Position numbers and translations under genes: made by a program
Assembly (NCBI RefSeq): GCF_964204645.1
Contig: NC_134029.1
Location: 17,626,450 to 17,690,449, forward strand
Length of the DNA: 64,000 nucleotides
Origin: Tubulanus polymorphus
Lineage: Eukaryota; Nemertea; Palaeonemertea; Tubulaniformes; Tubulanidae
Reading direction: 5' to 3'
In this document: positions 1 through 64,000 of the stretch, piece by piece
Numbering within the stretch: position 1 is the first letter of the stretch
Layout of the letters: each line of letters starts with the position of its first letter
The notes under the pieces: model-generated
Database searches by the model: none
Seen by the model: the letters and a program-made list of their open reading frames with translations, nothing else
What the model was told of the DNA's origin: nothing

Positions 1-1006
1 ATCTGATGAATCGTTGTATCCAAGTTTGTTAGAACGAGGTTCCACTATTGTTATACAGTAGAATTTCTTACCAAAACATCCGATCAGACTACAGTAAATC
101 TACTTTTTTTACTGAAATATGGAGTTCTTACTAGATGGTCTTGTGACATTTTCATACAACTAGTCTATCCTTGTATGTTCATGTACTACTTAATGGTGCT
201 ACTTGGGTTTAGGAAGCTTGACTGTAAATACCTGTGATATTTGGTATCATACATTTCATGTACACTTCTCAACTTGAGCAGACGGCAAAAATGCATGGGA
301 GGGCACCCCGAAACCTTGAATAACACTGGAATACAAATTTTCTAAATGCTGGATAAGCGACTTAACTTATATATAGCATGCTCTTCATCTTTGTGAGATT
401 CTAATACTACCGTTTAAATGTTGTAAATTACTCACTGATTACAATTAATCATGCCCAAATGTGCAGGAGTGATAATTGTCGACCATCGATAAACTGGGAG
501 ATACTGAAAATCTTGCGTACTGGAATACAGGCAGTTTTTTATGTGAATACTGCTAACAGTAAAGGGATTAAGCGCTGATAAGACCCTGAAAATCCTTTGG
601 CTCATTGGGTGTACAGCAAGCTATTCCGAGATGTACATTGGCTGCCAATGTATTGGTATCAGTGCTCAAAACTGTTTACTGAACATACATCTCTGATACT
701 GCATTTTTTAAGTCATGTATTAGTTTTCTAACTGTTCACTTTGTGACCCGAAATATAGCAACAACGGATTCTTTAAATAAATTTAACAAATGAACAATTC
801 CCGAGTGAAACAATTCCCGAGTGAAAATGTTTTTTATGCCAAAAGTGTATATTAAATTATCAGTACAAATGGACCATTCATATTTTGTGTATATATGAGG
901 ATGGCAGTAAGGGAGATACAATTTTGTGGAGAGGGGTTGAAAACCAGTTTTCTCTAGGGGAGTAGTCTAATCGTAATGAAGAAAAGTACATGTTACTGGA
1001 TCTAAC

Positions 1007-1116
1007 TTTGAAAACTGGGAATGGTATAAGATCCCACTCCGCTCGAATCTATCTTCAGTAGGTTCCTATCATCAGTAGGTTCAATTGGGATCTTTTATCA
1101 TTCCCAGTTTTCAAAA
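1007..1116. repeat. Short hairpin (MITE-like inverted repeat)
   Basis: TTTGAAAACTGGGAATG at about 1007 is matched in inverted orientation by CATTCCCAGTTTTCAAA at about 1100-1116. The arms are about 30 bp with small mismatches, separated by about 50 bp that contain a duplicated 'cagtaggttc'. It looks like a small non-autonomous element. Confidence 0.6.
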
Positions 1117-1615
1117 AGTGATCAAGTAGACTATACACACAACAAAGGCGTGTATATATGAAGTAGATTTTTGAGGGGGCAAGTAAAATTTCAGATATGC
1201 TTGCCCCTGGGCTTATTCCTTAGATCGGACCCTGATAATATATAAAGCACCTTTGGCAGGGGGGTTTGAAATGTCATTGGTGGATTATTTTTACCGTTCC
1301 ATATATGCTACCGTCGGTCTGCTGTCTATCCACCACCCTCAGACAATCACATTTTGAATGGCGAAGTCTGAACGAACACATGGTGAATATCCATCTAAAA
1401 ATTGATGGTTCAGACATGACACCCTAATTCATTTTCAAAGAAACGCCTGGACGCATATGTTTTGTGAAAGTGGTGAAGGTCTATCGAATGTCTGTCAGGG
1501 GTGTGTGCAGACAGCAGGTTGATAGCTGCATTATTTCAAGCAATATCTGAGAATTGGCAAAGAAAAATAAACCAAACCAACTACCTGCACATGTATTCAT
1601 ATAAATTATTTACGA

Positions 1616-1621
1616 TTTATT
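1616..1621 (-). promoter_or_regulatory. MOCS2: Polyadenylation signal of MOCS2
   Basis: TTTATT on the plus strand reads AATAAA on the minus strand, 28 nt after the MOCS2B stop codon (1651-1649). It is the canonical hexamer at a plausible place for the 3' end of the bicistronic message. Confidence 0.55.
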
Positions 1622-1648
1622 TGACTACCGGTAATTGATGATAAAATA

Positions 1649-3912
1649 TCAAGATAATTGAGATTTGTTTTTTGACCAGCAACATTCTGCATTTTCTTTC
1701 CATCTGCTCGACGAATCTTCATAGAATTCCTATAAAAATAGTGACAGATATCAAAATTCATTTCTTTATTCATCAAAATATAGTACATGTATATCCCGTA
1801 TTCAATATGAATACATGTATGTAGTAAAGATTGCAGTAAAATTAAGCTGATTCTAATGCCTATCGCTCAAAAGTTGTGGATCATAGGCTTAGGTTTTAAG
1901 TTTGCCTCTACTGTTGTGGAGCATAAAATTACCGGTAATTCATTTTCAAATATCTAGACTAGTGGAAAATGGGTTCAGAAAATGCATTCACTGTGATTGT
2001 GGAGTGACGGGCGGGTTCGAGTCCTGCTGGCTGCTTACAGTGCGCGGGCAACACTTTAAAGGCCGTCCTGTAGTGAGGTTAAATGAATAATCCAATAGAG
2101 TAGTCTTGGGAAACCAAGATCCAAACGACGTAAAGCAAAAGATAAACCAAAATACCATAATAACAATACCATTTTAGTGTCACTAAGTCAGTTATTCACA
2201 TGTTACTTAAACCAACTTTTGAGCAACTGCTCCAGACAATTAAAACAGCAGTTGTTACAGCGACTAACCTGCCCCCTGATTATTCAATAAGTGATTTAAA
2301 CTATTATGCACCTTTTTCCAGATGGGAACGGTAGCTTTCAGAGCATCGATACCGAACTGTGTGGCGGCCTGACAGTCAACTCTGTGTGGAGATGACGCAG
2401 CAATAATAACACTAGCTTCTGTTATCGGAACTTGTCTGAAAATAAATCAGATCAACTATTTTTTTTCAAAGTTGTACATTGAAAATGCATAAACTATAAG
2501 GGAAGGGCGTTGTTCATACGCATACAGTTCACTTTGTTGCCTAAGACAACCCCAACTTATGTGCATGCATACATACAAGGGTAAACTGGATACCCAAGTC
2601 CTTAAAATATCATACAGAAATCGACATCTTCCTATTTGAAATTCGGGATCATTCATTTATTACGAACGCATGGAATTTGACTTTTTCAACCCCCACCACC
2701 CCTTCTGTACGCAAAATCAGCCATTTTCATATACATTTAGCATTACAGTATGCAATTGCACTGACCCCTCCCCTAATGCGCACGTAATAAATGAATGACC
2801 CCTTCTCGACTATTTTAAGTAAGAACATGACACATCTGAGCGCTCACTTCAAATCCAAGTAAGTTTGGAGGAATTAACACAATTTTGGTGGCCCACCTCA
2901 TCAAATCTTACATCATATGAAAGCCTTGAGTATTCACTACAAAATAACACGAACTTGTAATGCATGGAAATAAACAGCATATGAGCAATTCAGTATCGTG
3001 ATAAACTTCGGATTTTCCCTTGAATTTTCTGAGGAGTAATTGAAACTACATAGTGAAATTCCTGAGTGCTAATGGGTTAAATTGATAAAATTTTTCATAT
3101 AATCCCGTTGTATATGTACTTCATGAAAGTTCCGTCAAACATCTTACCCAATTCTGTGATAGAGGGCGATGTGTTTAATAGATGGCCATTTCGCTCTAAT
3201 TTCTTGACAGATTTTGTTCATTTCTTTTAACGCCATTGGAGAATAAGCTTCGTATTCGAGTTGGACGACCTTTTTACCATTGAAATTATCTCGAGTCACA
3301 CCTGAAATATATATGGGAGTTCTAGAAATAAGTCAATTATTCATGATTCATACAAAGGGCATGAATCAGTTACAGTCAATTCTTTATAACCCTTTCAGTG
3401 CGGTGTAAAATGAACTTAGTAAGTTAGTACCCAGCATTGCGGTGTATTGATGTTATTAAAGTAATTAGCTTTATTTCTATCGAAAGATGGCAGCACCTGT
3501 CAAACAGTGAAATATTCAGTTACTACCGACACACCACACCATGGGGTAGACACACTATAGTATGCCCGTTATTCAACACACTAGGGCGGAATTATTTATA
3601 ATCTTCAAATCTTGCTCTTCCAAACTAAAAGGGTTAAGATAAATATCTAGGTAAAATCTCGTACGGTAAATTTTTACAACCAAGACTAACAAAAAGCTGG
3701 ATTTTCTTCATAACTAAAACAAATGCAAATTAAACTAAACCAATTTTTGCACTAGAATACATGGGCCAAATAAATCGTAGCCTACCTACAAAAAGTGACA
3801 AGCCACCAGCTGAAGGGTCACTTATCAGTTCAGTTACTTTTTCAATAGACAGAGGGTCCTCTTGGATTTTGACATTATCCATCTTAATCTGTGAATTAAA
3901 TCGATAAAACAT
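1649..3912 (-). CDS. MOCS2: Molybdopterin synthase catalytic (large) subunit, MOCS2B
   Basis: MoaE-family subunit. With the small subunit it forms the cytosolic heterotetramer that converts precursor Z (cPMP) to molybdopterin. Four coding exons: 3786-3912, 3148-3301, 2312-2435 and 1649-1729. These give 161 residues from the ATG at 3912, or 151 from the ATG at 3882. Recognisable segments: GGLSLFVG before the first intron, then [20 protein letters not shown], an IALYHRIG block, [14 protein letters not shown], and VPIWKKEFYED, which carries the paired lysines expected in the active site, then WKENAECCW near the end. All donors are GT and all acceptors AG, with matching phases (1, 2, 0). The ORF lies in the same exon that ends MOCS2A. 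The 97-nt gap between the MOCS2A stop and the ATG at 3912 contains an 8-codon upstream ORF (3953-3930). No key residue looks lost. Confidence 0.93.
1985..2150 (+). repeat. tRNA-derived SINE, 5'-truncated copy
   Basis: The box-B-like GGGTTCGAGTCC at about 2013 is followed by 'tgctggctgctt' and then by a tail TCTTGGGAAACCAAGATCC and ACGACGTAAAGC. The same blocks occur in the opposite orientation at 5535-5770, where a box A is also present. This copy lacks a clear box A. Confidence 0.65.
2645..2804. repeat. MITE-like element with inverted ends
   Basis: The left end GGATCATTCATTTATTACG (2646 on) is mirrored by CGTAATAAATGAATGACCCC (to about 2803), giving arms of about 28 bp around a spacer of about 100 bp that contains C-rich tracts. 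It lies in the MOCS2 intron between exons 2312-2435 and 3148-3301. No coding capacity. Confidence 0.6.
3386..3638. repeat. MITE with TTAA-like ends (AACCCTTTCAGTGC family)
   Basis: It begins AACCCTTTCAGTGC and ends AAAAGGGTTAA, so the termini are inverted and TTAA-like. The interior has the GCGGTGTA / TACACCGC palindromic theme and 'gatggcagcacctgtcaaac'. A second copy is at 52437-52670. It sits in a MOCS2 intron. Confidence 0.6.
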
Positions 3913-4009
3913 TTTTCTTTTTTAATTGCTCAGAACATATGAAGAGAATACATGTATTAAAGAGAAGGCACTGGCAGTTTGTTTACCAAAGGTTGTTTAG
4001 CTTTTATAA

Positions 4010-7000
4010 TCAACCTCCACTTATTGGGGGAATCACAGCTATTTCATCACCGTTGTTCAAATGAATTACACTGGAATCTATTTCGATGTATTCCTCATTG
4101 ACGGCGAGTACGATATTGGCAGATATAGCATCCAACCTGTGAAGACAAACACAATGAAATAAAGGAAGATAGTTGAGAAGGCTTATGAATGTATATTGCT
4201 TAACGTAAACAGTGCGCATACTGTTTTCCATGAATAGCAATATGGTTTGGGCTGGAAGCGAACAAGTCACAGCACCCTCTAAATAGAATGATGTTTGTTG
4301 TATTCTACAAAATCTGCTCTACCTAAATACAGTGTTTCTAATATCCAAATACGTATGGCAAACCATTCATCATCTGTACTTCCTGTTTTTTTTTTCAGGA
4401 AAATAGCCACTGGAGCCAGAGTGTCATATAAAACAAAAGTTTTTCTCTTAGATGGAAATGTTTGTGAATAATTTGTGATGCCACCCGTGTAGAGCCAGCG
4501 GCCATTATCTTTTTAAACACATCAGTACCAATAGATGTATTTTCTCTGATTTTTTGCAGAATAACCACTCAAAACCACAGGCTAATTCGATAACCCAGCG
4601 AGTGCCTGTGACGAAACAATACCTATTATTGACCGGATTTTATCCAACGTGTGTTCTCCCTCACGTCCCGGTACGGGTCTGGTGTGCTTAACGTGACAAA
4701 CGGCCGCCTGCTACTTATTTATAGTCTTTTCGTATAGACCTACAACACTTCGTCTAAGTTGTCACTGATACCCCGGTAGTTCTAAACAGCACTAATGGTT
4801 TGATTATACATATAGCAAACTACCGTAGCGCAAATAATGCCATACGGGCAAAATATACGCTTCTATAATCTTACCCAGGGAATTTCGATATTATATTGTG
4901 TTTGAGAGCCAGTCCTGTAATATCCTTATTCAATTCACATTCAACTTGTTTTCGACCAATGATTTCACGGCACTTTGCAAAGAAAATCAGATGCACCTGA
5001 AAATTCAACAAAAAGGCCCCATCAAATGCATTTGAAAAATTAAAGCAATGTCCAACTTGCGTACGTTTCTCCTACTGTCTGTCACACCTCCCCTTCGTGC
5101 AACCTTTCGTTCTGTAATTTCGTCAATAATCAATCAACCTTTATCTTCACCAAGAATCTTAGTTGGTTACACTTGGATCGTAGAGCGACGGAGATCACTG
5201 GTGGAGACAACCACTGCCAGTGCTGGGTGAACCTTTATCATGCATCAATTTCTTCAGTGACCAGTGTGCATTCAGAAATAAACAACCATTTGTCCCAAAG
5301 TTGTTTTTGTTTTCATTAATCATCTAATAGTCTTCTCAGCATACGCTTGAGTAATGCCAAAAAACCCGCTTCTTGGACGCTGGGAGATGTTGCTATGACA
5401 TAACCACCTATTGATTTGCATATCAAAATACAGCAGGCGGCCACACATTAAGCCTACAGAAGCTGTTTTTCAGCAACAAGTTTATGCCAATTCATGATTC
5501 ATTTCTGAATGCAAAATCCTTACCGAACAAGATTTTTGTTCTTTTTGGCTTTACGTCGCTTGGATCTTGGTTTTCCCAAGACTAACCAGTTGGATTATCA
5601 ACCTCTTTATTATTTAACCTCACGACAGGACAGCCTTTGAAGTGTTGCCTGCACACAAAACAGCCAGTAGGACTCAAACCCACTTGTACAGATTACTTGA
5701 TAAACTCAGTACAGATAGCGGATGCAACATCACGCCTTATCTCACTGAGCTAACTGTGAGGCCGCTGTTTGAAAAATAAACAAAAAACTAGGGGTCCAGG
5801 GACACCACGCCCACTTGGGAAGTGGTTCCAAATGCTCAACAATCTAACAATTTCAATATTCAACGCCCCCTGTTGACCATATACAAAAACCAATGACCTT
5901 GAAACTCACCACAATCATAGAACATGTCAGCAGCTTCGATTTTGTAATTGATTGTGATAAAAAAATATGCCTTGTTACCAATTTAATATGGAAATACTAA
6001 GTTATTCTACTATTTAACGCCCCCTGGTGACAATATTCAAAACGCAATGACCTTGAAACTTCCCACATTCATAGAACATGTCATGAACTACAACTTTGCA
6101 ATTGATCATGGTAACAAAATATGCCTAGGTACCAATATAATAAGGAAATATTAAGTTATTCTACTATACAACGCCCCCTGGTGACCAAAGAGAATAACCA
6201 ATGTCCTTAAAACTCGCAAAAATCATAGATGATGTCATGAGCTACAACTTTCCAATTGATTGTGGTTACAAAATATGCATAGGTACGAATATAATATAGA
6301 AATGCTAAGATATTGCATTATTCAACGCCCCCTGGTGGCCATATTCAAAATCCAATGACCTTGAAACTCACCACAATCATAGAACGCGTAATGAGCTACA
6401 GCTTTCTAAATGGTTGTGGTAACAAAATACGCTTAGGTATCAATATAATGTGGAAAAACTTTTTCCCACTTACGAATGAGTACTGGTGACACCAAGATGG
6501 CTGCCAATTGCGTCATAATTGGCTGATGAAAAATACCTGTCTCAGGTATAAAACATCCCTTTCCAAAGAATACCCATCACAAAATGCAATGAGAAATGGT
6601 AAACCAGTAGGAAGCTACAGGACTCAGAATTCGGGCCAAAATTAACATTTTTGGGCACTAAAAAAGTCATAGGACGGCCATCTTGAGTTCGATCGTCCCA
6701 ATTTTTGTTATGCTGATGGGCCCTGGGGGGATTCACATATATCCGAAAGATCAAGGTAATTGATCGAAGCGTCTTCAAAATTTCCCTCAATAAGTTCAAA
6801 AATGTGTAAAAAGTGCTGATTTTGGCGAACAACAATGGCTGCCAGTCGGTCATCTTGAATCTGATAGGGCCAGTTTTTGGGCTAAAAATGTGTCTAGGGT
6901 AGATACATGCGTAACCCAAATATCAAGACATTACCTTGAAGCGTCTTCAAAACTTCCCAAAATAACTGGATTCCTTCTACGGACAGACGGACGGACGGAC

Positions 7001-7472
7001 GATGGACGAAAAGTGAACGCAATAGCCCGCTGGGACTAAAGTCCCAAGTGGGCTAACAAATCACACATTCTTAACAAGAGCATCAGTGCGTGCGTGTTGT
7101 TGACAGGAGTTCATCAATAAGTTGAAACAGCAGGAAAAAGTAGCTATTAAAATCCTCTCATAACCTTATGCAGACCCTTACCCTCAACCTCTGGGCTCTA
7201 TAGATATACAACTTTTTCTGCGGTTGAAAAAGCCGCCATTTTGTACCCATTGGGAGGTAGAGCAAACCTGAGAATTGATATTCACTTTGATCAGTCATTA
7301 TTTTGCCAGTCTAATCGGCACTGACAATTTCAAATTTCATATCTGTCGGATTGAATATAATTTGCATGGTCTAATACCATACATAACCGTATAGCCCTCT
7401 AAATATTTCTTGAACAAAATGTCAAAATATTACATAGCTCACCGTGACTTTAGCGACACCGTCACCGGCCAT
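4010..7472 (-). CDS. MOCS2: Molybdopterin synthase sulfur-carrier (small) subunit, MOCS2A
   Basis: MoaD/ThiS-type ubiquitin-fold protein. Its C-terminal Gly-Gly is thiocarboxylated and donates sulfur to precursor Z. Three exons: 7443-7472 (MAGDGVAKVT), 4875-4996 (VHLIFFAKCREIIG and so on) and 4010-4136, which ends GDEIAVIPPISGG-stop. Total 92 residues, close to the 88 of the human protein as I recall it. The tiny first exon was found by looking for an ATG exon with a phase-0 donor: ACG then GTGAGC joins cleanly to GTG CAT. The GG terminus is exactly at the stop, as function requires. The last exon continues into the MOCS2B frame, so both subunits should come from one transcript. Intron 1 (4997-7442) holds a SINE and a long family A repeat. 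Confidence 0.93.
5148..5230 (+). repeat. Repeat family B fragment
   Basis: 'caccaagaatcttagt', 'gatcgtagagcgac' and the end 'agtgctgggtgaac' recur in related form at 9108-9222, 26530-26645 and 57712-57845, with a shorter match at 53283-53322. The ends (ACCAAGAACCTTAGTGTC-like; CACCCAGTGCTGG-like) look like terminal sequences of a short element. No coding capacity. Confidence 0.5.
5535..5770 (-). repeat. tRNA-derived SINE, near full-length copy
   Basis: On the minus strand it starts with GGCCTCACAGTTAGCTCAGT, which includes a box-A-like TAGCTCAGTGAGATAAGG. A box-B-like GGGTTTGAGTCC follows about 65 nt later. A non-tRNA body and the tail CTTGGGAAAACCAAGATCC then ACGTCG-type sequence come next. 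The head has the order and spacing of RNA polymerase III promoter boxes. The tail matches the copy at 1985-2150. Confidence 0.75.
5787..7056 (+). mobile_element. Family A repeat, copy 1 (in MOCS2A intron 1)
   Basis: A short leader CTAGGGGTCCAGGGACACCA leads into GCCCACTTGGGA (5809-5820). The far end is TCCCAAGTGGGC (7042-7053), its exact 12-bp inverse. The interior has four units of about 150 bp (from roughly 5862, 6009, 6170 and 6324). Each unit starts ACGCCCCCTGGTG and contains ATGACCTTGAAACTCACCAC and GTAACAAAATATGC. A tail with CAAGATGGC(T/C)GCCAA and a GACGGACGG tract follows. There is no ORF of useful length, so it is non-autonomous. Confidence 0.8.
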
Positions 7473-7993
7473 TGACAATGATTGAATGTTTGGTTAAAGT
7501 GGCAGCACCATACGGTTCACTATTTTATCAAGCTACAGCGCGCTGTTCGAAGCGAATGATCAAATTCCATCTTTATTGATTAAAGAAAACGTATTCCCTC
7601 AATTTTATATATGGTTATCTTTATTTAAAGACCTTCTTCACAATGAGGATTTTTATTGAATATTTCTAATAAGTACCGTACTTGTTTCTAAAGTCAAATT
7701 AAGGACATTTTCAGTGTGAATGACCACAAAAAGTTCGTACCCGGTACAGTTTGAATTGTTGTCAATATTGACGTTGTGAAGTAAACAAAAGCAATCATCA
7801 CCATCAACTTTTGACGCCGCTGTTAGGTGCCTGAAACAAAAAGTTTAAGTTGACCCGTTTACTCAAATAAAATCCACTATCTCTTGGTCTTTTTACTTGT
7901 AGTACCGTACCTAGGATACTGTCGGTCAAAAACTTTTTGGCTCAGGCCTCCTGTGCTTTGCGATGCGTCACGTTTCAAAATACCATTTACAAT

Positions 7994-8389
7994 CAGCCTT
8001 TTTACAGTTTCCAGGCGCATTTTTTGGGTACCCACTGAGTCCGCATTGTTGAATTTTTCGTCCCAATTTTCCCCCGTTTAATTTTTTTAAATTTTGTTCA
8101 TATCTCTAGATTGGAGAGAAACCAAGTGAAAATATCGATGAACTCAGCTGATAATTAACTTTCTTATTATATTACTCAATCATAAAGCTAATGCAACAAT
8201 GCGCGCTGGTGAAGTTATAAGAATTGATATCGTCTTCCCAATAATTCAACTTGAATTATTGCTCATAATTTAATCCAATCCAGATGCACAAATAAAAAAA
8301 TTAAACCGGATAAAAATAGGGACAAAAATTCAACAATACGGACGCGGTGGGTACCCAAAAAATGGCGCCTGGAAACTGTAAAAAGGCTT
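7994..8389. repeat. Foldback/MITE with arms of about 120 bp
   Basis: The sequence from about 7994 (cctttttacagtttccaggc, then ttttttgggtacccac) recurs inverted to about 8389 (gtgggtacccaaaaaa, then gcctggaaactgtaaaaagg). Weaker matching continues inward through 'gtttaattttttta' and 'tctagattgg'. The arms are about 120 bp around a spacer of about 150 bp. Confidence 0.65.
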
Positions 8390-9107
8390 ATTACGCATTT
8401 TGGCATTTTGGCATTCATTTTGTGATATCTGGACTCTTTGGAAGTTTTGTATTTAACAAATGTTCGTGTTTTTGACGCCATAAAACTTAACCTTTACAAC
8501 AATATTTTGTGTATTGATACTTATATTACTTTGTGTGAAGCGATGTGCACCACGTCATAAATATTGGCGTTTCGATATATTTCATGAAGTCTTATTTTCT
8601 ATTTATCAATGTTCATGTATTTGAGAAATGAGTGCGATGTTCTCCGGCTAGCCTCGTTTGGCGTCAATAAATTTTTAAGTTTAGTTTTTTGTGTAACATA
8701 GGTTACAGGCCTAACTCAAATCACTGATTCATCTTCTATCATTTCAACAACGAATTTTGAGTGGATATGTCCCCGCATCATAAACATTGCCGGTAGATTG
8801 ATGGCCTGCCGAATTCAATTAAATGGCGGAAACCAGTCTAGGGGCTAGCCCGGTGATACTGGTTGTCGGTCATTTCAATTTAATTGTCGATATATTAAAA
8901 TTCAATTTATTGATCCTTTAGTATCATATTATTCATTTTCGATAATATTAGGCAAATGAGTTATTTTTCTTCAAGGCGTCAATTAAACTATCAACTTTTT
9001 CGTGAAACTGGACCCAGCAATTGCCAAAAATCGTCGCGTGTGTAAAATTTTGATAGAATCGGGAGGTTTTTACATTGAAAGCATATATTCAATATCAAGC
9101 ATATACT

Positions 9108-9222
9108 TCACCCAGTCCTGAGAATGGCCGGTTCGCGGAGCTCCGTATACTGCCTAAAGAGCTCGCCTGAACCAGGGGTCGCGTTAGCGATATACCACTG
9201 ACACTAAGGTTCTCAGTGAAGC
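9108..9222 (-). repeat. Repeat family B copy
   Basis: Starts CACCCAGTCCTGAGAATGG and ends CACTGACACTAAGGTTCTC. The interior 'gtatactgcctaaagagctcg' and 'gtcgcgttagcgatatacca' matches the inverted copy at 57712-57845. Confidence 0.55.
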
Positions 9223-9504
9223 ATATACAATTGACAGAGGTAAGCTTGCATGTTTTATAGGTGGACTTGGTAGTATATGGGTTACATTGAGCACCACAGC
9301 GTTCCAGTTCCAGAAATCAGTTTCTGAATTCATCACAAGCAAACCGGAAACTCCCGCCTAAATGATTTTAGTAGATACAATGCGAACGCATCCCACTCCG
9401 CCATGGATTTGAATTGGGCATCACGATACTGACACGGCACGAAATATCTAGTTCGAGGAAGCAGGACGATGGAGTGGTTGAGCTTTAGACGCCGAGGCAC
9501 TAGT

Positions 9505-10991
9505 TCATTTGATACTAAGCACAGGTTTACTGTGATGCGGTGGCACGTGAATAGAACCGGCGACGATGTTGTCTTTACCACCGGTGACGTCTTTACTTAT
9601 ATTCGGCAACCCTAACAGGCACCTCATGCCCAAAAATGCGTAAACCAACGCTTCCTTGTAATCTAATGTGTATTCGTCCCGATCGTACTCGACTATTTTC
9701 ACGTCCAATGTCGATAAACGTTCCGTCAAACATTTTACTAAAAACAAGTTATGAGCACCGCCGCCTGTTACTAACATCTTGCGTTTCCCGCCCGCTCTAG
9801 GCGCGGGGACAGACGTCGCTTCCAACAGAAACAACTCAACAGCTTGACAAATTTCATCGATAATATGGGCCACAGATGTGCGCAGCATGTCCTTGATTGA
9901 CCACGTCTGGAAGAAAAATGTCAGAAATATTAATTTTGATTCAGTAAAACAGGTAGTGGCACGAAAAATACGAAATATTTGCAAAAAAAATAACAAGTAG
10001 GTATACAGCCTGTCTGAAACTATGTAGGCCTACAGTTATTTTGAATAAGTTGGCCCTATACTACGTTTTACATATTCATAAAAATTCAACTTCGTTTCAA
10101 CGTGCAGAGGAGTAAACAAGACTACTAACACGTGACTAATCGACCCGCTTTATATGTGAATTGGAATTCAAGACATTTTTCTCAGTCAAAAGCTTTTGAA
10201 ATGAAGAGGCAAATGGTTTAATATAGGCCTAGGTCTACCTTGTAATCTAGAAGAGGTAGAACCTCTTTATCGAACCATTCTCTGCACAAACTTTTCGGCC
10301 GAGACTGTTTGTAATAGGTTATCGAATTCAACTGTTGCCTGAGCGGAGCTAAGATTTCTCCGGATTTTGCCAATTCGCCATCTTTATCGAACAAAGCCGA
10401 TTCGTTCTGAATTCTCGCCAGATAGTTCAACAGCATATTGCACGGACAAATATCATGAGCTTTGCCCTCGAACGACATGTACGCGAAACCTCCTAGATTC
10501 AGGCAAAAATCGTACTCCTGATACAGATAAGGATCAGCCATGGCCACCAGAGGACGACCGTGTCCGCCGAGTTCGATATCCTTCCCGCGGAAATTCGTAA
10601 CGAGCGGACAGTCGATGAAAGTAACGATTCTTTCACCATCTCCTAAACTAAACGACAGTCCATTGCCGGGCTGGTGAAACGCCGTGTGCCCGTTACAGGC
10701 AACGAAATCGAGCTCTTTGATGTCTTCGCTTTCGATGAATGATTTCACTTCCTGGCCGATAAAGCGACCGAAATCGGCATGTAATTTGATCAGGTCGGGG
10801 CCGCTGGTTCGATGAGAGTTTTTCAGTCTGATCCACCATTTTTCGCTGTAGTCAATAGTTTTGACTTTGATGATGCGATAACTCCACACGTCCGACGAGG
10901 GATTGCCGAGAAATTCAGCGTAACAGATATCAAGACCGTCCAGTGAATTCCCGGACATCAACCCGATTCCGTGGTACGATGCCACCGACAT
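9505..10991 (-). CDS. Anhydro-N-acetylmuramic acid kinase (AnmK family)
   Basis: AnmK cleaves the 1,6-anhydro ring of anhydro-MurNAc and phosphorylates it, a step of bacterial peptidoglycan recycling. Two exons, 10239-10991 and 9505-9906, joined in phase 0 (AAG then ACG), give 384 residues; bacterial enzymes are about 370. Visible motifs: phosphate-binding GLMSGNSLDGLD at residues 10-21, NGHTAFHQP at about 100, GGHGRPL at about 142, NLGGFAYMSF at about 165, and the putative catalytic Asp at 180 in HDICPCNML. The C-terminal lobe has VTGGGAHNLFLV. Two spots differ from the usual bacterial form I know: GTSLDG reads GNSLDG, and TGPGN reads ICPCN. An acceptor (TTGCAG) lies 7 nt upstream of the ATG, so a 5' non-coding exon is likely. 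The spliceosomal intron shows the gene is resident and is not contaminating bacterial DNA. The role in an animal is unknown; use on dietary or symbiont cell-wall sugars is inference. Confidence 0.92.
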
Positions 10992-11482
10992 GGCGAACCT
11001 GCAAGCAGACAGAAACCAGAGCTCAGTGTTAAACTAAACAATTTTCCCAACAAATGAAATCGTTAATATATATATATGCTGGTTTGGATTTAGGTGGTGG
11101 TTTTGGAATCCTACCTTCCCATTGATGTTGCCCTTTTCGTCAATACGGAATAGTTAAAACCTGCAAATTTTACACTCATTCTATAAGGAATCCCCATTTT
11201 TAGGAGGTATTTCTTTAAAGATACATTAACATCGAGGGTGGGACCCCGATCGTAGCATTGACATGGATGTGTTATTCGAGTAATGCCCTTTCTTTCTGGA
11301 CCCCGACCTTCTAATTTTCCCGTGGATCCTATCCCGGACCCCCGTCTACAACTCAAGATTAAATGTAACCGTGATTGCACGAGCTTTTTTGTCCGGGACG
11401 AATTTTAGCACGGGACAAGTAATTGCGTTTGAATGTCAAAATGCTGGTTCCGGAAATCATCCACTTCGCTTTGCTTAGTATT

Positions 11483-11555
11483 GAGTGAGTGGTTTACGTG
11501 TGAGCGCGCTCTCTAATTTAGGCACATGCCAAATTTGGCTCGAGCCTGATCCGTG
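11483..11555 (+). repeat. Dispersed repeat, copy 1
   Basis: Contains GTGGTTTACGTGTGAGCGCG then CTCTCTAA, and later TTTGGCTCGAGCC. The same order (TGATTTACGTGTGAACGCGC, CTCTCTAA, TTTGACTCGAGCC) occurs at 25749-25817. Confidence 0.55.
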
Positions 11556-12561
11556 CTAATTTGACCCGGGCCAATTGTCTCCGTGTGATCACGGCTTCTG
11601 ACTGGTAGAATTTTGACTCTATTCATTTCAGTTAATCTATATAACCGTGGAACTGTGTGCAAGTGAGGCCGATAGAAGCAAACGAGCGATAACATATTTT
11701 ATGTTCGATAGATATCAACACAAATGTGTTTCAACACGTTGTAGGTGCGGCACTACCTGCTACAGCAAATAGATATCGTTAGCAGAGCGCATAATCGTAT
11801 GCTAAATCATTCTGTTGATTTCAAACTTTCACAAAGCAGAAGTAGCTAAATGACGTTCCGAAATGGAATATTCAATGATTGACCCGGTATGAACTGCTAC
11901 TTTGTATCCGGTTACAAGTGTCACATAACGATCACATTTAGTAGATGAAATTGGCACATAAAAATTTCAATAAATTTATCTAATTTAATGAACTAATTGT
12001 GTAAGCCATTGCTGAACTTGCATACGTATCATATCGATATACTTTATAGAATTAATCTTTATAAAATCTGGAGTCAACTGTTTATTTTGTATATATCCTT
12101 ATCGAAAAAAATTGCAAAATTTCTGGTGCAATGAATTCAAATCTGAATCTTTGAATCTGTAGGCTAAGAAGGCCAAGTGCCAAGATTCACGAAAAGTGCT
12201 CTAGATTCAATAAACATGTCCAGTGAATATCGGTGAAATGTTATGATGGACTAAAATGGTATGTACATGTACCATGTTTCTCCGCAGCGGCCGGGTCATT
12301 TTTGTTAAATGCAATAAGATTCGTAATCAGTTCTACAGCTGCCGGGTCTGCGTTTTGGCTAACCTGATCATGATTTCAAAAGAAGTACACTCCCAGTAAA
12401 CACTCAACCAAAAGTAGACGTTGAATCAACAGTGATATTATAACAAAGAGTGAAACAACAATGTTTCAACATCAGGAAATATGTGGAAGGCCGGGGTGAA
12501 AGGTAGGCAGCCGGGCAGGTCAACTGTTAAGCTCAGCAGAAACAAGGTTTCGTTTTTAGCC

Positions 12562-12690
12562 ATATGTATGTACGTATTTTATGTATGTATATATGTATGT
12601 ATGTATATACGTACGTACGTACGTATGTACGTATGTATGTATGTATGTACGTACGCACGTACGTACGTATAATATATATATATATGATGT
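12562..12690. repeat. GTAT/ACGT microsatellite
   Basis: A tract of (GTAT)n, (ACGT)n and (TA)n about 130 bp long. The cysteine/tyrosine-rich ORFs on both strands (12481-12672 and 12556-12771) are by-products of the four-base repeat. Confidence 0.9.
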
Positions 12691-13524
12691 TTTCAACATA
12701 CATGTAGGCCTATAGGTTACAGGATAGCATTTAGAGGTAACGGTATATATAGAAAGTCGAAAATACACCATAGGAGGCGTTGTTCCAAAAGGGTAGGTTT
12801 GCTCCTAAGGTCAATTTTCAGTTTTGAACGCTGTCTGCGCCAAACTGGAAAAGTAATTTTTTGTACTAACGTATAAACTCTTGGAATTTCGATATGATTT
12901 TGCTACTGAAATTATATTGCCTCAGTTAATTGATACTTGATGGTATAGAATGGGTTTGATCTGCGTATATTTTCCAAAAATTCGTGAGTCTAACTATGAT
13001 TAGAATGCATAATGTTAATGCATGGGATGAATGGAATAAAGAATTGAATTAACATCAACAAATTATGTTTATCTCATTTCATGTGCTGTTGTGTCTCTCC
13101 AACGGGTCACTAATATTCATATGATTCATATAGCTAGTGCTTGAGGAGTGAATTTTGATCTGTTTCAGATGCCACAACCGTCTGCAGTGGTAATCCTCGT
13201 TTATCTCGCTTGAATGACTGCGAGAGCTTAGCCCAGCCGATGTTTCTATTTTATTTTGGTTTCATTTTTATGAAAAAGCTTGTCTACATGCTAATGTGCA
13301 CTGGCAGCTGGCTGTCTATGTAAATGCTGTTTGTAGACATCCAGACAGACATGATAAATAGAACATGATAAATACTCTATCGGCATCATTGAAATCCCGA
13401 GAAATAATATCATAATCACCTAACGTTCTCCCGATGGGCTCAACAATCTAATCAATATCAATTTCCTTTTTTCCCGTTTACGTCGTATATGAAATATATA
13501 CCAGCACTGGGGGACTGACTTACC

Positions 13525-15780
13525 TTCAAAGCGAATACCTTCGCCGGTCGTGCTAACTATTATACGTTGTTATTCGTTGATCTTTCAAGTATGTTGTTAT
13601 ATTTTGTTATTACCGATCGGTATTGATGGCGCCGTATTGATTTATTGAGCGCGATATTCACTGACGATAGCAGTAGCCTCAACGCATCGGCTTCTACGTG
13701 GTGTAGTCAATTTCCTCCAGTCAGCAGGGGACAACAATATCACTGAACATCAGTATTCCTCTCACAATCGGCTACCGTTACCTGCTAATCTAATTCCTCG
13801 CAAGATTCTCGCATTCGGTCCACTAAGATCTCACCTCTTGGGATAACGTTTTTCGCTAGCCTTTGCACGTAAACGTTAGCATATACCGCAATGCCGGGCG
13901 ATTCCTGTTTTATTGGTTGAGTAGAGCTCTAAAAAGCATTCACCGCTACTTCTTAAACTGTCAGCAGTGTATATCGCAGAAAAAATATAGGACAAGTATT
14001 GAACAATAACAGCACAATTAATTTCCATAAAAAGGAATCGTAACATGGACGCATATTATACAGTCGACTGAAATTTTTGTTTTATTTGCCAAAGCGACTT
14101 CGATCGGTAAATGTGTGTTTCTACCCCTACGGTTACCATAGAGACTGTCAAAGCTGTAGCGCGTGTCGATAGAAAAATCAGACACATTTTATCTGTCATG
14201 GCGCATTTGGATAATGCACACGACACTTCCTTCTATAGCAGTAGCAAAAAAGGAGTACACGCGAAAATTATCGTTTTGTTTAGAATTGATATACATTTAT
14301 TCTAAAAAGTATACGGGAAAGAACAAAGTCTATCAAATTCATTATAAGATTTTATGATATACGTATGGAAAATCATAAGATAAATTCTAATAGATATTTA
14401 TATAAAATCTACGATTAACACAGAATTATAAATAGGTTGTCTGTAAATCGGTCCCGCCGAGTCAATTTAAAAACAGAGTGCCTGCAATAGGAGCAGTGGT
14501 ATAATCATAGTGCTATAACCAAAATCAATAGAGATCAACAACTGAATACTCAAAACCTTTCGCGAAAATTCCGCTTGAAAAATGATGGCACTCAGACCAA
14601 AATATGAATCTGTATCCTATATACAATAAATTCATTAGCTGCAGGTATTCAACGTTTAGTAGTCTCAGTATAGTAGTATGGGAACAGAGTATTTCAAGTA
14701 TCAAATATGGTCGCAAGTCGGCCATCGCAGGTGTGGATCCAGGGGGGTGCTACTGGTGCAGCGGGGAATTTTCTTCGTATTACTTGTTTTCATTTTCCAA
14801 TATATACATTTCAAAGTACATGGTACACTTTAAACATGACATAGGGTGATCAAGCGGGTTAAAGAACGCTCAGAATGCGCAAGAATTAGACTGATTATAA
14901 ACATTTTTCAGGGGAATGATCAGCTGATTACCCTCAGTTTGAAGATCCTGGACTTATCCCCAGCATCGTGAGTGCAATTATATCGTCACCTTACACTATG
15001 CGCCTTACTTACAAAAAAAATGTCTATAGAAGATGGATTAACAGTGTATTTTGAGAATCAAATATGGCCGACTGTCGGCCACCCTGGGCCAACTTCGGTT
15101 TTCGTAGCTAGTCGACTAGTGGTCGGAACTAATAACCGAACACACTATAGTTCGGTCGTAACGTATTTCACAGTGTCGGCCATCTTGAACCTAGTTCCGA
15201 ACTGTAGCGACCATGCTCAATTGCATGGTCGACCATTTCCGGACTATAGTTCCGACTAACGGACATTCGGTTTCATTTAGTTCGACTATAGTCGACTAAC
15301 TCCGATAACGGAAGGTGGCCCTGAATGAGACCACCATTGGTTGGAGCAGGCGAACTAATGGACGCTGGCCAATAAACGTCCTTTGGTCGGGAGGGGCCTA
15401 AAAACTAATAACTATCAGATATATGATAACTTGTGATATAAAGTTGACAATAACAACTACAGTAGAGTAAAGCCAACTCGAAAAAAATCTTAATGAACTT
15501 ACCTTTTTATAATTCATTAAAATTATTTTGGCAAAGCATAAATGTAACGACAGATCATTCAACAGAAAGACTGTCATCAGAGATTATCAATATTCATATC
15601 TTTAATTGTTGAATACAATGAGACGGTTGTCAATGGCAACTGGTGGTAGCACTAAATATATAGGCCTATATATAAATGTAAAACTAGATCTTGTTGTTGG
15701 TAGGTCTAAAAGGATAGTCGATAATATCGAAGTCAATCGAAATATAATATCAATCGAATATGGACGGTAGCATTTAATGT
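13525..15780. other. Intergenic stretch between AnmK and the GT31 gene
   Basis: No gene recognised. It contains short ORFs without splice partners, a duplicated 'caaatatgg...gtcggcca' segment (about 14703 and 15060) and a palindrome-rich block at 15075-15325. The GT31 polyadenylation signal is probably the minus-strand ATTAAA at 15778-15773. Confidence 0.45.
15075..15325. repeat. Palindrome-rich repeat block
   Basis: Outer ends TCGGCCACCCTGGGCC and GGAAGGTGGCCCT are inverted relative to each other. The interior is crowded with short inverted motifs: tagtcgactagt, actatagttcgg, catgctcaattgcatg, ttcgactatagtcgac. It has the make-up of a short TIR element with subterminal palindromes. Confidence 0.45.
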
Positions 15781-15840
15781 TGCATATTCATGTGTGTTCG
15801 TAGATCTTCTCTATATGAGGTGCAACGAGAACATCCCGAA

Positions 15841-17031
15841 CTAATCCCAAGTTTTCGGTACAGGTCGATAACCCACGTATCTCATCTTCAGACAATGTTT
15901 CAAGCGCCAAAAGGACACCAGAATAAGAGGCAACCCTATTGCAATTATTGTTATATGAAGAAGATAAAATCTCAAAATGATACCCCAACAATGAAGTCTT
16001 CCGTGTAATTGACATTTCCAAGATCGGGCTCCATTCCACATTGCTAAACGATCGAAGTATTCCAAGCCGCCGGCGGTAACTACGCAGTCGCACAGGTATT
16101 CTGGACTCGGGGCAAGGGGTTGATCGTGCTCGAAACCGCTCACTCCGTATCTGGGAACTTTCAGCTCGTTCAAACACATCGCTAGATATACATCTCCGCT
16201 CGGGATGCCATAGCGATTCATAACCACGAACAAGGAAACAACGTCTATCACTACGAACATTGGTATCACATAACCACCCGAACTCTTGCAGGTTTTCGGT
16301 AAATATTCCATTGGGTAAACATCTTTATCGATATGCTGGATGTTGTTAGGATTACGGATCGGTTCGGTAGGATCTCCGCAATTGCCAATAACCCTTCTAC
16401 CGGAACCCATCAACTGGATTTCACCAATCAGATTGTCTATATTGACCAGAATCTCGTCATTTGTTTGCACGATGAAGGTAGCAGTCTGGCAGGCTTTTAC
16501 AGCCCATCTTATGCCGAATATGGTCTTTAATGTGTCATTGCGTACGGTATCGGCGAACCGACCCCCAATAATATCCCTATGGACTGAAGCCTCTTCTATT
16601 ACATTGGAATTAACATCGGTAGAAGAAGACAGAGCGACCACAAATACAACTCGTAAATTTACTTCGAATCCCGGTCTTTCCAGTCCTTTATTACTGGCCC
16701 ATGTTTGTCGTATCAGTGTTCTTCTCGTATGCGCTTCTGATGGACTCGAAACAAGAATTAAAACCGACTCGCGATCTTTCGGGAACTGACAATCTACATC
16801 GGGCAAATTCGCAATAGGCATTGTCTCCGGGTTACAATTGAAGTCGCACCGTTTGGTCTTATCGCGGATCCGTTGCTCGATCATCAGCGGATCATAGAGG
16901 AGCGTACTGCGAGCGAACAGAAACATACCGACTACGATGGATGAGAAAAGCAAAACGAGAAAAATTCTTAACCGACACATTGACGATTTACATGCAGACT
17001 CGATCACAGCATTCGACATATTTCCAGCAAT
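15841..17031 (-). CDS. GT31 family beta-1,3-galactosyltransferase-like protein
   Basis: Coding from the ATG at 17019 to the stop at 15843-15841, 392 residues in one exon. An acceptor TTATTTCAG ends at 17032, leaving 12 nt of 5' UTR in this exon. Type II topology: a short cytosolic tail, then a membrane segment (MCRLRIFLVLLFSSIVVGMF) near residue 20. GT31 features: RTLIRQTWAS, LRVVFVVAL, a DTVRNDTLKTIFGIRWAVKAC block, YPMEYLPKTCKSSGGYVIP and SGDVYLAMCL. The usual acidic metal-binding triplet (KTDDDVFVN in active enzymes) is QTNDEILVN here, and the E of EDVYVG is G. The C-terminus has an extra hydrophobic segment (LLHITIIAIGLPLILVSF), unusual for the family. It is probably a Golgi membrane protein; catalytic activity is doubtful. 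The specific sugar acceptor cannot be read from sequence. Confidence 0.82.
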   Translation of the reverse strand: MAGNMSNAVIESACKSSMCRLRIFLVLLFSSIVVGMFLFARSTLLYDPLMIEQRIRDKTKRCDFNCNPETMPIANLPDVDCQFPKDRESVLILVSSPSEAHTRRTLIRQTWASNKGLERPGFEVNLRVVFVVALSSSTDVNSNVIEEASVHRDIIGGRFADTVRNDTLKTIFGIRWAVKACQTATFIVQTNDEILVNIDNLIGEIQLMGSGRRVIGNCGDPTEPIRNPNNIQHIDKDVYPMEYLPKTCKSSGGYVIPMFVVIDVVSLFVVMNRYGIPSGDVYLAMCLNELKVPRYGVSGFEHDQPLAPSPEYLCDCVVTAGGLEYFDRLAMWNGARSWKCQLHGRLHCWGIILRFYLLHITIIAIGLPLILVSFWRLKHCLKMRYVGYRPVPKTWD

Positions 17032-17244
17032 CTGAAATAAGAACACACAATTCAAGTGCTTAATTGCAGAAAGTGATGGTAGTAGAGTAGTGGGCCCAAG
17101 GGAAATGCAGTCGTGTCTGACTCGCTGCAACTCGTTGAAACTGGACGTGATATTCTGAATGTCCATGTATGAAAACTGTCCTGGAGTTGGGTAGATCAAT
17201 ATGATCTGGATGATAAATTATCAAGATTCTAACTAACGCCATCT

Positions 17245-18018
17245 AAGTGCAAAACATTGTTATCTTTGATTTAATGTATGTACAGACAACACATTGAAAC
17301 GCTTGTACGAACATGTATTTACCTGTACACCCGTCCGCCTGTTCCTGTCAATCTACCGCGCTCTATGTCGTTCGTACGATGGAACAATTGGTCATAATAT
17401 GCCTCCAGTATATAATTTATAAGATGGATTTTCTCTATGGCAACTACGTTGGATAACTGGATAGCGCCGTAGTGGCACATTTATACACCGAGTAACATCA
17501 CTAGTGTATGCACATGCATGTCCCCTGTCACTCAATATTTCAACTGATGTTAATGAACAGATTTTAGTAAAAAATTTTCATTTTCCTCCCTAGGGATGTC
17601 AACATAAAGGGACCAAGGCCCAGTTGTTCTGGTTTAGGGTTAACCATATGGAGCAATATTGCTTAAACTCTTTCAACTTGTCGTTAAATCACGTACGTAT
17701 AGTTTTTTTGTTAAAGTTAGTGTTGTTAAACTTTAACCAGTCGCCAGATTTAAACAACTTGCTGTGGTCACACTTATTGGCATGACCATTTACCTCGGTA
17801 AAGATTACTTTTTGGTGAAAATTATAATTTGGCTGTATATCAGAGATAGTCTATACAGGAGCTTGAGCTGTCGGACGAGAGCTTCGAAAGATGCATTATA
17901 ATTCGGAAGAGATTAGATTCACCAAACGGCATTTATTGAAGAGAGCTTGCGTTTTTAACAGAGCAACCTCTAGCGAAGGGGTATTTTGGTCTTTTAGATT
18001 TTCACAAACAGGAGCATT
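17245..18018. other. Intergenic stretch upstream of the GT31 gene
   Basis: No gene recognised. It should include the promoter and 5' non-coding exon of the minus-strand GT31 gene. I see no repeat structure apart from the left boundary of the large inverted repeat at about 18019. Confidence 0.4.
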
Positions 18019-19068
18019 AGTCAGCCAGCCAACCTTAAAAAACTATCCTAAAATTCGACGATCACGGCATTTTTTGTTACAGCTTGGCATCCGGGCTCAT
18101 TTGATAGCAGAGTATGTGGGCTATCATGTGTGGTGGATGCCTTTTACAATTTTTTCGTTTTTGGCCTACAGGGGGCGTTAAAGTCAGACATTTTGAAATT
18201 AAAACATCTTCATTTTCATTCGTCAAGGAAATACACTTTAAACTACTTTTGCTAAATAATTCGAATATCTCATCTTAGGTTTGGAGTAATTTTACAATCT
18301 AAACCTTTTCTGAGTTGGGGGATTGCAGCGCATATAGCGCAACGTTAATTTTATGCATAAGTTCATTTGTTACCTAGTTACAGCAGCAACAATCGTGTAA
18401 TATTCACTTGAAAATAGCAATTTCATATAAAATATTCATTTTAAAGGTTATTAGCTCAAATAGTGATGTTGTTAATGTTTTTTGTTGATTATTTTGATAT
18501 TTCTTTAAACTTACTTATAACTCGTATGTACTTGGTCAATATCGGGATTAACTGTTTATTGGTTTCTATGGTAACAGCAATTCAAATCTGCGTTCTTCAT
18601 CCGTCAGGTACCGGTATTTTGGGCGTTGGGTCTTTCGTGACATTCCAAATGTTCTCAAACTTGCCTAAAGTCTTCGGCCATGTATTGGGCCGCTTATTAC
18701 TACGTCTTGCTAACAATTGAATTGCAACAATGGTAACCATTGTTGCAATTGGAGAAAAATCGCGTAATTTGTCCACATTCTTGACGTAACCAATGGATTA
18801 ATTGAGGATGTGTTTATCTAAAACCATATCTAATCTCTTTTCTTTAAAATTTTAAAATCATTCCATATTCGTTCACGAGTAAATTATTACTAAACGTTGT
18901 CACCATGGTAACCATACATTATATGCGTTTATTTGAAAAAAAAAAAATTCTTTTTTTCCCATAAGATTTTCTCCCATATCTTTTGAACCCTTTCACCGAA
19001 TTTGTTGTATGAAAGCTCATTTTTGAGGCAATTCCTTGAATTTTCCTTACTTCTAGGGGATGATACTA
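18019..19068 (+). repeat. Left arm of a ~1.05-kb inverted repeat
   Basis: It starts AGTCAGCCAGCCAA and matches 22810-23831 in inverted orientation along its length. The 85-codon ORF at 18463-18720 and its inverted twin at 23135-23392 differ at only four residues. Inside the arm is a hairpin at 18723-18749 (TTGCAACAATGG mirrored by CCATTGTTGCAA). The inner end is near 'tacttctagggg' (about 19062). The outer ends are well matched as far as AGTCAGCC, after which the flanks diverge. Confidence 0.85.
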
Positions 19069-19115
19069 GTTAACCTTTAGTAAAACTAATATTCCCTTAA
19101 CTGCAATTTACTTTT

Positions 19116-20272
19116 TAGCCCACTTGGGACTTTAGTCCCAGCGGGCTATTGCGTTCACTTTTCGTGACTACTTTTCAGCCCAAAAACTGGCCCTGTAAGA
19201 ATCAAGATGGCCAACTGTCAGCCATTGTTGTTCGCTAAAATCAACACTTTTTACACATTTTTGAACTTTTTGAGGGAAATTTTGAAGACGCTTTGATCAA
19301 TTACCTTGATCTTTCGGATGTATGTGAATACCCCCCAGGGCCCATCAGCATAACAAAAATTGGGTCGATCGGACTCAAGATGACCTATGACCTTTTTAGT
19401 GCCCAAAAATGTCAATTTTGGCCCGAATTCTGAGTGCTGTAGCTCCCTACTGGTTTGCCATTTCTCATTGCAATTTGTGATGGGTATTCATTGAAAAGGG
19501 ATGTTTTATACCTGAGACAGGTATTTTTGATCAGCCAATTATGACGCAATTGGCGGCCATTTTGGTGTCATCACTACTCATTCGTAGGTGGGAAAAAGTT
19601 TTTCCACATTATATTGATACCTAAGCGTATTTTGTTACCACAATCAATTAGTAACTTGTAGCTCATAACGTGTTCTATGATTGTGGTGAGTTTCAAGGTC
19701 ATTGGTTTTTGTATATGGCCACCAGGGGGCGTTTATTAATACTATATCTTAGTATTTCTATATTATATTCGTATCAATGCATATTTTGTAACCACAATCA
19801 ATTGCAAAGTTGTAGTTCATGACATCATCTATGATTGTCGCAAGTTTTAAGGCCATTAGTTATTCTATATGGTCACCAGGGGGTGTTGAATAGTAGAATA
19901 ACGTAGTATCTCCTTATTATATTGGTACCTAGGCATATTTTGTTACCATGATCAATTACAAAGTTATAGTTCGTGACTATAGTTCGTTCTATGATTGTGG
20001 TGAGTTTCAAGGTCATTGGGTTTTGAATATGGTCATCAGGGGGCGTTGAATAGTAGAATAACTTAGTATTTCCATATTAAATTGGTAACGAGGCATATTT
20101 TGTTATCATAATCAATTACAAAATCGTAGCTGCTGACATGTTTTATGATTGTATTGAGTTTCAAGGTCATTGGTTTTTGCATATGGTCACCAGGGGGAAT
20201 ATTGAAATTGTAGATTGTTGAGCATTTGGAACCACTTCCCTAGTGGGCATGGTGTCCCTGGACCCCTAGTTT
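19116..20272 (-). mobile_element. Family A repeat, copy 2 (inside the large inverted repeat)
   Basis: Minus-orientation copy: TAGCCCACTTGGGA at 19116-19129 on the left, and on the right TCCCTAGTGGGC (one change from the consensus end) followed by the inverted leader ending CCTGGACCCCTAG. Four internal units of about 150 bp with CCAGGGGGCGTT are visible. No ORF. Confidence 0.8.
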
Positions 20273-20512
20273 ATCATTATCTAGGCAGTTTTTGTGGCAA
20301 GAGCCACATGCAGATGTACAAGTGACATAATTCTTTCTGCATTTACAGTTGGCGCGGCTGCAATCAGTCTTGCATTTACAAGAAACCAATTCAGGACATG
20401 CTGAACATGCATTTTTGCTTGATAGTTTGCACGGGCTATATGACGTTGTAATGCATCTTTCTACTTTTGATATTGATAGGGACTCAAAGTGCCCTTTCTT
20501 GCTTTTATGGAA
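20240..20512 (-). pseudogene. Cysteine-rich (CXC/tesmin-like) ORF remnant
   Basis: An open frame of 90 codons without an initiating Met, between a TAG at 20515 and a TAG at 20242. The first about 75 residues look protein-like and are rich in ordered cysteines: CSACPELVSCKCKTDC, then SRANCKCRKNYVTCTSACGS, then CHKNC. The CxC...CxC...C..C..C spacing resembles tesmin/TSO1-type CXC domains. The last residues read into the family A leader, so the 3' end is interrupted by that repeat. It is probably the tail of a protein from another mobile element. No upstream coding part was found on this strand. Confidence 0.5.
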
Positions 20513-20599
20513 CTAGGAACGACTGAATGTACCATTTTGTTGAAAATTATCTACCTCCTCTTGTAAAAATACTTTAGCCCGAAATTTTCCATACTGCCA

Positions 20600-22448
20600 A
20601 ATTGCATTATAATAATCTTATAAAGCATTCCAAGAGGCAGTACTACAATACCAGGATTAGTGATGCAGGGTTCGGATGGAAAAGCTATGCAGAAAGTGTT
20701 TGATGAACTTCTTCTGAAAGATGTTAGTAGAAAGCTGCCAGATAGTGATGATTGGGAAGAACTTGCAAATAGATTTGCAACTTTCTTTGCTGACAAAATT
20801 GAGAGGATTAAACTATCTTTCCCAGACTCGTGTTTGGGTCCTGAAACGATGCATTTCGGAGATTGTGAGTTAGAGGAATTTGAGCCAGTCTTGGAGAAAG
20901 AGCTTGTATCAATAATAGGGTAATCGCCAAGTAAGTCATGTGAGCTTGATGCTTTGCCTACTTGGATGCTGAGAGCCATCCTACCTGCTGTCATTCCTCT
21001 CTATTTGGACATTATTAACAGACCGTTGTTGGAAGGATACGTTCCCGTGTCTATGAAGACTGCGTTGATAACCCCGCTCATTAAAAAACAGAGCTTAGAT
21101 ACTTCCGTTCTCAAAAACTACCGTCCAGTCAGTAACCCCCCGTTTATCTCCAAGGTACTGGAGCGTGTTGACGCTGCTCGTATAACCGCTTATATGGATG
21201 CTAACAATTTACATGATATTTACCAGTCTGCGTACAAAACCTGTCACAGCACCGAGACAGCTCTTGTCAAGGTTCAAAGTGACATTCGTAACATGGTTGA
21301 CGCTGATGGTGCTGCCATACTTGTCCTTTTAGACCTGAGTGCTGCCTTCGATACTGTGGACCATCTCATCCTTGTAAATCGACTTCAGGTAGTGCTCGGT
21401 ATTCGTGGTTCAGCACTTCAGTGGTTAATATCGTACCTTGAGAATCGAACGCATCGTGTCGTTATCAACAGACATTACTCTGATTTCTGCAAAGTTGAGT
21501 ATGGTGTGCCCCAAGGCTCCGTGCTGGGGCCACTATTGTTCCTCATTTATATATTGCCCTTAGTGCAGTTATTTGAGGATAGCAAAGTTTCACGTCATGG
21601 TTTTGCGGACGATGGTCAACTGTATATGGCAATCAAATGCAAATCATTGGACATCAGTAGACAAGTTAATGTTATCGGGCTTACATGTTCTCATGTCAAC
21701 AAGTGGCTTATTGACAATAAGTTGATGTGCAATGTGGATAAGTTCGAGGCAATGTTGTTTGGAACAATGCATATACTGCGTTCAATCAACATACGTAGTA
21801 TTCGCGACTGATGACTTTGAGATTCCGTTATCGAATAAACCTATCCGAAATCTTGGAGTAATTTTTGACCCTCAGCTCAATATGGAGGCACATGTTAGTA
21901 GTGTTGTCTGTGCTACGTCCTATTATCTTAGGGCGATAGGTAGCATCCGGGACTACTTGTCTGATGCGGCTGCGAAACTGTTGATGCAGTCCCTAGTTTT
22001 GTCGAGGATTGACTACTGTAACGCATGCTTGGCAGGATCGTCTTTTTCTTCTCTTCATAGACTGCAATTAATAAAGAACCGTGCCGCTCGTATTGTCACC
22101 AAAACAAAGAAATATGAGCATATAACACCTGTGCTTAGGTCCCTTCACTGGTTGCCTGTGAAACAGCGCAAAGAGTTCAAAGTTATTCTCCTTGTTTTTA
22201 AGTGCCTCCACTTGTTGGCTCCAGTCTACTTGAAAGATCTACTCGTTCAGTACAATCCAGTTCGTGCACTAAGATCATCATCTCAAAATTTACTGTCTCC
22301 AGCCCATTACAACCTAAGTACTTTTAGTGGACGTTCATTTACTGTAGTTGCTGCTTCCCTTTGGAATAACATTGATAACCACCTGCGTAATATTCACGAT
22401 GTCAACCAGTTTAAACGTTCACTAAAAACAAAAATGTCCATACATTGA
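20600..22448 (+). pseudogene. CR1/Jockey-type non-LTR retrotransposon reverse transcriptase, broken
   Basis: Reverse-transcriptase core with NYRPVSNPPFISKVLERV, palm motif A (LVLLDLSAAFDTVDH), motif B (YGVPQGSVLGPLLF) and the catalytic FADDGQLY, then a C-terminal thumb-like region with SRIDYCNACLAG and LHWLPVKQR. The frame from 20660 to about 21790 is interrupted by a TAA at 20921-20923. A frameshift near 21780-21800 moves the rest (to 22448) into another frame. No endonuclease or first ORF is seen upstream, so the copy is 5'-truncated. It lies between the two arms of the large inverted repeat. It cannot code for an intact protein as it stands. Confidence 0.9.
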
Positions 22449-22809
22449 CAAAATCAAATAGTATTATATATAAGTAATATATGAGGCCTGCCTACCTATT
22501 AGTTATAAGGCCTATTCTCCACTCAAATATCTTAGAATTCCATCCTTCCTCAACTATTGAATCCCATCTTTTCCTAATCATAGAGTCTCATTCCTTCTTC
22601 ATGACATTTTCAAGCCAACTCTGACAATTATTGAAGCTGTTGCAATTTCTTCATCAAAAATTGATCAGTCAAGCTACAACTATGAAATATTTCATTGACA
22701 CAAGTTTTGGTGATAATGAAGTGTCTATTATTCGAAAGACAATCATTTTCACTGAACAGCATATATCCTGACAAAAATCATTCAAGACACTCCAACGTTA
22801 GAATCATTA

Positions 22810-23831
22810 ATGTCATGCCCTAGAAGTAAAGAAAATTCAAGAAATTGCCTCAAATATGAGCTTTCATTCGACCGATTCGGTAAAAGGGTTCAAAAGATAT
22901 GGGAAAAAAAGAATTTTTTCAAATAAACGCATATAATGTATGGTTACCATGGTGACAACGTTTAGTTATAATTTACTCGTGAACGAATATGGAATGATTT
23001 TAAAATTTTAAAGAAAAGAGATTAGATATGGTTTTAGATAAACACATCCTCAATTAATCCATTGGTTACGTCAAGAATGTGGACAAATTACGCGATTTTT
23101 CTGCAATTGCAACAATGGTTACCATTGTTGCAATTCAATTGTTAGCAAGACGTAGTAATAAGCGGTCCAATACATGGCCGACGACTTTAGGCAAGTTTGA
23201 GAACATTTCGAATGTCACGAAAGACCCAACGCCCAAAATACCGGTACCTGACGGATGAAGAACGCAGATTTGAATTGCTGTTACCATAGAAACCAATAAA
23301 CAGTTAATCCCGATATTGACCAAGTACATACGAGTTGTAAGTAAGTTTAAAGAAATATCAAAATAATCAACAAAAAACATTAACAACATCACTATTTGAG
23401 CTAATAACCTTTAAAATGAATATTTCATATGAAATTGCTATTTTCAAGTGAATATTACACGATTGTTGCTGCTGTAACTAGGTAACAAATGAATGTATGC
23501 ATAAAATTAACGTTGCGCTATATGCGCTGCAATCCCCCAACTCGGAAAAGGTTTAGATTGTAAAATTACTCCAAACCTAAGATAGGATATTCGAATTATT
23601 TAGCAAAAGTAGTTTAAAGTGTATTTCCTTGACGAATGAAAATGAAGATGTTTTAATTTCAAAATGTCTGACTTTAACGCCCCCTGTAGGCCAAAAAACG
23701 AAAAAATTGTAAAAGGCATCCACCACACATGATAGCCCACATACTCTGCTATCAAATGAGCCCGGATGCCAAGCTGTAACAAAAAATGCCGTGATCGTCG
23801 AATTTTCCATGATTGGCTGGCTGACTACATT
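22810..23831 (-). repeat. Right arm of the ~1.05-kb inverted repeat
   Basis: Inverted partner of 18019-19068 by visual alignment. Identity is high, with scattered substitutions and a small indel near the outer end, where the left arm has an extra 'cttaaaaaactatc'. The outer end is TTGGCTGGCTGACT at about 23818-23831, immediately followed by a piece of repeat family C. Confidence 0.85.
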
Positions 23832-23833
23832 AT

Positions 23834-23905
23834 GAAAGTAAATTCGCCGCAGCAATATTAAGAACCTGTCCAAAATCGGTATTTCGCCGCAGCAATCAAA
23901 AATTT
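23834..23905 (-). repeat. Repeat family C fragment
   Basis: AAATTCGCCGCAGCAATATT, AACCTGTCCAAAATCGGTAT and CGCCGCAGCAATC match, in inverted orientation, the core of the MITE at 63390-63571. Confidence 0.65.
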
Positions 23906-25513
23906 ACTATGTTTTATGATTAAATATATTTTATTTCTTTTTGCTGTGCTTTGTACATAATCAGGCTAGTTTTAGTTTTTGAAAATTCTGAATCACACAG
24001 TCGGTGTGTCTAGGCAACCGCAGTTTGTACTACGTTCCGGTGAACTCTCCATCACCGAAAGGAAATTCTTACAAGACCCAGTTATCAATAATTTTCATTT
24101 GACACTTTCTGAGAAAATTCAAAACTCTTCGTGGGCTGTAAGGGGGTTTACTTGAGTGATCACCAGTGAATTGAAAATGTTTTATCGTTTTAGTTACATT
24201 TTTAGTTAAGTCTTAGTCGAGTTATTTTAACCATTTTCAAAATCTAATTATATTTTGTAGCATAATTTTGAGTCATTTTTCACTGCTGAGTCATCTCAAG
24301 TAAGATTTTAATTTTCATTATTGTGGTTAGCCATGTGACATCCTGCAGGGGGTCCCTGCTGGGTTGCAAAGATGCAAGCTGGACACGCTTCAGAGATTTT
24401 GAGGGAGAAGGATCTTAGCTAAAGACCTCTTGAAATCCCTTTCAAAAATTGAAGTCCAAGTTCCAAGACTTGTGGACCCAAATGGACGTTATCCATTTTC
24501 AAACTTATTATTCAAGTTATGCTTACCAACCAGAACCATTAGCTGGACGAGTTCGAAAAATTTTCGTTCCGGAGTGCAGAAAGTCGACGGTCAACCACTC
24601 GCGCGCGCTCTGCGCTTGACTCAACGGGCGGCCACGCGCGTCACGTCGCAAGGCCGACCTACGCCCGGCTTTACAGCCATTGACACAAAATTACCAATTT
24701 TTTTTAAGCGCCTTCCTAAAAGGGACGTAAAATGTAACTGTGTTCGATTGTTGCAGCCGAGAAAAATGAAATAAACACCATCAGAAAAATAGAAATTGTA
24801 ACCTTTCTAACGATTCGTAAGTTTAGATTTTGTGCCAAAAGAGGGATGGACGACAAGTAATCGCGCTAGAGGTTTTAGTTTAAGAGATGTTGAAATCTGT
24901 CCAACAATGCGGGACCGCCTCAAAATGGCACCTGGTAACTGGAAACTTACCTGAAGCTGACTACTGACGGTGTGTGTGTATTTTTGCATCATTGAATCAT
25001 TAGAATTATAACCTCGGAAGATCATCATCAGCGGCCAGGAAGGTTCGTCAACAGATTCGTGGATTTGTGGTATAATTATATTTATTTTTTTTTTGATTTT
25101 GTTCAATTAATGAATTTAATACGCATTGATTAATTTTAGTAATTTGAAGTAATCGATTAATTTTGTTTCAGTCTTCTATGTCTTCTAATTGATAATTTGA
25201 ATAGTTATTTTTCCTTATTAGTAATAAACTGTAGTATTTCATATCAGTGTTTGTGTTTGCATTTTGCTGTCGGTATCGAGATTTAGGAAATTAAATTTGG
25301 AGAACCCTACCACACGGTGGCCAACAACAAGGTGGCAAGTGTGGGTTACATATAATTCGTCTGTTTATACGTACATTCTCGTTTCATAATTACTGCTGTA
25401 ATGGGATTGATCATTCCAAACACAATATGTGTAATACTGCTAAGCAACGCAATCTATTTATTCATTAAGGTATATGATATTCACGGCAATTTCCGATTCA
25501 TTAGACGGTTTCT
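23906..25513. other. Intergenic stretch left of the transporter gene
   Basis: No gene recognised. A locally GC-rich patch (24585-24670) gives a 114-codon ORF without known motifs and without obvious splice sites. The promoter and any 5' UTR exon of the transporter gene should fall here. Confidence 0.4.
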
Positions 25514-25534
25514 TTGTTTAAAGGAGGCTTTATC

Positions 25535-28500
25535 ATGCCAAATGAACGTTGGATGGTTGTTTTGTCAGCCTTCATTGGTAGCTTCATTGTCGGTGGAGTT
25601 TCGTATTCGTGTAGCATTTTTTATGTAGAATGGTTAGAAACGTTTGACGGCAGCTACGCGTTAACCTCGACTGTTGCTTCACTAAACGTAGGATTATTCT
25701 CTTTGATTGGTGAGTCCTGCAAGCGATAGAGATAATGTGATTGAATTGGTAACGCGTGAGTGATTTACGTGTGAACGCGCTCTCTAACTGCAAATGTCCC
25801 ATTTGACTCGAGCCATTTTCTTAATCGTTCATAATCATTTTCAACATCCACTTTGATTTAACACCGTGGTGTGAATTAAATGATGACCCCTGACCAATCT
25901 CTCCCGAGTCATATGAAGTCTTTCTCAGATGTACAGGCTAACAAAATTGATACCATATTCCTCATTCTGCTCAGCTTGAATGTTGACGCCGCCGGCCGTC
26001 TAATATTATCTATCCTGTGCATTACTTTTTTTTCAAAATTATGATCAAGCTAACCATAACAGACCAGGCAGTTAGAGAAATGAACTGATTTCAAATTTTA
26101 TTGCAGTTTACAAAAATTACTCGGCCGATTAAGAGACACAAGGTATCATTTTATTTCAACCATGGAATTTGTCTGGCCTCCGTAAAAATTCAAATTTCTC
26201 AGCGAAAATCATTGCCACTGTTATTTCTAACGACACACACAGATGCATTTTTATAGATGCTGTCATATGCGTGAGTAGTTATGATGATTAAATTCGTTGA
26301 TCTTCATACCGCCACACACAGCCCTCGATCCCAGCATCTAAAACTAACCTTAATTGAATGTCACTTTCTTAATGTCGGCGATTGCGGCAAGTAAAACTAA
26401 CCTACGACCTCTTTCCCAACGTATGCGATGTCGGCAAGCAAAACTAATCTACCTGGTGCATTAATTTTTTTGTGATAAGTCTCATCGCCCTTACTTTTCC
26501 GCATCGCATACTATACTTGAGCCAAGAACTTACACCCAGTTCTGGCAGTGTGGTTGTCGCTCTACGATCCTAGTGTAACCAATATCAACAAGTAGCCTAT
26601 ATCATTCCTAAAAAGTACATCAGACACCAAGGTTCTTGGTAAACAAGAACAACGCTTTCGCCTATGCTAAAGCCCTGTTTTCGTTACTTTCCTCGTTGAG
26701 AATGACCGGTCGAAAATGAAAACAGTTACTGTCACCTCGTCACCCCTGGGCCCATAATCCAGAAAATCCATTGTCCTTGTAAGGTAGATCGCAAGACCCT
26801 AGCACAATGGAGGGGGTAAATGGTCCACATACAAATGCAATAATCGCTTGTCGTTTTTGTACCCTAACAACAGCCAACTTAGGTTTTGCGAAAACGAAAA
26901 TCATAGGGAAAAACGATCTTTTTGGTTTCGCTCTATTGATCCCTTCACCGGTATAATGCCGCCGTACGGCAAAATCGGCTCGGTTTGCAACGCACACAGT
27001 ATTCTTTCGCGCATCGGACCGGGCGATCAGGCAAAGCTGGGCCAGCTAAACATCAAACATGTTTGATATCGGTACAGAATCCCGGTACCTAGTAATTGTT
27101 TCAGAGGTAGAACATATACCAAAGGTAAAAATACTAGGACCTTGTTACACAGTTGTGAGTTAGAGTTAATTCTGAGTTGAAATTAGTTCATTTTCGATGA
27201 GTTAAATCTTCTGTCACAACTGCGGAACTGGGTCCACCAAAAGTAAAATGGCAGAAGAAAGTGTGCAGAGAATTAAAAGCGAACATGATCAACATTTGGA
27301 CATTGTATTCTTCTTTACACTAGAATGACGACATACTGAAGTTTTTTAAATATTGAACGGCACTGTCTAGATTTACAGTAAACTTCGCCTTACTCCGACA
27401 AACTGGGTCCGGCAAAATTGCTCCGAGGTAAGCGAAGTCAGTGATAGGAAAGATAAGGAAGAAATCACAAAAATGATTTCGCTTTTGTCCGAGTTAGTTG
27501 AAATTGGTCGTCATGTCCGAATAAGATGAAATTTACTGTGTAGCATATTTCCAGATTAACGTTGTGTCTATTAATTCTTTATTTAGATGTTTTTCATTCC
27601 TAATGAGTTCAAAATTATTCGTGTTTGATATCATCCTACGCCGCCACACACTCCTGATCTAACGATGAATTTCATTTTGAATTATAGGTCCCGTTTCGAG
27701 TGTGATCGCGAATCGCGTTGGTTTCAGGTGGTTAATCATTGTGGCCGGTCTTGTTTCATTCACCGGAATGGTCGTATCGAGCTTCGCCACAAATATTTAC
27801 GTATTGATGTTCTCATTTGGGATCTTAACAGGTAAAACACGTGCGCGCGCGCACAAAATAATTGTATGGAAATTGTTGTTCTTTGGGACCATACCTGGTA
27901 ACAATACCAGGGGTATATAATGATATTATTACTCGTAGGTAAAAATACCAGAGGAAAAATACCATATGTTATATACATGTATACGAAGGAAGTAAAGTAA
28001 AAATACGAGGGTTATAATAATAAAATGTTAAATGTTTTGGAACAAAAAACGTTAACCCAGCCAGCTTTCTCATAATTCATTAGGGATTACAGCATTTCAA
28101 ATGGAACAAATTGTTACCTCGGCAAAAATACTCCAAAACTGCATTAGTACACAGCTGGAATTACGCTAAGTTATAAAACTTGCTTAAAGACAACAGCATC
28201 ATAGTTTAAGCATTTGGTGTACTATACTATATATTTGTGAATTAGAACGAACGAAAAAACACGCCACTCCTCTCCCTCCCTCCCAGCTCCCAAATGACAA
28301 TAAGAATTGGCTTTTTGATGACACTTCGTTCCCTTTTGCTTGATTATCGCGTGAGGGTGGGCATATGAGGCAACCAGGATTTTTTCTTTCAATTTAGAAG
28401 TTTGCCACAAAAAAAAGAAGAAAAAACCTCCAGGACACTGTATGTCACCCTTTTTGCTATCGTGAAAACTTTTTCTTACCTTACATGAAATGCTTTATTG

Positions 28501-30765
28501 GTGCTTTGTGAGGATGTAAGTTTATTTTGTAAGACTTTCGATTTATAACATTTTTTCATTCAAACCATATAGCATATTTCAAAATGTGCGATCTCCTTTT
28601 AATCGAGGACGTATAGGAACATCGCGATTAACTTATACCAATGAACCTTTCATATGAACCTATTTCCATATTAGAATTTCACGTTATAAATACAAGGAGA
28701 CGAAGAGTACTTTATAGGTTAACTCATTCATTAGACGCACGAGCTTTCGCTACTAGCGTATAGAAGCCTCGTCGGGTGAATGAGAGCATTCACCAGATGA
28801 ATCTTCTATACACTAGTGGCGAAAGCTCGTGCGTCAGTTAAACTAGTTAACCTATAAAGTACTCTTCGTCTCCTCGTATCTATTCTCCACCCCTCTGCAA
28901 ATTACTTTTATGTTCATTATATTTTGACCGTAATTAGTAGAATTAGAATACAAATAAATTGATCCTTAAAATTGTATTTTTTCTCATTCCATTGATTATG
29001 GATTTTATCTTCTCTGAATAATTGGGGATGTAACCGAGGGGATTTTTACCTACATGCATATAACTGATACGATGTATTTAGGCCATATCCACCTGGGACA
29101 ATTCCCTATTGAAAACCACATGACGGTAAATAAGGGTAAAATGAACCTAGTTTTGCTAAATCATTATGTTAATGACAATTCATGTAAATGGTTGTTTTAG
29201 ATTTTAGGCCCGTATAACTTCACCATGATTACAAAGCTGAAAATTCATTCTGTATTATGAATTCTATTTTGTTCTCCCTCAGGTATTTTCAGTTACTTAG
29301 AATATCCTGGTGCCAGTTTTATAGGTATCTTTAACCCGGGGTTTACTAAATTAAAATTGAATTGAGTTAGCCCCCGGGTTAAAAATAATACCAGTCTATA
29401 AAACCGGGCCCTGGTATTTTCCCCTTTAGTAATAAGAACCTCTTTTTGCCTACATTCGTTCAGAACATTTCCAAAAACTTGTGGCGCTTTTACGGACACT
29501 CTAGTATGATAATCAGTTGGAGGCCACCATTTTCTCTAATAATCCCGTCTATTGTTTCAACCACGAATAGAGTCGATTGGAGTTCTACCACACAATAGTT
29601 CATAAGCCAAATCCCAATTTACTGCGGGGCATCGAATTTAAAATCCCGTTCAATGCTTGGACCCGGTTTAATAGACCGCTATTGCCTTTAAGCTGGGGGC
29701 TAACTAAATTGAAAATGCGGCTAGGTTAGCCCTCGGGCTAAAGGTAATACCAGTCTATAAACATCATATTTCGCAATAGACGCATTAAGAAATATTCTTG
29801 AAGTGTGTCCATTTGTAATCAAGACCGCCTTATTTTACATTTCAGGGATTGGTTACGGGTTAGCCTACACGCCGTTCGCTATCATTCCAGCCACATACTT
29901 TCCGGATAAACCAGCCCTCACGACCGGCCTAGCCATATCAGGAATGGGATTAGGCTCTGCCGTAATGCCCATTATCATTGAAACATTCATCGAGTTGTTC
30001 GGCTGGCGTGGATGTATTCTTATACTGGCCGGAATCAGTTTCAACATCTGCGTATGCGGAGCAATGATCAGACCCTTGGCGAAGACCGATATAGAATCGA
30101 AGAGCAGAATATTCGATTTAAAAATTTTCAGATCATGCCCGTATCTAGTTTTTCTAGCGCACGGTGTATTATTCGCAATGGGTCTATCGATTGTATTCGT
30201 TCATTTAACCGCCCTCGTCGAATACCAGACGCACTGCAGCAAGTTATACGCCAGTCGATTCTTGACTGGTTTCGGTGTTGCAAGTTTCTTGGGACGGATA
30301 TGTCAAGGATTATTTTCTCACTTCACAAACGCCCACATATTTACGCAATTTCTATCGGCTTACACAATCGCCGGTGTATCTCTCGTGCTATTAACGACGA
30401 CCAATTCATTTTGGGTAATGTTCGTATACGCCGGTATTGCAGCTTTCATGATAGCCCCTTACGGCACCTTAAGTCCGGCCATCCTATCAGAATTAATCGG
30501 TCGTAATAAACTCACTTCGGCATACGGTTACTACAATTTAAGCGGTGGAATAGGATTGGTTCTCGGTGCGCCGGTTGCGGGCTGGATTTACTCCGCATCT
30601 CAGGATTACAAATTCTCCTTTTATTTTGCAGGAATTGCTATTGTTTGTTCGGTAATAATTTTAGTTCCAATATGCTGGAGTAGTTTCAGCAAGCGGTTTC
30701 CTAATAACAGGGAGGCTGCCTACCCACTAAGCCCACTTCATTCCAACACGTCAGAAGGCGAATAA
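25535..30765 (+). CDS. Monocarboxylate-transporter-like (SLC16-type MFS) membrane carrier
   Basis: Three exons, 25535-25709, 27688-27831 and 29846-30765, joined in phase 1 both times, give 412 residues. This is a 12-helix major facilitator of the plasma membrane or organelles. SLC16-type sequence: SLNVGLFSLIGPVSSVIANRV, then FRWLIIVAGLV, GIGYGLAYTPFAIIPATYF with ALTTGLAISGMGLGSAVMP (helices 4-5), FGWRGCILILAGI (helix 6), a short central loop, then FGVASFLGRICQGL and YGYYNLSGGIGLVLGAPVAGW in the second half. It differs from classic MCTs at the start: the DGGWGWVV signature before helix 1 reads NERWMVVL, and the loop between helices 6 and 7 is short. The start is the ATG at 25535, followed directly by helix 1. 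The substrate cannot be assigned. AATAAA lies at 30854, 89 nt after the stop. Both introns carry repeats. Confidence 0.9.
25749..25817 (+). repeat. Dispersed repeat, copy 2
   Basis: Matches 11483-11555: TGATTTACGTGTGAACGCGC, CTCTCTAA, TTTGACTCGAGCC. It lies just inside intron 1 of the transporter gene. Confidence 0.55.
26530..26645. repeat. Repeat family B copy in transporter intron 1
   Basis: 'tcgctctacgatcctagtgt' and 'tcagacaccaaggttcttgg' relate to the copies at 5148-5230 and 53283-53322. The rest of this 2-kb intron (25710-27687) shows short ORFs but nothing I recognise. Confidence 0.45.
28691..28879. repeat. Hairpin MITE in transporter intron 2
   Basis: Near-perfect inverted arms. The left arm reads GGAGACGAAGAGTACTTTAT (from 28696) and the right arm its inverse (to 28874). 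Matching continues inward through GTTAAC and GACGCACGAGCTTTCGC...TAG / CTA...GCGAAAGCTCGTGCGTC. The arms are about 80 bp around a short centre with 'gaatgagagcattc'. Confidence 0.8.
29323..29402. repeat. Short palindromic repeat, copy 1
   Basis: TAACCCGGGG...CCCCCGGGTTA forms a stem around 'tttactaaattaaaattg', followed by AATACCAGTCTATAAA. A related unit (GCTAACTAAATTGAAAATG, GGTTAGCCCTCGGGCTAA, AATACCAGTCTATAAA) is at 29690-29762. The motif CTCGGGCTAAATTTC with CCAGTCTATGAAA also occurs near 51950-51985. Confidence 0.55.
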
Positions 30766-30853
30766 ATAACTGAACTTATTTCATCTCACCAGCCTTGGAG
30801 TATTTAAAAGCAAACTCGGGTACATTATTTTTCTTAATTAAAAGACGATTTTG

Positions 30854-30859
30854 AATAAA
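30854..30859 (+). promoter_or_regulatory. Polyadenylation signal of the transporter gene
   Basis: AATAAA, 89 nt after the stop codon at 30763-30765. It is the first canonical hexamer downstream. Confidence 0.5.
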
Positions 30860-31645
30860 TTCATTTTTGAATGATATGGACGTATCATCTTATTCTGTTT
30901 TCATCCCACTTAGGTCATCTTACGAAGGTCAATTTAGGTTTGAATTCTTAGAACTCTAGCGTCTTTATGGTTTGTCATATTGCACAAAAATTTAAGATGT
31001 GCATACTAAGGGAAGAGACGGGTTTTTCGATCAGTCGATTGCTATGTAGTCAGTGGCCATAGTTTCATCAGTTCACATTCGAATGTGATCTGGGCAATGG
31101 TTTTTTAAAGAAAATTTTAACAACTTATACTTCAGTCAGGATATTCGATAATTGTTACCACTGTCATCTAGAACACATTTCACATGGTGTTTTATCTGTA
31201 TTATATACAATGGAGTTCTTTATCAGCAGGTCTATCTTGCGCAACCAATGAACCAGGTTCGGTCCAATTTTTGGGTTGCAGATGTGTCTAGGTTTATCCT
31301 ATAAACCATCTATTAGGCCAATACACCCAGTGTGTCAATACAATAGTACTGAAGAATAATCATAAACAAAATATGCCCATCATTGATATCAATAAATCAC
31401 TTTCATGTGTATAGAATAAATATTCTGATATATTTCATTATTCAGAGAAGTTTAGCACAAGAAGAAAACATTATTATTTCGATGTAAATCATCTCAAGCC
31501 TAAACTTGATTGTAAACAGCATGTTTGAAATTAATAATTCAGGACCCAATTTCACGAAGCAGTATTCGCTAGAATAGAACAATGAAAAAATTAACCGACA
31601 ATACTCCTCTAAACAGATCTGTGTCAGACTTATCCAAATCAAATA
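30860..31645. other. Convergent intergenic region between transporter and LARS1 3' ends
   Basis: No gene. A short piece near 31255-31295 ('ggtccaatttttgggttgcagatgtgtctagg') resembles the tail of family A. The 3' UTRs of both converging genes should lie here. Confidence 0.4.
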
Positions 31646-34600
31646 TTAAGAATGTTTAGTAACCATGTACACCAGCGTATCGCCTAGTTGAACTGATTTT
31701 CCATTTTCCATCAAACTAACAGTCCGTAATTCGGTATTGATACTGAAAGCGGCAGTTTGACTGATATCAACTTTCCCAAGTTCTGGCTGTTCAAACACTG
31801 GCATTTTTCTTGGCCCTGCAACAGGATCTTCATACCGTAACATCCTAACTGGTGTATCTGTAAATTCAAAACGAGAAAGATATTACTCATTAGGAGGAGG
31901 ACTACCCTGGTCATTGTCGACGATTCATCCCGATTTCATCGATTCAAAGATGCATAAATGATGATGATAGAATCCATCTCATCGTACTAATTGCTGATTC
32001 GTAACGTCTCGTAATCTCTAGCAATTAATCCTTATTGAATTGAATTGGCTGATGTGACTGTCAAGGAGTTAGTATTGTGTCAATGCGTAATCAAAAATCA
32101 ATCAAATTCGTTACATACATGTATATTTACTTTAGGCTTAGATGATCATCATACAACTTTTTCAAGGTCACGACCAAAAGAGATAATCGTGTTGTAAGAC
32201 AAAACAATGAAATTATGAGTCTGATGACGGCAGGACTATCTAGGTTCAATCTCAACATCTACAAATATCCGGACAAACCTGTACGATTTTAGAATTTAGC
32301 CGACCAATATTACAAGAATTCAATCCCCAACAAACAACGAAACATCGCATAAAGCCTCAGCAAGTTCATAAGATGTTACGATGTTTCACTCCCATGTTAT
32401 ACGATAATCTATCATTGTTGAGATAATATCATTAGTAGGTCCCTACTACACCATCCCATGATTCTAAGAATTCCTGCAGAAGCAGTGTCTACCATTTCAC
32501 ATCTTCAAACTTTTAGTACCGTAACTTAAATTCCCATTTCTACATTTCATCTGATATCATTGATCAGGTGAAATGAAGTATTAACTGTGAGAATTTTGTA
32601 TACTACCATTCATGCTTCAAGATAGTAAACCAAAACCTAAAGTGCTGAATACCTTGATTTCATCAACTGATGAAATGAAAGCAATTGCCCAAATTGGGCA
32701 AAATGTACGTTTCAAGCGGATGACCTTCCAATGTAAAGACATATTTCGATGATATAAATTTGATAAAATGCACATTTTTTGTCTGATCAATACCTTTTAT
32801 AGATTTATCAAGATGACGAATTTTAGTGACAATTTTGTCTACGGTGTCATCCTGCCTGATGGGAACGGTTAACTGGAAGTGACCATTATGAGGCTGAGAG
32901 TTGATGAACATCACTGGTACTGAAGGCTGAAAATGTAATATGAGTATGTTATTGATGTTATATTTCATGAGTAACTTTCATCCTAAAATCAACGTTTTCA
33001 TAAAAAGCTGGTTCAAATTTGACTCATTTAAGGCTAATTTTTCAATATACATTTCGCACTATTTGAGTTAATGTCTCCTATTCAGAGTGTTTCGATCATT
33101 TCGTTTCCTAATAATCAAGTAATTGTTGAACATCAAACAGTTTTTGAGATTTGATATTACATCGTTCTAAGAGGGTACAACCGAGTATGAAGCAGTCGAA
33201 CCCAAGGACATCAATTCTAATTGGCAATATTTTCTTTCATTGCATCCATAACAACTTTTTACTGGTCAGGACATCTGAAAAAAGTTTGTCGTTGAGAGAA
33301 TTATGTATCTGCACCATGATTCTACTGTGCAGGATAGGAGCATGGCAGGTACCCGGATTCCAATCGGCCCAATATGCTGTCTTGTTATAAGATGGAATAC
33401 ATATTGGAAACTTCAGAAATAACCGCCAGAAAGTGCTGTGGAATGGCTGTGAATTAGCTATCTAATTATGGATTGGATTAAATCGATATATATGCCATCT
33501 AAGCTTCACACAGCATTAACATCAGCTTCGAGGCTTAAAACTTACCTCAGCTCTAAATACAATAAATGGTTCACCCGGACAACACTCTTCTTTGTTTTTC
33601 TCATCGCCTTCTTCAGAAAACCGTACAGAAATACCTTCCACCTAAAAATTGACGAGTACAGGTAAATAACCTAAGAAACCTATAACATCAATGGTACAGG
33701 TATTTCCTTAATTTACAGACAATCTCTTCTACTTGAAACACTAGAAGTTCAGGGACACTACGCCCACTCAAAAAAATGGTGTGAAATGCTTAACAAAAAA
33801 AAAACTAGGGGTCAAGGGACACCATGCCACTTTGAAAGTGGTTTCAATGCTCAATAATTTCAACATTCAACGCCCCCCGGTAATTATATTAAATAAAGGT
33901 CCAATGGCCCTGTGGCTCACCATTAAATCATTTAGTGCATATATTGTCAAAAATATTATACTAAATATAAATTAATTTGGACTGAAGATGTGAGGCAGAC
34001 AATATATGCGCCTGCGGATGTGTGAGAGAGCTGCGTATATTATCATTGCCGAGTCACTGTGCTATACATAGACTCGCTCAGGTGATTACTAACACACATA
34101 CTGTAACCTATATTCGCACACACGCGGCTGACTGCTGACGCGATATATACAAATGTACTAGCAACGCAGTATTAGATTGGCCGTAATTTCACAAGTCAGA
34201 ATACCTCCATCCACAAAATGTCAAAAACATACAAACATATACGGACTTTTTTTCTAGAAATAAAAAAAATACCGGCTATGATTTTTTTCTTAAATGACTT
34301 GGAAGACCTACTACGAACCCTGTCATTGGTATCGTCATACTTGCTAGTTCAGAATTGCAACTGAATTGAATAGCGTACTCGCTTATATTCGTGTCAACGA
34401 ACAAATTATGAGCAAACGTATGATACCTAATCGAATAAAATGTTCGCCATTTTGTCTTGGGTTTCACATAAGGCTTTCCCAATGGGCTTTCCCAATTACA
34501 TCAGAGGCGCCGAAATTCCCGGAATTTCCCGTATATCCCACAAACAGCCAATCACATTCATTGTAGCTCAGGTTACAAGGTCAACTAAAATAAATAGAAG

Positions 34601-37600
34601 CGAGGATATTTAGGGGGTTTATAAAGAGAGGGCCTGTAGGTCGAAAAGTACATTGAGATCACTCGAACTAAAAACGGCGACACTTCCCGGAAGGATTGAA
34701 CTTTAATATATTTCAATTGCAAGCATGAAAATTGTCATATATAAAAACGTGCCATTACTTAGTGCTAAAAAGCAGGGTTTTTTCAAGAATAAGTCCCCTA
34801 AAAATAACTCGATCACTATGAAATTTTTGTGGGCTCGAGAACTCATTAAGCCAAACCATGAAACCAAAAATCAACACAATCGGTTCAACAGCCAATGTTT
34901 GTGCCTTGTTGACACACCGGTACTCTATTCCTTTTCAATGAAAACTGCTTCATCAGACCGTTTGCATAGGCAAACCTACGGTTCGCCAAAAACCAATGAC
35001 CTTGAAACTCACCACATAATATAACATGTCAGCAGCTACAATTTTGCAATTAGTTGTGATAACAATATACCAGTATGCCTCGATACCGATATAATAAGGA
35101 AATACTTATTTATTCTACTATTCAACGCCCCCTGCTGACCATATACAAAACCCGATGACCTTGAAACTCACCATAATCATAGAACATGTCATGAGCTACA
35201 ATTTAGCAATTGATTAAGGTAACAAAATATGCCTAGGTATCAATATATTAAGGAAGTACTAAGTTATTGTATTATTCAACGCCCCCTGGTGGCCAGATGC
35301 AAAAACCAATGACCTTGAAACTCACCACAACCATAGAACATGTTATGAGCTACAACTTTGCAATTGATTGTGGTAACAAAATATGCTTAGGTATCAATAT
35401 AATGTGGACAAAACTTTTTTCCACCTATGAATGAGTACTGATGACACCAAGATGGCCGCCAATTGCGTCATAATTGGCCGATCAAAAATACCTCTTAGCT
35501 GTTGAAGATCCCTTTCCATAAAATAGCCACCACAAATTTCAATGAAAAATGGCAAACCAGTAGGAAGCTACAGGACTCAGAATTTGGGCCAAAATTGACA
35601 TTTATTGGCACAAAAAAGGTCACAGGACCGCCATCTTGTGTCCGATCGACCCAATGTTTTCATATGCTGATGAAGCCTTGGGGGATACAAATACATATGA
35701 AAGATCAAGATAATTGATCAAAGCGTCTTCAAAATTTCCCTTGAAAACTTGAAATATGTGTAAAAAGTGCTGATTTTGGCGAACAACAATGGCTGCCAGT
35801 CGGTCATCTTGAATCTGACAGGGCCAGTTTTTGAGCTGAAGATGTGTCTAGGATAGATACACGTGTAACCCAAATATACAGACATTGCCTAGAAGTGTCT
35901 TCAAAACTTCCCAAAATAACTGGATTCCGTCTACAGACGAACGGACGGACGACGGACAAAAAGTGAACACAATATCCCGCTGGGACTAAGTCCCAAGTGG
36001 GCTAAAAATAATTTAATTGTTACCTCTAATGTATTTTGAAGGTATTCTCTATTCGTTTCCAAAACCTCTTTCTCACTAAAGCCTAACATCAAGTTGAGCG
36101 CTTTGATGCCTTTCTTTTCTAGACTTTCCTGCAAAAATTTTGCAAGTCTGAATTGATATATCATCAGAATGTAAATAAATTCTTTTCAATGTCAGAGAAA
36201 ATTGAAACATCATACCCGTATCGTTTGTACAAACGGCATCACTCTTTTCATATGCTTTTTCAGATCAGGTTTATTCTTCCATTCTTGTGCAATCACTTTC
36301 ATATCAGGCAATACATTGTTGTTACCCTATAATGAAAACCAAAGTATGTGTGAAGTTAAATGTCTTAATCATACAATAATGTATGATTAATCCTTTCATC
36401 ATTCAAATCGAATTACAGCAAAATGTTTTGCATTGACTTTACACGGGCCAAATAGTCCCAGTCAGCCAGGAACGGATAGCATCGTAATGAATGAAATTTC
36501 TATGTATTGGTATCTAAAGTCGAATTTTATTTAATCCATATAAACTGAGGAACCATGAGGAAAAATTCCTGAAAAATATACCTTGTGTTAGCACATCAAC
36601 ATTAAACCACTTAACAGGCAATGAGCAGAAACCCTGTCTGTGTCAATCAATCATTAACTTTTAAGCAGTTACACTTAGCCTTACTCAGGTTGACTTACGA
36701 CCCGACTAGATCGTCGTAAGAATAACAGTTGTACACACATGGCCGCTGACTCTTTGTCTTACGATCTGAAGAACACTTAGGTTAACTACGACTCGATCAT
36801 CGAATATAGAACTCGTATTATCCTTGCGATCAGTCTACGATCAATCCGTCGCGGTCGTAAGTTTATTCATGTCAAGAAAGTTCTCGATTAAAAAATCTCA
36901 AACTCGCCTCCTTCCGATCCAATGATCTGATTGACCTGAGCTTAGCTTTAGCCTTATTCAAGTCATAAAAGACTATCAGATCGTCAGATCTAAAGGATAA
37001 CTATTCACCAATTTTTCAGTCATGGAATCTTTGTGATGACATGAGATGTTCTACTTTTAACGACCATCCAATTGGGTCTTATACATGCCCCGAGTATATT
37101 TGAGATCTGACAAACGAGTCTTGGCCGAATTGACAAATTGACTCACGACATGAGATGAGTGTTCTTTAAACACTGACACAGATTATTTACCTGGTAAAGG
37201 GATTTCAGTGTCGTCAATACAGTTGCCTGCCATGGTGGATACGTTTTTGCAATCCAGATCGTACAGTGAGTTGGCTTCTCAACTTTTTGCACAGCACCTT
37301 TCTAGAAATACAGAAATTTTTCATCAGCTCAAATACGGAATATGTACATGTACAAAATTATCGTCAATTTTTTTTAAGAAGACTATTTTCCAATTTAAGT
37401 GGTCATTGTTTCAATGTATTCAATTAGAAATAGGATTCTTTCATGATTTTCTAGCCGCAGAGACACAAAATTTCAGGATCCTGGCAGCACAAAAACGGAA
37501 TAAGATAATCAGAAACTGATATCTAGATTTTTACCTTTCCTTTCACTTGCATAGACTTTGATTTCCTTAGACGAAATTCGTGAGCAGCATCAGACAAATA

Positions 37601-40600
37601 CTGAGCAGATTGTAAGAGAATTTCGTCAACTTTACCAGCTGTAGGCCATCTTGCATTCATGATACTTTCATTCTAAAAGTATAACAATTTACGAATTAAA
37701 CTTCGATCAAAATTTCGACGATGGAAATTCCTACGCCAGTAACCTGTCAAGTTCCATCATCGATGTATTTAGAATTATTAAAGTGGATTCAATCAAATAT
37801 CGGTTTTAAAAATCATGATCTATTTTCATCTTTGGTATGTAATTTTGTACCAAAGTGCTTTTTAAGATGTAGCAAAATAATCATGAATCCTAAAGTCGGT
37901 ACCTGGACGGCATACGCATTAAGTGTACATGACTCATAGCCAGCACTAGGAAATCATTTTCCTGAGTAAATCGAAATGTAGCATCCAACAAGTCATTTGA
38001 AGATAATCACAACTTTCAAAGATTATTAGCTTGATTTAAAATGCGACTACATACTTATCAAAGGAACTATGATTTCAATATGGAAAAGAACATTAGTTAA
38101 TCAATACTATTCGTTTAAGTCCATAAATCCAAAATTTACCTTGTTGAGAAGTTCCCAGATATATTCGCACAAATGTGGACAGACAGGCGACAGAAGCAGT
38201 GTCTGTACTTCGATAAATCTTATCACAAGATCTCGATGCATTCCATTAATGCTCAGCTCTCTATATCTATCCCTAGATGCCTGATTAATATCAGCGTAAA
38301 AAGATTAAACCATTATTTCTTACAACACAACATTTTCACTCTTTACGTGTTCACTGCCTTCATGATCCTTCTCAGTTTCCACTTTGAGGTATTAATATTG
38401 AATTGATAAGCATTGAGGATGAACAGTCATTATATTGAATTGACCAACGAGCATTGAGGATGAAACATTGACGTTGACGCTGCCACAGTATGAACATCAA
38501 ACAGTGAGTATAAAGGATCAGCTGAGTTTACTGGTAGTGGGAATGACGGCAGAACTGGGAGTGCAAGATATCTCAAAGATGATAGTGAAAGTGTTATAGC
38601 GTATATACTTGGTACATTGATCCTGCAATCTGAAGGTTTTTTAAGATATGATTTGTAATCTATCGGGAAACCCTGATAATGAGTCTTAGCATCGAGCCCG
38701 TTTTATACCGTGGTAAGGTATCAAAAGCTGAAACCAAGGTCAAAAGCATTGATTGGCCCAGTATCAATACGAACATCCTTACGTTTCTCCATTAAAATGG
38801 CCCTAACCCTGACAAAACCAAAGATAGACCTCATCAGCCCAAGTATCCCTAACCATAGATTAGCTGACGCTTAAATAGTTAAATGATAAAAGCTTTACTA
38901 TGTAAAGAGTAATGACATCAGAACCCTAACCAGTCAATGAAATAGGTAAATTTATCTGTCTCGGTATGTGACCTTGGCAGTCATTGAAAATTTTCAAACA
39001 TGATACATTTCAGTCATTAGTACCTAGGCATTCCTATAAGTATTAGAGCCACATGAAATCTCAAGGAAATCATAACAAATCAACTGCCACCTTGAGTTAT
39101 CTCCACTGTAATCCACTACCCCTATACAGCATCTATCCCGTGATGATGCTGTGTATTCATATAACTGTTGATATGTTGAAATCTCTACCGGAATATGGCA
39201 ATGCATCTGTCAAAACATTTTATGTACAGCATGGGATATCTTGTGAATTCACTGAGGGGTAACAGAACAAAGTGGAACATTTTTTTCCAGGAGCATAGGG
39301 TGGTAAACTACTGTTCCTTTTATTCATTATTCTATTCTGAATGAAAACCCCACCCCCAAACTAGAAGAATGATCATGGCAGTGTATTTGAAGTAGCAGTC
39401 ATTTATTTACCTGAAACTCGAAGAAGCCAATTCTGCAGGCTGCACTGTATAACATCTTCTCATAGTTGTCTTGACATTCAATGATACACTTATTAATTTC
39501 ACTGAAAAAATAGCATCGATTTTCGTTCAAGATATACACGAGCTTCCAAACTTACTTAATTTGAGGCCAAATTGTAATAACAAAGAGCAAAATTTTCAAC
39601 CCAAATATACTAGAAGTCGTAAAATTGCTTCTCTTTGCATCTTATTTTCAAAATAATTCCGGGCGCATATTCCCAGGACCTTACATTTGCATGAGCACCT
39701 AACAAAAAGTTCTGTGTTCATAAAAATCGTAACCCTCCAAAAAGATGGCTGGCTACAGGCCTGATATCATCGACACACAAACCAGGGCAAGAACTTCATG
39801 TGTACATTTACCTTTCAAATACTCTATCGTGGTACGAGTTTGTGGGTCCGATCCTCAACGTTTCTTTAGTTTCCAATATTTCTTTAACCCATTCTAAATA
39901 CGCATACAACCTCAACAATCCAGCATCAGCCATTTTCTCCACGAAGTTAGCATCTTCAATATGGTCTCCAGCAGTCGCGAGAGCAAAACGCATTCCTAAT
40001 CAAATCAAATACGGATACATCATTCGATCCTTTTCAATATATTTTATGATATAACACAAAATTGCTACTTAAATTGAGTTACCAACCATTTTCGTCACAA
40101 GGACTAGTCACTTAAGAATGGTATGAAGTCCACGGTGTTAAAAAGACCACCACCCTGAAGCGAAATTCATTAGTACACTCACCATCTGCCGAAAATTTCC
40201 CGATTGCATCTCGCAACGTCAAGAAGTTACCAGTAGACTTAGACATCTAGACAAAGAATCAAAGAAATATTAGTTCCTAAAGTACATGGTAACTGATAAA
40301 TGAAGGCAAAAATAAAACGAAGACAAAAATCCATGCGACACTAATTCATCCCGTTTTACCTTCTCAGAGTTCAGTAGTAAATGTCCATTGGCTCGTATAC
40401 TTTGTGGCCACTTTGACCTGAATAGAAAGATAGATTCTATTTCTAGGTTGGTCTGAGAAATGTCAACAATGTTAGTAGCTAACTACTTACTTATCGTTTG
40501 GCCAGATTCCGCAATGATTGTACAGGAAGTATGTTAGATGATTGGGTACTAGATCTTTACCAGATACACGCAGATCTACTGGATACCAAAACTCGAATTC

Positions 40601-43600
40601 TTTCTTCAAGTTTTCTAAAACGTTCTTTGGGATCGTTGTCTTCGGAAACTTGGCATTCAAGAAAATGAAGTCCCACACTTCAGGGGTCATTTGCTCAGGC
40701 CTGTAATTCAAATGAAAATCACACTTCGAACAGTTAAGTTCATGCATTGAACTCGATACAATTTCGCAATTGATAATAATAAATATTGATCATGATGTAG
40801 TTTCTCATACTTGATTCCAACTGGACTGCCAGCGCTACCGTCAAAAGTACCACCCTGAAGCAGATGGGCTACTGTATAATAGGCCATGTAAATCGTAGAA
40901 TCGGATAATGATTCGATCAGATATTGAGGATCCCATGGAAGTTTTGTGCCTAGATGAGTAAAGATATGACAAAGATCAGATGAGATATTGACAATAGTCC
41001 TGATTTCACTGCTAGAATTTCATTCACCTTTTTTCCTAGTACATTTCATTAACAACTAAGTGACTTCATTAGGATCCTTTTGGTTATAACATTTTACTTA
41101 AATTTATGTATAGGTCAATAACAAACAATAATCATATTAAGCAGGTTGGATTGTAACTTTGTATGTTTACGATCATTACCCGGAAACCCCTTAACTTTGC
41201 TTAATTATGCAAATTTTAGTTGTCAATCAATACATACCTAATCCATAAGATCTTGAACAAGCGTGTTCGTGTAACCAGTCGAGAGTTGCTTCAAAGTTTT
41301 TTCGAACTTCTTCCGAGTACGTTTCAACGTGAGTTAAACTTTCTTTAACAGTGTTTTTCCAATCCTTGTCACCATAGTTCAAATACCTACAGTGGTGCAA
41401 AAAATACATGTAATCAATAACAGTGGAAACTGCATCAATATGCACATGGTTTTATGGTTTTCTGATAAGTCCAGTTAAGTAAGTCCAGTTGAAGTTAGTA
41501 GAAGAACACAAAATTCAGAAAGTTACCATTGATCACACAAAGCAACCACACATTCATCAGCCGATCGTGAGATAACCTCTTTCTCTGGTTCCATATAAAT
41601 AATAGCTTCTCCCTGAAATAAAGATGGTCGATTGAATAATTCCGAATAGCAAATCCGGATTACAAGTGTCACAAAAATCCTTTTGCAGAGGAATTCAACT
41701 TGGTCACTTTTTGTGGACTTTAGTGGCAAATAGTCTCTAGGGTGCAGGTACATGTAGTGTATGAACCAAATATGAAGACAATCTACCGAAGTGTCTTTAA
41801 ACTTTCCAAAATGACTGGATTCCATGTATAGGAGAACAAACGGATGATAAGTACCCAAGTGGGCTAAAATATTAATAGCTACCGATTTAATGAGATCTTG
41901 TTGTACAAGTTTCTTTGCTTCTTGAACACTGGTTCCCTTGTACTTTCCAATGGCCATGACCCCTTCGTAGAAACCTTTCATATAGACAAGATTATGAGCT
42001 TCTTCCAGTTTCACTCGGTCATTTTGACTTTGTATTTTCATCTGCTCGACAATGGTTACCGCAGCAAGATTACCAATACCAGCTATATCGATTATGGGTA
42101 CCTGTAATAAATGTAACTTTCATGGTAGACAAGGTTCACAATTTTCCACTACTTCACTAGAACCTTTCAAAATTTGGCTAGTCTTCCACAGTGCAGGCCT
42201 CGAAATTAATGGTGGCAGCGCCGGCATTTGCCACTGGCTACACATCCACTGCTGCCGGTTGGTCTCCTTACCGGAGGCAATGAAATGTCGGGGGGGGGGG
42301 GGGGGGAATGAAATGTCGGTGAATTTATTTCTATTATTGCAGTAGGTGATATAAATAACCCCCCCCCCACACCTGGTTCACAATATAGGTCAGCCGTCAA
42401 TCACCCACAGTTCTTGACAGCTGTATTATAAAATATAAATTAGCGCTGCCACTTGACCTATTTATCTAACTTCAGTCAGAGCTCCATCCAGATTTACTGA
42501 TAAACAATGCCCAGCATACATCTATAAGAAATACTGGCAGCATCAGGCTGAGGTGTGTCTGTCTATAGAGGTTTCAATAATCACATGCATAGAATAGTCA
42601 CAGCAATGAATAAACACATCAGCTTGGCGACTATTGTGCTTAGTGTTTTTCAGCCTCTTACATCCTCAATTAAGACAAAGGAATTGACAAATCAGTGAAT
42701 TAAATTATCTGATGAAGGGTAATTGGGCGAGTTTCATTAGATCTAGCTTATGTATTTTAAGGCTAAAAACTGCCTTCGGCTTAAATTCAGTATTGCATTA
42801 TCCCCTCCAAATTTAGTTTGTAAGGGTTTTATCTTTTATTAATTTTATGATTTATTACTAGGCCTACCCCTAATTTGTATCACATCTAAATAAAATAAGT
42901 ATCTATGTTGTTCTGGATTCTCTCACTCTTTCTATTTAATCAATAACTGACATTGTATTATATAAGTACCCCTAGCATGACTTTAAATAGTTTTTAGTTT
43001 GTAACTCTTTTATTCCTTTTATTCTACCCCTAAGCATTTTTTGCCGTGGGTTTTTCAATTTACGGAGGCAAATTGGGATTCTAAAATGCTGATGGTCTTT
43101 GGTAAAATGCTCTGGGTTGCAACCCAGAGCATTTTGAAATGCTCTTGCTCCAGGTCTGATTTTCCCAAATTCGAGGCCTGACAGTGAAAAAATCTTTTTG
43201 AGACATATCGTAACCTTAAATGGCAATGTACTGGGTTGGCCGCTGAATCATTAGCTACTGACAATGTTCCCCCATTGGAATGAATCAATCAGTGGTTAAT
43301 AGCTATTCTTTAAATCAATTTGTCTTAAATTGGGGAAAATCTAGATTTACTATTGATTCAAAGGAACTGCCCTAGAATTAGCATTTAATCCAATCTAGAC
43401 ATAATTTACAGGACCAAATGAAGTTGGTTTTGCTATATGATAAGAAGAGGGAGGTTGACATCATTTTTTCCAAACTCTGGTGACAATTGAATACACAGGT
43501 GTAATACACGGAAAACTTACTGGATCGAACGGTAGCACCATTTCATCCTTGATGCCATATTTCTCACGAAACGCCTGAAAATAGAGAATAACGTCCATTT

Positions 43601-46600
43601 CGAAGCCACATTTCAATGATAATACTCAGGGATGAGAATTTTTTATTTTAATCAACTCTTTCCTCACCTGTTTTTTCTTCATATCTCTAAACGCTGCGAA
43701 ATCGTCAGGAGAATCAGAAGGCACGCTGGTAACAACGCCAGTTCCCTTGTTTGGTTTTATGGTTAACATCGGCAATGTGTAGACAACATCAAAACCAGAT
43801 AGAGGAGCCTTTAATCCCATTCCCATTAGATCCTAAAATACAGTGACATGGTCAAAATTAGAATCCATAAAAACTAGTATATATTCCAGGGAGACATCCA
43901 AAGATACAAGAATAAGGAGGCACAAGAAAATTAAGTGAGATAAGTTGGGTGTCCACACAAGAGATAGCGGCCAACGAAATAACAGCTCATCGGGGCGGCA
44001 CTGACAACTTTCTGTCTGTTCAAGATGCCCTAACACATAAAGGAGCAAATTTATACGATGAGTGAAATATTGAGTACATTTGGCATCAAAAGACGAAGAT
44101 TGAACAAATTCTGACTTATTCCCAAAATTTATGAGTAAGAGGTAAGTCGAACCTCAATAGTACGTATTGACTGTTCTATCAAATATGAATGCGCAAGTGA
44201 ATATTGTTTGCCAGCCGAGATCATATGACAAATCCAGAGCAGTTTTCAATGAAATAAATGCACTAGAAATAAGTCACAACATTAAATCATTAATCACTAT
44301 ACGTTGAAATTACCTGTCCCGTGACCTCCATGATAACATTCACTTTACCATCTACAGCCGTGTAACCTTGGTAAGACAGATTTCTCGCAGCGCGCATCGT
44401 ACACACTAAAACTCCGTCTTTAACGCTTTCGAAAACCACGTATTTCATGTCAGGCTTCAACCAGCAGTTCGTTTGACCGTACATTGTTTCGGCACGTAAA
44501 GTTGCAGCGACAAGAAAAACATCTCTACCAGATAATGACCTGTTGTTTATTAAACATTATAGTTAGAATAGCTTAGTTAGAATTGCAATCTACTGTAAAT
44601 ATCACTAATGCGCTAGACCGAGGTTTAAGTCAGTTAGCTAAAGAATCTCAACGGTGTTTCTTACTTAAGCTTTTCTGGATAAGGTTTCACGGCTTTCAAT
44701 TTAATCAGCGTATATTCTTGAGGGCCGACACCCTGAATAAGAGACAGGATATCAGTTAAATGAGAACAAATCAACATTCATTCAGTGGAACTCGCTTAAT
44801 TTTTCGACCAATGAAATTAATACAGTTTATGAGATATCCCGATCAACACGTACATAAAAGCATGGAAAGAAAGCCTATAACATTTTAGATCAAAATCTAG
44901 ATTAAACTGATCCAAATCAAGCAAAGCAGGTTTGACAAAAGTGCATAGAAAATTGCTCCTACCTCACCAGAACTTCTATCGTGGTCCATACATGGCTGTC
45001 CATCTTTTGGCGAAAATATAGTATACCTTAAAATAGTGGATAATACAATGTACTCATGACATCTAATTTATTACTTATACACTTAGACCGCACCCTATCA
45101 AAACACATACCTGCCTCCTTAAATCTAATGAATTCAGTAAATTGCCAAGAGAATCAATACTAAATGCTTTTCAATATTTTTCACAATGGTTAAGAGGCTT
45201 TTCTATGAAAGTAGCATTAGTGATGTAAATCCAAGCCAGGAAGTTTTTCATTAATCAGTATTATAACCGCCAACCTTGGTGCATCAGTAATTCCTCATCT
45301 GAGCTACAATATCCAGCAGGTCAGAAGTAAACCAGCAGGCTAGGTACCTACAATTGCTCCTATAGGGGAGTTATAGGGGACTGAAGTTCCCAATTCCTCA
45401 GATTTATATTGAATAACTTGGTCACAATAGGTCACTATATTTTCATTCTACAATTCGACAAGTTGATAGTTCGGCTCGATACCCACAACTATATAAATAG
45501 TCCATTCGATTTGCTTACTCGTGTTATTCCTTGATAATGGGTTTTGATAAGGAGCCTATCGGCTTATATAGCTCCGCTGTGTGATTTGAGGAAATAGAAA
45601 CTCCACCCCCAGGGGGTGCCCCCTGGTGGACGAATCCAAAATATGGCTTTGTAACTTTATAGGCCTAGGTCCATAGAACATTCATACCAAATTTGGGATT
45701 GATCTTATTGAAACTGTAGGACTAGTAGCATTTTGAATACCGGTAAATAGAAACTCCACCCCCAGGGGCGCCCCTGGGGACGAATCCAAAAAATTGCTCT
45801 GATACTTTATAGGCCTTGGTCCATTGAACATTTATACCACATTTGGAATTGATCTAACTAAAACTGTAGGACTCTGTAGAAAGTTGACAGACGCACGAAC
45901 AAACGAATGGCTCACCCCCTAACCCATCAACTAAATAAATTGCCCATGGGCAAAGTGTGGTTTACCTTGAATGCTAGAGGTTGTTTGGAGCAAGGGCATT
46001 GGTTGAAAAATCTTTTTAATTTGTGTCTTCAAAATTCTACAAGTTTATATTGTATTTTATCTTTCTTAAAGAATTATTTTGCAGTAAAATAAGACCAAAG
46101 ATATACATATGTTTACGGTCCACGTCCAAAATTACAGATGGTAAAGGCATGACAGGGAAACTGTTTTATATTTTCAAAAAAATATCATTCACAATATGAA
46201 AAAATATTCAAATAAAATTCATATGAAGTCACCAATCAGAGGGTAGCTGAATATTGAGTCTTGGAAACCTCTTCCAATGTATGGCCGCGAAAGCTAAAAT
46301 ACCGGTACATTAAGAAATCGACGTATTAGATCCGGGAATTTACCACTACAATATTCAGACCTCGACCTATACCTATAGTATAGACTGAAAAAACAGCGCT
46401 CATCTTCTGGTCAAACGTGCACGCGCCAGCAAGCAGCGTTACAGTATCGCCACAGTAGAGTACTGTACGAGCGTGTGTGTTTGTGTGCGCAACATGATTA
46501 ACACTCAGCGCGCACGTGGAGGAGGCCGTGTGAATGTTCGCTTACACTTCATTCAATATCAATCAAAACAATCACAGTGTATTAAAATGAAACAATACCT

Positions 46601-49600
46601 ATAAAATAACCTATGAAATAAGTATATTCTCACCAGCAATGAGCATTTGGAATTTGCACGTATACGGCACCTAGTCCAATGAAACGTTCGCTATTTTGGC
46701 GTTCCCATAATTAGCCTAGTAGCGTCGGAATTCCCCGTATATCCCATAAACAGCCAATCACCTTCGCTCGAACAGATGACGCCCCAATCGAGGTCATTGC
46801 AATATTATACGCAAGTGCTAAGAATTTTCCCGCCAAAAACAGTTTTTCGGCAAATTTTAACTAAGTTGACAATGTCATCGACGGAGGTCCGCCATGTCTT
46901 CAATCACATCGATCATACGTCGTTTAGGCAGAGAACCAATGTAACAAATGCTCACATAAACTAGGGGTCCAGGGACACCATGCCCACTTGGGAAGTGGTT
47001 TCCAATGCTCAACAATCTAACAATTTCAATATTCAACGCCCCCTGGTGACCATATACAAAAATCAATGACCTTGAAACTCACCACAATCATAGAACCTGT
47101 CAGCAGCTACGATTTTGTAATTGATTGTGATAACAAAATATGCCTCGTTACCAATTTAATATAGAAACACTAAGTAATTCTACTATTCAACGCCCCCTGG
47201 TGACCATATGCAAAACCCAATGACCTCACCACAATCATAGAACATGTCATAAAATACAACTTTGCAATTGATCATGGTAACAAAATATGCCTAGGTGCCA
47301 ATCTAATAAGGAATACTAAGTTATTCTACTATTCAGCCCCCTGGTGACCATATAGAATAACTAATGTCCTTAAAACTCACCACAATCATAGACGATGTCA
47401 TGAGCTAACTTTGCAATTGATTGTGGTAACAAAATATGCTTAGGTATCAATATAATGTGGAATAATTTTTTTCCACCTATGAATGAGTACTGATGATACC
47501 AAGATGGCCGCCAATTGTGTCATAATTGGCCGATCAAAAATACCTGGCTCAGGTATAGGCCTAAAACATCCCTTTCCAAAGAATACTCATCACAAATTGC
47601 AATGAGAAATGGCAAACCAGTAGGAAGCTACAGGACTCAGAATTTAGGCCAAAATTGACATTTTTTGGCACTAAAAAGGTCCTAGGATGGCCATCTTGAG
47701 TCCGATCGACCCAATTTTTCTTATGTTGATGGGCCCTTGGGGAGTACAAACATATACGAAAGATCAAGGTAATTGATTTAAGCGTCTTTAAAATTTCCCT
47801 CAAAAAGTGTAAAAAGTGCTGATTTTGACGAACAACAATGGCTGCTAGTTGGCCATCTTGATTCTAATAGGGCCAGTTTTTGGTCTGAAGATGTGTCCAG
47901 GGTAGATACATGTATAATCCAAATATCAAGACATTACCTTGAAGCGTCTTCAAAACTTCCCAAAATTACTGGATTCCGTCTACGGATGGACAACGGACGA
48001 AAAGTGAACGCAATAGCCCGCTGGGACCTAAGTCCTAAGTGGGCTAAAAACCTACCACGATTTTACATGAATTGGCTCAATGCCAACTTAAGATCGCTGA
48101 CAAAGGTAAACCAAAAAGTGACTGCTGTAATTGTACTCGCTTGCCAGTGTCCAGAACGCACGGAGAGTATCACTGTACTTGCTTGTCACTACCCGGGACA
48201 CTAATTAAGTAAGTGGTCCTTGGATGGAATACCACAAATGCAGAACAGTGTTGGCAGCTACGCAGTCAATAGAAAGTCGTAACACTATATTTCCAATATT
48301 TCATAACACCCTATAATACCTTTTGCCGAATTGGATCCTGTTTTTTTCCTTTAATTTGAGAAACTGCCACCGAACAAACGAGTCGTAATAAGGATTTGCG
48401 TCCGTTGTAATAAACGATCTTCGCCAGTCGACCTGAAAACAGTTTAAAAACCAAAAACCAATGAATACGAAGCCGAACAACCTGAATCAAACAACTAAGT
48501 TACACTAGTAAGAAACAGAGCAAAGGTACCTTTAAACCCATTTGAGATAAATCTTCCTTCGCCAATGGTGGAAAATATCCGAGCCAATGTTCGGGATTGG
48601 CGAAATTCTTAATTTCATCATCTTTCAATCCAAGGGACCTCATGATATTCCACTGATATTTACTGGATCCAGATTTGGCAGCTGCCTTACTCTAAAATTG
48701 AAATCAAATAGCCTTTTTTGATGTTGGTTAAACACATACCTGTTGAAATGAAGCTGCTTATGTCATAATGCAGCTATCAATGTGAACCCTGACCCCCCCT
48801 AGTTCATCCATCGCCAGGATTTCGACGTGAAAATTGGTGGATCCTGAACGAAGACTTTTTTAGTAATTAACGAATCTCTGGCGAACCCAAAAGAAATGGG
48901 TGTCGTATCTCTATCGAATGCGTGAGGATTATGTATTCATTGAGCATCGAATGTCTGGCGGATTCCAATCTAAACCTACTTCGAAAGTCTGACGAAAAGC
49001 GGTTTGATATGCGGTTTGAACATACGGGACATATAGTCAGTTTACCTTCCGTTGTTACGCTCCCGATCGGATATGTCGCTTCACTAAAACGTCAGGTCGC
49101 CAGAGCCTCTATATCGTGGGAAATTCTCACAGAAGTTGTCACATTTAATTGTTAGCTTAGCATTATTTATCACTTCAATCTTCATTAAAATAAACAGCAT
49201 AAGTTCTATTTCAACTCTTTGGAGCTTGTTATTACGATAAAATTTAAACGAATGTGAAAATCCCCGATTGAAGAATCGGCCATGTTCATGGTGGTCTCAC
49301 CGTCGGCAACTATTTTCCATGATTCAGGAAGGTTTTCGTCCCAATGGAAACGAGAAAATATTCTTAATAAAGTCTAATTATTATTGTTTTTAAAGGTGCA
49401 TTGTTGATTTTTTAATATCGGAACAACGGTGAGATCTTCGCGGGCCGCAAAACGGTTAAAATAGTTAAGTTTTGTTAAGATTTTATAGTTTTAATAAAAG
49501 AAATGAAATTAATAAACATGCTACATTGTGTCGAATACCTGGCGTATTGTATTTCTTAAGGAAATCTGTCTAGTGGAAAGCTGTCGAAGCCCTGACGAGG

Positions 49601-52131
49601 TTATTCTATAAAAGTGACGAAAACCTGACTAATGTCATCTATGGTAATAGTGATAATCTGTCGAAACCTGAGCGGAAAGATTTATGGTATGTGTCGAATT
49701 GGAGTCGAATGTCTGAACTAGGGGGGGTCAGGGTTCACATTGATAGCTGCATAAGCATATACAGTAGATGCTGCTCGCCTTAGATCTTGCGGGACCAATA
49801 AATTATCTTCGAGGTACACAAATTCCAGAGCAAGCGGAGCAGGGATGGATCATTATCAGGATGAATTGTCACCAAGAAACTTGTTATTTTAGGCAAACGA
49901 TAATCGGAAGCAATCGGCACCCAGGTAAACAGAGTCTGCTGTAATATACTCTTGATAATTTATGAGAGCTAGGGTTGAAATGCCTTCACTAAAATCAAAT
50001 GTAAATTGCTACAATTTCAAATGAACAACTAACACATTTGCTGCCATGTTGCTAGTAAGAGTTGTTTCGTAGCTGGCAATGGACCTATAGCATAGTCAAC
50101 CATTACTTTCAATTGACCGATGAGCAATGAGAATGAAACAGAGTTCGTTCACACCGCGTACCAGTAAGGAACTGTGTCATTTCAATTTTCAGAGTGTAAA
50201 TAATAAACAGTGAATAAGAAGGATCAGCTTAAGAGTTAACACGTTCATTGCCATACTTTTTCTCAGTTGCCATTACAGGTTATTAGGTAAGTTGGCACAG
50301 AAGCCGTTACATAGTCAGCCTTTGTTCCGATCAGCCCCGAGAATAAAGCTAAGTTTATTCACATTCCGACATTCCCGTGTGCCAGAGAGTGGAATATCTA
50401 ACAGTGATTACGAAGGATCGGCTACAAGCTTACTCATAGTGGCACTGGTGGAGGAACCTTGAATTACGAGATAACTCAAATTCGGCGGCGACCAACACTA
50501 TGGATCTGATAGAAGAGAACAGGATGATGATTATTAGAAGGATCTGAGTGTACAAGACTGAAAACATGTAAACTACCTTTTTCCCCTTCGCTTTGTCCTT
50601 AATCAGTTCTTCAGCCGATTCTTCTTTTTTGATTTCCTCGACCTCGTCGGTTTCAGCCGGAAACTGCGGCGGGTAACCAAAATCTTCCATTTCACGTTTC
50701 AGTTTATCCGCGCACGCTTTTATTGGCATACCGGTGCAATGAAGCCCAAACGGGAACAAACATTGTTTGCCTTGTAAACGTTGGTACCCAACCGCGAACT
50801 ACAATACAAATGAATTCAATACTAGAATACTAATTGATAACGTCCAATTAACCAAAAATTTTGCATGGTTACAAAATATGCTTAGGTTCGAGTACATATG
50901 GAAATTCTATGATATTCATTCAAAACCCCTCAAAAACCAATGATCTTGAAACTCACCGCAATCATATAATATGTCACGAGCTATACATTTGCAATTGATG
51001 GTGGTTACCAAATAAATGTAGGTCTATTTAATTCTAACTCCCCCCCCCCTGGTGGGAAAAATAAACTAGAGGTCTATAAGGCTTGATGCTCAGCTATTAC
51101 ATTGATGGTTATTATAATTCCCATGATTGTTATTCCCATCATTCCTGTCTTATCTTTTTTCATCTTTCCACTTCCAAATGGTGCATAAAAAAAAACTTCA
51201 AACATACCTCACATTTTGATAGCGAAAATGTGTGACCTAAATGTAGACGTCCATTCATGTATGGATATGGAAATGTGACAAAATATTTGTCCCTCCTGAA
51301 ATGAAAAATATGACTGAAAATCTAAAAATTTCACACCCTTTCTCTCATACAAGGCAACCTGTTATCATCCAACCTTGAACAGGTAGCCTATAGAAATATC
51401 TGCAGCCTGGCCTCTACGCCTCAGGAATTTGATACTTTCTCACTATTCTACCTTATAGGCATCCCCAGGAAGGGGAGGGGTGCGGGAATAGTGGACGCGC
51501 CCCTTTTTGAGAGCTAACAACTCAAATTACTCTGTAATCAATGTTTGATTCATTTGTTGAATCCCAGATAACAAATATATATATCGATCTTTACGATGCC
51601 AGCGTAGTGGGGGCCAGCAGAGAATAGACGTATTGAAGTGAGTATTTTGAATCTGAGTGTATTCAACCCTTGAACAGGTAGTTTTAGAAGCTTAAAAACG
51701 TGTATAAGACCAACTAATTTTCAAGATTTTTCTTGCCAATTTGATTAGTCTTTTACCTCTTAATGATTAATTTAGAGCCTGGCAAACGTCTCTAAAGCCT
51801 CTAATTTTCAAAAAGTTTTTTGGAGAGACCTACCAAACACCACACATTGTGCTTGGATACTGGATTGATGCTAATCCTATGCTACTAATCTTTTACCCTC
51901 TACACATCATATATTTCAAGGACCCAAGGCTAATAAGTTTTTCAGTTGTTCCTCGGGCTAAATTTCACCCAGTCTATGAAACTAATCAAGTACTCTTATC
52001 TTATCTTACCCATCCTGTTTGTAATTGACCGGAGCATCCATTTCAAATACTTTTGACTCTTTCCATTTTTGTTGCATCCGCTGTTCAATGTCCAGCAACT
52101 CGTTCAATTTTGCAGTTCCCTTTCTTTCCAT
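31646..52131 (-). CDS. LARS1: Cytosolic leucyl-tRNA synthetase (complete, 27 exons)
   Basis: Charges tRNA-Leu with leucine in the cytosol; in animals it is part of the multisynthetase complex and a leucine sensor for TORC1. Exons: 52010-52131, 51208-51295, 50577-50798, 48530-48691, 48320-48432, 44963-45026, 44665-44732, 44314-44539, 43668-43832, 43521-43574, 41883-42101, 41527-41612, 41238-41386, 40811-40949, 40491-40700, 40360-40417, 40183-40246, 39812-39995, 39411-39501, 38140-38280, 37535-37672, 37191-37301, 36216-36326, 36024-36128, 33546-33641, 32794-32926, 31646-31857. The sum is 3531 nt, 1176 residues plus stop, the same length as the human protein as I recall it. Visible: class I HLGH at 59-62 ([19 protein letters not shown]), a lysine/glutamate-rich insert near 105-145, the CP1 editing domain with [13 protein letters not shown] and [15 protein letters not shown], the [18 protein letters not shown] block, KMSKS at 715-719, an anticodon-binding region ([19 protein letters not shown]), and the archaeal/eukaryotic C-terminal extension ending [13 protein letters not shown]. 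Start ATG at 52131. All introns are GT-AG. In the editing pocket, human TLRPETM reads TLRAETM. Nothing suggests loss of function. Confidence 0.97.
33806..36005 (+). mobile_element. Family A repeat, copy 3, interrupted
   Basis: Leader AACTAGGGGTCAAGGGACAC at 33806 and right end TCCCAAGTGGGC (to about 36002). Typical internal units occur from about 34985 onward (ATGACCTTGAAACTCACCAC, ACGCCCCCTGGTGG). Between about 33900 and 34985 lies about 1.1 kb of other sequence. It includes a block at 34520-34562 shared with 46733-46768 (CCCGTATATCCCACAAACAG, then CCAATCAC). Confidence 0.75.
34520..34562 (+). repeat. Repeat shared with 46733-46768
   Basis: 'ggaatttcccgtatatccca' followed by CAAACAGCCAATCAC. 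The second copy reads 'ggaattccccgtatatccca' followed by TAAACAGCCAATCAC. Both also have a nearby upstream 'gttcgc.attttg'. The second copy stands about 200 bp before family A copy 4, so the flank may be part of a larger repeat. Confidence 0.55.
36676..36862. repeat. TIR-type MITE
   Basis: Left GACTTACGACCCGACTAGATC and right GCGGTCGTAAGTT are inverted ends. Between them CTTACGATC, TACGACTCGATC and CTACGATCAATC alternate on both strands, giving a palindrome-rich unit of about 185 bp. It lies in LARS1 intron 22. Confidence 0.5.
38396..38560. repeat. Dispersed repeat in LARS1 intron 19
   Basis: AATTGACCAACGAGCATTGA, then 'ggatgaaacattg', 'aaacagtgagtataaaggat' and CAGCTGAG. Related units occur at 50090-50440, so the family is present in two LARS1 introns. 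Confidence 0.5.
41690..41866 (+). repeat. Family A 3' fragment in LARS1 intron 11
   Basis: 'tctctagggtgcaggtacat', 'ccaaatatgaagacaatcta', 'tttccaaaatgactggattcc' and the terminal CCCAAGTGGGCT match the last about 170 bp of family A. The end lies about 16 bp from the donor of exon 11 (41883). Confidence 0.65.
42279..42368. repeat. 17-G and 10-C homopolymer runs
   Basis: Seventeen G at 42290-42306, flanked on both sides by AATGAAATGTCGG. A run of ten C (42359-42368) lies about 50 bp on. On the transcribed (minus) strand of LARS1 intron 10 these give C17 and G10. Length in the assembly may be unreliable. Confidence 0.85.
43104..43135. repeat. Perfect 32-bp palindrome
   Basis: The half-site AAAATGCTCTGGGTTG is followed directly by its exact reverse complement with no spacer. 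It lies in LARS1 intron 10. A further 'gaaatgctcttgctcc' follows as a partial direct repeat. Confidence 0.9.
45592..45880 (+). repeat. Two tandem ~150-bp repeat units in LARS1 intron 5
   Basis: Each unit runs AAATAGAAACTCCACCCCCA, CGAATCCAAAA, TTTATAGGCC(T)(A/T)(A/G)GGTCCA, 'gaaca', 'ataccaaatttgggattgat' and AAACTGTAGGACT. It is related in style, not sequence, to the family A units. A tail of 'gacagacgcacgaacaaacg' follows. Confidence 0.65.
46961..48047 (+). mobile_element. Family A repeat, copy 4 (LARS1 intron 5)
   Basis: Leader CTAGGGGTCCAGGGACACCA (46961-46980), then GCCCACTTGGGA (46982-46993) and the right end TCCTAAGTGGGC (48034-48045, one change). Three internal units and the usual tail with CAAGATGGCCGCCAA are present. 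Small deletions have shortened it compared with copy 1. Confidence 0.8.
48768..49752. mobile_element. 985-bp non-autonomous DNA transposon with 39-bp TIRs (LARS1 intron 3)
   Basis: Left end ATGCAGCTATCAATGTGAAC followed by CCTGACCCCCCCTAGTTCA (48768-48806). The right end (49714-49752) is its inverse without any mismatch I can see. The interior has many variants of GTC(T/A)GGCGAA / TCTGACGAA / CCTGACGAGG on both strands, like subterminal repeats. The internal 77-codon ORF (48922-49155) has no recognisable motif, so a transposase would have to be supplied elsewhere. Confidence 0.8.
50090..50440. repeat. Dispersed repeat units in LARS1 intron 3
   Basis: Repeating theme: 'caattgaccgatgagcaatg', 'gagaatgaaacagagttcgt', 'aaacagtgaataagaaggat' with CAGCT, then again 'gagaataaagctaagtttat' and 'acagtgattacgaaggatcg'. 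Related to 38396-38560. Confidence 0.45.
50860..51060 (+). repeat. Family A internal fragment in LARS1 intron 2
   Basis: 'catggttacaaaatatgctt', CCAATGATCTTGAAACTCAC, 'ttgcaattgatggtggttac' and CCCCCCCCTGGTGG are diverged pieces of family A units. Confidence 0.55.
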
Positions 52132-52436
52132 TTTACTTGTAGTCTCAAGCCAAACAAACTATTGAATATAAATTAAACACGTATGAAAATTGAGTCATAC
52201 GAAAATACTTAGCCTCACAAGAACTAAAATAACATAAATGGGCCAATGTATTATAAATCAATAAATATCAGCTGGATATTAATGTATTTCTTCCATTTTA
52301 CTTTTAGCCTAAATAACGTCTCAGATTCCGCCATTTAGACTTCAAAATTATAATGTGCCCACTGTGATCTGGTTTGTTTATGAAATTCAATGATAAAGGT
52401 TGCAAGCAGACGGTTAATAGTATCAAACTTCGGACA

Positions 52437-52670
52437 GTTAACCCTTTCAGTGCCTCTACACTGCATTGCAGTGTATAAATGGGTGATGGACTTTGCTAGT
52501 ACACCGCACTGCGGTGTATTGATGTAATTTGTAAACCTTTTTATCTCTATGAAAGATGGCAGCACCTGTCAAACACAGTTAGATATAAGTAACTAACAAT
52601 ACACCGCGCCATGGTGTAGACGCATCACTTGTGATTGCCTTTTATTTGATGCACTGGGCTAGAAATCTTT
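52437..52670. repeat. AACCCTTTCAGTGC-family MITE, copy 2
   Basis: Begins TTAACCCTTTCAGTGC. It contains ACACCGCACTGCGGTGTATT, then GAAAGATGGCAGCACCTGTC and the late 'acaccgcgccatggtgtaga', all as in the copy at 3386-3638. It lies upstream of the LARS1 start. Confidence 0.6.
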
Positions 52671-54829
52671 CAAACATTTTCATATTATTTTCATATCACA
52701 GCACTTTAGGTAATGAATTAGTCAGTACCGAGTTTGTCAGGGATGTTTTGAGAGCTGGTTGGCAATATATCAGTGCTCTGCTAATAAGAGTTAGAGGTGC
52801 GGAGCTACAGTTCGCTGTAACTTGGCCTCTGGTCATTTCTTGTATACCAGAGCAACCTCTACACATTAAACCATCGTTGGTTTCTACTAAGCCCATCCAA
52901 TTATATAGGCCTATCTTGTTTTACCCTATCCAGATGCGTTGATTTCACTGGAAGATTCACTCTAGCAAAATAACCAATCTGATTGACGACATATATATCG
53001 CATCGCTCAAGTGTCTTGTTGCTAACGAACTACAGTGTTACAATGCCTAGTTTCAAAGTGAAAAAATGGTGTCATTTTTGCTATTTCTGTATTTATATCG
53101 CATCAAGCACGGAGTATGATGAAGGAACCTCCGAATGAACATAATAATAAGAAAACTGAATATGTGAGGTTTGTAATGATAGTTTATTTTTCACAATCGA
53201 TTTGGTGAAACTGGATTTCTGGTGGTTTAAAGTCACAGTGATTTAAGAGTATCGAGAAAGTCAAAATGTCGTCCGTGTCTTAGTGTCTGTGGTACATCAG
53301 ACACTAAGGTTCTTGGTGAAGATGGTTGTTGCATCATACTGTTACCGATTTCAACATATGATAGTCTAATCATCACATTATCAACAACACCAACAAGAAT
53401 AAGAAAGATTTAAGGGCAAAACCAAGGCCTGCTTAGCACGGATACATTGGGTTGAAATATAGGACAGGAGCGTCATTTAGCCTACTAAATAATGTGAATC
53501 GATGTGACGGTCAGCTGAATACCTTTTAGCTTTGGTTATTCAGTCAAATAAGCTTACCTTCGTAAAATTATTTTATTCACGCGTGCAAACGGTGCAAACC
53601 AGATGCCGGTAGATCCCCAAGCGAGTCCGTAATCCGATGATTAGTATATTCTGTACCGCCCAAGAAAGGGTTGTTCCGAGAAAATCCAGACCAACTAAAT
53701 TCGATTCAATTCAATTAGAGCTTCATTGTCCCCCACAGAAATCGATCCGCTATTTATTGTAAAAAAAAGTAAACATGAACATGAATCTATGAGATGTCAG
53801 GCCTGCCTCGGATTTCATTATTCTAGGACACTGGGATCAAAACGGGCTCATGGGTCCGGGCACAACCGATGGGTTGGGCAAGGCTTTTTACTGCCCACGA
53901 GCTGAATGAATGACTCGACGCCCCGGCACCCGACTTAAACTCCCGGACAAGAGTTTAGTCTTCTCCATTTTGGTCTTCTGACAATTAGTCCTCTTTAATA
54001 TGATATATAATTTCATTTTTCCATTTTGAATTATAATAATCGTACAAAGTGATTCAAATACAAAAATTCAAGATGGAGGGAAACATGATAAACCTGTATA
54101 AGGTTTATATGATGTTATGCCACCCTGGTACACCCAATCACACTCTCTTTCACACCACATTCACACCGAAAATATTTAAGTGCTAGGTGGCAGAGACTGG
54201 CAAAGTTATCGAAACATTAATTGAGGAGATACTGTTTGAGAGCACGTTTAAAAACTGGAGGGGATACTGATCCAATGATCTTCAGTGAGTAAGGCAAGAT
54301 ATTCCAAGTTAAAGGGACTGACACTTTTAATGAGAATTTCTTTCGATTGGTTCTGAATTGTTCTAATTTGAATGCATGACGGTTCGAGTATGCTGATGGT
54401 GAAAGTCAGAATTTAATGAGAAATAATCTGAAAACGAGTTAGGCAGTAGTGCATTCTTATATTTAAAAAAATATGAAAAAGCACAATTAAAATTTCGTCA
54501 TTGCTCGAAAAGTAAGGATAACTAAGTTTTTGAAGATGGGGCTGTATGATCTAAGAAAGCAACCTTTGATATAGGCCTAACCCTGATCGCACGCTTTTGA
54601 AGTAGGATTATTGGCCTGATTCTCGATTCGTAGTTATAGCTTTGAACAACCCAAGACAATTGGTCTTCCTGATATTACTAATTACCTGCTCATAGGATCT
54701 ATGGATTAAGATTTTTTATGGATGGTAGTACTAATAGTGTAATTTGATTGAAAAAACGATAAATTAAATTCACTTCACTTTTAAACGTTTTTATTTAGTT
54801 GCATATCTACAAGAACGTATCCCAGTCAA

Positions 54830-55010
54830 CATTTTTAGTCGGCCCGACGTCCAAATAAAGTCGGCAAGATGGTCGGCCCTTAGTCGGTGTCGCAGTCGTC
54901 CCGTCGTTGGGCGTGCTCGTCGGGAAGTAGTCGGCCCGACTTCAGTTTTCGTCACTTTGCTGTCCTAATGCCGACGTTTTGCCGACTGCCTGATATTATG
55001 TTTGCAGTTC
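54830..55010. repeat. GTCGGCCCGAC palindromic repeat block
   Basis: GTCGGCCCGAC occurs twice, around 54839 and 54929. GTCGGC, GTCGTCCCGTCG, GCCGACG and GCCGACTG occur between and after them, on both strands. It resembles a short element with many subterminal inverted motifs and differs from the AT-rich surroundings. Confidence 0.45.
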
Positions 55011-55489
55011 GCCGAGTTAACATTTCTAGTCGTAGTCAGTTATATATAGGCCTAAAAGACATTTACATATTGCAGCAAAGAATATTCACAATACAAGAAA
55101 GACAATATTCAGCACAGTTATCATTATTCATTTGCTCACTGATTTCCAGGTTGCGTCCCAACACGACGTAAAAAGTCAAAAATACTTTCTCTAAATGTCG
55201 GAAGACTAAATGTACCAAATTCGGAAGACTAATTGTGAGAAGACTTATTGGATGGGAACTAAATGTACAAAGACTAGTCGAAAGACTAAATGTACCAAAT
55301 TCGAATGAGACGCTGACCACTACGGGCAAGTGCCGGATCCTGAATGTATTGCGAGGGACCGCCCTTTAAACTCTTTGATGGTAAGGCATTTCCGGCCTCT
55401 TTTTCCGAAGGGTGTCAAAAGACACTTCTTCGTCAAAACTATGTGTCTTTTGCCTTTGGATTGAGAGCGTTGGCCCTTATAACCTCGAG

Positions 55490-55620
55490 ATACTCCAAAC
55501 CCAAACCCTAAGCCTCTAAATCCTAACCATCTAAACCCTAACCCTATAAACCCTAATCCTCTAAACCCGAACCCTATAAACACTAACCCCAGGCCTAAAC
55601 CCTAACCCTATAACCCTATA
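55490..55620. repeat. Degenerate telomere-like (CCCTAA) tract
   Basis: Runs of AACCCTA, CTAAACCCTAACCCTATAA, CCCTAATCC and TCTAAACCC fill about 130 bp. This is (TTAGGG)n on the other strand with 1-3 base variants. The opposite-strand ORF rich in Gly-Leu-Gly-Phe is a by-product. Confidence 0.75.
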
Positions 55621-55624
55621 AACC

Positions 55625-55750
55625 TCTGACACTTGCTATTCTATGCTATCGTAGGGTTTTGTAGGATAGCAAGAATAGCAAGAAAAGCATGCTATTCTTT
55701 GTTCTTTTAGGAGAGTAGAATAGCAAGAATAGCAATAAATACTGCGATTC
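55625..55750. repeat. GAATAGCAA short repeats
   Basis: 'gctattct' and 'agaatagcaag' recur at least seven times on both strands ('aggatagcaagaatagcaag', 'catgctattctttg', 'gtagaatagcaagaatagca'). It could fold into several alternative stems. Not recognised. Confidence 0.5.
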
Positions 55751-56598
55751 AGTGCTCCTCTTGGCTATTCAGGATTATCGCGCACTATTATGAACTCCAG
55801 GCCTACTATACTAAGACGGATAAACTCTAGTGGCCCTATAATACGATAAAAAAGAATGCATACCCTAAGATTTGTCATCATTAATAAAAGTTTTGACAAT
55901 CTGGTCTTCAACTCTAGAATGAGGGGAGAAGAGTGTATCAAAAAAGTGATCTTTGTTTTATGAAATTTAATGATGAAGAAACTTCATCGTATATAGTCGA
56001 CCACGCACCACTGTGGTAAAGACAACTAAAATTTAGCTTCGGAGGTTAGGAAATAATATTTGGTTGGACGCTTCAGTAAGTTCACTCAGCTCTTGTCCGG
56101 CGGATCCGACAGAGCAAAGCCATCCTATTTTTCTTTTATTACAGAATGTTTGGATAAACGACAATGGTGGTTCATTTAGACTGCATAATTTCAGTTATGA
56201 CACATTTAAGGTACGACTGTAAAGAACGCCGACTTAGGGCCCGGCAGAGTGGCATCGCGGCCGGCCTCGCCGATCGTTGATAAGAACCAATGAATGGCGC
56301 GTATTTAAAGGATCTCTTGCGGTTTGGGCGAAATCTCATCATGAGGTTCAAATATTTTGTCAATTTTCGATGTAACGATTTCTAGATAAAGCCCTGTTTT
56401 TGGAAAGAGACCGTTTTCCGAATCTCTGATAATCTTCGATTTATCGGAGGCTTCCGTTTTTAGTTATTCCTGTTCCGTAATTTAGCAATCTTAAATTGCT
56501 TCCGGGTTCTCTGGGTATTCCCAGATCGATAGGTTAATAGTTAATAATAAGCCTAGCTTTACTGTCATTTTCACTTGTTGATTGATTCACTTCAATCA

Positions 56599-59500
56599 AT
56601 GACGATGGAAAAGTCAAACACGGATGATTTAACGACACTTACAAATCTTGATGATGATATACTGTTATCGGAGCTGAAAAAACGTTATGAGCAAAACAAA
56701 ATCTATGTATGAAATTAATATCGATGGCGATACTAATTAAACATGCTTAAACATAGTTACTAGTAGTTACCTAATCGTTGGTGGTAAGCTTTTTATAATC
56801 GGATGGGCTTATACCAACGTTAGGGATGACAAGGGCCAAAACACGGTTGAAAAAAGTAACACTTCAAAAATATACTTTAACTATTGACTTCAGTACACAA
56901 TTAATGGCTTAATCACAAACTAACGCACGACCTTTCGAAATAATCCAATTTTATCTATGTTTCCAGCGATTAATCAACATTATTTTGAGAAATTAATTAA
57001 TTTCTCCACAAATTTCGCCATTGGCCGCCATTTCTCTGTATTGCATACATGTGGCATGATAAACAAGGTGACCTACAAGGATTTATATAAGGCTTAGGCC
57101 TTCAACTTCAATTTTTATTTTTGATAGTTTTCCAACTTATATTTCAAATCTTCGTGGTTTCCATTAGAAATAATTAAAAAATAAATTCTGGTTGAAGAAA
57201 AATGTGAATAAGTGTGATTTCTTAATTTTTTTCAATTTCGTCAAGTTTCGTCTCGTTAGTTTGTGTTGTGGTCCTGGCCTTAGTCCACAGGTGCCAGCAT
57301 TCTCCACACGTTTTCAAAATGGCCGCCGTTGAATCGATGGAAATTTACTCTCAATTTACGGCCGATTTGCACATGGATTAAGGTCGTCAGGTGAGGTGTT
57401 ATAGGCCTAGGTATCGAACAAACTACCAATCTGTTGTGCGTTGATTACAACAAAATTAGACGGATATCTTAAGAGACAATGAAATGCCAGGCAAATTACT
57501 CGTGAGTCAAATTGACTCACGAAAATTTCATTGAAAATGACCTTCCCATTCCTGACTGTGGTTTGTGAAAATATCCGATCGTGAACCTAAACACAGACAG
57601 GTTACTGACTAGCTAAAAACAGAAGTAGGCCTGCTGATTCTCAGTTTATCGAAGTTAAGCCAAGCAAAACCCACGTTTATTGTCTAAGAATGTTTCCAGG
57701 TTTTAACTAAACCTTTCACTGAGAGCCTTAGTGTCAGTGGTTATATCGCCATCGCGACCCTTTGTGGTAGTTCCCACGAACTCTTAGTACAGGCAGTATA
57801 TGGATGGAGTGCCGCGAACCAGCCACACCCAGCACTGGGTGAAACTAAACCTCATCATCAGAAAAACAAAAATGAAAATGATAATGATCATTATTAACAT
57901 CATCACTGACATTTTCTTTTCTATGAAACTCAAAATGTTGAAATAGCTTATTATCAGAGTCTATATGTAGGCCTAATATACTTGTAGCTTAGATCAAATG
58001 GTTTTTAAATACAGTGGAACCTGCTTAATTCGGATTATTTTGGCCCAAAAAAACTCATCAAATTTATTGGAAATCTGGATTAAAAGTCATTTTCTTGTAT
58101 GTTAATGAACAAATAGGCTAGACTGCAAATATCTGGATTACCGGGTAGACCAAAATCCGAATTAAGCCTATCTGGATTAAGCAGGTTTGACTGTAGGAAG
58201 TAGATATTTGATGAAATCCGGTATCTGGAGCAACTGCAGTTAGCTGTCCCATTAGTACCCACACCTAGCTTAATGAGATTAACGTCACATGCGTCGCACA
58301 GTAGAAGGGAAAGTGACCCAAACTGCAGTTAGACCATTAGAATTTTCAGTGAAATCAGCGAGCCTTAAAATGGTCGAGGCTGCGCTAGGAATACGCTTGC
58401 CCGGGTTTGAATCTGTTCTGTCCACTTTATTTTCTGTAGATCTTTCCTTCACTCTTTCTTAAATTTTCTATGACGTCATGCACTTCATTGGGCATGCACC
58501 ATGTGAGTAGCTAATCACTGACCGTTTCTTGCTAAATATCTTCTTGAAAATGAAACTGGATCCGGCTGCATTGAATAAAGTCGATTCTCATCTCGGACAC
58601 TTTGAATATGGGCTTTGATCATAAATGCTTACCGATGGGCTTGGGATACAGATCCTGGGGTTGTTGATAATGTATCTTTTTTCTGAATGGTTGTTATGCA
58701 AGAAAACAGAGAAAGAATGTCTTGCTTCTAAACTTTTAAAAAGACAATGGCCGCTGGTTCCACATGACAATATCAGGAAAGCCGATATCCTGTATCATAT
58801 CCTATCGTGTAATCAATCTTTGAAAACATCACGAATATGATAGACTTATCAATTTACTTGGTGTTTTGTAAGATGTATCCTTCCAGGAGCCATCGCCTTC
58901 AGAAAACTTGGGTCAATCAGACACAAGATGGCCGCCCTGTAACCTTTTTTTTGTCCAAAAACATCATGTTTGACTTGAATTCCGGGGCTGATGCTTACTA
59001 ATAAGTGGCCCTTTTCATTGAAACAGGGACCCAGGCCCCCGATAAAAGCAAATGTCACACATATTGTCTGTCAAATGGCCGTCTATTAACTTCTGTTAGC
59101 TGCTTGTGCTTGATGGACAATTGACAGTCAATAAGACGCGCTGTGATGTCATAGGCATTTTACCTATTTACTGAAGCTTACAGATGGATAATTGCCATCT
59201 GATCATATTCTTTCCTTCAGACCTTTGTTGGTGATATTCTCGTTGCCATTAATCCATTCAAAGTGCTTCCTATTTATGATAAGAAGGTACGTAAAAACCA
59301 TGAAACCTTGAACGATGAATGATTTCAAGATCATAATTTATCTGGAACTCAATTCTATTCTGAAATATTTGTTTTCTTTCCATTCAGGTTTCACATTGTT
59401 TTAGTGGGGTGAAGAAAAGTGAAGCATCACCCCATATCTTTGCTATCGCCAGTTCAGCCTATCATGCCCTAATTGGACAGAATTCTCCACCACAAAATCA

Positions 59501-62500
59501 ATGCATTTTAATCAGGTACCTAAAAAATAAGTGTAGTTATTTTTTTTTACTTCAGTTCAGTTTATTCACGAACAATTTGTCAATCAAAGTTGTTCCAAAA
59601 AAACATCATTGATATGTAGAATGCACATTTCTTGTTCCAATGCCTAAGTACAGAGAAAACTCTCCAACAGTCGAGATGTAGTTTGCACACTGGGCATAGA
59701 TGCAAAGTTGTTTAACTGGCCTCTTGCACCATGCCAGATCACCAACCCTAAAGAACCCATAAAAGCTGATGTGATCGGGACATTGAATAATTCTAGTACA
59801 ATTGTCCAAGGGAACTGACCCCAGAACTTGACACTTTCGCCTAAACAATAGCAGTTTTATGATTAGGCCATCATCAACCTTTGCCGACCTCCTCAAGCTA
59901 ATCAGAATCCCATTGACCAGGGTAGTTTGGCAAGGGTCCAAAGAAAACCACTTAGGCGGTGTACATATCATATGGCCAACCTATAACTTGCAGGCCCATC
60001 CCGAATGTATAAAGTATGCCACATTAATATGTGAGATGATTCGACCGGTAAAATTGGTTTCTGTTTAAAATAATGCAAATGAAACTGCATATAAAGGGGC
60101 CTAGCACGATTATGCTTGTATTGATGTATTACTGAGAGATACCCTTGCCAGACTAGCAGCTAATGCAACTAGGCATTTAGCAGTAGGTGTGCTGGTATTG
60201 GTGTCAGGCAGGTGTCCAGCTGTTCGAACTTGTGGACCTGCAAAGAATGAGCGCAAGGCTGTATTTTTTTGCCCTGGTATGTGAAGCGCCCAGGACTGAA
60301 TATTCCACCAAAGGCACCTCAATACAAGAGGGCTAACCAATTCCTAGCAGCTTCCATTGCTAGGTGAAGGGAGTCCGACATGACCATACAAAGGAGCGCT
60401 GTTAAATCCTTGATTGAGGATTTATAGCCATGATATGTACTTGACGCACTGGTGATCTTGACAAGATGGTCAGGTGCAGGATGCAACATCGATATTATGT
60501 TATCTTATTTATCAATATTGTAAACAAATGGTTTCCTGACTTGACTGATTCATCTAAATAATCCTGTAGCTTCCGACAATCGCCACCAAGCTTCTGAACC
60601 ACTAACTTTTGCACTGCTTCATATTCACCTAAGGTATTGCTACATATCCACCTTAGGTATAACCAAACTCTTTATTGATCGATGGCTTTACTTTTCAACA
60701 AATTCATCATCCAAAGCATTTTATTAGCTGCTTCTTCATCTGTCTGTATAAGCTACATTCATGAAAGCTGTTCAGTAACTGCCAAACATCAACTTGTTAC
60801 CATCAAATACCGGTATGTATTCAAGTTTAGATACAGCAATGATTCAGAATCATCTTCTTCAAGCTTAATTTCATTCTTGGAATGAATGTCATTTTGTTTC
60901 ATCTTAAGTATCCAGAATGCCTTTACTATGTTTGTCATTGGGGTGAAGTTACTCTAACCGAACTAGTACTGAGTCAGCTTTACCATTTTATATTCTTGCA
61001 TAGCTCTGGGTCCTGGCATAAAACTGTAAAACTGGCCATTAGTCAGGGAAAACCAAAACCCAAACTAAGACAATGCTTCCATATTTGATCACCACATCTT
61101 CAGTGAGACTTACTATTTCAATATCAGTGTATAAATCATCTGACGAAAAGTTATAATTGATTGTTGGTTACAGTGGAGAAAGTGGAGCTGGTAAAACTGA
61201 AAGTACGAAATTTCTGATAAAACAGTTGATTGAGCTATGTCATGGAAACAATCAATTGGAACAACAAATTTTACAGGTAGGTGAAACCATGACAGCTATA
61301 ATATGGACCGGTATGTATGACTCATAACGTGCCAGTCATTCATAAAGGTCAGCTAAGTAGGCGACCGCTAGTCTCCAACTAACAGTTTTAGTAGCCAAAA
61401 GACCAAGTTGGAGCTGAAGATATGGGAGATGGACCATATATGAACCAGCTTCTTGGGGTGGTTGGCTGTGTATAGACTAGTTTATTGAACATGTAGCTAA
61501 AAACATGATTCTTTTACTTTACTGTATTTTTATTGGTAAACCGTGCCATGCATCTTGATTAAAATGCCTTTTTGAAAAATGAAAATATTTGGAGTTACCA
61601 CTTTTACAATGAGTAACATTTGTGGGCCTACAACTTGTAAAAATCTCTGCTCGTTCAGTAACCATGAGTGAAATCTATCAATAACATCATTGAGACTTAA
61701 GTTTTCACTTATCCAGAAATTATTTTTTTTTAATCCATGACTATCTTTTTTTATCTTATCAGGTGAATCCACTTCTTGAAGCATTTGGGAATGCTCAAAC
61801 TTTAATGAATAATAATTCAAGCCGGTTTGGAAAATTCATCCAGTTGAAATTTAAAGAAGGACAGGGTGAGCATGGTGACTGCATTTTGTGGCCCTCTTGG
61901 GGCTAAACCCCAGCAGGCTATTGGTCCGCTTTTCAACGTTGTCTGTCCGTCTACCTGTCTGTGAGCATGGTGACTGCATTTTGTGGCCCTCTTGGGGCTA
62001 AACCCCAGCAGGCTATTGGTCCGCTTTTCAACGTTGTCTGTCCGTCTACCTGTCTGTAGACATGATCTATCCATTTGTCTTTGACAGAATCCAGGTTTTT
62101 TCAGGTTTTGATATTTGTTCCTATGCGCATGACGACATGTTTTGTTTCATCATTGTTGCGATTGTCAGATTGTCACGCATCTCAGATAGGCATGGCGTCC
62201 CTGGACCCCTAGCTTAAAAGTGAGCCTGCTCTGAATTGTAGCCTATTCATGTTTGACTTTTTAATTAGTGATAGGAGCGAAAATCTCAGAATATCTCTTA
62301 GAGAAATCAAGAGTCATCCGTCAAAGCAGTGGCGAGAAAAACTTCCATGTATTTTATTATATGTTGGCTGGACTGTCTTCCCAACAGCTGCAAAAATTTA
62401 AACTAAGCCTGACTGGGAATTACAGGTAAATTGGTCACAAGTGTTATATTCATTCCAGCTAGTTATTTTCAGTGTAAATTTTGGCAATGCAGTCATTTCA

Positions 62501-63793
62501 GCTTCTATGGCTAAACAAATATTCAGCTTGTTTTGGAATAAAAATAGATACATAGCTCAAATGCCAATTTTGAAGAAATCAAAAACAACAACATTAGTGG
62601 TTTAGTGAATTTATTCTAGTCTTATTTGTTTATTGAGGCCCTGATTTATTTCGCTTTCAATTATGTTAAATTTTTAGTTACCTCAGTGATGGGATATCAA
62701 GTTTGCGAACAAAATTCGATCGGTTGAAAATGTATCATGAAGACCTCATAAATGCGATGGATTTGGTTGGTTTCACCGAAATTGTAAGTTCTTCCATCAG
62801 GATCTTGACAATGTTTCTCAGACAGATTGGAAATGAGGCAAATTGAAAAGTTTCTTCATTCTTTTTTAGGAACAAGAGTATGTGTTTACAATTTTAGCGA
62901 GCATTCTTGCATTGGGTCATGTCTGTTTCCAAACAGATGATAACAATGTTGTGTGTGCCATTGACCAAGTACCTATAAAGACTGTTGCCGTAAGTAAAAT
63001 CTGATCTGAATGTAGAAGAGGATTTCTAAACTAATGTCTATTTGAAGTAGTTTGGATGTTGAGTGCAATATCTCAGTCAGTTTTGGTAGTCGATACGTAC
63101 CTGCCTTAAAATGACCAGCTGGAACAAATGGGCAGCTGAACTTAGATTTTGATTTTTAGACACCTTTGAGTGAAGTACCAGTTCCGGTCCCTTTCACTTT
63201 TCATTCGTCCATCTATCCATCCATTCCCAGATGGAAATTGAGTTTCTTGAGTTTAACAAGCTACAAAACAAGCTACAAAGCAAATACTACTGGGGTTCTT
63301 TCCTGTTAATACCATGACATTCATCAAAATGTGATGTATCCCGATCTGACTTGAGTGGGAATGACCTTAAGTGTCCTGAACCTTAATCAGGTGCGTTGGA
63401 AGCAATTTTTGATTGCTGCGGCCAAATACCGATTTTGGACAGGTTCTAAATATTGCTGCAGCGAATTTACTGACTTTCTTTAAAAACTTGGTATTCAAAA
63501 AAAAAAAATCATCATTCAGTAAATTATTACTGCGGCTTTTGCCGCTGCAGTCGCTGCACTTCCAACGCCACTGTTAATTCCTTTGGGCAAACGTAGCTTA
63601 TGATTGGGAATAAGCAGGTTCTACTGTACCTGTGCAATTATGCCGATATTTATCTTTTTAAATCAGTCGTTTGTATTTTTGTAGGGTTTACTGGGAATCG
63701 ATGCAGACTCTCTTCATGATCATTTAACACATTCAGTTACTGTAACTCGAGGTGAACAAATCAGGCGGAATTATTCTATACATCAAGCAGAAG
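56599..63793 (+). CDS. Unconventional myosin motor, class III-like, first nine coding exons (partial)
   Basis: ATP-driven actin motor head. Exons 56599-56706, 59221-59286, 59388-59515, 61174-61276, 61763-61865, 62269-62425, 62678-62783, 62870-62989 and 63685-63793, all GT-AG with matching phases, code for 333 residues; the gene continues past the window. Motifs in order: [49 protein letters not shown]-loop [23 protein letters not shown], switch [25 protein letters not shown], and [15 protein letters not shown]. Resemblance to MYO3 is my judgement from the LLEKSRV, KIY-TFVGDIL and EQQILQVNPL segments. The first exon opens with ATG, with no AG acceptor close before it, so the usual class III N-terminal kinase appears absent. 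Switch II and the neck lie outside. Introns hold repeats, one a 95-bp tandem directly at a splice donor. Confidence 0.93.
57712..57845 (+). repeat. Repeat family B copy (myosin intron 1)
   Basis: TTTCACTGAGAGCCTTAGTG, TCAGTGGTTATATCGCCATC, 'gtacaggcagtatatgg' and the end CACCCAGCACTGGGTGAAAC form an inverted match to 9108-9222. It is the longest copy of the family in the window. Confidence 0.6.
58878..59060. repeat. Diverged family A-like fragment
   Basis: 'tcagacacaagatggccgcc', 'aaaacatcatgtttgacttg' and 'aattccgg' resemble the family A tail segment with CCATCTTG and GAATTCGGGCC. Weak match. Confidence 0.35.
59516..61173 (+). other. Myosin intron 3, 1.66 kb
   Basis: No coding match. Short ORFs occur on both strands (for example 59606-59971 minus and 60110-60340 minus) without recognisable motifs. 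It may include old repeats, but I found no second copy within the window. Confidence 0.4.
61866..62055 (+). repeat. 95-bp tandem duplication at a myosin splice donor
   Basis: The unit starts GTGAGCATGGTGACTGC and contains CTTGGGGCTAAACCCCAGC and TTGTCTGTCCGTCTACCTGT. It occurs twice without visible difference. The first unit begins exactly at the donor of exon 5 (exon end 61865), so GTGAGC is present again 95 bp on. The sequence style (GGGGCTAAACCCC, cagcaggctattg) recalls the family A end but is distinct. Confidence 0.85.
62189..62213 (-). repeat. Family A leader fragment
   Basis: 'catggcgtccctggacccct' followed by AG is the inverted family A leader. With the GGGCTAAACCCC repeat at 61866-62055 it may mark the two ends of a shortened relative of family A inside myosin intron 5. 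Confidence 0.5.
63390..63571. repeat. Repeat family C MITE (myosin intron 8)
   Basis: Ends GGTGCGTTGGAAG and CTTCCAACGCCAC are inverted with one mismatch. The core has TGCTGCGGCCAAATACCG, TTTTGGACAGGTTC and 'attgctgcagcgaatttact', plus an A-run and a GC-rich 'ctgcggcttttgccgctgca' stem. The core recurs at 23834-23905. Confidence 0.65.
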
Positions 63794-64000
63794 GTACGGT
63801 GGTACTCAATAAGAATATTGCAGCTGAATTGAATTTGATTTTCTAATCACTGTTAATTATTCCATACTCATTTCAACTGTCAACCTTCAATTATCCATCT
63901 CTTGAGATCCTTAGCCTTGGTTGCCTTTTTGGTGGATGATCAAGGGTGGTAGACAAGTTAATATCATTTTGATTAACAATGAATTAGATTTTTCTAACCA

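Follow-up and report, generated by a model that had tools for sequence, protein, structure and literature searches.

The window, a stretch of 64,000 nucleotides of Tubulanus polymorphus DNA, carries a two-exon animal gene for AnmK, a sugar kinase that serves cell-wall recycling in bacteria. The gene is very probably of bacterial (Bacteroidota-type) origin, and what is new is that the protein keeps the catalytic aspartate and the glycine loops yet is changed at 11 of 52 near-invariant columns. Taken as a whole, these features are on balance best explained by a transferred Bacteroidota-type gene that would still encode a sugar kinase, with a shifted substrate.

The coding span coincides exactly with a two-exon gene model of 384 amino acids (Table 1), with a frame unbroken over all 384 codons and intact splice sites, and the motifs from which the gene was first recognised (GLMSGNSLDG, NLGGFA, HDICPCNML, and VTGGGAHN) were all found in the translation. 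A strong acceptor-like sequence lies 7 nt upstream of the ATG, so that the mature 5' end is likely to derive from a non-coding upstream exon or from trans-splicing (spliced leader), and a further coding exon upstream may contribute additional N-terminal residues. Whole-genome searching (268 Mb) matched the two exons only, on a contig of 24.9 Mb, and the gene therefore appears to be single copy. CpG dinucleotides are not depleted over the gene (observed/expected, 1.38 in the coding sequence; 0.84 in the window).

Table 1. Features of the AnmK locus, other features of the window, and the GH3 gene found elsewhere in the genome. Positions are those of the window unless a contig is named.
Feature	Position	Strand	Details
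AnmK coding span	9505..10991	-	Two exons, 384 aa
AnmK coding exon 1	10239..10991	-	ATG at 10991; residues 1-251 (gene model); GLMSGNSLDG phosphate loop, CNGHT, NFRGKD, GGHGRP, NLGGFAY, HDICPCN catalytic-Asp stretch
AnmK intron	9907..10238	-	332 nt, GTAGAC...TTCCAG, GT...AG, phase 0; about 34% G+C (computed on a slice one base longer)
AnmK coding exon 2	9505..9906	-	Residues 252-384; VTGGGAHN, YKEAL, VTGG; stop TGA 9507-9505
Probable 3' splice acceptor	10992..11015	-	TTTCTGTCTGCTTGCAG + GTTCGCC, then ATG (sequence reading)
Possible polyadenylation signal	8906..8911	-	AATAAA, ~0.6 kb past the stop; motif only, may be chance
Small ThiS-matching frame	4010-4318	-	E 2.4e-7
Inverted repeat pair	18050-18941 and 22914-23806		792 nt at 98% and 113 nt at 100%
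LINE-type reverse transcriptase frame	20924-22448		Between the inverted repeats
Dispersed repeat family	5812-7000, 19172-20197 (inverted), 35074-35951, 46985-48000		Internal 154-bp tandem units
Tandem duplication	61866-62055		Perfect, 95 bp, two identical copies
Multi-exon GH3 gene	L054, G000:C1:28793000-28802900	-	Beta-xylosidase-type reading: KHFDAHGGPENIPVPRVSFDA, VVSDEGAIEYI

The gene had been taken for a resident of the animal chromosome, and this is confirmed by its GT-AG intron, the 24.9-Mb contig, and the animal genes that flank it. Contamination of the assembly by bacteria would account for best matches that are bacterial and for DNA richer in G+C (47% in the coding sequence, 38% in the window), but is ruled out by the spliceosomal intron, the contig, and animal flanks without bacterial neighbours, leaving it a probability close to nil; further, third-position G+C (0.53) is near that of the adjoining exons (0.46-0.47), and identity to any bacterium compared is only ~40%. 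Neighbouring frames match a galactosyltransferase, an MFS transporter, a leucyl-tRNA synthetase ubiquitin-like domain, a ThiS-like protein, and a LINE-type reverse transcriptase. The genome is rich in Wnt genes, as expected of an animal host, with 39 Wnt exon matches against 0 in 14 prokaryote control genomes.

By sequence, the protein is a full-length member of the AnmK family, with a match far beyond chance. The Pfam AnmK model (PF03702) is covered at 4-365 of its 367 positions (159.5 bits; cut-off, 24; E = 1.7e-46), with exon 1 matching positions 4-246 (E = 1.7e-29) and exon 2 positions 285-365 (E = 1.7e-9), so that the AnmK identity first assigned holds over the whole domain and above the curated cut-off. 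The best NCBIfam model was NF007144 (336 bits, of which exon 1 alone gives 261.5; runner-up, 198 bits), and its equivalog cut-off of 436 bits was reached neither by the animal protein nor, by a small shortfall, by Bernardetia (432) and one Persicobacter protein (435). Calibrated on nine other AnmK-family proteins with 14 models ranked, NF007144 came first for Bernardetia and both Persicobacter proteins (the second at 444 bits) and for none else of the nine. For E. coli, Enterococcus, Haladaptatus, Deinococcus, and Streptomyces it fell to 13th or last place, and so too for the fungal levoglucosan kinase (LGK; 13th of 14, with NF007148 best at 385 bits). Five control genomes contained NF007144 matches, one of which, presumably that of Bacteroides ihuae, exceeds the cut-off.

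Sequence searches and phylogeny likewise assign the protein to the Bacteroidota-type branch. The top three tblastn matches against plasmids, at 201-247 bits, were from Bernardetia and Persicobacter, and all others scored 137 bits at most. A scan of genome contigs with the single protein matched only a delta-proteobacterium. The original prediction had proposed a tree with bacterial, algal, fungal, and invertebrate homologues as a check. In a tree of 34 sequences (LG+C20+F+G4), with one animal sequence and three Bacteroidota sequences from two families (Bernardetia, Persicobacter), the animal protein grouped with the three Bacteroidota proteins at a support of 100/100, on a branch of 1.65. Vertical inheritance from a eukaryotic ancestor common to the fungal AnmK/levoglucosan kinases could draw on the functional family members carried by fungi (PMC9476349), but LGK falls in another branch and a clade uniting it with the animal protein was rejected (lnL 93 lower, p-AU = 4.7e-8). 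Model ranking and this test rule out common eukaryotic descent with LGK, and vertical inheritance as a whole is highly improbable. An older transfer from Bacteroidota to a eukaryote, with subsequent descent within animals, may also account for the gene. A viral origin was rejected, as two scans of viral contigs yielded no relative and phage records carry only ordinary bacterial AnmKs.

Within the Bacteroidota group the data were indifferent to placement (Bernardetia and Persicobacter together, p-AU = 0.55; animal and Bernardetia together, p-AU = 0.46), and a previous tree containing two additional rows set the animal protein beside Persicobacter (97/65). Given an animal branch as long as 1.55-1.65 changes per column, alternative positions inside the group fit equally well, and the donor would be placeable to phylum only. 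The DICP.N motif had been read as a hint of a Bacteroidetes donor, and the branch itself (NF007144 and the tree) and the presence of DICPCN around the catalytic Asp of Bernardetia agree with that reading; Persicobacter has DITYAN and DIGVAN in its place, so the motif by itself is not diagnostic of the donor as judged from these sequences. We infer that transfer ran from bacterium to animal: a Bacteroidota-type anmK would have been acquired horizontally, become what is now a single-copy gene, and later undergone strong divergence and the gain of one or more spliceosomal introns.

Conservation was assessed over 52 columns that are ≥90% conserved among the 35 other aligned sequences, using a leave-one-out count. 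The animal protein keeps 41 of the 52 and differs at 11 (T11→N, H94→N, Q109→S, G121→D, D127→N, A134→E, A140→R, N168→Y, G184→C, A270→I, and F330→Y, in Pseudomonas aeruginosa numbering), of which G184→C is common to Bernardetia and five (T11, H94, A140, N168, and F330) fall at sites holding one residue in all other sequences aligned there. Departures numbered 0-4 in full-length prokaryotic AnmKs, 1-3 in the Bacteroidota relatives, and 8-9 in LGK; the Mycoplasmopsis row, shortened probably because TGA-Trp codons were read as stops, is left out of the 0-4 range. The changes alter five motifs (GTS→GNS, SHG→CNG, DFR→NFR, GAP→GRP, and GGIAN→GGFAY). The threonine of the MSGTSxDG phosphate loop, found in 35 of 35 other sequences, is N15, with the remainder of that motif retained, and N100, N133, R146, and Y171 occupy the corresponding positions of SHGxT, DFR, GAP, and GGxxN, where the flanking G, R, and P are retained. 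Judged from the motifs to which they belong, the changed residues would line the pocket.

Retained features include D180 and N185 (the catalytic Asp, D182 in P. aeruginosa, and the Asn that follows), E336 (Glu326 in P. aeruginosa), R135, K233, GGGAxN, and most of GxMSGxSxDG. In the P. aeruginosa AnmK structures, Asp182 serves as catalytic base and the glycine-rich loops bind Mg-ATP. On these residues the protein is probably a catalytically active kinase of the ASKHA fold, in which D180 would act as the base and Mg-ATP would be held by E336 together with two loops, GxMSGxSxDG and GGGAxN. Conversely, a relic that has lost its catalysis or is in decay, or else a pseudokinase that binds or senses muropeptide sugars, would fit the long branch and the residues lost in the GTS→GNS phosphate loop, SHGxT, DFR, and GGIAN; given the open frame of 384 codons, the intact splice sites, the ~40% identity to Bernardetia, and the retained catalytic Asp, Glu, and glycine loops, it is unlikely.

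Should the enzyme be active, an altered substrate is somewhat favoured over the ancestral one. With 11 of 52 near-invariant columns changed, anhydro-MurNAc is unsafe as an assumed substrate, and its recycling is no more probable than a change of substrate or a loss of activity. The number of differing positions exceeds that of any full-length AnmK tested, and the suggested use of muropeptide sugars from diet or symbionts would be conjectural. The corresponding scenario of an ordinary transferred AnmK, in which bacteria that are eaten or live as symbionts supply 1,6-anhydro-MurNAc, and this is converted to MurNAc-6-phosphate and degraded or detoxified by the animal, is consistent with the full-length family match, the catalytic Asp and most glycine loops, and bacteria as the obvious source of the sugar, but is rendered rather doubtful by the 11 altered positions, five of them otherwise single-residue, and gains no positive support from the searches for its expected pathway partners. 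MurQ/GKRP had no match in the genome in an exon-wise search that also missed NAGK; since most animals possess NAGK, a search of this kind is weak and the absence of MurQ is not demonstrable by it. The same approach recovered nagA in fragments only, and the lone GH3 match is, by eye, of the beta-xylosidase type rather than NagZ.

In the reading favoured here, the sugar and phosphate pockets have been remodelled (T→N, H→N, D→N, A→R, and N→Y), so that the substrate has probably shifted, by analogy with LGK, to an anhydro- or amino-sugar from food or from symbiont bacteria or algae. More tentatively, the protein may have a rebuilt pocket and act as a kinase of another sugar or as a sensor of muropeptide sugars, a second, independent eukaryotic re-use of AnmK beside the fungal one. 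With a single sequence from animals, the 11 changes may instead be due not to adaptation but to noise in this lineage or to incipient decay.

Comparison with known systems places the gene closest to Bacteroidota-type AnmK (NF007144, PRK09585.2-3). Bernardetia sp. WP_338815807.1 aligns over the full length at 42% identity and shares DICPCN at the catalytic Asp, YDFCLNLGG, TGGGA.N, and YKEAL, whereas the animal protein differs from this type in its score (336 against the 436-bit cut-off), its altered GTS, SHG, DFR, GAP, and GGIAN motifs, its intron, and its location on an animal chromosome. P. aeruginosa AnmK (PDB 3qbw/3qbx) is of the same family by sequence, with equivalent Asp and Glu residues, but is a distant relative, its T11, H94, D127, A140, and N168 being replaced in the animal protein by N, N, N, R, and Y. 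LGK of Lipomyces starkeyi (PDB 4yh5/4zxz) is likewise a eukaryotic AnmK-family protein that departs from conserved columns, though it belongs to another family branch and mostly different columns are changed.

The open literature searched yielded no paper on an animal AnmK. Predicted proteins named 'anhydro-N-acetylmuramic acid kinase-like' occur in records of other invertebrates, and the gene is thus probably not confined to this species. Fungal levoglucosan kinases are a eukaryotic re-use of AnmK that acts on levoglucosan (PMC9476349), and aphid LdcA is a transferred peptidoglycan-recycling enzyme kept by an animal, in which it functions through promiscuous activities that its ancestor already had (PMC8689515). 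The present gene resembles LdcA in being a bacterial peptidoglycan-recycling gene retained in an animal; LdcA is, however, an unrelated enzyme (a carboxypeptidase) with a role tied to an obligate endosymbiont. Transfer of genes from bacteria to animals is already known, but peptidoglycan-recycling kinases of animals are apparently undescribed in that literature. If its substrate has changed, the gene would offer a compact test case for the re-use of a transferred enzyme; if anhydro-MurNAc is still the substrate, it would represent an uncharacterised animal step in the handling of bacterial cell-wall sugars, with a possible bearing on digestion or the control of muropeptide signals.

The GH3 gene is a further candidate carbohydrate-diet gene in this animal. 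Elsewhere in the window, the small ThiS-matching frame probably encodes a molybdopterin synthase small subunit (MOCS2A-like). The inverted repeat pair and the reverse transcriptase frame between its arms suggest a young element bearing long inverted termini or, alternatively, an insertion into such an element. The dispersed repeat family occurs four times in the window, with copies in both orientations, and is the source of several spurious ORFs. The two copies of the 95-bp tandem duplication are identical, which points either to a very recent event or to an error of assembly.
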